Assembly (NCBI GenBank): GCA_015146655.1
Contig: VKHL01000022.1
Coordinates: 124,001-188,000, forward strand
DNA from: Ochromonas danica
Lineage: Eukaryota > Sar > Chrysophyceae > Chromulinales > Chromulinaceae
Reading direction: 5' to 3'
Length of the DNA: 64,000 nucleotides
The position numbers were made by a program, and so were the translations under genes. Under the pieces are notes generated by a model, which made no database searches, had not been told where the DNA came from, and worked only from the letters and a program-made list of their open reading frames with translations. Positions within the stretch are counted from its first letter, which is position 1. The number at the start of each line of letters is the position of its first letter. Below, in pieces: positions 1 through 64,000 of this stretch.

Positions 1-2838
1 CTATCTGCTGATTTGTCGATAGGAAGATGATCAAGATCGTCTTCTTGCATAAGGAAGTCTAACATATCATCTTCTCCAATCATGATATCTTCTTCTTCCT
101 CCTGCTCCGCTTCAACCACTGCTTTAGCTTTACTTGCAGATTTCTTTTCCTTGGCGACATCTTTCTTGGGCAAGGGGAGAGGTGTACTTTGTTTTGTCGG
201 TTCTTCTTCGTCCTCCTCCTCCTCCTCTTCCATCGCTTCACCTTCTTCGGGTACTTCTCCAGATAAGACAGCATCAGCATCCTCGGCATCAATGACTGTG
301 CCCAAGATAGCATCAATTAGCCCACCTCCAACTATCTGATCTTCATCCAATAATGGCAAATAAGCAACCCACACACGCTTGATCACATCTCTCACGCCTC
401 GACTACCTGCCTCAGAAACAGTGGACAAGAGATCGACAGATACTCCAAACATGCGCAAATCTAGACTCTCTTCTTCTTCTTCCTCTTCCTCGTCATCAAC
501 GGCTTTCTTTTGATTTGAGGAAGATTCATCATTATTAGCCTCCTCCAGAATGGAAGTGATTACAGAAGATGCCTCCAGAATAGTCTACACATAACAAATG
601 CAGGGTTAGGCTATGGCAAATGCAATGCAGAGCAATGAATGACTTACATTGAGAGAGACTTCTTGGCTGATAATATAATGTCCAATAGCCAGCATAATCA
701 ACACAAAACCAGCTTCTGCAAATTTCTCAATTTTCTTATTCTCTTGTTGACTCTGCTTGGCTAAAATTCCATGTAGAGAAGTAATATGATCATTCAAGAC
801 AGTTAATACATCTTTTATATCTTGCTCTTCATCATCATCTTCATGAGAATTTTTGGTAGTTGATCGAACTTCCAAATGTTGAATAAACAAAGAAAGAGTT
901 TTCCAAAGAGCGAACAAGTTCTTATACTTCGTCTGTCGAACAAGAGAACCTGCTGCTTGTTGAGCTTCATCTCTTCCATGATAAGGCTTATGCAAAAGAA
1001 TATCTGTTAGACCAGCTTGTAGATGCATAGAAGCAAAGTCAACATCCTCTTGTGAGATGGTGGAAGTAAAGGTAGATTCCTCCAAAATATGAACACATTC
1101 TAACAGGAAGGCTAATTCACTTTCAACATTATCAACATTTCCATTATTAGAAGCATCCTTCTTAGATGATTTCTTAGCCTTCTTCTTGGTTTCAGTCTTG
1201 GTAAGTGAGGTGTGACCAGTGGAGAAACGAGTCAAACGAAGGAGAACAGCCAACACTGCAATAGGCAAGATACCCGCATCATTGTTATACGTTCTTGCTT
1301 TAGCCAGTTGAACCAAAGAAACAACAATGCTGCGCACATGACTAAATGCTTCATTAATGTTGTCGTCTTCATCTTCACTTCCTTCTTCATCTTCTAACTT
1401 CTTCTCTTCTTGCATTGTTGTTTGCTCACTAACAAGAACGGTGCAAAGTAGCTTCAAATAGGATTGAGCAGCATGTTCATCTAATGATTTGATTAAGGTA
1501 TTCATAATAGTGGTACGATACTGCTTGTCAAAGTTCGCTCCATTGTGTTGAGAGAGAACGCCTAAAAGCGCCACCTTGCTCTCTGTGCAATCCATCGCAC
1601 TAGCAGCCAATTCCTCCAAAATCCCACCAGCCATTTCATAGAGAATATTGGCTGCTTTAAGACGGCAAGAAGCAATCGAGCGAACGACCTGCGAAGTGAG
1701 TACTTCCGGCACAGTTTCTGAAGGAACTAAACGGAACAACTTGACCACCAGCTTCATAGCCACGGAACGCTTTTCTTTACTCCCAATCCACAAATGAGTA
1801 CTCATGAAATTAACAATAGCAGTCAAAGCGACTTGAGATTCAGAAGAAAGAGCTTGCATTCTAATCAAACAAACAACAGACAGTGAATTAGTATTAACAT
1901 GGTAACCAGCCACTGTAATCATGGAGTGACAATTGTTACCTTTGCTGAGGTAACTCTCTTTCAGTAGTTAATGGTGTAACAAATCCTATAATATAATCCC
2001 AAACTTTATGAAGTTGAGGGAACTTTTTCGAAGATTGTAATAAAGGTTGAGCATATTTATCCAAATCCTCCACAGTAATATGCAACTCTGCAGGGATGAT
2101 TGACTCAAATACCTTATTAAAAGAAGTCGATATACTAGCTAGATGCTGTAAGCTCAATCGAAATAGGATATTATTAGCATTGACTTCCTCATCAGCGATA
2201 GAGATAAGCTTGACAATCTTGCCCAATGCCTTCTCTAAGAAGGTAGTCTTGGAGGAGAGAGTGGAGAGTAAGACCATGATCGCTTCGATTGTTAATTCTT
2301 GTACCCATAGTCTTTTATTATGAAGAGATAAGATACGATCTAACAAGGCAAGACTAATCTCATCAGACTGGTCATTGTACAGACCAGATCGAATAAAGGC
2401 AAGATAAGCAAAGAGCTTGCCAAACATAGCATCACGTTCCTCAGCACCGCTCATGGAGGTGGTTATCTATAACAAGAGGAGAGAGAGGGAAGGAGGATAA
2501 GTGAGTATGACTGTGGGTGGTGTGAATGGGTGAGGGGAGGCAGGACCTACCATAAGGTGCTTGTCCACGAGCTCTAGGAGACCTTCAAGAGGCTCAGGGA
2601 AAACAGCTAATTGCTCAACAAAAGCAACAGCAAATCCTAGACGAGCAGAATCTCTATTTGAGGCCATGCCTTTAATCAATCGTTCAGAGCTATACTTGAC
2701 ATATTCCTCTTGCTCTTTAGTGGTACGAGATTGAATATGAGAGATTAACCCATTCGCAGCTTTGATACGAACATCCTTATCGTCTGATGCAAGGTCCCAA
2801 TAAAACTGCTTAAATGCACTATCTGATTTTACAGACAT
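1..2838 (-). CDS. MYBBP1A: POL5/MYBBP1A (DNA polymerase phi family) nucleolar protein, 3' end outside window
   Basis: Four exons read 2838-2551, 2466-1940, 1860-648 and 584-1, with GT-AG introns of 84, 79 and 63 bp that all keep frame. The last exon runs off the window, so the C-terminus is missing. I chose the ATG at 2838 because the upstream extension of this frame starts only with GTG and the Pol5 family begins directly with this helical block. Seen: HEAT-like helices, an N-terminal stretch resembling the Pol5 signature (ARLGFAVAFVEQL, then EERDAMFGKLFAYLAFIRSG across the first intron), and a very acidic, Lys-rich tail. Family knowledge: Pol5/MYBBP1A proteins act in the nucleolus in rDNA transcription and ribosome assembly and are not active polymerases. 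The gene diverges from the helicase gene at 3262. Family assignment is fairly secure; the extent of the acidic tail is unknown. Confidence 0.85.
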
Positions 2839-3261
2839 ACTGCAGGTTTTTCTTTCAATGGAAGGGTTGTTGTTTCGAGAGGTCCAACCAAACACCTTTG
2901 ATTGGTCATGCTCGAGACCGACTTGCCATTCCGCTATAGAAGGTTTATAAATCAGAATATTCGAGTTTTGCCAGGGTGTTTTTCTTGGTCAAAACCGGCT
3001 ATGAAACAGTTTTTTAAGAATGAGAAGAAGATAAATAAATAAAATGAAATGAAAAATGAAAACTGAAGATCGCGAAGCATTGTCTTCAAAAGAAAACTGA
3101 AGATACTCTTGATCAGCTGGTGAAGCAGGAATCTCTGAGCAAGTATGATAGGAGGGTATCCATGGATCATAATCGAAATCGTGGCTTGCTCTGCGTTGAG
3201 TTGAAGGCATTGGCAGTAGCAACTGTCCAAATCAACATCAATCAGTCTTCAGTTGTATATC
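2839..3261. promoter_or_regulatory. Divergent intergenic region between POL5-like and HFM1-like genes
   Basis: These 423 bp lie between two divergent start codons and must hold both promoters and 5' leaders. Part is A/T-rich with runs of A and T. The short open frames here begin with GTG or lack family resemblance and I do not regard them as genes. No core promoter motif can be named with confidence. Confidence 0.4.
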
Positions 3262-6200
3262 ATGATGCAAAGAAGATCAGTTCAAGATATTATTCCACAA
3301 GAAGTACAATGTCTCTTTCCCTTTGATTACTTTAATGATATGCAAGCTCAATTAGTTAGTCAGTTGTTGGGTAGTGATAAGAACGTTGTCGTGGCTGCGC
3401 CAACTGGATCAGGCAAAACGGTTATTCTAGAGCTGGCACTTGCGAGACTGATTCTTTCCAACAAGACATTGCGGTGTGTATATATAGCGCCAAGTAAGGC
3501 TCTTTGCCAACAACGATGGACTGAGTGGAAGCTGAAGCTCGAACCGTTGAAGATGCAAGTCTTGGAAGTCACTGGCGATGTGGACTGGAAAGAAGTGATG
3601 AAAACTATATCAACAGCAGCAATCATCGTAACAACTCCCGAAAAATGGGATGCATTGACTAGGATGTGGAGAGACAATATCTTTCTATTGGGGCTGATTG
3701 ACTTGCTAATGCTGGACGAGATTCATCATTTGGGAGAAGATCGCGGTGCTATTTTAGAGACAGTTGTTGTAAGACTTCGAATGATCAATCGTCATTCTCT
3801 TCTGGAAGACACCAATTCTTCGCAACGAAGGTAAGTTGATTATTTGAACGTTTACGCATAGTTTATGAAAAGGAGTGTGGTGGACAGGATGCGGATAGTG
3901 GCATTGAGTGCTACTCTGCCTAATATTGGTGATGTTGGAAAATGGTTGGAATGTGAAGAGGACTGCATTCACTTTTTTGATGATAGCTTTCGCCCTGTAC
4001 CTCTCCGGGTGTTATGCTTTGGCTACGAGTGTCGAGGCAACCAGTACCTTTTCGAAAAATCTCTCGATCGCCATTTGAAAGACTTAATCAAGACATATAG
4101 TTCTGGTCGACAAACGCTGGTGTTTTGTGCCAGTAAGAAGGGTACTCAATCTTGCGCTGCATTTCTGAAGCAGAATCAAATTCTCTCCTCGTGGCAGGGT
4201 GCTGCTGATTCCTTGATAAAGTACTCTTGTGAGCAGCTTCAAGACAAAGCGCTAGCTGAGTTAATTCCATTTGGTGTAGCATATCACCATGCAGGATTAC
4301 CTCCTGACGATCGAATGATCATTGAACAGCTTTTCTTACAGAATAGAATTAGAGTGCTTTGCTCAACGTCGACTTTGGCTCATGGCATGAACCTGCCAGC
4401 ATATCTGGTGATTGTGAAGGGCACGTTTGCTTGGAGAGGTAGCGGGAGAGGGTATGAACACCTAAAGAGGTCTGATGTTATTCAAATGCTAGGCAGAGCA
4501 GGTCGTTTAGGATATGACAGTGAAGGCATTGCTATAATAATGACTTCAGCACAAGATCAGCATATCTATTCCTCTATGTCACTGCAAGCGGATGTTGTTG
4601 AATCCAAGCTTACGCTGGTGGTTCACGAGGGTAAGAAACTTTATTCCATTGACACCCCTTGCGGATGGCTGACATGACAACGCACCGCACTTTAGCTTTG
4701 GTTGCTGAGGTGTCACAGCATGTAATTAGAAGCTTAAGCAGTTGCGTGGATTGGATTAAATCAACGTTCTTTTATGTGAGGTGATGCTATCTACTACTCT
4801 TCATTTTGAGACTTCCCCATTAGTGTTCAATTTGTGCAGGTTATTACGCGATCCCTCTTCAGGTTTCGCTGATAAGGATTCGGTTGAGGCATACGTAAAT
4901 AATCTATGTCGGAAGTAAGTAGTTTGAGGAGCTATGTTCATGAGAAAACTTCAACATGTTCTGTTAGTGCTTTAGAAAATCTTAAGGAGGCGAAATTGGT
5001 GGGATATGTAAAAGGAGAGATTCTGGAGGATCCTACAGTTGAACCTCTTCCAGAAGCTCATATTATGTCGAAGGCATTGATTAAGTTTGGATCCATGAAA
5101 TTGTTAACGAGTCTCACAGCTGATATGCAGCTACATCAGGTGACTATTGATTTGATGTCGTGGATGTTCTTGATTTCCTTATCATTTTCTGAAGCTTATT
5201 AAGGCGTTCTCAGCTTGTGAAGAACTTCATAAACCAGTTCGCAGATCCGAGAAAAAGACTTTAAATGATTTGATGAAGTTTGTCCGCTTTCCATTACGAG
5301 AGAGAGTTCAAGACCCTTCGCACAAGAGCTATGTCCTCATGCAAGCTGCAGTAAATGCCACAGAAATTAAAGACTTTACTCTGCGGATCGAGCAAGCTGA
5401 TATTGTGGAGAATGCAACCAGATTGTTGAAAGGCTTACAGGAGCTGTGTGTCCACCGTCAATTAGGTTTCCTTTTGGAGGCGACCATTTTATTCGAGCGA
5501 GCATTGCGTACCCGTTTGTGGGAAGGCTTGAATTCTTGCCAGTTTTTCCAATGTGGTGGCTTGTCCGCGAAAACAATGAAGGCTTTGCAAGCCAATGGAA
5601 TCAACAGTGTAACAGATATTTATGGTTTGTCTTTGGCGCAAGTGCAACAACGAGTGGATTGTTCACCCAATGAAGCAAAGGTGATACTTCAATTTGCCGC
5701 CAGCGTCCATCGAAGCAGATTAGTAGCTTCCTTGAAAGCCATGGGGGAGCAAAAAGTGATTATAAGCATTGAATTGGCAGAGAAAGGAAATGAGATTATG
5801 GGTCTGCAACCAATGCCCTTTCAACTACTGTGCTATGATACTATTTCTGCAAAGTTGATTTGTTTCCGAAGATTACCTCTGGGATGCAACGGCACGGAAA
5901 TTTCTGTAAAGCTGCCCGACGGCCAAACTGATACAACTAAGCTGCGATGCAGAATTCTGGGTAGCTTGGTTGGTGCAGACTACAGCTGTGGAGCGCCCAT
6001 TAATGAAGAGGTTACATCGAAACGAAAGCGCATATCAGGCACTGAGCCAACAGTCCCGCAAGCAAAGAAAACGAAACCCATCCAAAAATTGCACGATTCT
6101 TTGGACAGCTCAAGCAAAGTTAAGGATCGTCGTGAAGATAAAATGATTTCAGTGGCCAAGGATTCGAATTTTCAATCTCAGCCTAAACCGCTGGTTGGCG

Positions 6201-6787
6201 GCAATCAAAAGGACCGTTACTTTGAAATGTTTCGATGCCCTGAAACACCAAAGAAGTTGCTGAATCATCCACCTCCATCGAGCTGTTCCATTGAATCATC
6301 TATGTTGAACAAATACAAAGCTGAAGCTGAAAGCTTTAGTCAAAGAGTCGCTGATATCCGAGTGCCATCACTTTCTGTATTCAAACCTCGCACGGCCCAA
6401 ATAATGCAGGAAATCGGTTTGGTGGCTAACCCCATCACTGGCTCTCGAGAACAAATGATTTCACCCGATAATCGCAGTGATTTTATCTCTGGTTCTCAAA
6501 TAAAGAATGAGAATCTAATTATTCATCCCCTTCGATTGCTTACCTCAAGCTCCCAAGATGGGACTAAAGCTAGCCGATTCTTTGACTCCGTTGCTTCAAC
6601 AAACTCGATGAATCCCATTGAAGTTAAATCTTGTAGTCTTGGCAAGGGTGTTTCTACTTTGCTGCAGTCTGTTTATAAGGCCAAGAGTAGTGCTAGCGAT
6701 CGGATCTACTCTTCAAAAATAGACAGCACCAGCAATATAAGCCAATCTGACCCAATAGCTGAAGATTTTGCTGCGGCTTTTGGATAG
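3262..6787 (+). CDS. HFM1: HFM1/MER3-type meiotic DNA helicase (Ski2-like with Sec63 domain)
   Basis: Six exons: 3262-3830, 3888-4630, 4696-4780, 4840-4914, 4968-5139 and 5204-6787. All introns are 53-65 bp GT-AG and keep frame, giving about 1075 residues. The ATG at 3262 is used because the longer frame starts with TTG. Seen: FPFDYFNDMQ at the start of the helicase core, Walker A APTGSGKT (residues 46-53), DEIH box (152-155), TTPEKWDALTRMWRDN typical of MER3/HFM1, motif III ALSATLPN, motif VI QMLGRAGR, then winged-helix and Sec63-like helices (EKKTLNDLMKF matches a conserved HFM1 patch). The last ~300 residues are polar and poorly conserved. Known role: an ATP-dependent 3'-5' helicase that stabilises recombination intermediates and promotes crossovers in meiosis. 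Closest alternatives are other Ski2-like helicases (Brr2, ASCC3), but those have two helicase cassettes. Confidence 0.9.
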
Positions 6788-7286
6788 TCTTGTTTGGTGC
6801 TTATGTGGATGATTGGCTGACCTCGTTGCTTGTAATGATACTCAATATTTGTGCTCGTTTTCTATTTGTTGTGAACTCTTTCTGCCTTTAAAAATCTGAT
6901 CATTCAAGTTTACGCCCTATCAGCTTTGGATGTTAGGGTGTTGGCCTACCATGGCGTAAACGGGTAACGATACATTTGGGTTCTTGTTCTCCATTTTACA
7001 GTACCAGCACACATATCTCGATCTCAAAAGGAAAAGGGCCACCAAGATTTTCGTGTTCGGATTTTCGATTACTGTGTCGTCGTCCATCAGAGCAAACAAC
7101 CAACTTCCAACTTTGCTTTGTTGGTGGCGACGAGATTGAGATTTGGCGAAAGACTCCATCTTCGCTTTGTCTTCCAGGTAGGATTGTTCTGTCCTTTCCT
7201 TTCATGAAATAATTGTTGACTCTGAGTTTTTTCTATTGGCAGATATATTTTTGAATTCTCATATTTTCTATACCACAGCGTGAACA
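6788..7286. promoter_or_regulatory. Intergenic region and probable spliced 5' leader of the SR-protein gene
   Basis: Between the HFM1-like stop and the SR-protein start there is no convincing coding sequence. A donor-like GTAGGA at 7178 and a polypyrimidine tract ending in an AG near 7242 suggest a 5'-UTR intron before the ATG at 7287. Overlapping open frames on both strands around 6920-7212 have no recognisable protein and are treated as chance. Confidence 0.4.
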
Positions 7287-8073
7287 ATGGGAGACCGTGA
7301 GCGTGGAAGAGAAAGAACTCGCAGTGAGAGCAGAGGTCGCGGGGGTGGAGATAGAAGCAGTGATGATCGTGCTGCTAATGGATCCACCGTGTCTTTGCTC
7401 GTGCGTAACATCTCCTTCCGTGTGCGCGCCGAGGAGCTGAAGGACATCTTCGGTCGCTATGGCGAAGTCCGTGACGTCTACATTCCTCAGGTATATTCTA
7501 CCCCTGTCTTCTTTACTAGAATAATCCTTGACCAAGATGTGATGTAGGACTATTACAACAAGAAGCCTCGCGGATTTGCTTTTATTGAGTTCTACAATCG
7601 CCGTGAAGCTGCCGCAGCTGTTGAGAATCTTGAGAGATATCAATTAGATGGTCGTGAGTTGAACGTGGTCTTTGCCAAAGATCGTAGGAAGAGTGCTGAT
7701 GAGATGCGTACTGCTGATCGTCGCGGTGGCTATGATCGCCGTGGCGACTCTCGCGAACGAGGAGGCCGCCGCTATGCCTCTCGTAGTCGCTCTCGCGAAC
7801 GCGACTCTCGTGATTATGGTAACTATCGTCGTGAAGATCGTGGTGGTTATGCCCGTGAAGATCGTGGTGGCTATGAATATGTTAGTTTCTTGTCTTTGGT
7901 TGGTTTGTTATGCGGCTGACATGTTGTGCAATAATGCGATGTGTTATGTTCTATAGGATCGACGAAGCCCTCCTCGTGGTCGCTCACCATCTCCTCGTAG
8001 AGACGCTTCCCCTCCTGCTCGCAGGAGAGAGAGCCCTGGCCCTTCTCGTTCTCCTTCTCCCAACGAACGCTAA
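7287..8073 (+). CDS. SR-family splicing factor with one RRM (SC35-like/SRSF10-like)
   Basis: Exons 7287-7490, 7548-7880 and 7957-8073 (introns 57 and 76 bp, both phase 0) give 217 residues. An RRM at about residues 33-115 contains RNP2-like VSLLVRNIS and RNP1-like KPRGFAFIEF, followed by the SC35-like signature ELNVVFAKDRRKSADEMR. The C-terminus is rich in Arg-Ser, Arg-Asp and Arg-Gly pairs, and the last exon encodes several RSPSP repeats. Known role: nuclear pre-mRNA binding through the RRM and spliceosome recruitment through the phosphorylated RS tail. Codons here are richer in G/C-ending triplets than in neighbours, as expected for a highly expressed gene. A spliced 5' leader is likely. 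Exact SR subfamily is uncertain. Confidence 0.88.
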
Positions 8074-9241
8074 CTTCCTCTTCCTTATTCTTCTGAGAAC
8101 GGCATCGCTCTTTTGGCACTGTAAACATCGTCTCTCAAGTTACACATCGTATGCTGCGTGGTGATACAATGAGATGAAAGAGAACTAATTGAAGGAAAGA
8201 AAAACCTGCCCTGCGGTAGTGATGAAAGAGTGTAAATCAAATGAGAGTCCCACAAAGCAAAGAACCTTTACCTCATGTCAAGGCCAAGAGCAGGCCAAGC
8301 TCATCTATTAACATGCAAGTCTCGATTTGATGAAGAGATTGGAAGCACTTAAGTCAATTAGAAAGACACATGGAAGAAAAATGAGCCCAGTCCAGGAGCC
8401 CCCATAACATTGCTCGAGTTCGTGAGTAGAAGCAAATTTACCAACACGTTACGACAAGACTTTCGTCCTCCCCATATTACCCAAGAGGTGATGGTTGATG
8501 AATGACCATGGTCTTGGGGATTTCGTGGGTAACTTGTTTGAGGGCGAGCGTTCTTTAGCACATGGTATGCCTGCCACCTTTCAACTCAAGCGAAAGGACT
8601 AATGGTTTGCTTCTTTTGCACTTCGGTGTTACTTAATGATACTGTTGTGCATGAAAAGGTGAAAGAATTGATGCTGCATTGACGTAGTCACCGGATGTTC
8701 AATACCAATAAGTCCTATCTTTCACTAACATATGTGGTGTTGTTGAAGATGAAGCCGTTCCTATGTTTTCCATTAAAATGCTACGTGCCAGTCCAACCGA
8801 TCGTAGAAGATCGAGTAGTTATTTGAAACTACAACCATTGTATTGTTTGAAGATTATAGGAAGTTTAGAGGAGATGAAAGCATTACAACTACCAAGTGAA
8901 AGACTTAGTATTAATATATATTAGTGTATATATATGAAGGGGGCAACTGAAAGACTTTCTCTAACTTAAACATTAGCGATTTAATCTTCTTAGTTGTTAG
9001 AAAAATGCTACGGAAGGTGTTGGTATTCTTGGCAGGTAGTATAAAATGACAATACTAGTAGTAGTAGATGGTGACGACGATGACGATGATTATGATAGTA
9101 GTCTCTAATGCTTTTCCTCTTTCCTCATCCTTTTCAACCCTCCATTGCAACCACGATTATAAGCAAAACTGGTTTCTCACTTCAAGACAGCATCTGACTG
9201 ACTATCATCAACTTCACCATCTTCTGAGGAGATGATGAGAT
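8074..9241. other. Gene-free intergenic stretch
   Basis: About 1.17 kb between the SR-protein stop and the 3' end of the small secreted-protein gene. I see no supported gene, only short frames without family likeness. Notable content: an AT-rich TA-alternating patch near 8908-8936 and a short GATGACGACGATGACGATGAT repeat near 9067-9090. It presumably holds the 3' ends of both flanking genes. Confidence 0.5.
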
Positions 9242-9765
9242 TTAAGCAGTTTGTGGAGCCTCTACAGGAGCTGGAGGGACAGGCTTGACAGTGACGGCTT
9301 CAACAGCAGAGATGCCAGGGATAGCCTTGACAGCTGCCACGAATTGATCCTCTGGAGTGAAGTTCTTTGCCTCCTAAACAACCAATCAATCATAGACATT
9401 TCATCGATAAATGACATCATATGGGTCAAATGATGGATGAATAGATGACTTACCCATGAAGAGAAGTCCTTTTCATTCACTTCAAGAATGACTTTAATAT
9501 CATTAGTCTCTTTATCCACCACTTTCTCAATATGCTTGAGACCAGGTACTCTATGTAAGACCGTGTTGAACAAAACCAATGTTTGTTGAACAGAAGCATC
9601 TGCTTTATCATCACCATTCCACTTGAAAGTCCATTCACGCTTGATAGTATCCTGATGATGACCATGACTCAAATGGAGACCAAAAGCACGTGAAGGGGCA
9701 GGGAAAGTTCGGAAAGCCAAAGTATTCACAGCCAAGAGAACAAGAACAAGAAAGAGAAGCTGCAT
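9242..9765 (-). CDS. Small secreted protein of unknown function (147 aa)
   Basis: Two exons, 9765-9454 and 9373-9242, joined by an 80-bp GT-AG intron, encode 147 residues. The N-terminus is a clear signal peptide (MQLLFLVLVLLAVNTLAF, residues 1-18), so the mature protein is probably secreted or lumenal. The rest looks like one compact alpha/beta domain of about 110 residues, ending in a Pro/Val/Ala-rich tail. A stretch VLHRVPGLKHIEKV and a later VAAVKAIPGISAVEAV resemble each other, so the fold may be an internal repeat of a small beta-alpha-beta unit. I do not recognise the family. Its promoter abuts the start of the nucleotidyltransferase duplication. Confidence 0.7.
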
Positions 9766-9858
9766 CTTAACGTATCTTAGAGATGATAATAGAAAAACGA
9801 GTAGTGGAGGGAAGAAGGTTAGTTGAGGGTTATTTGGCTAATAGTCTATTAGACTCTA

Positions 9859-9899
9859 TAGTACAAGCACAAAAGGCCTTCTTGGTCTTGTTGTCTCCC
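9859..9899 (+). promoter_or_regulatory. Conserved upstream box, copy A (partner at 12351-12391)
   Basis: About 40 bp that match the corresponding position upstream of the second nucleotidyltransferase gene almost base for base, while surrounding non-coding DNA has diverged. Conservation above the local background suggests a promoter or leader element, though recent gene conversion is also possible. Confidence 0.4.
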
Positions 9900-9963
9900 C
9901 CACCACTGCAAGATTCAATTTGAAGCGCAATCCTGCCTCCGCAACAACAAGCACCAGGCTTGC

Positions 9964-10086
9964 ATGGAAAACATGGAATCCACATGGAACTACCGAGGGC
10001 TTTTCGATCCAGCTGCCCCTCAATTGGATGTTAACGTTATTTTCTCCATGATCATAAGGTTTGATCGAGATCACTTCCACTATTAA
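9964..10086 (+). pseudogene. Relic N-terminal coding start of the ancestral nucleotidyltransferase (copy A)
   Basis: An open frame from ATG 9964 to TAA 10084-10086 (40 codons) begins with MENMESTWNYRG, which matches the N-terminus of the intact second gene (MESTWNHRG, from 12437) in both DNA and protein. After that the copies diverge and this frame soon ends. It therefore looks like the original first codons of copy A, now cut off from the nucleotidyltransferase domain by the inserted zinc-finger DNA. It could still serve as a leader exon of the copy A transcript, since a GT follows within the frame, but I cannot support a specific splice. Confidence 0.5.
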
Positions 10087-10254
10087 CGAGAATGGCTGAA
10101 TTTGAATTGCCAATTGGAACCAACACAAACGAGAGGTCTTGGTGCTTCAAATTGCCGCGCAGACAATGGGGCGGCCTGGGGCTGAGAGAGGTCCACCTTC
10201 TGCTCTGCTCATGTTGGACGGGTGTGGGTGGGGACCAGAGACGTCACAATCAAA

Positions 10255-10644
10255 ATGCATCTGTACCTCATTGCTTCTCATGATGGGAAATGTCCCAAAG
10301 TCTTAAATGATATCAAAATAGAGGGAAATATCACTTTTAATGACATAGATTTTAAAATAATTTTGTTCACGACACCTAATGCAGAATACCTCGGTCCACC
10401 AGGAAAACATCCAAACTGCTTTGAAGTCATTCAGGCTAAAACCAATTGCTCCAGTGGACCTTATACGCGACTCCTGACGTATACAGTAACTGATTTGATT
10501 AAATACTATGGATATGGATATAGTGGTGGTAATTCAGTATTTTTTATCAACGACGAAACTTACAATTACCTCGAACTGGGGAACTATCTCATTGAGAATT
10601 ATAGAAATTTAACATGCAAAGTTCTGATTGGATGCGAGATTTGA
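10255..10644 (+). CDS. Upstream coding segment of the zinc-finger nucleotidyltransferase gene (probable first exon)
   Basis: This frame starts at ATG 10255 and stays open to 10644 (129 codons), overlapping the next frame. It encodes a globular-looking segment (MHLYLIASHDGKCPKV at the start, then hydrophobic beta-like stretches and a Tyr/Gly-rich part). I recognise no family. A GT-AG intron can be drawn from 10537 to 10604 (68 bp, the usual size here). It would join residues 1-94 in frame to the downstream zinc-finger frame and give a protein of about 590 residues. The donor, GTATTT, is weaker than most in this window, so the join is inference. Otherwise these could be two overlapping but separate reading frames. 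Confidence 0.45.
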   Translation: MHLYLIASHDGKCPKVLNDIKIEGNITFNDIDFKIILFTTPNAEYLGPPGKHPNCFEVIQAKTNCSSGPYTRLLTYTVTDLIKYYGYGYSGGNSVFFINDETYNYLELGNYLIENYRNLTCKVLIGCEI

Positions 10645-12095
10645 TATCTGTTTTTCCTGAGGACTGTTGTTGCAGTACTTGCTATACGGTTCATCCTCGA
10701 AGACACTGTCATAAAAAGTACTGTAATGGTTGCAGAAAATACTATTGTCCTTTGGAAGAAAAACAGCATGAAAGTGGATTGTTTTATCAAATTTGCAAAA
10801 CTGTTGGATGTGGCAAAACATTCTATCGATGCCAACTGGACCCTAATCATGAGAAGTCTCACCCAAAATGCGACTTATGTATATGCGGACAATACTTTAT
10901 AAGCAACGCGAGTCTCAATCAACACCAAGAAAAATTTTATGTATACCGTTGTGCAAGATGCAATGGGAAGTTTACCCAGAGTGATCTGTGGTTTCAACAC
11001 GGCATAAAAGAGAACCATATTCTCCAGATTCCGGGAGGAGACTACTATAACAGCTGTTATGACGTGAAAGCCATGAAAATCGCACTCGAACAGAAATTGA
11101 AAGCGAATTTCTGTTCGATATGTTCAGCATGTGGTGATTACAAGTTTTCTAATTTGAGCCATTTGTGTTTCATTATTAGCCCACCCCCCACCCCAGCACC
11201 TCCTGCTGCACCAGCTCGCGCTACGGTTGCTCCTGCTCCGGTTGCTTCTGCTCCTGCTTCTGCTCCTGCTCCGGTTGCTCCTACTTCGGTTGCTCCTGCT
11301 CCTGCTCGGGTTGCTCCTGTGCCTGCTCCTCCTTCTGAGTCTACTTCAGTTCACACTGGAGAAGCATGTAACATCGCCACCAAGTCTACATATGGTTCTC
11401 CAGAAGAAGGTCTTGTTCAACGTTTGCAAGACCACTGTCGAGAGGTTCACTGCCCATTCTGGACTCTAACGACCGATGAAAGGAAAACAATGAAAGAGCT
11501 CAAAGGGCACCTAATGAATAAACTAAATATGTTGGAAAGGCTCCAAGTAAAATCTCAGGGATCCATGGAGAAGAATACTGCCATCCCAGGCTTGGCAGAC
11601 TTCGACTTCATCCTCGAGCTGAAGGAGACTTCAAGAGACGGACTCACGCTAAAAGAGCTGCGAAATGAAGTGAAAGTTATTCTTGGAGATCAAGCTAGGT
11701 TTCTCTACGGAGAAGGCAAAGTCTTAACGTTCTATTGCGAAGACATCACATTTGATGTCATTATTAGTTGGTCGAATGAACAACTTATCCAACAAGCAGT
11801 GGATAATCTGAACGATGTTGTAGCCAAGCCGGGCGACCAGCGCGATAATTATCGCGCATATATGCGTGCTCTCAAGTACTTTTGCAAGCGTTTAGACTTT
11901 CCCATCAAGTCATTTGCTGTGGAGTATGTGGCTTTGCATTTGCTTCATGACAATCCCAATGCCAGGCTGAGAGAGTTCCTGCAGTTCCTTGAAAGAGGAG
12001 ATTGGAGCGTTCTACTTCACTGTGCTCCTGAAATAGAAGATCACATGAAAGACTTGAAAATACTTGCAACTAACCACCTTCGCTACTTGCCCTAA
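10614..12095 (+). CDS. Zinc-finger / Pro-Ala hinge / OAS-CD-NTase-like nucleotidyltransferase (copy A)
   Basis: The frame from ATG 10614 encodes 493 residues. Residues about 18-190 hold a dense Cys/His array (CCCSTCYTVHPRRHC, CNGCRKYYC, CKTVGCGKTFYRC, then CxCGQYF with trailing His, CARCNGKF, CSICSACGD), suggesting several zinc-binding units. Residues about 192-243 are a low-complexity Pro/Ala/Val hinge. The C-terminal ~235 residues are a Pol-beta-superfamily nucleotidyltransferase: GSxxKNTAIPGxADFDF (G316, S317, D329, D331), third acidic residue in TFDVIISW (D381), then the helical half with YMRALKYFCKR and FPIKSFAVEY. All three catalytic Asp are present. OAS and CD-NTase enzymes with this motif make 2'-5' oligoadenylate or cyclic (oligo)nucleotide signals, often when nucleic acid binds; activity and product here are inference. 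A tRNA- or poly(A)-type nucleotidyltransferase is a less likely alternative. The domain is intronless. Confidence 0.75.
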   Translation: MQSSDWMRDLISVFPEDCCCSTCYTVHPRRHCHKKYCNGCRKYYCPLEEKQHESGLFYQICKTVGCGKTFYRCQLDPNHEKSHPKCDLCICGQYFISNASLNQHQEKFYVYRCARCNGKFTQSDLWFQHGIKENHILQIPGGDYYNSCYDVKAMKIALEQKLKANFCSICSACGDYKFSNLSHLCFIISPPPTPAPPAAPARATVAPAPVASAPASAPAPVAPTSVAPAPARVAPVPAPPSESTSVHTGEACNIATKSTYGSPEEGLVQRLQDHCREVHCPFWTLTTDERKTMKELKGHLMNKLNMLERLQVKSQGSMEKNTAIPGLADFDFILELKETSRDGLTLKELRNEVKVILGDQARFLYGEGKVLTFYCEDITFDVIISWSNEQLIQQAVDNLNDVVAKPGDQRDNYRAYMRALKYFCKRLDFPIKSFAVEYVALHLLHDNPNARLREFLQFLERGDWSVLLHCAPEIEDHMKDLKILATNHLRYLP

Positions 12096-12249
12096 ATAGA
12101 GGTCAAAACTTGTGATGTAACAGACTAATGCGCCATGGAGTGCATGATATGTCGTTCTCTCTTCTTCTTTACTCGCCTATCCCATTGCATGCATCTTGTT
12201 TCGCAGTATCAGTTTCTTTCTCGTTGTCGTCTGCCAGGGAGGGTTATTT

Positions 12250-12273
12250 GTTGGCTAATCCAGATTAGCCAAC
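12250..12273. repeat. Short perfect inverted repeat
   Basis: Arms GTTGGCTAATC and GATTAGCCAAC (11 bp each) around a 2-bp centre. It sits just upstream of the second nucleotidyltransferase gene, at the left edge of copy B. Copy A keeps only the half-site TGGCTAAT at 9837-9844. It could be a binding site for a dimeric regulator or a scar of the rearrangement. Confidence 0.5.
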
Positions 12274-12350
12274 CGATCTGGAGAAATTACCCTTTTTCGA
12301 AATTGTCCGTTAAAATAGTACGGTAATCACCACTGGTAATAGTCTATCAT

Positions 12351-12391
12351 AGTACAAGCCCAAAAGGTCTTCTTGGTCGTGTTGTCTCCCT
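12351..12391 (+). promoter_or_regulatory. Conserved upstream box, copy B (partner at 9859-9899)
   Basis: This is the counterpart of the copy A box and ends about 45 bp before the ATG at 12437, so it is either core promoter or 5' leader. Only a few mismatches separate the two boxes. Confidence 0.4.
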
Positions 12392-12436
12392 GCGAGCTGG
12401 AGATTTGAATGTACAGAACAAGCTTGCGTGGAAAAC

Positions 12437-13327
12437 ATGGAATCCACATGGAACCACCGAGGTTTCCCAGAGTTCCTCAGACGTGTGTCGGATGTTCTTG
12501 TGAGAGAGAAAGAAGGTCCTCCAATCTGGAAACTTCTCACAATCGATAGAGAACATCGAACGAGGTATCAGAATTTACCCCCAGGCCCAAGAAAGACACC
12601 TTGTGTAAAAATAATGACCAGCATTACTTCATATGGTTCTCCAGAGGAGGGCATTGTTCTAATTGTGCAAGAACGCTGCAGAGAAGTTCATTGTCCCATT
12701 TGGACTCTTGGAAGCGAGGAAAGAGAGAGACTGAATAAAATCAAAGGAGAGCTAATAGACAAGCTGAATAAGCTGCCAAAGCTTCAAATTAAATTACAGG
12801 GGTCCATTGTGAAGAACACTGCCATCCCAGGCTTTGCTGACTTTGACTTTATCCTCGAGCTAAAGCGTTCAGTACCCAGGCCTAAGCTACGAACACTCCG
12901 CAATGAAATAAAAGCTAGCCTAGAAGACTCTGTGTTACTCTATGGAGAGGGTGCCATCTTAACCTTCTTCTATAAGGATGTCACATTTGATGTTATGATT
13001 AGCTGGCCGGAAGATCGGCTGATCCAGCAAGTGGAATCTAATCTGAATGATATTGTTACTCTACCGGGCAATCAGCGGAACAAATATCACGCATATATGC
13101 GTGCTCTCAAATACTTCTGCAAGCGTTCAGGATTTCCAATCAAGTCATTTGCTGTGGAATACGCGGCTTTGTATTTGCTTCGCCGTAACCCTAATACCAA
13201 ACTTAGAGAGTTCCTAGAATTCCTTCAAAGAGGAGATTGGAGCGATCTATCTCACTGTGTTCCTGAAGGGCCGAAGAGAAGAGAGTTGCAAACACTTGCC
13301 ACTCAATACCTTCGCTACTTGCGCTAA
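12437..13327 (+). CDS. OAS/CD-NTase-like nucleotidyltransferase (copy B, compact form)
   Basis: One exon encodes 296 residues from ATG 12437 (the longer frame begins with GTG). Residues 1-75 are a basic leader without recognised domain. The catalytic domain follows: GSIVKNTAIPGFADFDF (G122, S123, D135, D137), third Asp in TFDVMISW (D185), and a helical region with YMRALKYFCKR and FPIKSFAVEY as in OAS/PAP-type substrate-binding cores. By eye about two thirds of domain residues match copy A, and all catalytic residues are kept in both. It lacks the zinc-finger and Pro/Ala regions of its neighbour. Known for the fold: transfer of nucleotidyl groups using two metal ions held by three acidic residues. 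Inferred role: synthesis of a nucleotide second messenger, perhaps in defence. It lies tail-to-tail with the coiled-coil gene, stops 196 bp apart. It is intronless while most neighbours have introns. Confidence 0.8.
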   Translation: MESTWNHRGFPEFLRRVSDVLVREKEGPPIWKLLTIDREHRTRYQNLPPGPRKTPCVKIMTSITSYGSPEEGIVLIVQERCREVHCPIWTLGSEERERLNKIKGELIDKLNKLPKLQIKLQGSIVKNTAIPGFADFDFILELKRSVPRPKLRTLRNEIKASLEDSVLLYGEGAILTFFYKDVTFDVMISWPEDRLIQQVESNLNDIVTLPGNQRNKYHAYMRALKYFCKRSGFPIKSFAVEYAALYLLRRNPNTKLREFLEFLQRGDWSDLSHCVPEGPKRRELQTLATQYLRYLR

Positions 13328-13523
13328 ATAGTCCATAGATCATTAGTTCATCATAGATCAAACAGCAGCTAGATGAACCTCATATATTGTGATGTATTAG
13401 ACCATGATGTAACAGAGTAAAGCTATTTCCACACATCCCACCTCAATTAATAACACAACGATCTACCACATATAGATTATAACCAATGAAAAGGATAACC
13501 TATTCCATCTATCTCATATTATG

Positions 13524-15267
13524 TCATGCTCTCTTCTTCTTTCCTCGCCTAGGAGCTGCTGAGACATCTTGCGGCTCTGACTGAGACCTCATCACAGCAT
13601 TCTCTTGCGCCAGACTACCTTGACCTCCATGAGACTCCTTCGAGTAGATACTGGGTAGGATGGTATGACTCACCAAAGCTGCTCGTTTTGAACTATCAAA
13701 CCAACACAACAGTCAGAGATGATATTGGCAATTGTAAGGTTGGACCAGTGAAGGAATTCAGTACCTTAGTTCTAATTCTCTTTGCATGGACTCACGTAAC
13801 TTGAGAATAAGATCTGCATTTTGTACTGACAGTTCTTCCACCTGAAGAGAGAAACAACACATTCAATCCACAATAACAGAGGTTATAAGTCCACTTTTAC
13901 GATTAAAAAACTAGAAAGAGTACTCACCGCATCCATAAGAGCTGCTTCTCGTTCTCGAAGTCGTCCATTCTCTCCTTCTAATGCTGCTATCGTTGTCTCT
14001 CCCCCTCCACCACCACTATTATGACTCTCCTTATTTGTCTTCTTACTTACTTTCTTCCGAGATTTCAAAGCTTCCACAAGTCGAGATTCTTTGGCTTCTA
14101 ATTCTTGTTCTGCTTGATGTAATTTGGCATTAAGTCGTGCTACTTCTCCTTTCAAACGATCCATATGAGCTGCCATGAGATCAGCATGTTCTTTCAAGCG
14201 ATAAATCTTATCATCTTTCACTTTCAATTCTTTGCGTAATAGTTTCATTTGTGTCTCAAGAGAAGCAAGCACATCTTCAGAAGGAGGAAGAAGGTCATCA
14301 CCTCGACTCTCTGGCAGAGCAAAAGAAGGTCTGGGTAAAGGAGGCTATGCAAGCACAATGAGACGCAAAAAACAAACACATCAGATCACGTCATGAAATG
14401 CAGAGGAAAGGGTCTCACCTGTTGGGAGATGGGTATGTTATTCTTGTTATAACTACTGCTACTACTACTGATATTGTTCGCATTGTTAGTAGTAGAGGAT
14501 GATTTCTTTTTCTTGCTATTGTTGCCTTGTTGACGATTCTTGACATATCGCTCAGGGAAGAGTTCCATGAGGAAAGCCTCTACCCTCTGAGCCTGAGACT
14601 GTGTCTCTCCTTCATCTTCCTCTTCTCCTATAGGTCCATCAGTTGATCGCATGGGATGGATTGCAGGTTGTTGAGGAGGTTGTTGTTGGTCATAGCTGCC
14701 AACACTGCCATTAGGGAGAGGGAAGTGAGAGACAAGCGCTCCTCCAGATGGGGCAGTTGTGTCTGATAGTGATGCCCCAGCTGCACCTCGGATCTTAGCC
14801 CCCTTTCTCCCTCCTTTCCGCTTCTGAGGATGACTCTCTCCGGCCTCATCCTCTCCGTCATTTAAGTCGATACCCTTGAGGTACTCCTCCAGGATGGAAG
14901 ACCCTGGCACTTTAGCCAGAGGACTCCCAGCCTCAATACTCACTGATTTCTTGACAGCACCTGGGGTCTTCACTCTTTTCTTTGGGGAGGGTATAGCCCC
15001 GTCCTCTCTGTCCATCATCTTGCTGCTAGAGGGAGAGAAGGACAGTGACGAGGTCAGACCAGCTCCAGCCTCACCCTCCCCTCCTCCTCCTCCTCCTCCT
15101 GCTACTGTCTCTTTGGTCTGTATAGCATTAGGGGACTGAGTGAATTGTGCTGATGCCCCCTCTGTATGATTATTATCATCTTCTTCTTCAAATTCCTCTT
15201 CTTCATAATCTTCCTCTTCCTCCTCGTCGTCTTCTGATAACTCTTCTTTTTCTTTCTTCATCTCCAT
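13524..15267 (-). CDS. Acidic, low-complexity coiled-coil protein of unknown function
   Basis: Exons 15267-14419, 14344-13928, 13841-13765 and 13692-13524 (GT-AG introns of 72-86 bp, frame kept) encode about 503 residues. Seen: a run of Asp/Glu at residues 8-35, a Gly/Ser-rich and basic middle, poly-Ser/Asn, then a long coiled coil at roughly residues 300-400 (ETQMKLLRKELKVKDDKIY and heptads after it), a second short coil, and a basic tail ending RRGKKKRA. I do not recognise the family; a cytoskeletal or centrosomal scaffold is plausible but unproven. Upstream, 15480-15670 holds splice-like sites (CCCCCACAG acceptor, CTG/GTGAGT donor) whose frame could join to this one, so the real 5' end may be longer. 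The gene diverges from the aldehyde dehydrogenase gene, and its last codons overlap the duplicated 3' block of the nucleotidyltransferase locus. Confidence 0.7.
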
Positions 15268-15797
15268 TATTCTCTACTCAGAAAAGAGAACGTCTCTTCT
15301 CTCTTTCTTTCTAACGAACTGACCACTTTTCTTCTATAACAAGGTCTTTCTTTACTGTTCTTATTGCGTGGGCGGTTAAAACGGTCGATCAATCCTCCCG
15401 AGAATCGAAAATCCGATATCTCGGAAAACGAAAACTCTGTTGTTGGGCCTTGAAGTTGAAGTTTCCCCACGCAATTGCACTCACCAGAGCTGTGTCAGCG
15501 AGAGGTGCTTTGCCAAGGGTCTGTGGGGGAAAATGGAGGTAGTTTAAGTCAAGGAAAGTGATGTTCTCAGACTGTAGAAGGTGACTTTTCTGATCCTCTG
15601 CATCGCTTTGGTCCTTGCTGGCGTTGAAATGATCATCACTGCCGTGAGACACATCGCAGGTTCTGAGAAGAAAGAAGATCTTGCAATCCGACCACTATCT
15701 TGCTGCCCCTATCTGTCATAATTAAAATCCTCACCCTCTTCAGCTTCTGTCTGTTGTGCCGTCCGCAATTTCATCAAGCAAGTCGTATTACTTAGAA
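15268..15797. promoter_or_regulatory. Bidirectional promoter / leader region (coiled-coil gene and ALDH gene)
   Basis: 530 bp between divergent start codons. It contains candidate leader introns on the minus strand (acceptor-like tracts near 15520 and 15666, donor-like GTGAGT near 15482). The decamer AAAACGGTCG at 15378-15387 recurs in the 54.6-55.0 kb intergenic region (54679-54688). The GTG-initiated extension of the ALDH frame from 15756 is probably untranslated. Confidence 0.4.
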
Positions 15798-17348
15798 ATG
15801 ATGTATTCTTCTGCTCGTCGATTCAGAGTCATCTCAAGAAAGTTCTCCAACTGTGTTGAACGTCCTCAATTCAAGGAGTACTATGATAACTTCATTAACG
15901 GAAAGTTTGTTCCTCCTGCTAGCAGACAGTACTTTGACAACTTGTCTCCTATTGATGGCAAGCCTTTCACTCAAGCTGCACGCTCTGATCATCGTGATAT
16001 TGATGCTGCTTTGGATGCTGCCCATGAGGCTTTCAAGTCTTGGAGCAAGACCTCTCCTGCTTATCGCAGCAGCATTCTCTTACAGATTGCTGATGTGATC
16101 GAGAAGAACCTTGACTTGCTTGCTCGTGTGGAGACTGTGGACAATGGCAAGCCTATCCGTGAGACTCGTGCTGCGGATTTGCCTTTGGTTGTTGACCACT
16201 TCCGCTACTTCGCTGGTGTGATCCGTGCTGAGGAGGGTACCTTGGCTGAGTTAGATGACAAGACCTTGTCCCTTTGTATTCACGAGCCATTGGGTGTGGT
16301 GGGTCAGATCATTCCTTGGAACTTCCCTCTTCTCATGGCTGCTTGGAAGGTTGCACCTGCTCTTGCTGCTGGCAACTGTGTTGTCTTGAAGCCTGCTGAG
16401 CAGACTCCTACCTCTATTATTGTGATGATGGAATTGATTGGCCATCTCCTTCCTCCTGGTGTGCTCAACGTGGTCACTGGCAATGGTCTTGAAGCTGGCA
16501 AGCCTCTCTCTGAGTCACCTCGTGTTGCCAAGGTTGCCTTCACTGGCGAGACCACTACCGGCTCTATCATCATGAAGGCAGCTGCTAACAATCTCGTTCC
16601 TGTCACCATGGAGCTTGGTGGCAAGTCCCCCATGATCTTCTTCCCTTCCGTTATGGATCATGATGATGCTTTCTTGGACAAGGCTGTTGAGGGTGCTGTC
16701 CTGTTTGCTTTGAACCAGGGTGAAGTTTGCACTTGCCCTTCTCGTTTCTTGGTTCATGAGAGCATCTTTGACGCGTTCATGGGTCGTGTGATTGAACGCA
16801 CCAAGAAGATCAAGGTTGGCCATCCTTTGGACCCTGAGACTATGATGGGTGCTCAAGTTTCTGACGAGCAGTTGCACAAGATTAAGGGCTATCTCCAAAT
16901 TGGTAAGGATGAAGGTGCCCAGGTGCTCTGTGGTGGAAACATCAACAAGTTAGATAGTGATTTGCAAGGTGGTTACTATGTTCAGCCTACCATCTTCAAG
17001 GGCCACAACAAGATGAGAATCTTCCAGGAGGAGATTTTCGGTCCTGTGGCCAGTACTGCAACCTTCAAGACCACTGAAGAAGCCATTGAGATCGCTAACG
17101 ATACTCAATATGGTTTGGGCGCTGGTGTTTGGACTCGTGATGCTCACGAGCTTTACCAAGTTCCTCGTCAGATCCAGGCTGGTAGAGTTTGGGTGAACTG
17201 CTACCACGCTTATCCTGCTCATGCTCCTTTTGGTGGTTACAAGAGATCTGGTTTCGGCAGAGAGACTCACAAGATGATGTTGAGTCACTACCGCCAGACC
17301 AAGAACTTGCTCATTTCCTATGACAAGAACAAGCTTGGATTCTTCTAA
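15798..17348 (+). CDS. NAD(P)+-dependent aldehyde dehydrogenase, bacterial AldB/ExaC-like, probably mitochondrial
   Basis: A single exon of 516 residues from ATG 15798. The first ~20 residues ([18 protein letters not shown]) are basic, Ser-rich and free of acid, as in a mitochondrial targeting peptide. The rest is a full-length ALDH: cofactor-binding [20 protein letters not shown], general base Glu in MELGGKSP (about residue 272), nucleophile in [11 protein letters not shown] (Cys about residue 311), EEIFGPV, and a C-terminus ending [12 protein letters not shown] that is typical of bacterial acetaldehyde dehydrogenase II. Reaction: oxidation of acetaldehyde or similar aldehydes to the acid. 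Absence of introns, bacterial-type motifs and higher C/G third positions fit an old transfer from bacteria, or simply a highly expressed gene. Closest alternative: another short-chain-aldehyde ALDH. Confidence 0.92.
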
Positions 17349-18074
17349 GCTTGACATGAAAAACAACAACCCCGATGACAATCTATTTACTACATCTTGT
17401 GTCTATGCTATTGACGGCCCCTGATGCCTGTCTGAAATACAATAAACATTACTTTCTATTGCGCACTGTTGGTACTGTGTAGGTCAGCCTTCATAGAATG
17501 GTACCTTTTAACCAACAGCGTTGCTTACTCTCTCTATTGTGTCCTGTAAACTTTCTTAACTATGGGATTACAGTCTTAAGTTGATTTTATTTCTTTCGCA
17601 CCAAAAGGCTCTCTCGACCACTTTGGGTGGCAACAGCAGTCCAGAGCACCAAAGCGTCAACACCCACGTCTCTATAAATTGGACTTGCGCGCCATTACAG
17701 GCCGAAATTGTTTGGAAGGTAGACTACAAGTACACCTAACACTTTTTCCCCCGTTCCGGCCAAGCCCCAGTGCCCTTCCAGATCTGTTTTCAGATATTTC
17801 AAATTCAATCGACACCAAAAGTTAATGCGATATTCAATTTGTCGTGATTTTCGGCTTAAACCGTCAAGCCCACCATATCTATAACCGTGCGTATGATGAT
17901 CTAACCTATTAATGCATTAACTCTTGTCATACAAACAACTCTAGAAAGTGAATTGGAGAAGGCTTGAATTATCAATTAAAAACTGTATCATCTATTTCCG
18001 GTATGAGGATAGTATTCAACAGCTAGTACCACTGGATGGTAAATGTGTCTAGTGTTTCACTAAATGACTGCTTG
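17349..18074. other. Intergenic region, convergent gene ends
   Basis: About 725 bp between the ALDH stop and the stop of the minus-strand LRR-like gene. The first ~110 bp probably form the ALDH 3' UTR (AATAAA-like AATACAATAAAC near 17440). The rest is mixed-composition sequence. I see no open frame with protein character and no RNA gene. Confidence 0.45.
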
Positions 18075-19796
18075 CTATTTCTTCAACACCCATGTCTTAG
18101 ACTTGACCACGTAGTTAAAGACATAATTCCGCCCTTTGATCGTTCCTTTCTTCAATCTCGGCCATGTCTTCTTCTCTTTCTCTTCCTTCACACCAAGTAA
18201 TGCTTTCATCTCCAATAGATCCACTTTCACATTCTCTAAATAGACCTCTCTCAATCTACCATGATTCTTCATTGCTACCACACTATCACGTCCTGCATTT
18301 GGTATCTTCAAAGCCTCTAAAAGAGGACAAACTTGAATCACATTTCTTATCTTCTCATCGGTAAAGCTACATTGAGAGTTAACATTAGCAAACTTATGGA
18401 AATATAGTGTTTTCAATCCATGCCCATGTTCTGTGATAGCATCTAGACTAACATCACTAAACTTGTTATCACCTGCTATAGCATTCAACTCCATCAAGTG
18501 AGGAAGATCTTTCAAATCCCGGACTAGTGTAGCATCTGACATAATACCTTCTATAGAGGTAAGATACGAAGATAGCTTAGATTTGAGGATATCCCAGAGA
18601 TCTGTTTCACTTGTAAAGTTCCAAAAGAAGTTAGTATTGGATGTCATCAAAGTGTAGTGGCTTCTTTCTAGAACATAACATAAGCATTGAATCCACTCTC
18701 TGCTGTCTTCCATATATAACACTAGATCTGTACTGAACCAAACTTCACGCTTATCATCATCCGCAGTTATGGAGATAGCATGGCGACGGTCGGCGCAATC
18801 CAGAGTCAACATGTTGGGACATAGCTCATACAATTGAGAGGCTGCAAGAAGTTCAGCTTGTTCGAGGAGAAGTGCAGTCTTCAATCGCAATGTTCTCAGC
18901 GAAGGGCAAGCTCTTCCAATCGATAGTAACAACTCACTCGTGATATAAAGGTCAACACAAGGTTTTGATCGACTTCCTATCTCTAATGCCTCTAAACACA
19001 TCCCACTGGAAGACAAATGTTGGAATAGCATATCCATGGACAATGAGTCAATACCACTGAGACACAACCGTGTCAAATCGACTGACTTCTCATGAAGGAA
19101 GGTGAATAAGTCATGCATTGACAATAATGTCTCAGAACAGTCATATATCGTAAGGTCTTTCAAGGTGGAAACATGATTTGACAAGAGATTGATCAAAGGG
19201 TCTAAAGAAGGGTAGAAGAATGTTAACCAGGCAATCTTCACTAGAGTATTTCCTGCTAACCCATTGTTTAGAGCTGAACATAATACCCTATCTAAATCAT
19301 CATAACTTTCTTCCATAAATCCACTTACCTTCACAATTTGTAAACGATGGCATTCATTCAGTAATGAAGACAATTTGTCTTCTAACACTTGTAAGGTAGA
19401 CAGATCAAACTTGCTCAGATCTCTCTCTATCTCTATAGAGAGAAGAGAATGGTAGTAGCTTTTGTCATTAATGCTAGCCACAAGATCATCTAACACAGTT
19501 AATCTGATAGGAAATCTGTCCATCAACAATACCTTACGACTACCCACCCATTTATACCATCCACACAAGGCCTGGTCAGTTAGTCTTGGATCTAGTCCTC
19601 TTCTCATTCTCAGATCATTTACGGAAGCTAGCCAAGCCTCTTGATCTTCATATCCACTCTGGCAGGCAATATCCAAGGCAGAAAGATCCCGCCAAGATGG
19701 CAGCCATTCTGAATAGAGACAATGAAGAATATCTCGATCCAATTGCCATAGTGGGGATCTTTTGGTGATAGTCGGATCGTTATTTTCCTTTGTCAT
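18075..19796 (-). CDS. LRR-like repeat protein with F-box-like N-terminus (family member 1)
   Basis: A single exon of 573 residues from ATG 19796. Residues about 14-45 (SPLWQLDRDILHCLYSEWL, then SALDIAC) resemble the helical head of F-box-like proteins. The rest is a series of irregular leucine-rich units (repeating LxxLxL with CPxLxxL patterns, such as CPSLRTLRLKT and CPNMLTLDC), as in proteins that present an LRR arc to a substrate. No transmembrane segment or signal peptide. In this fold the head may bind a SCF ubiquitin-ligase scaffold, but the head is divergent, so the function is only suggested. A decayed paralogue lies upstream at 20705-22095 on the same strand, showing a tandemly duplicated family. 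Confidence 0.75.
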   Translation of the reverse strand: MTKENNDPTITKRSPLWQLDRDILHCLYSEWLPSWRDLSALDIACQSGYEDQEAWLASVNDLRMRRGLDPRLTDQALCGWYKWVGSRKVLLMDRFPIRLTVLDDLVASINDKSYYHSLLSIEIERDLSKFDLSTLQVLEDKLSSLLNECHRLQIVKVSGFMEESYDDLDRVLCSALNNGLAGNTLVKIAWLTFFYPSLDPLINLLSNHVSTLKDLTIYDCSETLLSMHDLFTFLHEKSVDLTRLCLSGIDSLSMDMLFQHLSSSGMCLEALEIGSRSKPCVDLYITSELLLSIGRACPSLRTLRLKTALLLEQAELLAASQLYELCPNMLTLDCADRRHAISITADDDKREVWFSTDLVLYMEDSREWIQCLCYVLERSHYTLMTSNTNFFWNFTSETDLWDILKSKLSSYLTSIEGIMSDATLVRDLKDLPHLMELNAIAGDNKFSDVSLDAITEHGHGLKTLYFHKFANVNSQCSFTDEKIRNVIQVCPLLEALKIPNAGRDSVVAMKNHGRLREVYLENVKVDLLEMKALLGVKEEKEKKTWPRLKKGTIKGRNYVFNYVVKSKTWVLKK

Positions 19797-19880
19797 TCTA
19801 TTACTGGCAGCCTAGCCTCTCTGATATGATAAAATGAGAATGGGATGGTCTTGTTGAAGGAATTCAACACCACGATTTAC

Positions 19881-19940
19881 AACTCAGAAAAATGGACTTT
19901 TTGGTTCGGTCGGGGAGGAAAAAGTCCATTTTTCTGAGTT
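19881..19940. repeat. Perfect 22-bp inverted repeat with 16-nt loop
   Basis: The arm at 19881-19902 (begins AACTCAGAAAAATGG) is matched exactly by the reverse complement at 19919-19940, with a G-rich loop between. As DNA or RNA this would form a strong hairpin. It lies 85 bp upstream of the LRR-like start codon, within its probable promoter. Confidence 0.85.
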
Positions 19941-20062
19941 ATAAAGCGTGTGGGCCTGGCGATTTTTACTGCTGTAATTCGGGCACAAGCGTTTTTGGGT
20001 GCCGATAAAACGCGTTTAACAAATCGTTTTCCATCATAAGTGTAACTTCATTGATGAATGTC

Positions 20063-20195
20063 ATCCCAAATCTGTCTATTCATTAGATAGACGAACATAA
20101 AGTGATCTATCGCGAGGAGCTTCAGCATAGGCATTGCCTATATCGATATAGATTATTTTATGTTCGTCTATCTAATGAATTGATAGATTTGGGAT
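20063..20195. mobile_element. Foldback / MITE-like element with ~50-bp imperfect inverted arms
   Basis: The left arm begins ATCCCAAATCT at 20063 and the right arm ends with its complement AGATTTGGGAT at 20195. A perfect internal block of about 24 bp (ATTCATTAGATAGACGAACA and flanking bases) is shared in inverted form, and similarity continues towards the centre. Total 133 bp with no coding capacity. This is the size and shape of a small non-autonomous DNA transposon or foldback element. I could not define target-site duplications. Confidence 0.6.
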
Positions 20196-20704
20196 ATACA
20201 CCAGTAGATTAATGAAGAAGAAATTGATGATGATAAATCAAGAGTTTATTTTAAAGGACAAAGAAGGCATACTACTATCACTTCAAAGATTGAAGAGCAA
20301 CCTAGTGTATACTTATGGTCGCAACAGATGGACTAGTTTCGCTACTCCTTATGTACATACAAAGAAGTCAACCAGTTGTCAGCATCCCCAACTCCATTCG
20401 GAATTAATCAATGCCATCTATTGCACATAACTGGGCATTGAAAAGCAATTCTCGCTGTCAGTGAGGAAGATGAATGTTATTTCATTCTCCTCCTCAAAAG
20501 CCAGATTAGAAGAATTTCTGTATCATCATGGATGATAAGTAAGGAGGATATTATGCCTATTATTATCGTTATTATGCAATACCTATCACAGACACAGTGT
20601 CTAGACACACTCAGATCCACTGTATCTTATCCATTGTTATCTTAGACACAGTGTTATCTTATCCGTTGCGCTTTGGTCCAGTGATGAGATTCTTTATTGA
20701 AACT

Positions 20705-22095
20705 TTAGATTCGCTTTCGAAGAAATGAGTTGATAAAACCTTTCTTCAGAGTAGAAGGCCATTTCACCTTCTCATCCAGTAGCAATCCATCCAACATCTC
20801 TTCCGAAACACTCTCTGCCATTTCCAGGCGAACTATGCTTAGGCTAGAATGCTTCGATACTGCCACCAGACCTTCCAATCCAAAACCTCGTACTGTACGG
20901 TTAATTTCTCAATCAACTCACAGCTCTTGATCAACTCAGTCAACATTGTATCAGAAATGGAGAGCAAATAGGGAATTTCGATGTTGCATGCAACTTTGTC
21001 AGACTCTTCGCATGCTCTGTGGTGGCTGCCAAAGTACTGATGGCCATTTGAAATCAGCTGCAAACTGTTCAAATGGGGGAGATCTCGCAGTAGAGAGATC
21101 AAGCAGGCCTCAGATGCGGAAGCTGTCAAGTGAATCTGATAGGGTTCTAATAGAGGCTTCAGAATCTCCACTGGGATATAGTAGTCACTGTTATGTCTTA
21201 ACGTCACTTGCTTGTACTGTCTTCTTCTCAATACATGAGACAAGCACACAGCCCAGTCATCAGTGGAACCTTGCACCACTATAGTCACAGAGTTGTTCTC
21301 AGTCTGGATAGCTTCACTAATAAATACATCCTGGAGATGTGGACATTGTTCAAAGAGATGGCGCACATTCTCTGCGCTACATATACTAGTACTGGACATT
21401 TCCAAGCTAGTCAACTTTGGACAGGATGTGGACAATGTCACCACTAAATCATCTATATCTATGCCCGGAGATGCCATAACACTGGATCCAACCTTAAACA
21501 TCTCCAACAATTCTCCTACAAACGAGAGATAAGACATGAAGGAAGCCATCGTATGTATATACTCATAATCTGAATAGACATTCAACCCTCTCAAATGAAT
21601 CCTATTCTCGATGAGAGTAGATAAGATAAAATCTAATCCTATTTCATCTTTGATTATAATATAGAGATCTCGTAAGCTGGAGGCATGCTTTCGGAGGAGG
21701 TTTGCTACCATTACATGACGTTCTTGATATCTTTCGACGTCCTGTAGAGACCAGAGAATTCTCTCTCAACTTCTCTACCAATACTTCCATCACTACATCA
21801 CTACTGTCTGTATTCATCCTTACTATCACTCCTTGTAGATTATGACAATGACTCAATAAGACTGACAGATTGCTCTTCCTTAGAGAAGTCAGATTTTGTG
21901 CTTGTTTCGATCTCAATAGCGATTCACCAGCCACATAGAGAATATTCTCATTTTATTATTAGAAACAACCACATCACCTCTTGATATCCTAAGGTCATTC
22001 ACAGGCTACATCCAAACTTGACAGTTCCTCCCATCTCAACCACTCTCTATAAAACACTGTGAAGAATATATTTAGGCAGCTGCCATAAATCTATA
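20705..22095 (-). pseudogene. Decayed LRR-like paralogue (family member 2)
   Basis: Reading the minus strand from about 22095, the head is recognisable (LWQLPKYILHSVFYREWL, then SSLDVAC) and corresponds to the head of the gene at 18075-19796. A stop follows almost at once. The middle matches in a different frame (21934-21644), the main LRR portion in another (21711-20839), and the C-terminal block (KWPSTLKKGF, ending near 20705) in yet another. Thus at least three frame changes and an early stop separate recognisable blocks, and no single protein can be read. It is a former tandem duplicate of its neighbour. Expression as a shorter protein of ~290 residues from the 20839-21711 frame cannot be excluded. 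Confidence 0.65.
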
Positions 22096-22215
22096 ACACT
22101 CATCATTACTTCTTCTCATCAACTCTGAACTACGAGGTTGACTTATTACTGTCAATAATAGACTTTATTGATATAGAATATAGACTTTCCTTTGCAGTCA
22201 CGCAGTATCGTTCTT

Positions 22216-24180
22216 ATGATTTGCTATCACTTACAGTTGATAGTGATCAGCCTCATCCTGTCATGGGTTTCTTCGAGAGAGATCTCTTCTCATGATAGTC
22301 TTCCAATAGGAGAGAGTACCTTGTGGATGGAAGTTGAATGGGTTCTACAAAGTACTGTTCTTCGCTTTGATGGATTCTTCACGGAATTTCTGGGATATGC
22401 TCCAGCACTGAAGGAAATGATACCACTTCTCAGACTGACGAAGTCATTTTTTAAAGAGTCCTTAGATGAATCTCCACTGAGCTCCTCATTGCTGGATCAA
22501 CTCTTTCCTAATGAATGGCCACTTGTTTCTTCTTTGCTCTCTTCAGAATTACCAGACACTGTTGTGGCTATGAGTCAACCTCCTACCCCTATGTTTCCTA
22601 TACCATCTACGAGGTCTGATGCTAATGACCAATGTGAACACCTCTCAGCTACTGCTATACCCACTGCTTCAGGTAACACTAGTCATAGGACTACTGGGAC
22701 TGTTGTTGCTCGACAATTTCTAACAAATGCATCAAGCAGTATGCAGTGCTGCCAATTTTGTCAACGATTCTTCCCTTGTATGACATGGTCATTCGACGAG
22801 AATGAAAGTGAGTGTGCACTATCCACTACAACCACCACTGCAAGCACGACTACCAATACTAATACCAATAGCAGTAGTAGTAGTGGAACATCAGGCCACT
22901 TCCCCTCTCCTCGAGCCGTGATCTTCCATGGAACGACCTGTAATTACCTGAACGAGACAGTGCTAGGCCAGCGACGAGATATCAACACCATCCTGATTGC
23001 TCGACTTATGCTTGAGAGAAGTGCCTTTACAGGAGGTCTTTCCATGGGAGACTATTCGGTTATTAGATGTGCAGCATTTGTTGATGAAGTTTGGGTCCCC
23101 ACAGAATGGCATCGAGCGGTTTTTCGGCGACTTTTAGCTGTTCAAGGTGTTGCTCATCCAACTATCATCGTAGTACCAGAAGTCATTGAAACTAGTTTGT
23201 TTCATCCCTTAGATCGGCCATTTGAAGATGAAAAACGATGTCGTTTTGCTTCTCCTGATGAATCTTTGATGCCTATATCGAACTCTAACTCTGCCAAGGT
23301 AAAATGTGAGGATAGCAAACGCTTTGTCTTTCTCAGTATCTTCAAGTGGGAGTATCGGAAGGGATGGGATATCCTCTTACAAGCATATTGGCAATCTTTT
23401 ACGCCAAGTGATGATGTCTTGTTGGTCATTCATTCCTATCTCCCATCAACTACTTCTGCCTCTAGCACTGGCTCAGCAGTCTCTAATATTAGTCAGATCA
23501 TTGAAGACTATGCCCGTGAAGTCTTGAACCGTTCTTTATCTGATTTGGCACCAGTCTATTGGGTGAGTCATCGTGACCAAGTGGTGGCGCTAAGAGAGCA
23601 TAACTATTCTCCTCTCCCTGACTCCACTGAAAGCAAAGGCGGAGGATTGACTCGTGAGGAAATGCGCCAACTTTTCGCCGCAGCTGATGCATTCGCTCTA
23701 CCCACTCGCGGTGAAGGGTGGGGATTGCCCATTGCTGAAGCCATGAGCATGGCCTTACCAGTTATTGCAACCAATTACTCAGGTCCCACGGCTTTCATAG
23801 ACGATGACAATGCCTATCCATTATCTGTGGAGAAGGGCAGGCTGGATGAGTTTGCCTATGCCATCCCTCGTTTAGATCATCTGATCACTCTACTTCGACA
23901 AGTGATAAGAGATAGTACCATCGTCTTATGTGAGTCACCTTCATTGATCTCCAGGACTGTGTTGGAGACTGCAATGCTTACAACAGAAGGAGAAGAGCAA
24001 CTTCGACCTTTACAAGATCAGTTATGCAGTAAGTATGGAGACACAGAGAGGTTAACAGTTGCTAAAGCAAAAGGAATTCTAGCGAGGGTGAAGATGCAGT
24101 CCTTGACTGCTAAAGAAGTTGTGAGAATTATGCAAGAGAGACTCAAGATTCAAGCTGAACGTAGAGGATGGAAGTTTTAG
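22216..24180 (+). CDS. GT4-family (GT-B fold) glycosyltransferase, secretory pathway
   Basis: A single exon of about 654 residues from ATG 22216 (the longer frame starts with TTG next to an AG that could be an acceptor). The N-terminus (MICYHLQLIVISLILSWVSS) is a signal peptide or signal anchor, so the enzyme probably acts in the ER or Golgi lumen. The N-terminal half contains a Ser/Thr-rich insert around 22800-22900. The C-terminal half shows GT4 landmarks: VWVPTEWHRAVF, FVFLSIFKWEYRKGWD, and the EX7E motif in GEGWGLPIAEAM (Glu at about residues 501 and 509), which contacts the nucleotide sugar. It transfers sugar from an activated donor to a glycan or lipid acceptor with retention of configuration; donor and acceptor are not predictable. 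The very last residues are basic. Confidence 0.85.
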   Translation: MICYHLQLIVISLILSWVSSREISSHDSLPIGESTLWMEVEWVLQSTVLRFDGFFTEFLGYAPALKEMIPLLRLTKSFFKESLDESPLSSSLLDQLFPNEWPLVSSLLSSELPDTVVAMSQPPTPMFPIPSTRSDANDQCEHLSATAIPTASGNTSHRTTGTVVARQFLTNASSSMQCCQFCQRFFPCMTWSFDENESECALSTTTTTASTTTNTNTNSSSSSGTSGHFPSPRAVIFHGTTCNYLNETVLGQRRDINTILIARLMLERSAFTGGLSMGDYSVIRCAAFVDEVWVPTEWHRAVFRRLLAVQGVAHPTIIVVPEVIETSLFHPLDRPFEDEKRCRFASPDESLMPISNSNSAKVKCEDSKRFVFLSIFKWEYRKGWDILLQAYWQSFTPSDDVLLVIHSYLPSTTSASSTGSAVSNISQIIEDYAREVLNRSLSDLAPVYWVSHRDQVVALREHNYSPLPDSTESKGGGLTREEMRQLFAAADAFALPTRGEGWGLPIAEAMSMALPVIATNYSGPTAFIDDDNAYPLSVEKGRLDEFAYAIPRLDHLITLLRQVIRDSTIVLCESPSLISRTVLETAMLTTEGEEQLRPLQDQLCSKYGDTERLTVAKAKGILARVKMQSLTAKEVVRIMQERLKIQAERRGWKF

Positions 24181-24816
24181 TTGTTGGTATTGTCTTTATT
24201 GTCTTTATCACATAGATTGATCAAGGGAACTTGTTTAACATGCATGCTAGGCATTTGCATTATTAGACATGCAACAGTAACGTACACACAAGATTAGTAG
24301 CCTATGGTGTGTCTGTGTATTGTGTGAGTAGTTTATTAGTTTGATGTCTGTGAGTTAATATGGAGGAAGTTGTTGTAAAGCCAATTTGTATAAGCTTTCC
24401 CTCCTCCACCTAAGCTACAGGATAACAACATTCAAAGCACTACCTTAAAATCCGTGTATTGCATTCCATCCTGATTTTAGATTTACAGTCCCAAGTAAAC
24501 AGAAACAAGGTTTTTCGAAATAAACGCACTATTTGATGGACTTCTTGCTGTATGATGGCATGGCACAGTGACCGTTTCATCGCAGCAGCAGTGCAAACAG
24601 TCAGCAGTCCATCAAAACAATCAAAACAAAACAAATCAGATTGGATAGTAGTAGACTATAGACTATATTATACAGCGATTGTTATTGCTTTTCAGGGAGA
24701 GTCTCTGAATGATAGCTATTGATTAATAATTCTATTATTATTTATTATAGTAACATTTCCCCCCCAATTCTTCCACAACAACAACCTCAACGACTACTAT
24801 TAAGTTATACTATACA
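24181..24816. other. Intergenic region upstream of CFAP57
   Basis: About 635 bp between the glycosyltransferase stop and the CFAP57 start. No coding sequence is supported. The final ~150 bp are A/T-rich with a C-run (24759-24764) and probably hold the CFAP57 promoter and leader. The minus-strand frame at 24440-24634 has no protein character. Confidence 0.4.
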
Positions 24817-27013
24817 ATGTCAAGTAGTAGTAGTAGCAGTGTGAATAATATGAACAAGACCAAGTCTCTTAAGTTACGAGGTGTTCAACCTCGTCTAGCA
24901 TGGGGTGGAAGACCTTTTCTTGGTGCACATTCAAATCTTCTCACAGTTAGTGATAATGAATATATTTTAGCAACAGGAACAAGTTTTGCTTTCTTAGAAA
25001 ATGCTTCAATACATAATCGTCGTAGTTACTTTGTTGAACCACCTACAGCAGAGGTTGTTGAAGTACGTCTAGCATGTGTAAGTAATGATGGGAAGTATGT
25101 AGCAGCAGTCACTAAGATGCGACCTGATAGCACAGCTACCACTACCTCTAACACTACCTCACAAGCTATGACAACGAACACTACTAACACCACTACCACT
25201 ACCTCTTCTCCAACTCCTCCAGCTACTGCTAATGGTAACAGTAGTGGTAACAGTAGTGGTGGTATGATACCCACAACAACAACAACAATTCAAAACTATT
25301 TCAATTCCTTAACCATTTTAGTCTATAATACTAACAATCATATGCAAGATAATATACGACCACATGAGATTCGATATACCTTACCTGATACTTCAACTTC
25401 AACTTCAACATCTCATTACCATCATGATCCATTAGAAGTCAATGGTATTACCTTCTCTCATGATGATGTCCTCTTAGCTGTCATTACTAACTATCCACCT
25501 TATGGAGTGCTAATCTTTGATCATTTCAAAGGAAGTCTCTATCAAACTATTGCTACAGAATCAATACCATTAGCAATCTCATTTAATCCAACTGATGCTT
25601 TCAAAATATGTGTTACAGGAGAATCGAATTTAATTCGTTTATGGAGATTTACAAGTAAAGCAGTTCATATGGCACCGATTTCAGGGTTAAAGAAAAGCTA
25701 CTTATCGTATAATTGTCATGGATGGATAGCACCTTATAATGAATCATTAATAGTAGCAGGAAGTGATAATGGATCATTATTGTTAATTCAAAATTGTGAA
25801 CAACGGATACCTATCATACCAGTCTTTACAGGATTAAACGACATACCACAAACTACTAACACTACCACTACAAATAAGACAACGGCTAGTACTACAGCAG
25901 CAGCAGCAGTAACGGCTACTACCACTACTACTACTACCACGACTATAGTGACGACCACACCACCATCAACGGCTAGTAGTAGTAATAGTAGTATTAAACA
26001 TTTATTAATACGAGGAGATATTGTCATAGTTGCATCATCAAGTTATCATATTGCCATGTATGAAGTAAGAAGAAGTATGTCCACAAAAGGTGGTAGTGGT
26101 GGTGGTGGTGGGGGTAGTGGTGTGGGACTAACGGCTACTTTAGTGTTATTAGCAAGATATCGATTAGATCGTGTGGAAGCTATTCATGGTCTAACCTTTG
26201 CATTAAAAGAAAGTAATACCTCATATACATTAATGGCATCGACAACAAATGCATTAGTCAGTTTGGATATTATTACTGATTTTGATTTAAGTGGTGGTCG
26301 ACTATTAAAAGGTAATAGTGGTAATCAAGCTATAAATACGACAAATACACCGAAGAATCAAAGTATGATTGACATGTCAACACGTCGTCCATTTGATGAC
26401 ACGACTGGACCAAATGCTGTTAGTAATGGTAGTGGTAGTGGTAGTAGTGCGATGGAATGGACGTCAGTAGCAATGGAAAAAATAGTGTTTCATTTCCATT
26501 CTAAAGCAATCACTTCTTTATCCATGGCAGCACAAGGAAGTACTTTCTTGACATTTTCTTATGATGAAGGAATTATTCGATTTTGGGATTATGCAAATCC
26601 AAATACTTTTACTTCCATTTGGATGACACAGAATTTCAAAGAACGTATGGAAGATATTCCATTTCATGTTGATCTTCATCCAAATGGTGTTCAATTAGCA
26701 TGTGCAAATGAAATGGAAGTAAAAGAATATGCTATATGGGATACACAAATTGAATTAATACGTCGTATTCCTGTACGTATTCCATTTAAAGGAAATAATG
26801 GTGTTCCTATTGTTATTTCACAACCTGTTTCATTAGTAAGATATTCTAATGGTGGACATTTATTAGCTGTTGTGACAGGAAAGATTATTCAAATCTTTCA
26901 TCTTTATCTACGTGAAGATCAATCAAATCATTCTTCACAATCTGGTAAGACTTTGATATCGTTAACTCGTGTAGTATCTTATCTCTAACTCATCATTCAC
27001 TTTGTGTATCCAT

Positions 27014-27096
<83 letters not shown>

Positions 27097-30000
27097 TGTG
27101 TGTCTGTGTGTGTGTGTGTGTCTGTGTGTCTGTGTGTGTGTGTGTCTGTGTGTGTCTGTGTGTCTGTGTGTCTGTGTCTGTGTGTGTGTCTGTGTGTGTA
27201 TGTGTGTATGTATGTGTGTGTCTGTGTCTGTGCGTGTCTGTGTGTGTGTGTGTGTATGTGTGTACTGTGTGTGTGTGCATTGTGTGTGTTTACTGTGTGC
27301 GTGTGTACTGTGTGTGTGTGTATGCGTGTGTTTTGTTGTTTCTAGGCAATCCTTATCGCATGATGACATTAACAGAGCATATAGCACCTGTGACAGATGT
27401 CATCTTTCTACGTGATGATGACATGCTCATCACATCTTCTAATGATGGTTGTGTCTATAGTTGGAGAATTAGTCCAGGAACACGTAATCGTGAGAAAGAA
27501 TTTGTTAAACGTGGATTTGCTGTTAGTCATCTTGCAATGGGTAGATATCAAGGAGCTAAGACTATTCTTGCTTCATTTGAATCTACTTTACTGTCTAATG
27601 ATAATGTTAATGCTTCAATGAATCCTGGGGTAGAAGCAGTACGTCGACGAAGACAATCTTCAGCTTTTGCTAGACGATCCATGCAAGCAGCAACGGCTAC
27701 TGCTACTGCTACTGCTACCTCCTCTACCTCTTCCTCTTCTTCTACAGTACATGCATTTGATCCGTTACGTGCTTCACGTGAAGGATTATTATTAAGACAT
27801 TCTATAGAAGGAGGAGGAGGAGGAGGTCAAGGTCATGATGAGATAGGTCTAGCCTTGGCAGCCTTCTCACAAGGTAGTGGCGAGGGGGTGCTGCTACCGG
27901 AAGGTAACACTCCCATGCTAGCAGGTAATAACACTACCAATGCTCCATTCCGCCCGATGGTCCATGCTTCATCTAGAGCAGGTGGTAGTAGTGGTATTGG
28001 TGGAACAGGAGCAGGAGGAGGAGGAGGTAATGGGGTAGTAGTAGTAGCAGGAGGAGGAGGGGTATCAAAGTACTACTTCCTAGCCATGTGGGAGAAGGAA
28101 ATCTCTAACAACCCCACTATCATCTACCTCCCCAATGCTGTACGATCCATGACATTTGGTCGTACAGCAGGACCCGATAGTGTAGAGATGTGTCTCATTG
28201 GACTAGCCGATGGCCAGGTCATCCTCTCTTTGCTACCCTTGCCTCTCATGGCCTTCAATGAAACGGCTACTATCACTACTACCCTACCACCGCCTGGTAC
28301 TACCACTACCACTAATACCATGTCATCATCCAATAAGAACATCTCCTTTTCAGCCAATGCGACAGTAGAGAGTAAACGATTGTCTGTCTCATCATCGGGT
28401 AGAATGAAGAAAGGAGGAGGAGGAGGAGGTGGTGGAGGAGGAGGAGGATTGAGTGCAGTGGTAGAGTTAGATGATGATAATACCACAGCTGATCCAAGCA
28501 CTGCTCGCTCTCGTGTTACCCTCAATAATGATGATACCTTCTCACTCCCTGGAGTAGCAACAGGAGGAGGAGGAGGAGGGCAGCAGAAGGGTAGTAACGG
28601 TAACAACAACACTACCTCTGCCTCTACCTCCTCTCCCTCCCCTGCTGTGGGTGGTAGTAGTGGTACTATAGGTGACCCTACAATGAACAACAATAGCAAC
28701 AACAACAACAACAACAACAACGGTGAAGAGGGTAACAACAACGGTAACAATGGTAACAGTGGTAACAATGCCTACCAGTTGGTGATGAGTCAGTGTCGGG
28801 TCATTCGACCAGCTGTAGGCTTCGTCAGTCAGATAGCCTTCACACCAGATGGCTATTGGATTGTCATCACGGGAGAGGACGGTAGTGTCTTCCTCTTCTC
28901 TACCATTCGCAAGTTTGGCGAGCATCTATGGGAGACTACCTCCACTACTTCTACCTCTTCCTACCATGACACCTCCTCGGCCACTACCACCACCTCTACC
29001 TCTTTTGCTAAGACACAGTTCTTACTAGTTGAACGTAGTAAAATGGAAGCAGTACGTTCAAAACTAATTGAAATGGAAAGTTTATTTGAACAATCACATA
29101 AAGATCATGAATTATATGTTAATAAACTATTAGAAGGAAGAGAAAAAATGTTATTTGATTTAGAACAAAAAATGCAACGTGAAATACAAAGTCGTGATGA
29201 AACAATATTACAAGGAAGACGTGATTATCTAACATTGAAAAAATCAACACAAGATGAAATACAAGAATTAAAGAAAAATAGTGATAATGCTTTATCATCT
29301 TTAGAAATGATGTATGAAAGAAGATTAGCTGAAGAATCAGTTTATGTACAAAAAATGAAACAAGCATATGATGAATATGTTGTACATATGAAAATGGATA
29401 TGAATCAAATACAACAACAAGTAAATCAAAAACTTAGTCTAATGGAAGATGATAAACAACATTTATTACAAGAATCAAATCGTCAAAAACAAGCTATATT
29501 AGAATATTATGATTATATGAAAACACGTAATCATGAAGTATTAGCATCATTAGAAGATCAACAAGTTGAAGAACGTAGTAAATTGAAATCTACATTAAGT
29601 CAAACTCATGCTATGTTAGCTGAAGCACAAGCTAAAAATATGTCTAATGAAGTACAAGCAAATCATACCATTTCAAAATTAAAAGTTGAAATTGAAAATA
29701 AAGAAATTGAAATGTTAAGAATACGAAGTGATTTAGAATGGGCAAATGATCGAATTGGTAAATTAGAAAATGCTTTACAACAAGCTACATTAGAATTAAA
29801 AATACGTATGGATGTGAATGAAAAATGGGAAATGAAATCAGGTGAAATGATTAAACGAATTGAAGAATTAGAAACAGTACGTAAAACATTAACATCTCAA
29901 TTACATTCTTTACGTGAAGAAATTTTACCAACAGAAGAACAATTACATCAAACATTAGAAAAATTACAAGAAATTGATCGTGAATATGAAATTTCTTTAC

Positions 30001-31811
30001 ATGCAATTACAGAAAAGGAGAAAATTTTATCCTATAAATCTGAAAATTTATCATTATTACAAAAACAAGTACGTGAATTAAGAAAGAAAAATACATTAAA
30101 AGATGCTGCATTAAAACGTGCTGCTTCATTATTAGAAGAATTTATCTATGCTATGCATGAAGAACGTTTTCTACCCAAGAATCGTATGATGGCTAATACT
30201 ACTACTACTACAACTACAGGAGGAGGTAGTGGTGGTCTAGGTAGTGCAGGAGGTCTAGGTAGCAGTGCAGCAGAAGGAATCATGGAAGGTAACACAGCTT
30301 TACCTTCAGCATCTAATGAACTTCCTTTAAGCTCTTCGATGGACTCCAAGTCTCGTGTTGGCTCAGTCATGATGACGAGGTCGTCTATGGCAGGCAACAA
30401 TTTGCTTTCCAATGCCATCGCTGCAGCTACCATGGCCGTATTGGGTAATGCTACTACTAGTGCTAACTCTCCTGTCATGACTGCAACGAATGAACGAAAC
30501 CTTTCTACTGCTGCTTCTGGGTCATCCCCTGCACCTCCAGCACTAGTTAAGACCATGACTATTGGTGCTAGAAGTAGTAGCACACAGATTGGTGCACCAC
30601 CACCAGGTAGTGGTAGTGGTACAGCAGGTCTAGTAAGTGGTAGTAATAATGAAAGTGGGAAAGAGAAGTCAAAGCTATTATCTCGACAAGCTCTCTTAGC
30701 ACAACCTCATAGTCATGATTTAATTGCAGCATTAAAATTAGAAGGTGGAGTTAATATGAAGTTACGACGATTAAATGATGTATTAAAACCTTATTTGAAA
30801 GATGGAGATGTTAATGTAAGTAGCTATAGTATATCCTCTATATTGCTTGCTTTCCTTCTGTCTGTTAGAAGTACTAACGATGATGATGTTGTTGTTAAAT
30901 AGGAGGAAATGTTAGATGAAGCAGAAGCAGTTCGACGTGAACAAGATCGACATATGTCATTATTACATCGTAATTTCTCTTCTTTACAATCTTCTTTAGA
31001 GACTGCACAACATGTCTTACATGACAAAGTTCATAACCATCTCTCTGATAATCAGACCTTATTAAGAGAAGTGAATCAATTACGATCTGAAGTCAAAAGT
31101 CTATCATTAGAGAATCAACGTCTAGCAGCACAAATTGATTTCTTTCGAACACGTAAACAAGATCAATTACAAGGTTTTACAAGTCAATTTATATCAACAG
31201 ATGATCCAATGAATCTTCTGTCGAATGATCATCATTATGAGCAACAACAGAATGAAAGGAAGAAGTCACGACCATCTAGTCGAACCTATTCACCTGGTCA
31301 AACACAAGGAGGAAAAGATCGTGGTGGTTCATCTGCAACAACTCCTATTACTTTCCCTGCTTTATCTGCACCAACGCCTACTGCCCCAGAGATTGATAAT
31401 AGCAATTTGTTGATGATGAAGAAGAAATCTACCTCTTCTGCTGTCTCGGAGGTCAATCAAGCTAGACGACTCATAGGGAGTCAAAGCCAATCTGTTTTGC
31501 CAAACACAAGCTTGTCGGCCAATAGCAATAACAACAACAAGAGCAAAGCAAGCAAGACTACTGTGATACCATCACGTAACAAGCCTATGAAGTCTGTTGA
31601 AGAGCTCTTGGGTAATTCTTTGGATAGCTTTCATCGCAGTTATGATGATTCTTTGAAGGACACCAAAAACAACAATAAACAAGCAGCTGGTGGTAAAGGA
31701 AGTAATAGTTCTACCACCACCTTATCGAAAGGTCCAATGACAGCTGAAGAGAAGATCGCCAAGATTGTGGAGCTCAACTTCGAAGAAATCCGATCAAACA
31801 ATAAGAAGTAA
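24817..31811 (+). CDS. CFAP57: CFAP57 (WDR65) ciliary protein: WD40 repeats plus long coiled coil
   Basis: Exons 24817-26944, 27346-30815 and 30903-31811 (introns 401 and 87 bp, frame kept) encode about 2168 residues, against ~1250 in animals. Seen: an N-terminal beta-propeller set (LAWGGRPFLGAHSNLL at the start, GIIRFWDYANPNTF, TDVIFLRDDDMLITSSNDG, PDGYWIVITGEDGSVFLFS), interrupted by Thr-, Gly-, Ser- and Asn-rich inserts, then a coiled coil at about residues 1269-1650, a Gly/Ser spacer and a second coil (about 1867-1952), followed by a Ser/Asn-rich tail. Motif order matches CFAP57, a motile-cilium axoneme protein involved in inner-arm dynein assembly. The size excess comes from simple-repeat inserts. 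The coiled-coil part uses almost only A/T-ending codons, unlike the preceding ~1 kb. Good evidence that the organism has motile cilia. Confidence 0.88.
27012..27334 (+). repeat. (TG)n / (TGTGTC)n microsatellite inside CFAP57 intron 1
   Basis: About 320 bp of TG repeats, interspersed with TC, TA and CG variants, fill most of the 401-bp first intron. The open frames of alternating Cys-Val (plus) or His-Thr (minus) across this stretch are repeat artefacts. Confidence 0.95.
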
Positions 31812-32800
31812 TGGCCACGGCAGGAGATGATCCATTGGAGATTGTCATGACATCATGACATGACATGCGCTGGTCTCATATGTTACTTGTATAGAGTTTT
31901 ACTGTAGATGCTACTATCATGTCATTATAATATATAATAGCTTAGAGAGTTCAAAAGGTGTTCGTTTGTTTGTTCAAATTCAATACCGCGCTGTCAATTA
32001 ATACTTACACATCGCCCAAGGCGTATCTAGACCCTAGAGAAAGAGAGTAAACACCACATCTTCTTCTCGGAGCAAACGAGTAAAACTCGACCGATCCTCT
32101 AACCTAACATTGACAGCTACAAGTATAAGATGAACACCTTGATATTCCCTGGAAGGATAGGCCGGTATTCACCAGTGAGTGACTCAGGCAATAACTCAGT
32201 CGAAGCTAAAGCCATGTCATCTATTAAAGCACACAAATAAATCACATCAAATAGAAATAGTCCGGGTGTGCAAGCATTCATGGAGGGGTGGTGGAGTAGT
32301 TAAAGCACACAGAGTGTTGATAGTATGTTTTTGTTCATCATCGGTTGTAGAGAGCCAAGGTATTCCGTTGATGATGCCCATCAGATAGTTGTGGAGAGAA
32401 ATGTACTTTACAAAAACAAACAATAGCTTGGTTAATAGGCAGGCCACATGATAGAGAGGATAAAAGAACGAAGGAGCAACACAGCGCAGGGGAAGCTGAG
32501 AGTTAGAAGATATACAAGAGAAGCACGGTTCACGAGAGGCAAAGGAAAAGATGACCAATCATCAGTTTCCAGCCTTATCTTCACTAAACAAGATCAAACA
32601 TAATGCGAAGGAAGACCATAACTCGCACTGTAGTGTATCCCACTTGGGCATTAGTATTAGGCAGAAGAAACTAATTCTCTGCCAAACGCAAGACAATACA
32701 AACGAAACGAAAGAGTATATATAGATAAGAAAAGTGGGCAGAGGGAACTGATTCTGGCGACGAGGAGGCTAACACAGGACAGACAACAAGCGTACTGTCC
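31812..32800. other. Intergenic region, convergent gene ends
   Basis: About 990 bp between the stops of two convergent genes. A TATAATATATAATAG tract follows CFAP57 (near 31925) and may carry polyadenylation signals. The 103-codon minus frame at 32247-32558 has no recognisable protein, unusual composition and no splice partner, so I leave it out. No RNA gene was recognised. Confidence 0.4.
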
Positions 32801-35800
32801 TTAAATCGGTTGTGTGGAGCCAGATTCGGAAGGAGGAGGATATGACGCTTCAGAGTGCATGTTAGTCAGGAAGGGCGGGGGAGCTCCATAACTAGAGCTT
32901 AGACTACCTGGTAAGCTATTGTGCATGTGATAATAGGGAGGTGGGGGAGGCCCACGTCCTCCGCCCTGTGGACCCCCTCCAGGATACATATGACGAGGAG
33001 GAGCAAACATAGGAGGCCCTGGATAGACTGGAATACCAGGATAAGGAGGCATTGGCATAGGCATCGCACCATTTCCACCACCCATATGAGGCATACCCAT
33101 GGGTGGCATTCCGGGCATTGGAGGACCATAAGAGCCAGGGCCGCCAGGACCGTGATCTGGAGGAGGACCGCGAGGCCCACACCCACGATGACCTCTTGGA
33201 CTATGAGGACCATGATGGCCACCATGTCCTCGGTGACCACCTCCATGGTTGAATCCCCCATGGTGAGGATGGCCACCATGAGGTGGAGGCATATGCATGT
33301 GAGGAGGACCATAAGGATAATAGTAGCCAGGTCCAGGAGGACTATTCGGCTCCTGGCCTGGAGAGCCACCCTCTCTACCACCTTCACCACCGGGTGAAGG
33401 AGGATCCATGAAGGGAGGTGGTGGTGGTCCTCCGGGGTAAGACATGGGCATTGCGATAAATGGAGGATAGGAACCATAGGGACTTTGGGCCATTCCCTCT
33501 GGAACACCTGAGAAAGATCCGGATGCATTATTTCCATTTGCAGTTGATCCATTACCTCCACCATTAGAATGGCCATTTGAAGCCCCACTGTTGTTAAATT
33601 TGGCCTTGTTGTGCTGCTTGTTCTGTTTGTTTTGAGCAAGTTGAGCTTCTTTCTGGGCTTGGGCCTGCAGCTGCAAAGAAATGGAATAAGGAGTGAAGAG
33701 ATATGCGGCATGACCAAAGCCACGTGCTAACAGAAGATCTTCATCGTCTATGCTCAAAAGTGGTGACTCTCCGAGGAGAGTGACCACAGGATTGAAGGGA
33801 TGCTCAGTGCCCATCTTCAACTCCGTAAAGCTGTTCAGCGAAACATCATTAGACAGAAATGGAAAACGTCGCAAAATAAAAATGTAGCAATTACCTTGAT
33901 CGTTCTATCGCTTTCTTCAATCCTCCAAACTGCTCCTTTAGCCTTCGTGACAAATTATTATCACAATTCAACAGAGCCTGCAGATTCTTTCCGATCTCTC
34001 CGACAGGCATTGGTCCTTTCTGCTTCCAAACAAAGTATGAGTGGTAAATCCCATCCACTCAAAGATATGCTGCTAACCTTGTTTAAGATAATTATAATGA
34101 GGTGTAGCAAAAGTTGCTGATCAATTTTTCCTCCCAAAGCTAGTTGACCATAGCTCAGCGCAAACTAAACAAGTGGACAAGCTAATGAGCAACATAAAGA
34201 AGAAAAAACTCGAAATCCGCTAACCTGTAAATCTCTGACAGCAACACTAAAGACGCAACTTGGTGTACTATCGCCTTTCTTATTCTCAATATATTGAGTC
34301 ATCTTCGTCAGATTTTCAATACCGCACTTGATGCACGTGTTGGCAAAGAGTTTGCGAACAATTTTGTTTGATTTCTCCAATACAGATTGCTGGTCAACAT
34401 CAGAGGGAAGAGACGTCGATGTTTTGCTCAATTCATCGCAGACAGACTGGAAATGCTTATATCCTTCATGCAAACCAGACACAAATGCCTCCAGTCCCAA
34501 TGCCTCAATAGGTGCGAGAAGATTGTGAGTGTTATCTACAGGGTCAATAAGATTGCATCGAGAAAACTCATATTCAGGATGAACTTCATTCCTCTTCCTC
34601 TCCTCCTCAGACACTCCATTAGTTGATGAAGCGCTATGCTCGTCAATAGAAGGTACCGCAGAAGGAGCAGTCTGACCCAATGTGTCTTGGGAACACGATA
34701 AGGAACTCGTCACAGTTGCATCACCCGCTTCTCCGACATGATCATTCGTTTCATGAACAGTCTGCCAATCAAGGTAATCACCGTGGGCTATATTGGAGAT
34801 ATTGAAAATTCTCTCGGGGAAGAATTTCTCTGTGTTCTTTGGCTGAATATTGTCAGAAATGTATACCAGAGATTTATCTTCAGCACGGAAAGCTGGACCT
34901 CTCACAGTCATCATAAGGTTGCACCAATCAAAGGAGCTATAATAGGCAAAGAATTGACCCAGTGCTTGAAGCGGGTGAGTGATCAAAGCACCTTTGGCAT
35001 TGAAGATGTATATCATGAGGACAGTTAAAGCCCAAGAAGAGAGACGCCCGTCCTTCACTCCCAGCAAGCTACCACCTCCATTAGTATAGCGAGCCGATTC
35101 AAACTGAAACCAAGCTTTCAATAAGAGAATGGATCTCTTGAATAAGTTATTCCTTCCCACAAAAGCATTTAACCTTTCGATCAAGACCTCCGTATAGATC
35201 GAATTCAGCTGATTGGTAGAGACAGTTACAGCAACATTATTGATCATGCTGCGAATCATCTTTATCTCATCGTTAACGAAGCTCACATTGCTCACAGAAA
35301 CCTTTTCCTCGTCATGATTTTCGTCATTAGGGCCGAACGCAGAAAGGCATAACGCTTCATTAATCTTAACGAACCAGCCGTCATCTGCCAATTTTGGAAC
35401 AAAGGCCGTACAATCAATCCCACTTTCAGGAAGGAAGGTGTGAGATACTAAACTGCCAATGGGGAAGAGTTGGCAGCCCAATGTAGTGCTCACAAGATCG
35501 CGAACGTACTTGAAGATAGTGTAACGAGAAACGATAGCTTCTTCAGATGGAGTAATAGCATCAACAATCACGTCGGCTATATTAGTCATAGAAGCAATCC
35601 AATTTGTCGACACCTCTGTGACAGTCGTACGAGACGGGTCCAAAATAGATTCCGATAAATCAGCCCCATAGAACTTGCTCTCCGCAGCATTGCATACAAA
35701 TTTAGCAGAGATGATAGGACTCTTTCTGCTGGGATGATAATCATAAGAGGGAAGTCGACGTGACTTTTCTGGTGTTTGTGACGATAGACCAATGTTCACC

Positions 35801-36913
35801 TTCTGCGCCAGCAGTTCATTGCTCAATCTAATGGCATCCTGCAGTTGCAAAGAAACGGCATATGCGCGCGCATCTTCAGGCTTAGGACTCACAGATGCTA
35901 AACGATCTGGTTGGGCCGCTAGATTGATGGCTCTGACAACCTCCTCCATCGGAAGGCTGTCTGCGCTTTGCTCGCTGTTGTCAGCATTGTCTTCGTCGCT
36001 TGACTCATGAGTCTGTTCTTGATATAAAACAGCATGTTCTTCGGTTAATTCACCACGTAATTGATGTGACAAATTTCCATCCACACCACTAAGAGAACGC
36101 AGAACAGAATTGGGAAGCTGCTGACTGGCCATTCCTGTTGCCTGTTGCAGAAAGATCATCTCCATTTGAGATAACCTGGCTTGGAGAACATTCACCTAAA
36201 ATATAAATATAAATATACATATTACATGAGAAACCACCTTAAAACAAGCAAAATTGATGAATTACAAGAGCTACCTACCTGCTTGCGAGCGACAGCAAGA
36301 TCGTCTGTTAACTTGGCGGTCTCTGTTTGGTTTGTAGTTTTCATCGAATTCAACATCTAAAAAGGACACGAATGTCAATGATTGGAAGCTGAACAAATGT
36401 CATTATACAAGTACTTACATCTTGTAAACGTCTCATTCGTTCAAAGTTCCAAATGAACGTCATAATATTTGACTCATCGTTTAAGAAGAGGACAAGATCA
36501 TTTCGAGTCCAAATTTGAGGCAATCGAATAAGTAAACTCAAATATTTCTCTAATTGATCTCTTCTTTGATCAACAATTTCAGGATCTGATGATGATCGCA
36601 AGTATCGCTTCGGGGGAAGTGGAGGAAATCGTAAGTTAGGATGATGCTTACGTAATTCTCGATCCAAATAGTAAAAATCACGATATCTACGTTTAATCGT
36701 CCATGCACGTAATGGTGTGGTAACTCGAATCACATAGACAGTATGATCTTGATTTTGTTCAGTTTGTGGGATAGAAATTCTTGTTGTTGAGCATTCTACA
36801 GAACGACGACGAGACGAGGTACGATCTTCTCCTGAATCAGCCCAGGATGGTTTATAATTACTATCTTCATCATCAATAGTAGACTCAACAGAAATCATAC
36901 GAGGTGCTGACAT
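32801..36913 (-). CDS. PX domain - coiled coil - PAP/OAS1-like nucleotidyltransferase - LOTUS-like domain fusion protein
   Basis: Exons 36913-36419, 36356-36279, 36195-34225, 34164-34078, 34019-33895 and 33830-32801 (all GT-AG, frame kept) give about 1261 residues. Residues 45-147 are a PX domain (RRYRDF at 75-80, PPLPPKRYL, then DQRRDQLEKYL), which binds phosphoinositides on endosomal membranes. Residues 165-215 form a coiled coil. Residues about 385-680 resemble plant/protist PAP/OAS1-type proteins (GCQLFPIGSLVSHTFLPESG, IDCTAF, LLKAWFQFE, later RCNLIDPVDNTHNLLAPIEA). The usual DID catalytic pair reads GID, so the first Asp is missing and activity is doubtful. Residues about 878-950 look like a LOTUS/OST-HTH domain (GPMPVGEIGKNLQALLN, FGGLKKAIE, EHPFNP), an RNA- or protein-binding module. 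The last ~270 residues are Gly/Pro/His/Met-rich. Inferred role: RNA handling at a membrane. Confidence 0.8.
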
Positions 36914-37869
36914 AGTAAAAATTTATAAATATCACACCTAAAAGATTATACGAAGAAGACAGAACGAACGAGGTGCAAAGAGAGAGAGTGAGAAAACCAA
37001 AACAGAAAATTATTTCTAATTTCAAAGTCAAGTAGTCTTCAAATACAAGACAATTCTATATTACTTCAGATCAAGTTAAGATGAAAATCAAAGAAGCAAG
37101 AAAGAGGGTCTCCTAGAGCACTTCAATCCAGACAATCAATCTTCCTGCTATTGATTTCTACGGCCAGACCGTCACAGTGAGACCCGCAGGACAGAGTGGC
37201 GGACAGGGACACCCAACCACCTTCCCGGATACGGGATCCTCAAAGATCGCTCGTTTTTCAGGTGTGTTTTTCAAGGGAAACGAGCTTCCAAAAGTGTGTT
37301 TTCAAGGGAAACGAGCTTCCAAAAGTGTTTTTTCATCCTCTACTGTGATCATTCTCTTGACAATCACGAAATGTGATGTCTAGGAAGGAAACGATCGCAT
37401 TCTGCGAGAATATTGCTAACATAAGTTTCTTAACTGTTAGGTATTCAGTAAAATAGGCAAAATTTTCGCTTCCTTTGTATTCATCTTTTATTTTCTTTCA
37501 AATCAATGATATGTCAGAACAACTGCGCGGACCAACGCCTCCCTCATCATCTCACCAGGAAGAGAAGTTTCATCCTCTTGCATGAAGAGCCACGCAGTAT
37601 TTAATATGCAAAAATGGCTTAAGAAACATGACTGCTTGTTTCCTACTACACAGAGTATTCGCCACCAATAAAGAAAAGTACCACAAAGTAATATACAGAA
37701 ATAACACGCGAAGGTCAAGGGCAAAAAAAGGAACGATTCAATCGTTATGGTAAATAGTTTTTTTGTATTGAGAGAAAGTGAGTTTGAATGTAAAATGGTA
37801 GAAGGGCAAAATGGCTGTGGGTGTGGTTGAGCAGTGCAGAGGAGACACACAAAGTGTGCGTTTCTCTTG
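36914..37869. other. Intergenic region with a short tandem repeat
   Basis: About 955 bp between the start of the PX fusion gene and the stop of the small membrane-protein gene. No gene is supported. The 115-codon minus frame at 37503-37850 has a hydrophobic but non-family-like translation. It contains two tandem 31-bp units (37268-37298 and 37299-37329). The first ~170 bp are probably the promoter and leader of the PX gene. Confidence 0.45.
37268..37329 (+). repeat. Two tandem 31-bp units
   Basis: The unit begins TTTTCAAGGGAAACGAGC and ends AAAAGTGT. The two copies differ by one base at the end. They lie in gene-free DNA upstream of the PX fusion gene. Confidence 0.85.
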
Positions 37870-38157
37870 TCAGGACGCTTTCAGAAGTTTTGCCACAGGA
37901 AGATGATCTGGACGTGAGAACAGTGGTGACTCGCCTTTTCCACTCGTATAGTGTTTGGCATTGAGAAGAGACGGGAAGGAACTTTCACTTTCGTATTCTC
38001 TAGTGAAGGCAGCGTCTGCTTCATCAATGGCAAAGTTATGACCCGTTCCTATGATTTTATCACAGCATTCTGTCGTACAATCAATACACTTTGGATAGAA
38101 CCATAAACCAATTATCCATCCTGTTATTGTTAGTGCACCCACCACAGCTTCTATCAT
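37870..38157 (-). CDS. Small single-pass membrane protein, unknown function
   Basis: From ATG 38157 the frame encodes 95 residues (a GTG-initiated version is 11 residues longer). One transmembrane segment near the N-terminus (VVGALTITGWIIGLWFYP) is followed by a Cys cluster (CIDCTTECC) and a polar tail ending PDHLPVAKLLKAS. It looks like a type II or tail-out membrane protein. No family recognised. Support is modest: clean frame, coherent membrane topology, and a position between larger genes with no competing frame. An upstream exon is possible. Confidence 0.45.
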   Translation of the reverse strand: MIEAVVGALTITGWIIGLWFYPKCIDCTTECCDKIIGTGHNFAIDEADAAFTREYESESSFPSLLNAKHYTSGKGESPLFSRPDHLPVAKLLKAS

Positions 38158-38577
38158 ATCCTGGAATTTCTCACTATTTCTTTTTTTCACTTATTTCCCT
38201 AAAAATAATGAAGTGTTGGAATATTGAGAATGAAAGAGGAAGTGAAGGGAGGAAAGAATATGGAATTGCTGCAATTGAGGTTGACTCTGACTCTGATTTG
38301 TTCGTTTCTCTTTCTCTCTCCTCAGTCAGGCAACAGTCTCTTTGTCTGTCTGTCTTCTGGTTTTGCTCTGTGTGGGCGTTGGGTTGGCTTCTGTTGAAGG
38401 CTGTGGGCCACAAGTTGAAATGGCCAACCCTTGCCAGCCCGCCTTTTCAACACCACGTTGCCCTAAGATCTTCAACTTCACAACAACGCGTTCTTCCAAT
38501 TTCCAAACTTTCTCAGCAACGTAATAATATTAACTTAATAAGAACAATAGGGAAAGGGCCCGAAGGATGAATTGGGG

Positions 38578-39985
38578 ATGAAGTGGAAGTTCGATTGGAA
38601 CTTCTATGAGAGCCAGAGTTTTCGATTGATATCTCTTTTTATTCATTTCTCTTTATTAGCATCTTATACAGTAATACAGGGAAATACCTTCTCCTCTTCT
38701 TCCATTGTCATGAAATCTTCCCCCACAGAGAATGATGCAATATTGCATGATCCCACTACTATATCCAGTCCCCTCCCACCTAAGATCATTGTCGGTTATG
38801 CGAATTGGAATCAATGTGATGATAAGATCATTCAAGCCGTGAAAGATGGGGTCAATGTTGTTATATGGTTCTCTATCAATCTCTCTACAGACCAAAACAC
38901 GGAAGGTCATCCTCCAATCATCACCAATGGGCCTGACATGGACTGTGTAGCAGAGAAAGTCCGTATTATCCGTGATGAACTAAAGCTTCCTTGTGTGCAT
39001 TTAATCTCAATTGGTGGATGGAACTCACCACATCCAGATACAACTCATTCAGCAGATGTCATGTTTCAGGCTTGGCATCATTGGAATCGTCATCATATAG
39101 CACGACCTGAGAAAGGCTTCCATGGGTTTGATGGGATTGACTGGGATATTGAAGGTAATGACACTCCTTCCTCCCCCTATAACACCTTCAGTGTGCCCTG
39201 TCTGGATCTCATGGGTCGCTTCTCTCAACTCGCCAAAGCTACGGGATATCTTGTTGCCATGGCACCTGCTGAATCCTATCTTGATCCATCTATCCCATTA
39301 TTTGATCGGAGTTTATTACATGAATATGAGGAATGGAAAGGTCATATCCCAACCTTTGCTTACCATGGTCGAAATGTCTATGCCTATCTACTGGCCCGCT
39401 ATGGCGTAACTTCACTTGCTGCTTCTGATCACAATACAATTCCACTTGAAGTGGAAACTTTCGATTTTATTACTATTCAATTTTATGAAGGCTATTCTCA
39501 TCTTTTATATCGATTATCTCATGGTAATCAAGAGGTGGAAGAAGAAGTTGAGAGAGTGGTTCGTCGACTAGTTGATGGATGGTCCTTGAACTTCTCTGTA
39601 GATTCTGAATTGGACTATCCCACTGAAGAATTGATTAGAATAGCTCCTGAGAGACTCGTTATTGGCCTAGCGAATGGATGGGCTGGAGATGGAAAGTTTC
39701 TCTTGCTTTCAACTGATCAGGTGAGGTCTATTTAGCATTATTCTCATGGTGCTGTAGTTGACATTATTTCGATCTTTGCTGTAGATTGAGAGTGTCTACC
39801 AGCATTTAATAAAGAAAAATATGTCAATTCGTGGATTTGCCTTCTGGAATATCCTGGACGAAGGGCAGACGTCAAAACAGTTCCCCAATCAACCAGTCTT
39901 CATGGCAAGAGGATTAAATAGGTTCTTGAACATAAGGCCAAAAGAAATCACTTCTGAAGTCTCTGTAGCAAGGGAAGAACTATGA
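38578..39985 (+). CDS. GH18 family glycoside hydrolase (chitinase-like), secreted or membrane anchored
   Basis: Exons 38578-39720 and 39785-39985 (64-bp intron) give about 447 residues from ATG 38578. A hydrophobic segment at residues ~17-35 (FRLISLFIHFSLLASYTV) is a signal peptide or anchor. Seen: barrel strand KIIVGYANWNQC, the SIGGW strand motif, and the catalytic DxxDxDxE in FDGIDWDIEG (D185, D188, D190, proton donor E192), then ITIQFYEGY and, in exon 2, RGFAFWNILDE. The catalytic glutamate is present, so hydrolysis of chitin or related N-acetylglucosamine polymers is likely. Bacterial and amoebal GH18 enzymes share this layout. The substrate might be food (fungal or arthropod chitin) or the organism's own wall; the sequence does not decide. 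Confidence 0.85.
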
Positions 39986-40116
39986 ACGAATGATTTCTTT
40001 TCATACATTAAAATTTGTAAAAAAAATGATAATTACAGGTTAGATAGACTCCTGTGTTGCAAGGCCATTGTCTCATGAATAGGCGAACATCAGTCTTTCC
40101 TCCTCCCGCCAAGCTG

Positions 40117-43100
40117 TCATATAGATCCATCCAGCAAGGTTTGCAACACATCAAAAAATCCAGAAGATGCACCGACTAATTGGCGATGCACTTCTTCAAC
40201 AGTTATAACTAGTGGGCGATAGCGTACCAGATCTATCGCCGCTTCTTCGATTTCTCTTTCTCTAGCTGTAATGTGATAAGACAGCTCTTTTAATAGCTGG
40301 AAAGTGATCGTAAAGAGGTCACATGCTTCTCCCATGCGTTTATCGTTTAGACTTCTTTGTTTTCCTTTGCCGTTACTCTCTTCCGTAGTGGCAGCGAGAG
40401 AATCGCCCTCTTCTTCGATAACTATTAGACCATCGGCGCTCGGGAGAGGAGGTACATGACTCAGATCATCCTCTCGTAATTTGTGCCCTCTTCCATATAG
40501 AGCATAGTCACTCAATGCATAATCAAAATATGCAAATTGATGGTAGTTTGGGTCTCCTGCATAAGCTAGGACAGGATAGAGATGAAGAAAATTGGCCGAA
40601 GCAGCAACACGAATCGACAACGCTGTAAGGTTTGACCACAACTTTCGATGTGCTAACCAACGAGCCGCAGTGATGATATCACCAGAAATTAGACAACATT
40701 TTACGATATCCTCCACAGTTGAAGATGAACTCAGTGGTTGTCGAAGTGAAGCCACTGATTGTGCCAGGATGGCTTCATGGGATGCTTTCAAAAAGCTGTG
40801 ATAAATCTGACTTCTATCCATTTGCTGTACAATGAAAGGCAAGGGAGGAATAGAGTTACTTGGTGTGATTTCTGATTGATTTTGATAATTGTGCGGGATT
40901 GACGCTAGAAGAGAATGCTGCTCTGGATGGGGATAAGGCGAGATAGCGGCTCCACGAAAAGATTGACGCAAAACTGTAAAAAACCACTCCCATTTCTGTG
41001 AAATTTCAGTCGTGTTTTGGGGAATGACTAAGTGTGAACTTGGGGGCTCTTCTCTCTTGCTGGAAGATGTTGCAGAGAAAGTAGAAGCTGCAGGAGGAGA
41101 TGTTGTTGAGCGTCTGCGAGAAAGCGCTTGATAATAGGCCTCTCTTCCTCCTCCTTCCTCTCCCAAGATCATCAGGCAAATGACTTCTTCTAGCGCAGTA
41201 AAAATCTCGTATAGAGTTTGAGATCGGTCACTGGCGAATGAAAGATGAAGGAATAGCAATCGCAACAGAGCACCACCAAAACCGTCTTCCTTCGCCTCGT
41301 GTTCGTCTTGCTTCAATTGATAGACGACTTCTGCCAAAAGCCATGGATCAATTAACTTTGCCAAGACAGTTTGCCAGTCTACTGATGGGCCGGAAGGCTG
41401 CAAGGTGATGACATCCAGATTATCCCAAGGACTTTTGCTTTCCCAGCTTGTTTCATTGCCTCCGTTGCAACTAAGATGATTGTCCGCATCCTCTGGTGTA
41501 GAAATAGAAGAACTTACATATGAAAACAACGAGGTCTCATAAAAGTCGTCATCAGGATACTCCTCCTCTTTCAAGCTCTCCATGAACTGCTTCAGTTCTT
41601 CTTCGTTTACCTTGATACTCAATTCATCATTTTCCTCATCGATTCCATCCATCTCGACAGCGATTAGATAATCGTCGTAATTGATGTTGCTAGTGGCAAG
41701 AGGAGAAGAAGAGGGCTTAGGTAACAAACCGGCATGCTGCAGGCAATTATGCAGGAGCTGCTCAAAAGAAGTCATTGTTGGTTCCTCTTCCTCCAAGTCA
41801 TCATGATACCCAGGCATAACATCTGCAAGACTTTTGACTCCACCACCTCTAGTAGGGGGAGGGGGTAAAAAGGCCTGTTCTGACATATTCTGTGTTTCTT
41901 GCGCCGGGGCCACAGCATTCCCTCCCAGATAATTCTCAAACAAAGCATCCAATAACTAGCCCAAAAAGCACGAAATACACCAATAAAGAAAGAAAGGTAA
42001 TTAAGAAAGAGTTGAAAGCAATCGCACCTGATGAGACATGAAAAGATCGGAAGAAGTGGAAGAAGAGATGTCCAATTGTAAGCTGAGCAACTTGCTATCA
42101 GCTCCTAATAATAGGACAGGCAGCTGGGAAATTCTACGTCGGTTTAGTCCCATACTAGCGTCTTCACTTTGAATACAGCGAAGACAAGTTGACTCCAACG
42201 GGAGTGCACGTTGAAGATCTGCTAGAGAGAGGGAGAGAGGGAGCGGAACTTGAAGTGAAGCCACGGCATCCCCCGGACTGCCTTCGGGCAGAACATCTTC
42301 AGAGTTCAAGCTTCTTCGCTCTTTCTTTTTTTCAATCACTTTCCAACGTAATATTTTCAATCGTTCGACATGAAAAGGTGATGCTTGAGAAGCAGGAGTT
42401 GGAAGATGAAGGAGGAAATGAACAGATTGAGAAGAAGCAGAAGGTCCTCGGCAGTTATCAAACAGAAAGAGTCGATCTCCATCCTCTACTCGAGATCGAG
42501 ACAATGCCTGAGGCAAAGTACTATGAGCTATTACAGATAACACACCATATAGACAGCTGATCTTCACCAAGCGGGTCGTAACTTTGTCGATAGTGGACTG
42601 TCGAGCTTTGGAAGTTATGGTTAATAAACTGAATGATGATGTTATCGAATAATTTCTTCCAAAGCCAACTGTGCTACCATTAGAAAACTTGGATGGCGAA
42701 GCATCTGTTACAGATATCTTTGGAATCCATTTCACTTCTAATATCTCCTCGGAGGCCGTATTCCCAGCTTTCCACCCCATCAACTCTTTCAATGACCCTC
42801 TCACAAGCTTACCAAGGTCATAAGAATTAACAGAGAGGAAAATCTCTCCCTCCATGCTCTGCTCCAGTGTCCAGAGGCGATGATTATCATATGTTAATCC
42901 TAACAGACGATGCAACCGATAGAGTGTCAATCCAGCAGTTACTTCCAACTTAGGTTGATCCGTGTTTTGATCACTTATTCCATTTTCACCATTGGTGTGA
43001 TGAATAGAAAGGATGCTCTGCTTCACTAGAATAGGTTCGACAACTGGGGTACCATCTTCCACTGCTGTAGATGATGGTGAAGATGAATGATCAATTCCTG

Positions 43101-43629
43101 GTATTCGACTGGATACGGCGGCAGAGGACGAAGGATGAGATGACGATGATGAAGATGATGATGATTCCAAATAAAAAATACGATGAATAGCTAAATCCAT
43201 ATTTAAATACAAAATCTCTCGATTATCTTGAATTTGTAAAGGTTGTTTCAAGTTGACTTGGGTAATAAGATCATATTGATGACCACGAATAGGATCATCA
43301 TGATACCATAGATAACATGTGAGGTCTGATAGGATAACCACTGTATACTTAGCTACACTATCCCATTGACAAAGACGATTTGTCCAAGGATAGTGCCGTG
43401 TTTTATTGGTTAATAAATTCGTCACTGTAGATCCTATAGAGAGACAGAATCTTGATCCATGAGTTAAGATCACAAGGAAATGTAAATCATCGAGAAAGCG
43501 AATAGCGTGAACAATGGAGGAAGAGGTAGAAGAAGAAGAGGAAGGAGGACCCCTAGTGCCTTTGGTGGTGGTGGTCTTCTCGAAGGTATTCTCTCCTAAG
43601 TCATGTAAGACACAATGAATTGAATTCAT
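40117..43629 (-). CDS. Large protein of unknown function, possible beta-propeller plus alpha-helical scaffold
   Basis: Two exons, 43629-42028 and 41955-40117, joined by a 72-bp intron, give about 1146 residues from ATG 43629 (the longer frame starts with TTG). The first ~530 residues contain beta-strand-rich units reminiscent of a WD-like propeller (IRFLDDLHFLVILTHGSRF, LTCYLWYHDD, LYLNMDLAIHRIFYLE), broken by poly-Ser. After an acidic linker, the C-terminal half is helical. A propeller followed by helices is common in vesicle-coat, nucleoporin and kinetochore scaffolds, but I cannot name a family. No transmembrane segment or catalytic motif is visible. It is divergent from the TRAF-zinc-finger gene across a 295-bp gap. 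Confidence 0.7.
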
Positions 43630-43924
43630 ATCGAACAAGTGAGAAGAGAAGATGGAAGAACTTCTAGATACACTTTTTTCAGTTTAATTTTCACTTCCCT
43701 TCTTCCTTCCTTCAACTGCTTTCACTCAAACAACAAAGATTCTCTTTCAGCATTCATCTAAAACTCCAAAATCTGGATTTTCCTCGAAATCGATGTTTTC
43801 GATGTTTCCACGTCAACACAACAATAATTGAGAAACTGTCACTCACCTGCTTGCACAGTATAATTGATGAATTGAAAAAGAAAAGAAAAGAAATAAATTC
43901 CAGAAGAAAGACAAAAGAGCATCA
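43630..43924. promoter_or_regulatory. Divergent promoter region
   Basis: 295 bp between the divergent ATGs at 43629 (minus) and 43925 (plus). It has pyrimidine-rich tracts close to 43680-43730 and an A/G run just before 43925. No specific element can be named. Confidence 0.4.
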
Positions 43925-44057
43925 ATGGAACTTTCTCCTCGATCAAAACTGCTAACCCAGTTGGCAGTTGTTGACAGGTAGGTATTCCTCCTCTCTCTCT
44001 ACTTCTCTCTACCTCTATCTACCTCTCTCTGTCACCTCATTGATTGCCCTCTTTCTA

Positions 44058-44089
<32 letters not shown>

Positions 44090-46162
44090 TCACTTTCACT
44101 TGCTCTCTCTCTCTCTATCTCTCTCTGTCTGTCTCTCTGTGTCTCTTACTGTGTGTCTGAGTGAATAGAGCGATTGAGAAGTTGTTAGTCCAGAATGAAG
44201 AAGGAACAGTGCCAGCTGTCAAGCCTCACACCTCCTCCTCCTCCTCCTCCTCGAGGAAGAAGAAGAACACTACTACCACCTTCACCACTGCTGCCACCTC
44301 CTTGTTGAGAGCCTCTCACTCTGCCTCTCCACTCTTCCAGCAGACTTCTTCCAGAGAGAAAGAACAGCTCCTGCAGCAGCAACAACAACAGGATGAATCG
44401 TTTCGTATTGTGACTATGGGACCTCAGCCAGGTAGACGCTACCCCCTACCCTTAGACTGCACTACCTAGGGGGTGCAGACTGACTACCTTGGGTAGCAAT
44501 GAGGTGATGATCTAATGTAATGTGATGTGATGGGTGTGTCTTCTTTCAGTGATTTGTCCTCATTGCACAGAGGAAGTAGAAGCCAGACATCTGCAAAGGT
44601 AGACCACCTACTACCCCTCCTCCTCCTCCTCCTCCTCCTCCTCTTCCTACCCTTCCTATCACTCACTGTGTATCATCAACCATGATGAGATAACAGACAT
44701 GAGAAAGAGCTCTGTGCCAATCGATGGACTTTCTGTCAGGCATGTGGTGAACAAGTTCGTCGACTAGCTCTTGGTCTTCATCGCCAACGCCTTTGCCCCG
44801 CCTTAGCCACAAGAGAGAAGCTCTTAATAGAGAAGAAAGAGAAGGCTGAGCGAGAAGAAGCCTTAGAACAAGAACGAGAACGAGTTGCTCGTATTATTAC
44901 TGAGAGACATGTTAGTCGTCCTGGAAGTAGCTATTCAAAGGTAGGAGGAGGAGGAGGAGGGGTGGAGCAGCAGCAGGAGCAGGAGGAGGAGGAGGTGTTG
45001 GTAACTTGTCAAGATTGTCAACAACGATTACGACCACGCCTAATGGATGAACATCGTCGAAGTGAATGTCCCTCAAGGAAGATGATTTGTCCTAATTATG
45101 ATCAAGGCTGTCCTGAGATTAACATCCCTTATCATCAACTTAATGATCATCTACGATATCATTGTATTGTACTTCAGAATAAAGAGAAGATGTTAATAAG
45201 ATGTAAACAACGATTAGAAAAGATACAATGTGCTACCTGTGGTGAATGGTTAGCTGTAAAAGATTGGTCCAAACATGAAAGAGAAGATTGTGTAAATCAC
45301 TTAGTACATTGTAAGAATTATCCATTTGGTTGTCAAGTTATGATACCTTATCAAGAAAGATCATTACATGAATGTATTGAAGAAAGTTATTGTCGTCAAG
45401 GATTATATTTTAATGGATTTGGTAGTTATTTAAAGATTAATGAAAGTGATATTTTACCACCTTGGTCTGTTGAGGTAAGATTATGATTATTACTATGTAT
45501 ATGTATATGGTTATCATGGTTATTGTTAATCTATGTTAAATACTGTTATTATGTTATCATTGTTAATTGAAGTGTATATTTTCTAAGAGTTAGTGAATTC
45601 ACTAACTGTTTTATGTATTTCCTTAATTTATTTGTGTATATCCTTTATTGCTATACTACCCTATTTATTATTTATTACATCTATCACTACATCTATTAGA
45701 TTTACAGTTTATATATCAATACTCTTGTCTAACCTTCTGTTGTCTACTAGTTATGGCTCTATCGTCCATCTCTAGCAGAGAGTATGAAACAACATCTTCT
45801 CTCTCTCTTCTTACAACTACCCGCTTACTTCCTAGCCTATGCTACTGAGATGAACATTAAGAATAAAGTCATGCAACTAGTAAGAGGACTAAAAGAAGAA
45901 GGTTCAAGTAATGGTGGTCAACCTCCACCACCTACTGCTACTAAGTTTGAACGTCAACAATGGCAGAAACAACGTGTAGAAGAGCGTATGCATCTTGTCA
46001 ATGAGCTCACTGCATTGATTCCTGTCTATTCAGATGCTGTCTTAGCCTATCTACAAGCTTTCCAAGCTGTAGCGATCTCCATGGAAGCGGTAAGTCTATT
46101 ACTACCCTTTAGTAACTGGGTGAAGGTACTGTAGTAACTAACGGTCATGTTCACCATGGGGT

Positions 46163-46253
<91 letters not shown>

Positions 46254-49200
46254 CTTTATAGAGTATGGCATGTGGTATAGAATGGCGTATTGAAAGTCGA
46301 TCAACTACAGGAGGAGGAGGGGAGAAGGTAGAACCAGTCTTCTCATTGCAGGTAAGATCAACGGCTACTTCTTCTTCTCTCTCAATTAGAGTGCCAAGTT
46401 AGTAATGGTGTGACTGTGACATGATGCTAGTCGACCTATCCAGGTGAATTGAGTAAAAGTGTTCCAGTGCAGCCTTACCTTGGTACCTCTACAACCTCAA
46501 GTGGTCCACATGGTGGTGGTGATAGTAGTAGTCTAGGTAGTGGTGGAGCAGGAGGAGGAGGAGGTAGTGTGATTGGTAGAGAGAAGGAGAGAGATGATAA
46601 CTCCTCTGTGACTACCCTGCCCTCCTCCACCACTACTCCTGCTCCTCCTGCACCTACTACCACTACCTCTACCTCTTTCTCTCTACCTCAAGACTTCAAC
46701 GTCCTCCTAACCCATCCTATGGTCCAAGTCTTCACCTCCTCCACTAGTGCTATCTCTCGCTTCTTTGAGAGATCTTTCTACACAGAATGGCAGAAGAGGG
46801 TAGAAGCTCTCTACCCTCCTCCTCCTGCTCCTGCTCCTCCTGCTGCTACTCTTGACGATGAGAAGAGTATGAATGAATACACAGGGGAGGAGAAGAATGA
46901 GGAAGGAGAAGAAGTAGTAGCAGGAGAAGGAGGAGGAGGAGGGCTACCTGTTGAAGAGATGAAGGAAGACAACTCTCCTCCTCCTCCTGCTACTACCACT
47001 ACCACTACTCTCTTTGAAGAAGATGACCTTGATGAAGCTCTCCAAGCAGAGATCTTCGCTGACATAGCAATGGCTAACACTGCTCCTATTCCTCTGCAAC
47101 ACAGTCCCTGCTGGTTAGCCTTCCTGCTGGATTGGGTAGTACAGCCTAGCTATGCCTTAGAACATTACACCTTCTCTCTCATGACTTGGAATGATCTAGT
47201 ACATGAGTTAGCCAAGTTATTGAAGAAAGACTTTGATCGTTTACAAGATGGAAGGTAGGTACTCCTCCTCCCCCTCCTCCTCCTCCTCCTCCTCCTCCTC
47301 ATGTTGTTATTGTATGGGTAGGATTGAGACAGGGTTATTAACACCTGATGTAGTCTCTGGAGATAGCAATCGTTACTCTAATAAGAGGAAGTCTAGTCGT
47401 AAGGAATCTTCTTCTCTACTTGCCTCTCTCACTACCTCGAACAACACTACCTCGGAGGAGAAGGAGGTGGAGGAAGTGGAGGTAGGAGGAGGAGGAGAAG
47501 AAGAAGAGAAGAAAAGTAAAGCTGCTCGTAGAAAAGAGAAGGTAACAATAACAGATAATAACAGATAATAGATAACAGATGATAGATAGTAATAGATAGT
47601 GTGAGATAGTAATAACAGATAGTAATAGATAGTAATAGTTAGTGTTAGTTATGAGATAGTATTAGTTAGTATTAGTTAGTATTAGTTAGTATTAGTTAGT
47701 CAGAATAGTTGATTGATTTCATTTGATTTGATTTGATTTACTGTTGATTACTATCAGTATTTATTATTTAATTTGTTTGTTGAATAGGATCGACAACGAA
47801 GAGAGTTAAAGAAACTATCTACTCAACAACAAGATAATACTAATGAAGGAGAAGGTAGTCAACAAGAAGGAGGAGCAGGAGGAGGAGGAGGGAAGAAGGA
47901 GTTGAAGCTAATTGCTCGTACCACAGAATTGTTTCGCAGTGGCTGTGGGGCAGATATTCTCATGGAATCTCAAAGTGTTAACTTACAAGGCAATCGTAGT
48001 CGAGTGTGTTTGTCCATGTTTTCAGGTCTCTCTCTGCTAGATACCTCCCCGTTATTAAGTGAGAAGGAGGAGGAGGAGGGAGAAGGAGGAGGAGGAATGG
48101 TAGATCATCATTATGAACTCTTATTACCAGTGAAAGAATTTAGTCGATTAGCTGGGCTAAGAGGACAGATTGGTCTAGTAGCAGCAGTTGGTTGTAGCAC
48201 CTCCTCCTCCTCCTCCTCCACCACCAAAAGCAACAACAACTATATCATAAGTGAAGTGATAGGATCTCAAGCTATCTCCTTTGCTAACAAGTTACCACGT
48301 AATCGATGGTGTCATCTAGCTTTCATAGCTAATCAACAACAGAAGATAGCCTGTTATCTAGATGGTAGCATGACAACAACAATGAAAGATGTCACTATTC
48401 CTTTACCAATGTTATCATTAGGTGGTAGTCCGTATAGTTGTCGAACATTTCGTGGAGTTGTATTAGATGCAAGATATTGGGATCATCCTCGTAGTGCAAG
48501 TCAAGTTAATCACTTTATGCATCGATTACTTCGTCTCACACCACCTAATGAACAACTACCTCTTGGTCTGAAAGGTAGTGGTGGTAGTGGTAGTCGTAGT
48601 GGTAGTCGTAGTGGTAGTCGTAGTGGTAGTAGACAGCAAGAGGAGAGTAGTAGTAGTAGCAGGAGGAGGAGGAAGAAGAGGAAGAAGAAGAGAAGACAAG
48701 GAAAGGTATACGATGATGATGGTTTGATAGCCTGGTGGACATGTGAAGATGGTCTACCCTCTTCTCATGTCACAGATATTACTCGTCATCGATTTAAAAC
48801 ACCTTTATCAAATGAAATTGATTATCCTATAGAGATGATGGTAGGATATGATCAACGATATCCTATACCTACTAGTATATTACATGAAATACCATCAGGT
48901 TTACATATATTAGTTCCTAATGAGCGATGGAGAGAGATTGGATTTAATGAATTTTGTAGTAAATATAATAGTGATAGTAAACTACATCGTCATCATGATT
49001 TAGAGAAATTGAGAGAGAGATTATTAGGAAGATGGTATTGGATTCAAGTTGAAACAATCCCTTCTACTTCTACTGCATCAGTAGATAGTCATCGTTTGAT
49101 TGCTCCTCCTCCTGCTCCTACTACAACTACCACTACCTCTACTGTTGGTGGTAATACTACCAGTGCTACTACCGTGGTGTCTCATTCAAAAGGAAAGAAA

Positions 49201-50040
49201 AGCCACCTCCCAAGCTATCTTAATGATGGTATGATTGAAGGAGGAGGAGGAGATGGTAAACAGAATCAATTACCAATACCTTCTTATCGTGAATCAAATC
49301 TCTGTCCTTTTGAAATACGTCGACTTCGTTTAGCTAAACTTGGTCGTGCTTTACATCATATGATACCATGTCCATTAGGATGTGGTGAAGAAATGTCAGC
49401 CATGTCAAGACGATTTCATGTACGATATCAATGTCCAAGAAGATATATACGATGTCGATATGATTTCTGTGGTTGTCTTTTTCCAGCAGAAGAACAAGAA
49501 CGACATGAACGAACAGAATGTGAACTTATTCAACAACGTGATAAATGGTTACAACATGCTGAGAGATTTTCAACGATGTATCCATGTCCATTATGTTCTG
49601 AATTAATTCCTTTACGTGATCTAGAAGAACATCAAAGAGAACAATGTGAACATCGATTGATCTTTTGTCCTTATTCTGATTGTATTTTTGGATCACCACA
49701 ACCTTTCGGACGACCTCTTAGTGCTACGAACAAGAGTGTACTTGCACGGACAACATCGAAATCCATTCAAAGGGATGAAAAGAAACTCATAAGTCCCTCT
49801 CCAAGCTCACCATCAAAGTCAAAGACAGCATGGAGCGAAGAGGCGGATGAAGATGAAGAAGATGATGATGATGAAGAGGAGGAAGAAGTAGTCAAACCTC
49901 AACTTCCTGCTCATCGACTATCGCATCATCTTCAATATGACTGCACAAGTCAGAAGCGTAAAATGCTCTTTATGTTAGTTGAAAGAGCTCGTGAACGCCA
50001 TCCTTATCCACGCCCTTGGGGACTGGAGATTGAACTGTGA
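43925..50040 (+). CDS. TRAF-type zinc-finger / LamG-like / TRAF-type zinc-finger protein, 1622 aa
   Basis: Nine exons: 43925-43977, 44169-44431, 44550-44598, 44697-45474, 45751-46089, 46262-46351, 46431-47254, 47322-47541 and 47788-50040. All are GT-AG and frame-consistent. Residues about 106-380 hold C2HC/TRAF-type fingers (ICPHCTEEVEARHLQRHE, CQACGEQVRRLALGLH, CQDCQQRLRPRLMDEH, CATCGEWLAVKDWSKHE with distal Cys pairs). A LamG/concanavalin-like fold starts at GLYFNGFGSYLKI and WSVELWLYRPSLAE; its later strands (NRWCHLAFIANQQQKIACYL, FRGVVLDARYW, LIAWWTCEDG) lie in the last exon after long low-complexity inserts. The C-terminus has more TRAF-type fingers (about residues 1396-1510: PCPLGCGEEM, CRYDFCGCLF, YPCPLCSELIPLRDLEEH). 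Known for the parts: protein-protein adaptor fingers and a carbohydrate- or protein-binding sandwich. No RING or kinase is seen, so an adaptor or structural role is likely. Confidence 0.8.
44059..44086 (+). repeat. (CA)n microsatellite in intron 1 of the TRAF-zinc-finger gene
   Basis: About 14 CA units followed by CT-rich simple sequence up to the acceptor at 44168. The 191-bp intron is almost wholly low-complexity pyrimidine-rich DNA. Confidence 0.9.
46164..46252 (+). repeat. (GT)n microsatellite in an intron of the TRAF-zinc-finger gene
   Basis: A nearly pure GT run of about 87 bp makes up half of the intron 46090-46261. The His-Thr frame on the minus strand here is an artefact of it. Confidence 0.95.
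47661..47700 (+). repeat. Four tandem copies of a 10-bp unit in an intron
   Basis: ATTAGTTAGT repeated four times, preceded by a degenerate AGATAGTAAT-type array from about 47552. It fills most of the intron 47542-47787. Confidence 0.9.
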
Positions 50041-50138
50041 TTCATAGCGATTGGGTTCACTTCAGGGTTTTTAACTTTTAAGACATTCATGACATACCAA
50101 CTTTTCCCTTTACTTTGTTATCGTGTAATGTCAAGTAA

Positions 50139-53100
50139 CTATCGAAAGATTTCTCTTAATGTGCCCTTGAAGCGTGCTGCTTCCCTTTGCATCTTGTCTT
50201 TCTTGATCTCTTCGATACTTTTATGCACTTGTGCAGTAATTTCCGTATCATTAGCGTCTTCACTAGAACTTCTCGCTTGCTTTTTATGAAGAAGAGAAGC
50301 GAATGGAGGGGGCTTATATGCATCATAAGTACTCTTGATCATACTCTGTGGCTTATTGCTGCTACTGCTACTCATGGGATCTGGAGTACTTCCCTGCTGA
50401 TCTTGTTTCTGTAAAAAGAAGCGTTCTTTGCTTGAGAACTTTGGTCGAGGCAACACCTTTTTCGCAGGGCTACCCGCTTCAAAGGGGATCAACCGACACA
50501 CTCTCCTTGAATCCGGTCGATCTTTACCAGCATTAACTTTCTTCACCAAAGCAATGGCCTCTTCTTGCAGTTGTAATCTTCGTTGGAACTCATCTACTGA
50601 TGAAGCTTCACTGCTGCCTCCATTCGTGGTTGATGAAGAAGCCAAACTTATTTCTGTTGGGCTACTAGGCCTCGATGCGAATGGAGTAGAGCCAATAGTG
50701 TTGTTAGTAAAGCGACGACCAAGAGAAGACTTCAATGCAACCACATCCTCCAGAGGGAACGAATCCGATCTGGAAACAATGGGCTGATTTAAAGTTAGTG
50801 CAGGTCTTCGGGTGGTGGTCTTCCTTCTCGAATGAGACGATGGACTAAGATCAACCGTGACATTAACACCATCATCATCACGCGCCAATACCATGGGTCT
50901 AGGCAAAGCATCCGATTTGAGCAAGTCTATCGTTTCAGGATCTAATGAAGATCTCAGTCGTCTCATACTCTCACGTTTATTCAATGGACGACCATTATCG
51001 TCCAACTTATCCACTAACAAGGGTTCTTGTCGTTTTAGACGATATTGGTTGACGACCATACGAATAAAACGAGATATTGTTATAGCTGCACGAAATCGTT
51101 TTAGTGCATCTTTTCGCAACATGAAGGTTTCTACCTTGACTTCTCGCTCAGCACGAATCTTTTGAAGACGACCCATAAATCCTCGAACTACTCCTTGCAC
51201 CTTCGCTAAAGTGCGTTTCCAATTTCTCTTTCTTCGAATCACCGCCACCCTTCTACGAGCTAGATATCCTCGAATCAAACGCTGAATGTGAACAGCGTGA
51301 ATATTAACAAATTTAGGATCCAAGCGATAAATTTCTCTTCGACCCTTTCGATCATTACGGAAGGCTACTTGAGCCATCCCGTTTTCCCTCTTCGCAAAAG
51401 AAGAAGTTCTAATTAGAGGGGGTGGTGTACTAGCTCCATCATCATCAAAGAATCTCTCAGAATGAGCACTTCTTGTAGAGATTGTATCAGCTGTTGTCAT
51501 CCATTCCGGCTGATTAGTACCAGTATCATCAGTACGAAGAAATCGATTAGTTATCAGATGTCGTGATCCACGCACTTTATTAACGATACGATTTCTTGTA
51601 GTTGTCAGACTTGTTTCAATACTAGGAATAGGAAATGCTGAAGAGAGATCTTGAATTAAAGATAAAGAAGCAGTGCTAGTGGAAGGATCTAATGTCTTGC
51701 TAACATACTCCATCTTATTATTAGTATTATGATTGTATTGCGACTCATCTAAAGTCAAAGAGAACACTTTTTCTCCTTCAAATAGCATACTATGACTTTG
51801 ATCAAGCATTACAGATGACTCTAGAGGAGGTAGTCCAATATAACTATTTGAAGCATTCAAAGGGATAGTGATCATTGAAGCTTGATTTTGAATATATTTG
51901 GATGATATTCCAGTTAATAAAGTAGAGTCTGATTGATGTCTTAATTTCAATAATTCCTTCGTTTGAAAGCAGCAGCCATTGCTATCATTATTATCTTCTT
52001 CTTGACTGTTTTCCTGCATAGAAGATGTTATATCTAGACCTCCTCCTCCTATAACATTCTCTAAGCTATTATTATGAAGGTTAATAATAGAAGAAGAAGA
52101 ATTGCTTTGTAAAGATTCATAAATCATACGCTTTTGTTCAACTTTTTCTCTTTTCTCTTTCAAAGATTGATTAATTCGTACTTCATCTTCAAAGAGTACC
52201 ATTAAATCAAGACATCGTCTTCTAAGATCTAATGGTAAAGGAGGAATAATAAAAATGGATGGAAATATTTCAGCAAATCCTATAGCAGCTTCAACAACAT
52301 AAGGATTATGATTTGGATTATTCCAAAAGAATTGTGCAATATCAACACTTTGTATGATAGCTTTCTTAAGGGTATAGTTAGGTAAAGAAGTGTTACGAAG
52401 TTGATATCGATCAAGTTGTTCATCAGTGAGATCTTCTATCTCACCCCAGGAATAATCACAATAATCTCTTAACTGTTCCCATGGTTCAAATACTCTTACT
52501 AGAGGATGAGATCGAGATGTCATCATACCTTTTCCTGAATCATCACTACCAAATCGTGAGATAATACCATGATGATGATGATGCTGATGATGACGAGATG
52601 TCTCACCACGACTTGTTAGAGCATCTCGAGATTCATCACCACCACGTGATCGATGACGACTATTACTACCACCTTGTCGACTATGACTATTCCTAAGAGA
52701 TGAATGATGTTGTTGTTGATATTCTCCTCCTCCTCCTCCTCGAGATGAATGAGAGGAAGATAGTAGACGACTACTATGAGGTAAGGGAGAATTCGATGAC
52801 GTGCCTCTTCGAGATACTACCTTTTCACTTTCAGTTTCAGTTTTTGTTTCAGTTTTTGTTTCAGTTTCCTTCTTTCCCCTTTCAATATCTTCTTCCGTCT
52901 CACTAGTACGATGAGGATGATTAGGTGTATTAGTTGTAGTTGTAGTGGAAGGACTACTAGGAGTAGATTGATTATCCTCTTCTTCTTCTCTAGGTGTAGT
53001 AGTAGAAGTAGGAAATTGATGTTTTTTCGCTATTTGATCATTTTTCTCTACTTCTTGTAATAATTGTAAATTATCAAATAAAAACTTTGTATCTTGTATA

Positions 53101-54590
53101 ATATATCCACGTCGATGATGTTGTCTGGAAGCTTTCTTATCTTTTATTAATTTTTCTTTATGCATTGTGATCCAAGTCGAGAATAATAAACCCGTTTGTA
53201 GCTTCCATGTCTGATATGGATTATGTTCTAATGGAGGGATTAATAAGGGATTAGGTTGAAATCCATACCAATACCTTAATGAAGAATAATTCATCATAAA
53301 AGAAGAAAAATCATCCATCATTTTTAATAGATAATTCTCTTCTTTCCAATAAATTGAGACAGCAGCAATAGCAGTAGCAGTAGCAGTAGCAGCAGCAGCA
53401 CCTGAATTTTCTTTCAAATTTTCAATTGAAATTTCTTCTTGAATTAAAAGTCGTATTTTCTGAATATTTTCTAATATAGAGATCGTTAAAGATCTTAAAT
53501 GAGCTATTTCAACTGCTAACTTATTCTGCATAAGCATAATTTCATTACGACGGGATATTAATAATTCACCTTGTAAACTTTTACCTGACTCTATTAACTT
53601 AATACGATCAATAGCATATTGCCAATAGGTATGATCAATTGATTCTAAATGAGCTTTCATTTTAATTAATAAAGCTTCACGATAGAAGATATCTTCAATG
53701 ATCTTAAAGTTAATCATATGTACTTTAACAGAAGAAGAAGAGATCGTCCAAGATGAGATGTTATTACATCGTATAGTATAGTGATGAATAGCAGCTTCAG
53801 CATCTATATAGAGGGTCATAGGACGATGACCATGACCATGACCATGAACATGATGAGATTCTCCTTGTTCATCATGATTAGGTCTACTATCATTATTATT
53901 AATATCCGTATTATTATTATTATTGTTGTTGTTGTTGTCTTGTGTAAGGGGGTCGTGATAATTATGATGGACTTGTTGTAATTGTTGTTGTTGTCTTATT
54001 AAAATATCTTTCATATATCTATCAATAGATCCATCATCATGACTTTTAAACAAAGAATTAGATTCTGTATTTTCTGTATTAAATGATCTTGCTGTATTCA
54101 CTGATAGTGTAGTCGAGTCTTCATAAGACAGAGACTGACCCTGTCCCTGTGGTCCCTCACTGTGTCCCTGTGGTCCCTGAGAAGGGAGAAGGAAGGAAGG
54201 TCTGAGAACATCTGGTACCACCATCTCTATCATAGGAGTGAGAAGACGACTAGGTAGTGATTCTGATAAGGTAAGACTTGGATGAGGAGGGAGGAAGTCA
54301 ATGGGTATACTAGGAACATGTTGAATTTCTTCTTGAATGTTGAATTTGATATTAGCAGGTTGATGAATTAGTTTTTGTCTATGATTATCAAAACTACGTA
54401 TATTAAGTTGTTCACCACGAGTAGGTGAAGATTGATAAGGGATTAGTGGTTGTGCACCTTTGATCAATGGACTGCAGTCTATAGGGAGATGTAACACTTG
54501 ACGAGGTAGAGGTAATACATGACGACGAAGAGAAGATGAAGAAGAAGAGGCAGTGATATCAGATCGTGATATAGGTCTAGCTCTTTCCAT
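50139..54590 (-). CDS. Large IQ-motif, low-complexity protein of unknown function (1483 aa)
   Basis: A single exon from ATG 54590 to 50139 (the frame with GTG at 54596 is two residues longer). Around residues 1095-1190 it contains consecutive IQ-type calmodulin-binding helices (HIQRLIRGYLARRR, KVQGVVRGFMGRLQ, ISRFIRMVVNQYRLK). The N-terminal third has His/Gln/Asn-rich runs, then predicted helices (residues ~300-420), a Ser/Thr/Glu/Arg-rich region, and a conserved-looking block WEQLRDYCDYSWGEIEDLTD, EQLDRYQLRN, FFWNNPNHNPYVVEAAIGFA (about residues 700-790). The C-terminus is basic and polar. Calmodulin or myosin-light-chain binding is the only inferable activity. It ends tail-to-tail with the TRAF-zinc-finger gene, stops 98 bp apart. 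A ciliary or cytoskeletal role would fit IQ proteins in flagellates but is not shown. Confidence 0.75.
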   Translation of the reverse strand: MERARPISRSDITASSSSSSLRRHVLPLPRQVLHLPIDCSPLIKGAQPLIPYQSSPTRGEQLNIRSFDNHRQKLIHQPANIKFNIQEEIQHVPSIPIDFLPPHPSLTLSESLPSRLLTPMIEMVVPDVLRPSFLLPSQGPQGHSEGPQGQGQSLSYEDSTTLSVNTARSFNTENTESNSLFKSHDDGSIDRYMKDILIRQQQQLQQVHHNYHDPLTQDNNNNNNNNNTDINNNDSRPNHDEQGESHHVHGHGHGHRPMTLYIDAEAAIHHYTIRCNNISSWTISSSSVKVHMINFKIIEDIFYREALLIKMKAHLESIDHTYWQYAIDRIKLIESGKSLQGELLISRRNEIMLMQNKLAVEIAHLRSLTISILENIQKIRLLIQEEISIENLKENSGAAAATATATAIAAVSIYWKEENYLLKMMDDFSSFMMNYSSLRYWYGFQPNPLLIPPLEHNPYQTWKLQTGLLFSTWITMHKEKLIKDKKASRQHHRRGYIIQDTKFLFDNLQLLQEVEKNDQIAKKHQFPTSTTTPREEEEDNQSTPSSPSTTTTTNTPNHPHRTSETEEDIERGKKETETKTETKTETESEKVVSRRGTSSNSPLPHSSRLLSSSHSSRGGGGGEYQQQHHSSLRNSHSRQGGSNSRHRSRGGDESRDALTSRGETSRHHQHHHHHGIISRFGSDDSGKGMMTSRSHPLVRVFEPWEQLRDYCDYSWGEIEDLTDEQLDRYQLRNTSLPNYTLKKAIIQSVDIAQFFWNNPNHNPYVVEAAIGFAEIFPSIFIIPPLPLDLRRRCLDLMVLFEDEVRINQSLKEKREKVEQKRMIYESLQSNSSSSIINLHNNSLENVIGGGGLDITSSMQENSQEEDNNDSNGCCFQTKELLKLRHQSDSTLLTGISSKYIQNQASMITIPLNASNSYIGLPPLESSVMLDQSHSMLFEGEKVFSLTLDESQYNHNTNNKMEYVSKTLDPSTSTASLSLIQDLSSAFPIPSIETSLTTTRNRIVNKVRGSRHLITNRFLRTDDTGTNQPEWMTTADTISTRSAHSERFFDDDGASTPPPLIRTSSFAKRENGMAQVAFRNDRKGRREIYRLDPKFVNIHAVHIQRLIRGYLARRRVAVIRRKRNWKRTLAKVQGVVRGFMGRLQKIRAEREVKVETFMLRKDALKRFRAAITISRFIRMVVNQYRLKRQEPLLVDKLDDNGRPLNKRESMRRLRSSLDPETIDLLKSDALPRPMVLARDDDGVNVTVDLSPSSHSRRKTTTRRPALTLNQPIVSRSDSFPLEDVVALKSSLGRRFTNNTIGSTPFASRPSSPTEISLASSSTTNGGSSEASSVDEFQRRLQLQEEAIALVKKVNAGKDRPDSRRVCRLIPFEAGSPAKKVLPRPKFSSKERFFLQKQDQQGSTPDPMSSSSSNKPQSMIKSTYDAYKPPPFASLLHKKQARSSSEDANDTEITAQVHKSIEEIKKDKMQREAARFKGTLREIFR

Positions 54591-54997
54591 TATCACTAGT
54601 AACTAGTACTAAATAAGATCATAGGCTAATTAATGATTTAATTTATTATTTTATTTTTTATGACACACCAGAGAAGCCAAAACGGTCGGTATCGATTTTA
54701 CCACGCATCGCAATAATAATTGACAGTTGTTGCATTGCGCGGGTTAGTTAACCACGCACCACAACGGTAGTTGTTGACAGCAGTTACGGTGTGTTGTTGT
54801 TATTGGGTTGCGTGGGGTGGATATTCACCGCACCACCATCAGTTGCACTTGGACTTTGCCAGCGCGGAATTGGGAAGTTAAGCGGTGCGGTTGTTGTTGC
54901 TGTCACTTCTTCACAGAGGATCGATCATACGCCAATCAGCTTCTTCTGTCCATATCGTCTCTACCAGTTGAAGCACACTTTAAAACCTTTCAAAATC
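54591..54997. promoter_or_regulatory. Divergent promoter region between the IQ-protein and SANT-like genes
   Basis: 407 bp containing imperfect repeats of ACCACGCA and TTGACAG (54700-54782) and the decamer AAAACGGTCG at 54679-54688 also found at 15378-15387. The frame upstream of ATG 54998 is open back to 54791 without family likeness, and I treat it as leader. Confidence 0.4.
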
Positions 54998-56641
54998 ATG
55001 TCCACTTTTACACCATCTAGTAGTTGGAATAAAGAACAACAACAACAACCTATTTTACGGAAAGGCAAATGGACTATAGAAGAAGAAAATTATGCGAATA
55101 AGATCATTGACTTGTTCAACCAGGGACGTTTGCCTATTATGGCCGGAACTACTTTACGATCTTATTTATCCGATAAATTGAGATGGTAAGAAAGATGTCT
55201 TTTTTCTTCTAATCCTATTGTTATTTTTGAATCATGAATAATAATCTAATGTTTTTGGTTTTTCATCATTTGAACATCATGTTGCTGTTGTTTTGGTTAT
55301 TGTTATTTTGGTTGTTGTTTTGGTTGTTGTCTGTTGTTTTTGGTTATTCTTTTACCTTCTAAACCAACCCAAAGTGATCCTATGCGTATTACTAAGAAAT
55401 ATGCGGGAACAAGTTGTATTGGAAAACAAATCTTTCAACCATGTGATGATTATACTGAAAATGTTGATGCTATTAAACAAAGTGAGATGGAATTAGCCAA
55501 GATGGAACAACTCTTTTTAATGCGTATTCAAAGTAAAGGCTTACATGATGAAGATAGTGGTAGTGGTTCTCAAGAATTTACCGTGACATTGAATAATAAT
55601 CAGAATTCATCATCTTCTTCATTACGTCGTAATACACCACGTAATTGTTCTAAGACAGATCTTGCAGCTGCATTTTCAGCAGAATTAACATCTTCAGCTC
55701 AACGTTGGAGAGGGAAACGTGTACGATCTGCTCCTGATTTAACTGAATTATTAGGACGTAATGACAGGTAGGTAGAGAGTCTCTTGATAGTTGTTTTCAT
55801 TATTAATTCACTCGCTAATGTTACTACCTCATATTGATAGTACTCTACGAAGCTATAGTCGTAGCACAGAAGATGATGATGGATATCGTGGATCACAAAT
55901 TCCATTTTCAACAGTCACCATTGCTGCCTTACAAACTAACAATAGTAATACAACAGCTGCTATTGTATTACCACCCAATCAAACTCCTTTATCTTCTAAT
56001 TCTTCATCTTCAAAGATGCCATTAAAACGTTCTCATTCTGTGATGGCCTTAATGGATTTTGAGAAATTAGTAGCAGATGATAATGCTGCAAGTAAGTGGT
56101 TGATATCTCTGTTATTGCAGTATATCTGATACAAGTGCTGATATGTATTGTTTTGCTGTGTTGGGTTGTGTTAGGTGAGTTGTTTCTTGAGTTCGTCACG
56201 CAAATCGATCAAAAGCGTCGTACTATGCAGCAAAACCATCACAACAATAACAACAATCATCATAACAAGGAGCCTTCCTATCTAGCGCACAACTATGCCT
56301 ACCTTCAACCATTGACACAAAAGGTTCCCACAGTGTTTAATGGAATTATGACTAATCATTCTTCGCATGCTACTGTAGCCTCTACTGCGGAGGTAAAGCA
56401 TGCTAAGGTACCTTCTACCGATGATGGGTGTACCGCTACCTTGGAAGTGAATGAGCTCGCAGTAGAAGCAGCAGAGAGTAAGGAGCAAGATGAGCAACGG
56501 ATTCTACCATCCGATGAGACACCTAATGGTGTGACTACTACCACTAAGGAGGAGGAGGAAGCAGTGATGGTGGCGGAGGAGGAGGATAAGAATGAGAGGA
56601 ATGAGAATAATGATAGCGCAGAAGAAGGAAACTTCTTCTAA
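54998..56641 (+). CDS. SANT/Myb-like conserved-domain protein with Ser/Asn/Glu-rich tail
   Basis: Exons 54998-55185, 55375-55767, 55841-56091 and 56175-56641 (introns 189, 73 and 83 bp, frame kept) give 432 residues. Residues about 18-95 form the only conserved block: KGKWTIEEENYANKIIDLFN, RLPIMAGTTLRSYLSDKL, CDPMRITKKYAG, SCIGKQIFQP. I remember this block as a SANT-like domain found in many copies in stramenopiles (oomycetes, diatoms), where its function is not established. DNA or chromatin binding is inferred from the WT-EEE start. The remainder contains poly-Ser/Asn and a short motif RVRSAPDLTELLGRND that recurs in related form at KRSHSVMALMDFEKLV, then an acidic tail with Glu runs. Its presence is my main clue to lineage. 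Confidence 0.72.
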
Positions 56642-57666
56642 TGCATGCTCTTTTATTCTCATTCGTTGCATTATTCTGCTTTCTTTGTTTCTTTCTTTTC
56701 ATTTATTATATTAAAGAGAGCTACCCACCCCTTCCCCCCTCCCTCCCTCCCCCTATAGTTGATTAGGAAAATAGTATAGAGAGCTAACGCTACGGAAAGA
56801 TCTGCTGCCAAGATGAAGTTGTTGATTGAGGCTAATAAGAGAATGAAAAGACGACAACAATTGGTGTTTGTCTTTCTATTCTCTCGCTTTTTGTGGATTA
56901 AATGGATTCAGTTATTGTGTTGTTTGAGCGCTTAGGTGGATGATACCTTCTTCCCTTTGTCTTGTGTGCATATGTCTTTAGAGTAAGTTAATGTGACTTC
57001 ATATACAGTAGTACTATATACTCATTTGCTAAAAAAATCAGTGAACATTCTCGGGCGACAACTGTTGACCTGACATCTACTAGACTCCAAGTACAAGTAG
57101 CTCCAATAAGCAGTGAGTTGTATGGTATAGACCAGTGGCGCGGCACTGACCGTAACCTCCGATTCCCTGAAATTCAAATCATTGGAAATGAAAAATACCA
57201 TTCAAAATGACCCTGCTAATAAGCGATACTGTAGAAGCTAAATGATAAAAGTTAAGCGATAAAAATCCGATGTGCGATGGCGTTTTTTGTCAGACTCTCG
57301 CGCACAAACGGTTTCACAATGTGTAAATCTCTCTCTTTTTCAAACTATTATGTTTGTCTTATCTAACTAGGAAATCAGAGATTAAAAGTCTTCTACCTTT
57401 GTATCCAGCGGAAACAAAAATAAATTCATTCAGTTCATCCTTTCTTTTTTCAGTTTTTGTCTTATTTCAGTCAGTCTTTCTCTCCTAGGACCACTTTCAC
57501 TGACTCTGACTCTGAGTCTTCTCATCCATCCCTCTGAAGATTCACAATCTATTGGAGAAGACTAGGAATCACTTCAGAAATAATAGGAAACAATAGGAAT
57601 CATTAGGAATCACTAGGAATTGTACAAGAGAGTGAGAGAGTGAGCTTGATTGATTGATTTGCTAAT
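56642..57666. other. Gene-free region upstream of the channel gene
   Basis: About 1.0 kb. A C-rich tract (56726-56753, ACCCACCCCTTCCCCCCTCC) lies soon after the SANT-like stop. Short TAGGAATCA-type near-repeats occur at 57564-57620, just before the channel gene. A patch at 57030-57310 has higher G+C and no open frame; I looked for tRNA or small-RNA folds there and could not support one. Confidence 0.4.
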
Positions 57667-60600
57667 ATGGCAGGAGAACGCAATCTTCGATTAGATCTTG
57701 AAACTAATGAATTAAATGATGGAAATATTGCACAAAATCTTCATTTAGAATTAAAAGCAAGACGTCAAGATTCTTTTGAAGATTTATTAAAACAAAATCA
57801 GAAAGACACGAAAGATTTTGATTTCTTATCAAATAATAATGAAAAGAAGAAAAATCATCAATATTATCAACAATTATTGAATAATACAGATCAAAATTAT
57901 CTTCTATATGAACAAGAAGATGAAAATCTTGGTGAGAATTTTGATATTACACCTTGGTTACCACCTACTATAGAGAAAGCAAAAGAGTTTAAAAGAAAGG
58001 CAATCTATCGTAATGGTGATGCTCGAGTAGATTCTGTTGAGTTAGTCACTGCTCCTGATTTAGGTATTGGAGCTTCTCTTTATTTCCAATTTGCCTTGTC
58101 GATGGGGATTGCATTAATTGTTATGAGTCTTTTATCATTACCTTCTATTATCTTTGCTTATCATGGGAAAGGAATTACAACTGAAGACCAAGATGTTTTA
58201 GGATTATATAAATATACCTTAGGTAATATAGGATATAATCCAGATAGTAAGGAATATAATAACCATGCTACATGCACAGGTAGTGGATATGCTAAAAATG
58301 AGATTTGTATGACAATTTATGGTCATCAATTTTCCTTGTCAGATGCTGCTTCAATAATTACAGCATTAGAGTTTGTACAGATTGTTGTATTTTATTTAGG
58401 AGCTGCCTTTGTTTATCACAAATCCTTGTCTGTCTTGGGTCGTACAGCGAAGACATCCATAGCAATTTCAGACTATACTGTAATGGTCACTAATTTACCA
58501 TCCGATGCATCGGATGAAGAGCTTATTCAGCACTTCAATCAATTGTATAAATTGAATGAAGTCGATTTTATGCATCGACCTATTGTAGAAGATGTCCAAC
58601 CTGTTCAACATACTGACTATTCTAATGATACTCTACATCAGTCAACATGGATAGCAGATTGTATCTTACATAAGAAGATTGGTGGATTTATTTCCTCGTT
58701 TAAATCCAAGCAGCATGTTTTAAGAAAATTATTTCGTGCGCGTGCATGCATGAAAATGTATGCAGAGAACACACCTCATGCATTGGGACCGAATTTAAAG
58801 AATTTTCAAAAAGCTGAGAAAGAAGTCATGCGTATTAAATCATCAATCGAGAGGTTAACAACAGATAATATTAAAAAGGGAAAATTAACATTTATCGATG
58901 ATACTAATAATGATAGCAATAAGAAGGCCAAGCATTTGGTTCATAATATTGATTCGGTTTATTATCCCATTCAAGCCGATGCGGTGGCAGGATTTATTAC
59001 TTTTGAATATGGTGAATCATTAGCACGATGTGTACAAGACTATTCCAAATATCAACGTTTTCCTATGACAATGTTTTATCCTGATTATTTGAAGTTTCGT
59101 GGTAATAAAATTGTTGTTACCAAAGCACCAGAACCTGATCAGATTATGTGGGAGAATATTGAAGTTCCATTTGGTGAGAAATTAAAGAAGAGAATCCAAA
59201 CTAACCTAATTACTCTCATTCTAGTAATTGGATGCTTCATTATTATCTTGCAAGCATCGATTTATAAAGGAATCTTCTCGAATAAAATACCTTCCACGAA
59301 ATTGTGCACTACTACTATCCCAGCACTCTATGCTAACGGGACTGATACCAGTGATTATACTCTTGTAAGGCCAAGCAGTTCAAGTGAGCAAAGTCGATTA
59401 GACAGTCAATGCCAATCAATGTTAGGGGGAAGTACTTTCTATGGTATTTATGTTTTGAATGACGATTTCAATAGTCCTGTGGTGAATTACACCTTCGCTG
59501 CTTGTAATACCTCTTCTTCTTCAACGAAATCTACTCATGGACTTTGTCCAGTCTATGATGTTCAAACCTATTGTCCATGTGTTTCAATCTCCTCCTCCAA
59601 GAAATGTTCCAATTCATATTGTTATACTGCAGGCAGTGAAAGTGAAAGTTGTTCCACCTTTAAAGCAGGATCTATTGGTTCTTGCTATTGCCTTGATGAA
59701 TTGAATCATGTTATTTCCACGAATGGTATTGCGTCTACAATGAATCGTATTAATGATCTTGGTTCAAGTATATGCAAAGATTTCTATAAGCAATATGGAT
59801 TATCTGTTGGATTGACCTATGCCTCAGTCTTTGCTACAATTACTGTAAACTTCTTGCTAAGAAGGTTGCTGAAGATCTTAGCAAAACTAGAAGCACATAC
59901 ATCTTCTGATGCAGAGCAGGGATCAATTATGACCAAGATCTTCTTGTCGAATTATGTTACCATGGCTATTATTGTCTTAGTGGCCTACGGCAAGGCAAAG
60001 TCATTACCTTACTTTTTGAAGGTGTTACATATTTTTGATGGTCCATATAATGACTTTACAAGAGCTTGGTATGGAAATATTGGATTCTATTTAATGACAA
60101 CATTTATCTTACAGTCCTTTACAGCTTTACTATTCAATTTAGTGATGTACTATTTTATTCATCCAATTCTAAGATTATATTTCCATCGTTTCGTCAAGTA
60201 AGCCATGCTAAATTTGTGTATCTCTTTTTACTTGAGTTAACGTTTGTGTATCTGCTACAGGGAGAATAAAAGTCATATGTTTGTGATGCAACATGATTTG
60301 AACATGCTGGAAGTTGGTCCCATATTTGACCCAACAGATCATACAGCGCAGTTATTAACCCTATTATTCTTTACAATGACCTATGCTCCTGGCTTACCAC
60401 TTTTGACACCTTTGTGTTGTGTTGCTTTTGCACTTTATTTCCGTGTTGATAAAGTTTTATTATGTCGATGGTATCAAAAGCCACCGCAAGTTGGAGATGC
60501 CGCGATTAGAAATGTATTACGATTATTACCTTATGCTACTTTAATTCGATTGGCATTTGCTTGTTGGATGTTTGGCAATCAGGAGATTTTTCCCACGTCA

Positions 60601-61806
60601 TCCACCACCTCCTCCTCTTTCGCCTCGGGTAGTTATTATAAGTTTTTGTCTACCATTCGAGATTCCTCAGGTGCTTATAGCTATATAAATGATCGACTTT
60701 TCTTACCTAATGTATTTCCATTATTTATGCTATTTCTCTTCATTATTGCTTGCATCATCATCAATGAGGTTTGGTATCAACTACCTCTCCACTCACTGTT
60801 CCAGCTGAGTCAAAGAGCCTTCTTCCATTTGATTTCTACGAAAGAAGCAGATGTCTCTTCGGTTCCAGTTGGAGGAGGAGAAATTGTAAGAGTGAGGACA
60901 TGGGATCTTGTCCGTCAGGGAGATCCTTTGCGCCAACAAGCGGCAGGCCTGACGAAGGATTATTTCCGTTTTATTAAGCATCGTGATGAGATCCCTGACA
61001 GCTGCTACAAGATGTTTACCTATGCCTATCTAACCCAAATGACCGAATTAGAAGTGGAAGAAGGATGGAAGATTGAAGATCGACAGGACTTTGTGGTCAA
61101 AGTCAAGATATGGACTGAAGAGCATCGTCGATCTGATGGAATGAAATGTCGAACCGGAACTTTAAAGAGAACTTATGAAGTCATTGCAGATCATCGATGT
61201 AGTTCATACAATATAGAGAGAGTACCTGCTTATTTCTTGGCAATGAAAGGGTTACGTGAAGGTACTGCCGGTGTGGTGCGAGAGGGCGGTGCTGGAACTG
61301 GGAAGCCTTCAGACAATAGTAGTCCCTATTTCTTTCGTGATTCTGATGAAGCAAGATTGTCGAATTCAATGCATGGGGCGGATGTAGAGAATGGAGGAGG
61401 AGGATTAGACGGTCCTGCTAGATTGGCAACCAAGCAGAAAAAGGACTACTTGACGGGGGGTGCGATAGGAGGAGGAGGAAGGGGAGTGGTTGCCGTTGAT
61501 ATCCAAGATGCCGCTCCGCCCCATCCTCCTGTTGTATCATCAGTTGGAGAAAGCGACGGTAAGGTAGCAAAGGCGGCAACTGGCCATCGTCAGCACCGCG
61601 GCAGTCCCTCTTCAGGTAATCATCAGAACTTCACTATTGATGACTTCCTGGGCATGGAAGAAGGGCAGGCAACTGCTTTGACTGCTGCTCTTGAGGCCGA
61701 ACAACTGGCCAAGGAAGAGAAACAACGTGCCGAGACGGAGGCCGCTAGAAGGAGAGCTGAGAAAGAGGCAAGGAAGAAAGGTGGTGGTGGTAATCATCAT
61801 CACTGA
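57667..61806 (+). CDS. OSCA/TMEM63 (CSC1-like, DUF221) mechanosensitive-type ion channel
   Basis: Exons 57667-60197 and 60261-61806 (63-bp intron) encode about 1358 residues. After a ~130-residue polar N-terminus come two membrane helices (SMGIALIVMSLLSLPSIIFA; TALEFVQIVVFYLGAAFVYH), then a cytosolic RRM-like unit starting DYTVMVTNLPSDASDEEL and ending PEPDQIMWENIEV, a hallmark of this family, then about seven or eight more membrane segments including SNYVTMAIIVLVAYG, FYLMTTFILQSFTALLFNLV and LFFTMTYAPGLPLLTPL. Between the third and fourth membrane segments lies a long Cys-rich extracytosolic loop (about residues 540-700). The C-terminal ~300 residues are cytosolic and Gly-rich, ending in an Ala/Glu/Arg helix. 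Known for the family: stretch- or osmotically gated cation channels of the plasma membrane. Channel gating here is inference. The large loop is unlike plant or animal members as I know them. Confidence 0.78.
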
Positions 61807-62280
61807 AAGAGAGAGAATGAGATGCATGTGGTGTTTCATGTTTTCAAGTTGCATGGAGAATATTATTTTTAAGTGGTTCAAAGATAGATTTTTCCCTTTG
61901 TATGTTATGGCGTCCGGTTTCATTAGACCATTCGCCATTGATGTGTGAATTGGTGTTTGATTATGGGATCAACCTGTGGTGTTATTGGTGTGGTTTGAAT
62001 CAGAAGAGAAGAAACATGTGAGGACTTGGCATGTGGACCTTTGTTTTCGGGTGGATAGGAGCGCTTTCAGTCAAATAGCTATGAAGCGTGTTATTGAATA
62101 GCGATTGGTGCTCCGTATCCCCTCGCTTGTAGCATTGTAGTATTCTGAACTTGTGTACGTGCATGTGTATATGTTTGCTATTCAATCAGAAGAGGTGGCT
62201 TGAAGTGATTCTTTTTTCGTTCGAAGTGGTGTTAGTAGGGAAGGAAATGATGGCTAGGCGAGATCATACATAAGCACTGA
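61807..62280. other. Intergenic region, convergent gene ends
   Basis: 474 bp between two convergent stops. No coding frame with protein character on either strand; presumably two 3' UTRs. Nothing else recognised. Confidence 0.45.
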
Positions 62281-64000
62281 CTAGTAGGGTAACAGTCGCA
62301 ATTCCCGTAGCAATCCCTCAGCTGCCTCTTGCTGCTCGTTGATGGTAGCGCATCCTTTCATCACGGCAATGACAGTCCTGTGAGGGCTAACTTGTTTGAG
62401 AAACACCCACTGTCCCCCTCGATGGGCAGTACTCACTCGCTGACATAGACTGCGGTGACTCCCTCCTACCCCTTGCATATTTTGCCAAAGAGAATTAATT
62501 GTGCGCACCGCTGCTTTACCGTAGAAGGCTGAAAAACAATAAGAAATGAATATAAGGGGAGAGATAGCAACAAGTAAAAGATATCTAACCTGCGACAACA
62601 AAGTAAAAGAGCTGGTAGTCCGAGGGTGTAGACCAAGGCATTAACCCGAGGCTGATTTGTCCTGATCCACTTCCAGTTATTATGCTGGATCTTGTGCTCA
62701 TACTACTACCATTGGCGGTGAGATTATTGTTTGTCCTTGTGGGGAAGCAATAGTCTCTGCGCAAGTCCACCGGCAGGAGACAGTCAAGACGGTTGGTAGC
62801 TGATAAGTACCGCAGGATGGAGTAAGACGTTTGATTAGATTCGTTGGAAACTAGCAGCGCAAATGTACAACTCCCTCCAACCCCTCCACCAGCACCAACT
62901 CCACCTCCCGCCGTAGAGACAATACTGCCATGGAGATTGGAGGAAGATAGCGATGGTGTAGAGGGAGAGCGGATGAAGCGGGGCGGTGCAGAGGCTCTGC
63001 CATTCGTCTTCTTCTTCGTTGTAGCTGCTACCTCAACGGAGGAAGTTGAGGAAGCAGAGGAGGTAGAGCGCTGAGGTATCGTCGCCGCTGCTCTGCCCAA
63101 AATCCTCTTCTCCAAGGCAACTAATAGCCGATGCGCCAAAATTGCGACCTGAAAACTGATGAGATTACTCTCTGAACATGCTCCTTCTCTTCCTTCCCCT
63201 CGTCCTGCCACCTGCTTCTCCATGGTATCAAGGAAGTCTTGTAGTGGAACACAAGCCTTGCCAACCGCGTGGTAGTGCTCAACAGCAGCGAGGATAGCAG
63301 AGCGTTCATATCGCGCAAGATTCTCTTCGCGTAACAATATTGCAACTCTAAAATGCGCAAGACGCAAACAGAGCAGGCGACCTAAACTATGTGACGATTC
63401 AGCAGTGGAGGAAGAAGAAAAAATTCTGGGGAAAAAGAAATCTTTTGAAGCGCCACCACAGCCAGCAATACCTTCCAAAGCTACTCACATAACCATGCAC
63501 ATAGGCAACCGCGATGAATGAAGCAGCAGTAGCAGGAGGAGAAGTGAAAGGATCAGATAACTAACCTTCAAAGACAGCCAAGGGCTTCTCTTCCGATCCT
63601 TTGCTTTTATTATCAACCAATGAAGGAGGTGTTGTTAGGGTTGGAGGAGGAGGAATGTGCAGGAGGCTGTTGCCATCAAGAGCAATAGTTCGCCAATCCC
63701 TGCCCATTACTCCACAGCGAGCTGACACTCCCACCACCTCTTCACTTTCTTCATCTTTGCTAACAACTCTACCTCCTAATGCTCCTATTGCATTAGCACC
63801 ACAGCTTCCATCCAAGAGAGAGAGAAGATACAACAGAGAGGAATTGGTCCGATGATCGATGAGGTCTGACCATAAGGCAAGGCTATGCTGCAGGACAATA
63901 ACACCTAGTTCCCATCGATAAAGAGATTATAAAAAGCGATAAGACAAGGGAGTAGGAGAGACTTACCGTGAAGGAGATCGTCCTTGTCCCTGCCATGGAA
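62281..64000 (-). CDS. Unrecognised protein, 5' end outside window
   Basis: Four exons can be read on the minus strand: 64000-63967 (continuing beyond the window), 63904-63566, 63480-62590 and 62528-62281, with GT-AG introns of 61-85 bp and consistent phase. The visible part is about 500 residues. It shows helical segments (HGVIVLQHSLALWSDLIDH, FRVAILLREENLARYERSAI, SFQVAILAHRLLVALEKRIL), Ser/Gly-rich low-complexity stretches, and a C-terminal domain of roughly 130 residues with alternating hydrophobic strands (TFALLVSNESNQTSYSILRY, QLFYFVVAG, WVFLKQVSPHRTVIAVM). I do not recognise the family. A small alpha/beta C-terminal domain after a helical region is all that can be said. Confidence 0.65.

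What the first reader, a model, noticed from the sequence alone, without database searches (positions are those of the whole stretch)
9826..13552. Tandem pair of OAS/CD-NTase-like nucleotidyltransferases in a protist
Two neighbouring genes encode Pol-beta-superfamily enzymes with GSxxKNTAIPGxADFDF and a third Asp in TFDVxISW, the layout of OAS/cGAS/CD-NTase enzymes that make 2'-5' oligoadenylate or cyclic nucleotide signals. Both copies keep every catalytic residue despite about one third divergence, so both seem to be under selection. Such enzymes are core immune sensors in animals and bacteria but are little known in free-living protists. Function is inferred; the motif itself is plainly visible.
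Basis: partly seen in the sequence, partly recalled or inferred. Interest (0 to 1): 0.85.

Follow-up and report, generated by a model that had tools for sequence, protein, structure and literature searches.

The report
Tandem CD-NTase-like enzymes, one zinc-fingered
A small-genome eukaryote carries two neighbouring, duplicated genes for an enzyme distantly related to the signal-making immune enzymes of bacteria and animals (one copy with a zinc-finger-like front end), a divergent version of a kind already known in protists.

Summary
Copy A (10614-12095) and copy B (12428/12437-13327) are tandem duplicates, 60% identical over the domain, both keeping GS and three Asp, with shared flanks and dN/dS about 0.3. 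A genome search found no third copy.

By sequence, the nearest relatives I could test are bacterial CBASS cyclases (CD-NTases). PADLOC cyclase models reach 2.1e-9 (A) and 3.4e-7 (B). A profile of 12 bacterial CD-NTases scores B 30.1 and A 26.3 bits, against at most 11.2 for six ncPAP-like pieces of the same genome and 3.0 for 76 decoys. A model of A (pLDDT 77) shows the two-lobed fold, but Foldseek cannot separate CD-NTase, OAS, CCA, TUTase and NF45/90, and AU tests do not decide. No Pfam model matches at E<=10, so OAS1_C, Mab21 and SMODS are not found. Val-Pro after the third Asp, present in 12 of 12 bacterial rows, is missing.

The rarity claim fails: OAS-like CD-NTases are reported in 8 of 12 eukaryotic supergroups (PMC10732462). 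Verdict: a divergent OAS/CD-NTase-like pair; signal synthesis is likely but untested.

The parts
10614..12095 (+). Copy A ORF, 493 aa: Cys/His-rich N-terminal part, Pro/Ala-rich linker, NTase domain at the C-terminus
   Evidence: unspliced ORF, the true start and upstream exons are not settled
10614..11171 (+). Cys/His-rich, zinc-finger-like region of copy A (five CxxC; 21 Cys and 10 His in the first 200 residues)
   Evidence: weak C2H2 match in Pfam (E 0.16) and weak Krueppel-like factor 4 matches in PDB (best E 0.014)
11175..11348 (+). Low-complexity linker of copy A, 64% Pro+Ala over residues 188-245
11349..12092 (+). NTase domain of copy A: GSMEKNTAIPGLADFDF at 11559-11609, TFDVIISW at 11748-11771, LKYFCKR at 11871-11891, KSFAVEY at 11907-11927
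12428..13327 (+). Copy B ORF, 299 aa from GTG (first in-frame ATG at 12437); GSIVKNTAIPGFADFDF at 12800-12850, TFDVMISW at 12983-13006, KSFAVEY at 13142-13162; lacks the zinc-finger-like part
9847..9998 (+). Upstream element shared with copy B, ends in codons for MENMESTWN-RG (ATG at 9964); probably the promoter/first exon of copy A
12337..12462 (+). Upstream element of copy B, the partner of 9847-9998
12143..12179 (+). 37-base downstream stretch of copy A, 86% identical to the one behind copy B
13515..13551 (+). 37-base downstream stretch of copy B

Best explanation
Two tandem genes encode template-independent nucleotidyltransferases with a short second half, whose nearest relatives among those tested are CD-NTases, the family that holds OAS, cGAS and the bacterial CBASS cyclases. 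Shown: the three metal-binding Asp positions, the two-lobed fold (predicted model of A), the helical half with its R-x-x-K and S-F-x-x-E positions, and long purifying selection between two tandem copies. Inferred: both copies bind NTPs and two metals and join nucleotides into a small signal (linear oligonucleotide or cyclic di/trinucleotide). Copy A's zinc-finger-like front, tethered by a Pro/Ala linker, would act as its nucleic-acid or protein sensor; copy B, without it, would be either constitutive or switched through its own NTase surface. The product, ligand and receptor are unknown.
For: PADLOC: 13 of 14 model matches for A and 9 of 9 for B are 'oligonucleotide-cyclase', best 2.1e-9 (35.5 bits) and 3.4e-7 (28.2 bits). 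Controls: E. coli pcnB and a window PAP-like ORF, 0 families; six own-genome PF22600 (MTPAP-like) pieces, best cyclase match 12.0 bits, E 0.024 (one of them reached 19.9 bits with another PADLOC model, PDC-S09, which A matches at 14.5). A profile of 12 bacterial CD-NTases gives B 30.1 and A 26.3 bits; four CD-NTases not in the profile give 308.9 (L095, a close relative of a profile row), 91.1, 41.4 and 21.2; six ncPAP-like pieces at most 11.2; 76 decoys at most 3.0; reversed A -0.5. It matches the NTase core and, separately, the helical part. The reverse search (A+B profile against 110 ORFs of the bacterial loci) puts CD-NTases in ranks 1-10, though the best E is only 0.001. Model of A with 14 rows: pLDDT 77.2; top PDB match CdnC (5.7e-7), OAS3 and cGAS among the 50 shown. 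Split of CD-NTases + A + B from five of six ncPAPs: 98/98. dN/dS about 0.3.
Against: No Pfam model at E<=10; PHROGs nothing for B and one weak match for A (E 0.27). Phmmer of B (E<=1) and the A+B profile (E<=10) found nothing in PDB. Phmmer of A gave 10 weak matches, none named as an NTase (best TM_1646, E 0.0039). NCBIfam's archaeal CCA model scores A about as well as its CBASS model (22.3 against 22.8 bits) and scores B better (21.3 against 17.3 bits). V-P after the third acidic residue, present in 12 of 12 bacterial rows, is missing; the stretch from there to the helix Lys is 39 residues against 48-73, and GS to the end 178/175 against 204-285. Foldseek ranks NF45/90, TUTase and CCA close behind CdnC, some with higher TM scores (0.59 and 0.57 against 0.54); the model was made with CD-NTase rows, so CdnC in first place is partly built in. 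AU tests reject neither grouping with CD-NTases (p 0.277) nor with ncPAPs (p 0.172). No STING match, but the control genomes rang for neither STING model. Pfam names no effector among the 15 other window ORFs scanned; several of these had no match at all.
Confidence: 0.5

Rival explanations
1. An RNA-tailing enzyme (TUTase/non-canonical poly(A) polymerase-like), with copy A's zinc fingers choosing the RNA.
For: The third-Asp motif (TFDVxISW, no V-P) and the short stretch of 39 residues before the helix Lys look closer to TUTases (recalled) than to CD-NTases. Foldseek lists TUTases and GLD-2 among its best 50 matches. The AU test does not reject a grouping with ncPAPs (p 0.172).
Against: No Pfam match. 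The CD-NTase profile scores A and B 26-30 bits and own-genome ncPAP-like pieces at most 11.2 (some of these pieces are exons without the helical half). A and B have T five residues after the GS serine, as do the 12 bacterial rows; of the six own-genome ncPAP-like pieces only L110 does. The SFxxE position is that of the CD-NTase rows.
Confidence: 0.22
2. A class I (archaeal-type) CCA-adding or other tRNA-acting enzyme.
For: TIGR03671 matches A at 22.3 bits (E 4.8e-5) and B at 21.3 bits (E 1e-4); for B this is more than the CBASS models of the same library give. CCA enzymes are high in the Foldseek list, TM up to 0.57. Three archaeal control genomes ring with the PDLC00803 cyclase model, presumably through their CCA enzymes (not looked at), so cyclase models may not exclude CCA-like enzymes.
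Against: Scores far below the family cut-off (281.3 bits); the match covers profile positions 12-132 (A) and 13-115 (B) of 410. The proteins end soon after the helical half, leaving no room for the further domains of CCA enzymes (recalled). PADLOC cyclase scores are higher (35.5 and 28.2 bits).
Confidence: 0.08
3. A structural, non-catalytic relative such as a DZF (NF45/NF90/ZFR-like) RNA-binding dimer; ZFR also combines zinc fingers with such a domain (recalled).
For: NF45/NF90 have the highest TM scores among the 50 matches shown (0.59) and copy A is zinc-finger-like.
Against: All three Asp and GS are kept in both copies after dS 0.83, unlike a degenerate site. No Pfam match to any such model.
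Confidence: 0.08

Closest known systems
Bacterial CBASS cyclases (CD-NTases), PADLOC PDLC00803 type and CdnC
   Same: GS motif with T, paired Asp, third acidic residue, RxxK and SFxxE in the helical half, two-lobed fold
   Different: 13-18% identity of A to the 12 bacterial rows; lacks V-P after the third acidic residue and has a shorter second half; in a eukaryotic genome, no effector recognised beside it
OAS superfamily (2'-5' oligoadenylate synthetases)
   Same: KNT-G-AD-D layout reminiscent of OAS (recalled), two-lobed fold; OAS3 among Foldseek hits
   Different: No OAS1_C match; shorter (recalled OAS1 length)
Eukaryotic cGLR and eSMODS superfamilies
   Same: Catalytic triad and fold; a choanoflagellate cGLR-STING pair works biochemically (PMC12424679: outline with abstract, and passages)
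   Different: No Mab-21 or SMODS match; no STING match in the own-genome searches, which had no working control
ZFR/NF45/NF90 (DZF proteins)
   Same: Zinc fingers plus an OAS-like fold (architecture recalled); high TM score
   Different: All three catalytic Asp kept here; no Pfam match

Membership tests
CD-NTase family (broad) | GS motif and three metal-binding acidic residues | tested here: met
   A D329/D331/D381, B D138/D140/D188
CD-NTase family (broad) | Spacing [E/D]h[E/D] X50-90 [E/D] as written in PMC12424679 (passage) | tested here: inconclusive
   49 residues in A and 47 in B; but 2 of the 12 bacterial rows (L089 47, L088 48) also fall just short
CD-NTase family (broad) | Match to curated CD-NTase/CBASS cyclase models | tested here: met
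   PADLOC 2.1e-9 and 3.4e-7; but far below NCBIfam's CBASS cut-off (22.8 for A and 17.3 for B against 200 bits)
CD-NTase family (broad) | Two-lobed fold with helical half | tested here: met
   model of A, pLDDT 77.2; the alignment used held CD-NTase rows, and the fold is shared with CCA, TUTase and NF45/90
CD-NTase family (broad) | V-P after the third acidic residue (seen in 12 of 12 bacterial rows; my observation, not a published definition) | tested here: not met
   DVII / DVMI instead of [DE]x-V-P
CD-NTase family (broad) | Synthesis of a cyclic or linear oligonucleotide signal | not testable with these tools
   needs biochemistry
OAS superfamily | OAS1-C domain PF10421 | tested here: not met
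   no Pfam match at E<=10; genome-wide PF10421 search empty, but its control rang nowhere
cGLR superfamily | Mab21 domain PF03281 | tested here: not met
   no Pfam match at E<=10; the defining clade was not tested
eSMODS superfamily | SMODS PF18144 and NTP_transf_2 PF01909 | tested here: not met
   no Pfam match at E<=10; the defining clade was not tested
Archaeal-type CCA-adding enzyme | TIGR03671 over its cut-off and full length | tested here: not met
   22.3 (A) and 21.3 (B) of 281.3 bits, positions 12-132 and 13-115 of 410
TUTase / non-canonical PAP | Pfam PAP/TUTase domains | tested here: not met
   no Pfam match; the own-genome search with PF22600 lists seven places, neither copy among them
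DZF (NF45/NF90/ZFR) | DZF domain in Pfam | tested here: not met
   no Pfam match

The most novel reading that the evidence does not exclude
A further eukaryotic CD-NTase lineage, outside OAS, cGLR and eSMODS: with a short second half, without the V-P motif, and in one copy fused to a zinc-finger-like sensor. A survey that requires an OAS1-C, Mab21 or SMODS domain would have dropped it.
Probability: 0.3. Interest if true: 0.65.

Novelty: new variant of a known kind. Interest (0 to 1): 0.42.

Why it matters
The published eukaryote-wide survey removed sequences without an OAS1-C, Mab21 or SMODS Pfam domain (PMC10732462, methods passage). This pair matches none of these, yet its best matches are to CD-NTase models. 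If the pair makes a nucleotide signal, eukaryotic signal-making NTases are more varied than the three superfamilies named there, and copy A would be a natural zinc-finger-coupled sensor in which to look for the trigger.

Tried and rejected
Profile-profile comparison (hhalign) was tried and thrown out. A+B against 12 CD-NTases gave 99.75% probability, but column-shuffled queries also reached 99.3% (40 shuffles, highest score 141.8 against the real 184.7) and the reversed query 99.2%. The probability means nothing here, and the low scores against pcnB, PAP-like and ncPAP profiles are not comparable either.

A search of PDB with the 14-row alignment finds CD-NTases, then OAS, then CCA, but 12 of its rows are bacterial CD-NTases, so it says nothing about A and B.

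Foldseek with the better model does not separate the candidate families. The viral-structure library gave one match at E<=0.001, a Tupanvirus ORFan at 5.5e-4.

The first tree used a wrong stretch for ncPAP L107 (my motif pattern hit the wrong GS); it was rebuilt with the right stretch, and only the second is used. The AU tests decide in neither.

Relatives were sought and not found in phages, plasmids, viral contigs and prokaryote contigs. STING_LBD, prok_STING and OAS1_C searches of the own genome were empty, but the control genomes rang for none of the three models, so absence is not shown.

Exact splicing of copy A was tried by eye and left open: no pair of splice sites was clearly best.

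Literature: four searches of an open-access library. Of PMC10732462 I saw the outline with abstract, passages, part 1 of section 7, and section 10; of PMC12424679 the outline with abstract, and passages; of the others only the search listing. I saw no paper on a zinc-finger CD-NTase in a protist in these listings; that is no proof that there is none.

Full report
WHAT IS THERE. The window is part of contig 22 of an unnamed 31.19-Mb genome in 337 contigs. It is eukaryotic in style: genes read as broken ORFs with short introns, for example 9374-9453 on the minus strand (my reading by eye). The lineage was not determined, so 'protist' is likely but not shown. Two plus-strand ORFs lie head to tail. 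Copy A, 10614-12095, has 493 codons. Copy B, 12428-13327, has 299 codons from GTG, with the first in-frame ATG at 12437. Searching the genome with B found these two places and no other (only the best candidates of a first look are scored there).

THE TANDEM PAIR. The domains are 60% identical in protein and 73% in DNA. They share an upstream element of about 150 bases, ending in codons for the same peptide MENMESTWN-RG, and a 37-base downstream stretch. A search of the genome with the upstream element found only these two places. So the duplication took in the gene with its flanks. Over 237 aligned codons dS is 0.83 and dN 0.25 (Nei-Gojobori with Jukes-Cantor correction; the first eight aligned codon pairs were left out). 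Both frames stayed open, and GS and the three Asp are the same in both.

ANATOMY. Copy A has a Cys/His-rich part (21 Cys and 10 His in 200 residues, five CxxC) with only weak zinc-finger matches (Pfam C2H2 E 0.16; PDB Krueppel-like factor 4 E 0.014). A Pro/Ala linker follows (64% P+A), then the NTase domain. Copy B has the NTase domain and a short different N-terminus. The A model made with 14 rows has pLDDT 77.2 and the order helix, helix, two strands around the GS loop, helix, three strands, then five helices: a polymerase-beta-like lobe followed by a helical lobe.

WHICH FAMILY. Pfam gives nothing for either domain at E<=10. PADLOC gives 14 families for A, 13 of them oligonucleotide cyclases (best 35.5 bits, 2.1e-9), and 9 of 9 for B (best 28.2 bits, 3.4e-7). 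NCBIfam gives archaeal CCA at 22.3 and CBASS cyclase b at 22.8 bits for A, and 21.3 and 17.3 for B; all are far below the cut-offs. Control scans with PADLOC: E. coli poly(A) polymerase and a PAP-like ORF of the window, 0 families each; six PF22600 (MTPAP-like) pieces of the own genome, cyclase matches of at most 12.0 bits, though PDC-S09 models reach 19.9 bits in one of them. These pieces are single open stretches, so some lack the helical half.

A FAIRER TEST. I fetched CD-NTases from 398 Pseudomonadota genomes with PDLC00803 (16 genomes matched), plus one. A profile was built from 12 of the 17 loci. Of the other five, four served as held-out positives and L090 was left out because of an internal stop. 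Over 92 targets the order was: held-out 308.9 (L095, close to profile row L093), 91.1, 41.4; then B 30.1 and A 26.3; held-out 21.2; then ncPAP-like pieces 11.2 and below; 76 window decoys 3.0 and below; reversed A -0.5; pcnB -1.4 (reversed B did not appear among the rows reported). Two separate stretches match: the GS/Asp core, and the R-x-L-K ... K-S-F-x-x-E part of the helical half. In the reverse direction the A+B profile ranked CD-NTases first to tenth among 110 ORFs, with weak scores (best E 0.001); L093 and L103 came at ranks 12 and 13, L095, L099 and a piece of L090 lower, and L096 and L098 were not in the 27 rows printed.

LIMITS. The fold search cannot choose: CdnC is first (5.7e-7), but NF45/90, TUTase, CCA, CdnB and OAS3 follow within about one and a half orders of magnitude, some with better TM scores, and the model had CD-NTase rows as input. 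In the tree, A+B and all 16 CD-NTases lie apart from five of six ncPAPs (98/98), with ncPAP L110 (a very long branch) also on the CD-NTase side. The AU tests reject neither A+B with CD-NTases (p 0.277) nor with ncPAPs (p 0.172). A high hhalign probability was found to be an artefact by shuffling and is not used.

WHAT DIFFERS FROM KNOWN CD-NTASES. After the third acidic residue the 12 bacterial rows all have V-P one residue on; A and B have DVII and DVMI. From the third Asp to the helix Lys there are 39 residues in both copies against 48-73 in the 12 rows, and from GS to the end 178 and 175 against 204-285. The Asp spacing is 49 and 47 residues against the X50-90 written in PMC12424679, but two of the 12 bacterial rows also have 47 and 48, so this is no real difference. 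None of the three Pfam domains that mark the eukaryotic superfamilies (OAS1-C, Mab21, SMODS; PMC10732462) is found. So I call the pair CD-NTase-like and do not file it in OAS, cGLR or eSMODS.

HOW IT PROBABLY WORKS. Shown: triad, fold (model), constraint. Inferred: NTP polymerisation or cyclisation by two-metal catalysis, and a sensor role for the front part of copy A. Choanoflagellate cGLRs whose activity does not need DNA or RNA (PMC12424679, passages) show that a protist enzyme of this kind can be constitutive in vitro; copy B could be such an enzyme. Nothing here identifies the product. RNA tailing is the strongest rival.

NOVELTY. CD-NTases in protists are not new: 313 sequences from 109 eukaryotes, 34 of them metazoans, and OAS-like in 8/12 supergroups (PMC10732462). 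What is unusual is the divergence, the short second half without V-P, the zinc-finger-like front of one copy, and the tandem pair. Interest is moderate.

Noticed in passing
window 9964-10644 (+): Copy A's gene probably starts at 9964 (the MENMESTWN peptide shared with B). An ORF at 10222-10644 in another frame, whose only match in the genome is itself, overlaps the start of the main ORF, so an intron or a frame break lies between them.
   Followed up: partly
window 34165-36195 (-): ORF of 676 aa that looks PAP/TUTase-like to the eye (SSWALTVLMIYIF ... FFAYYSSFDW); Pfam (E<=0.01), NCBIfam and PADLOC find nothing.
   Followed up: partly
window 24817-31811 (+): WD40 ORF followed by coiled-coil ORFs, perhaps one ciliary gene (CFAP57-like, from recall); the ORF at 27012 begins with a long Cys/Val run from a simple repeat.
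   Followed up: no
L090 (unnamed bacterial genome): A CD-NTase close to PDLC00803 (1.3e-83) has an in-frame TAG inside.
   Followed up: no
BFVD A0A6N1NDK7 (Tupanvirus deep ocean): The only viral predicted structure at E<=0.001 (5.5e-4, TM 0.45) is a giant-virus ORFan of 233 residues.
   Followed up: no
search method: hhalign here gives over 99% probability even for column-shuffled queries against a deeper profile; such values need a shuffle control.
   Followed up: yes
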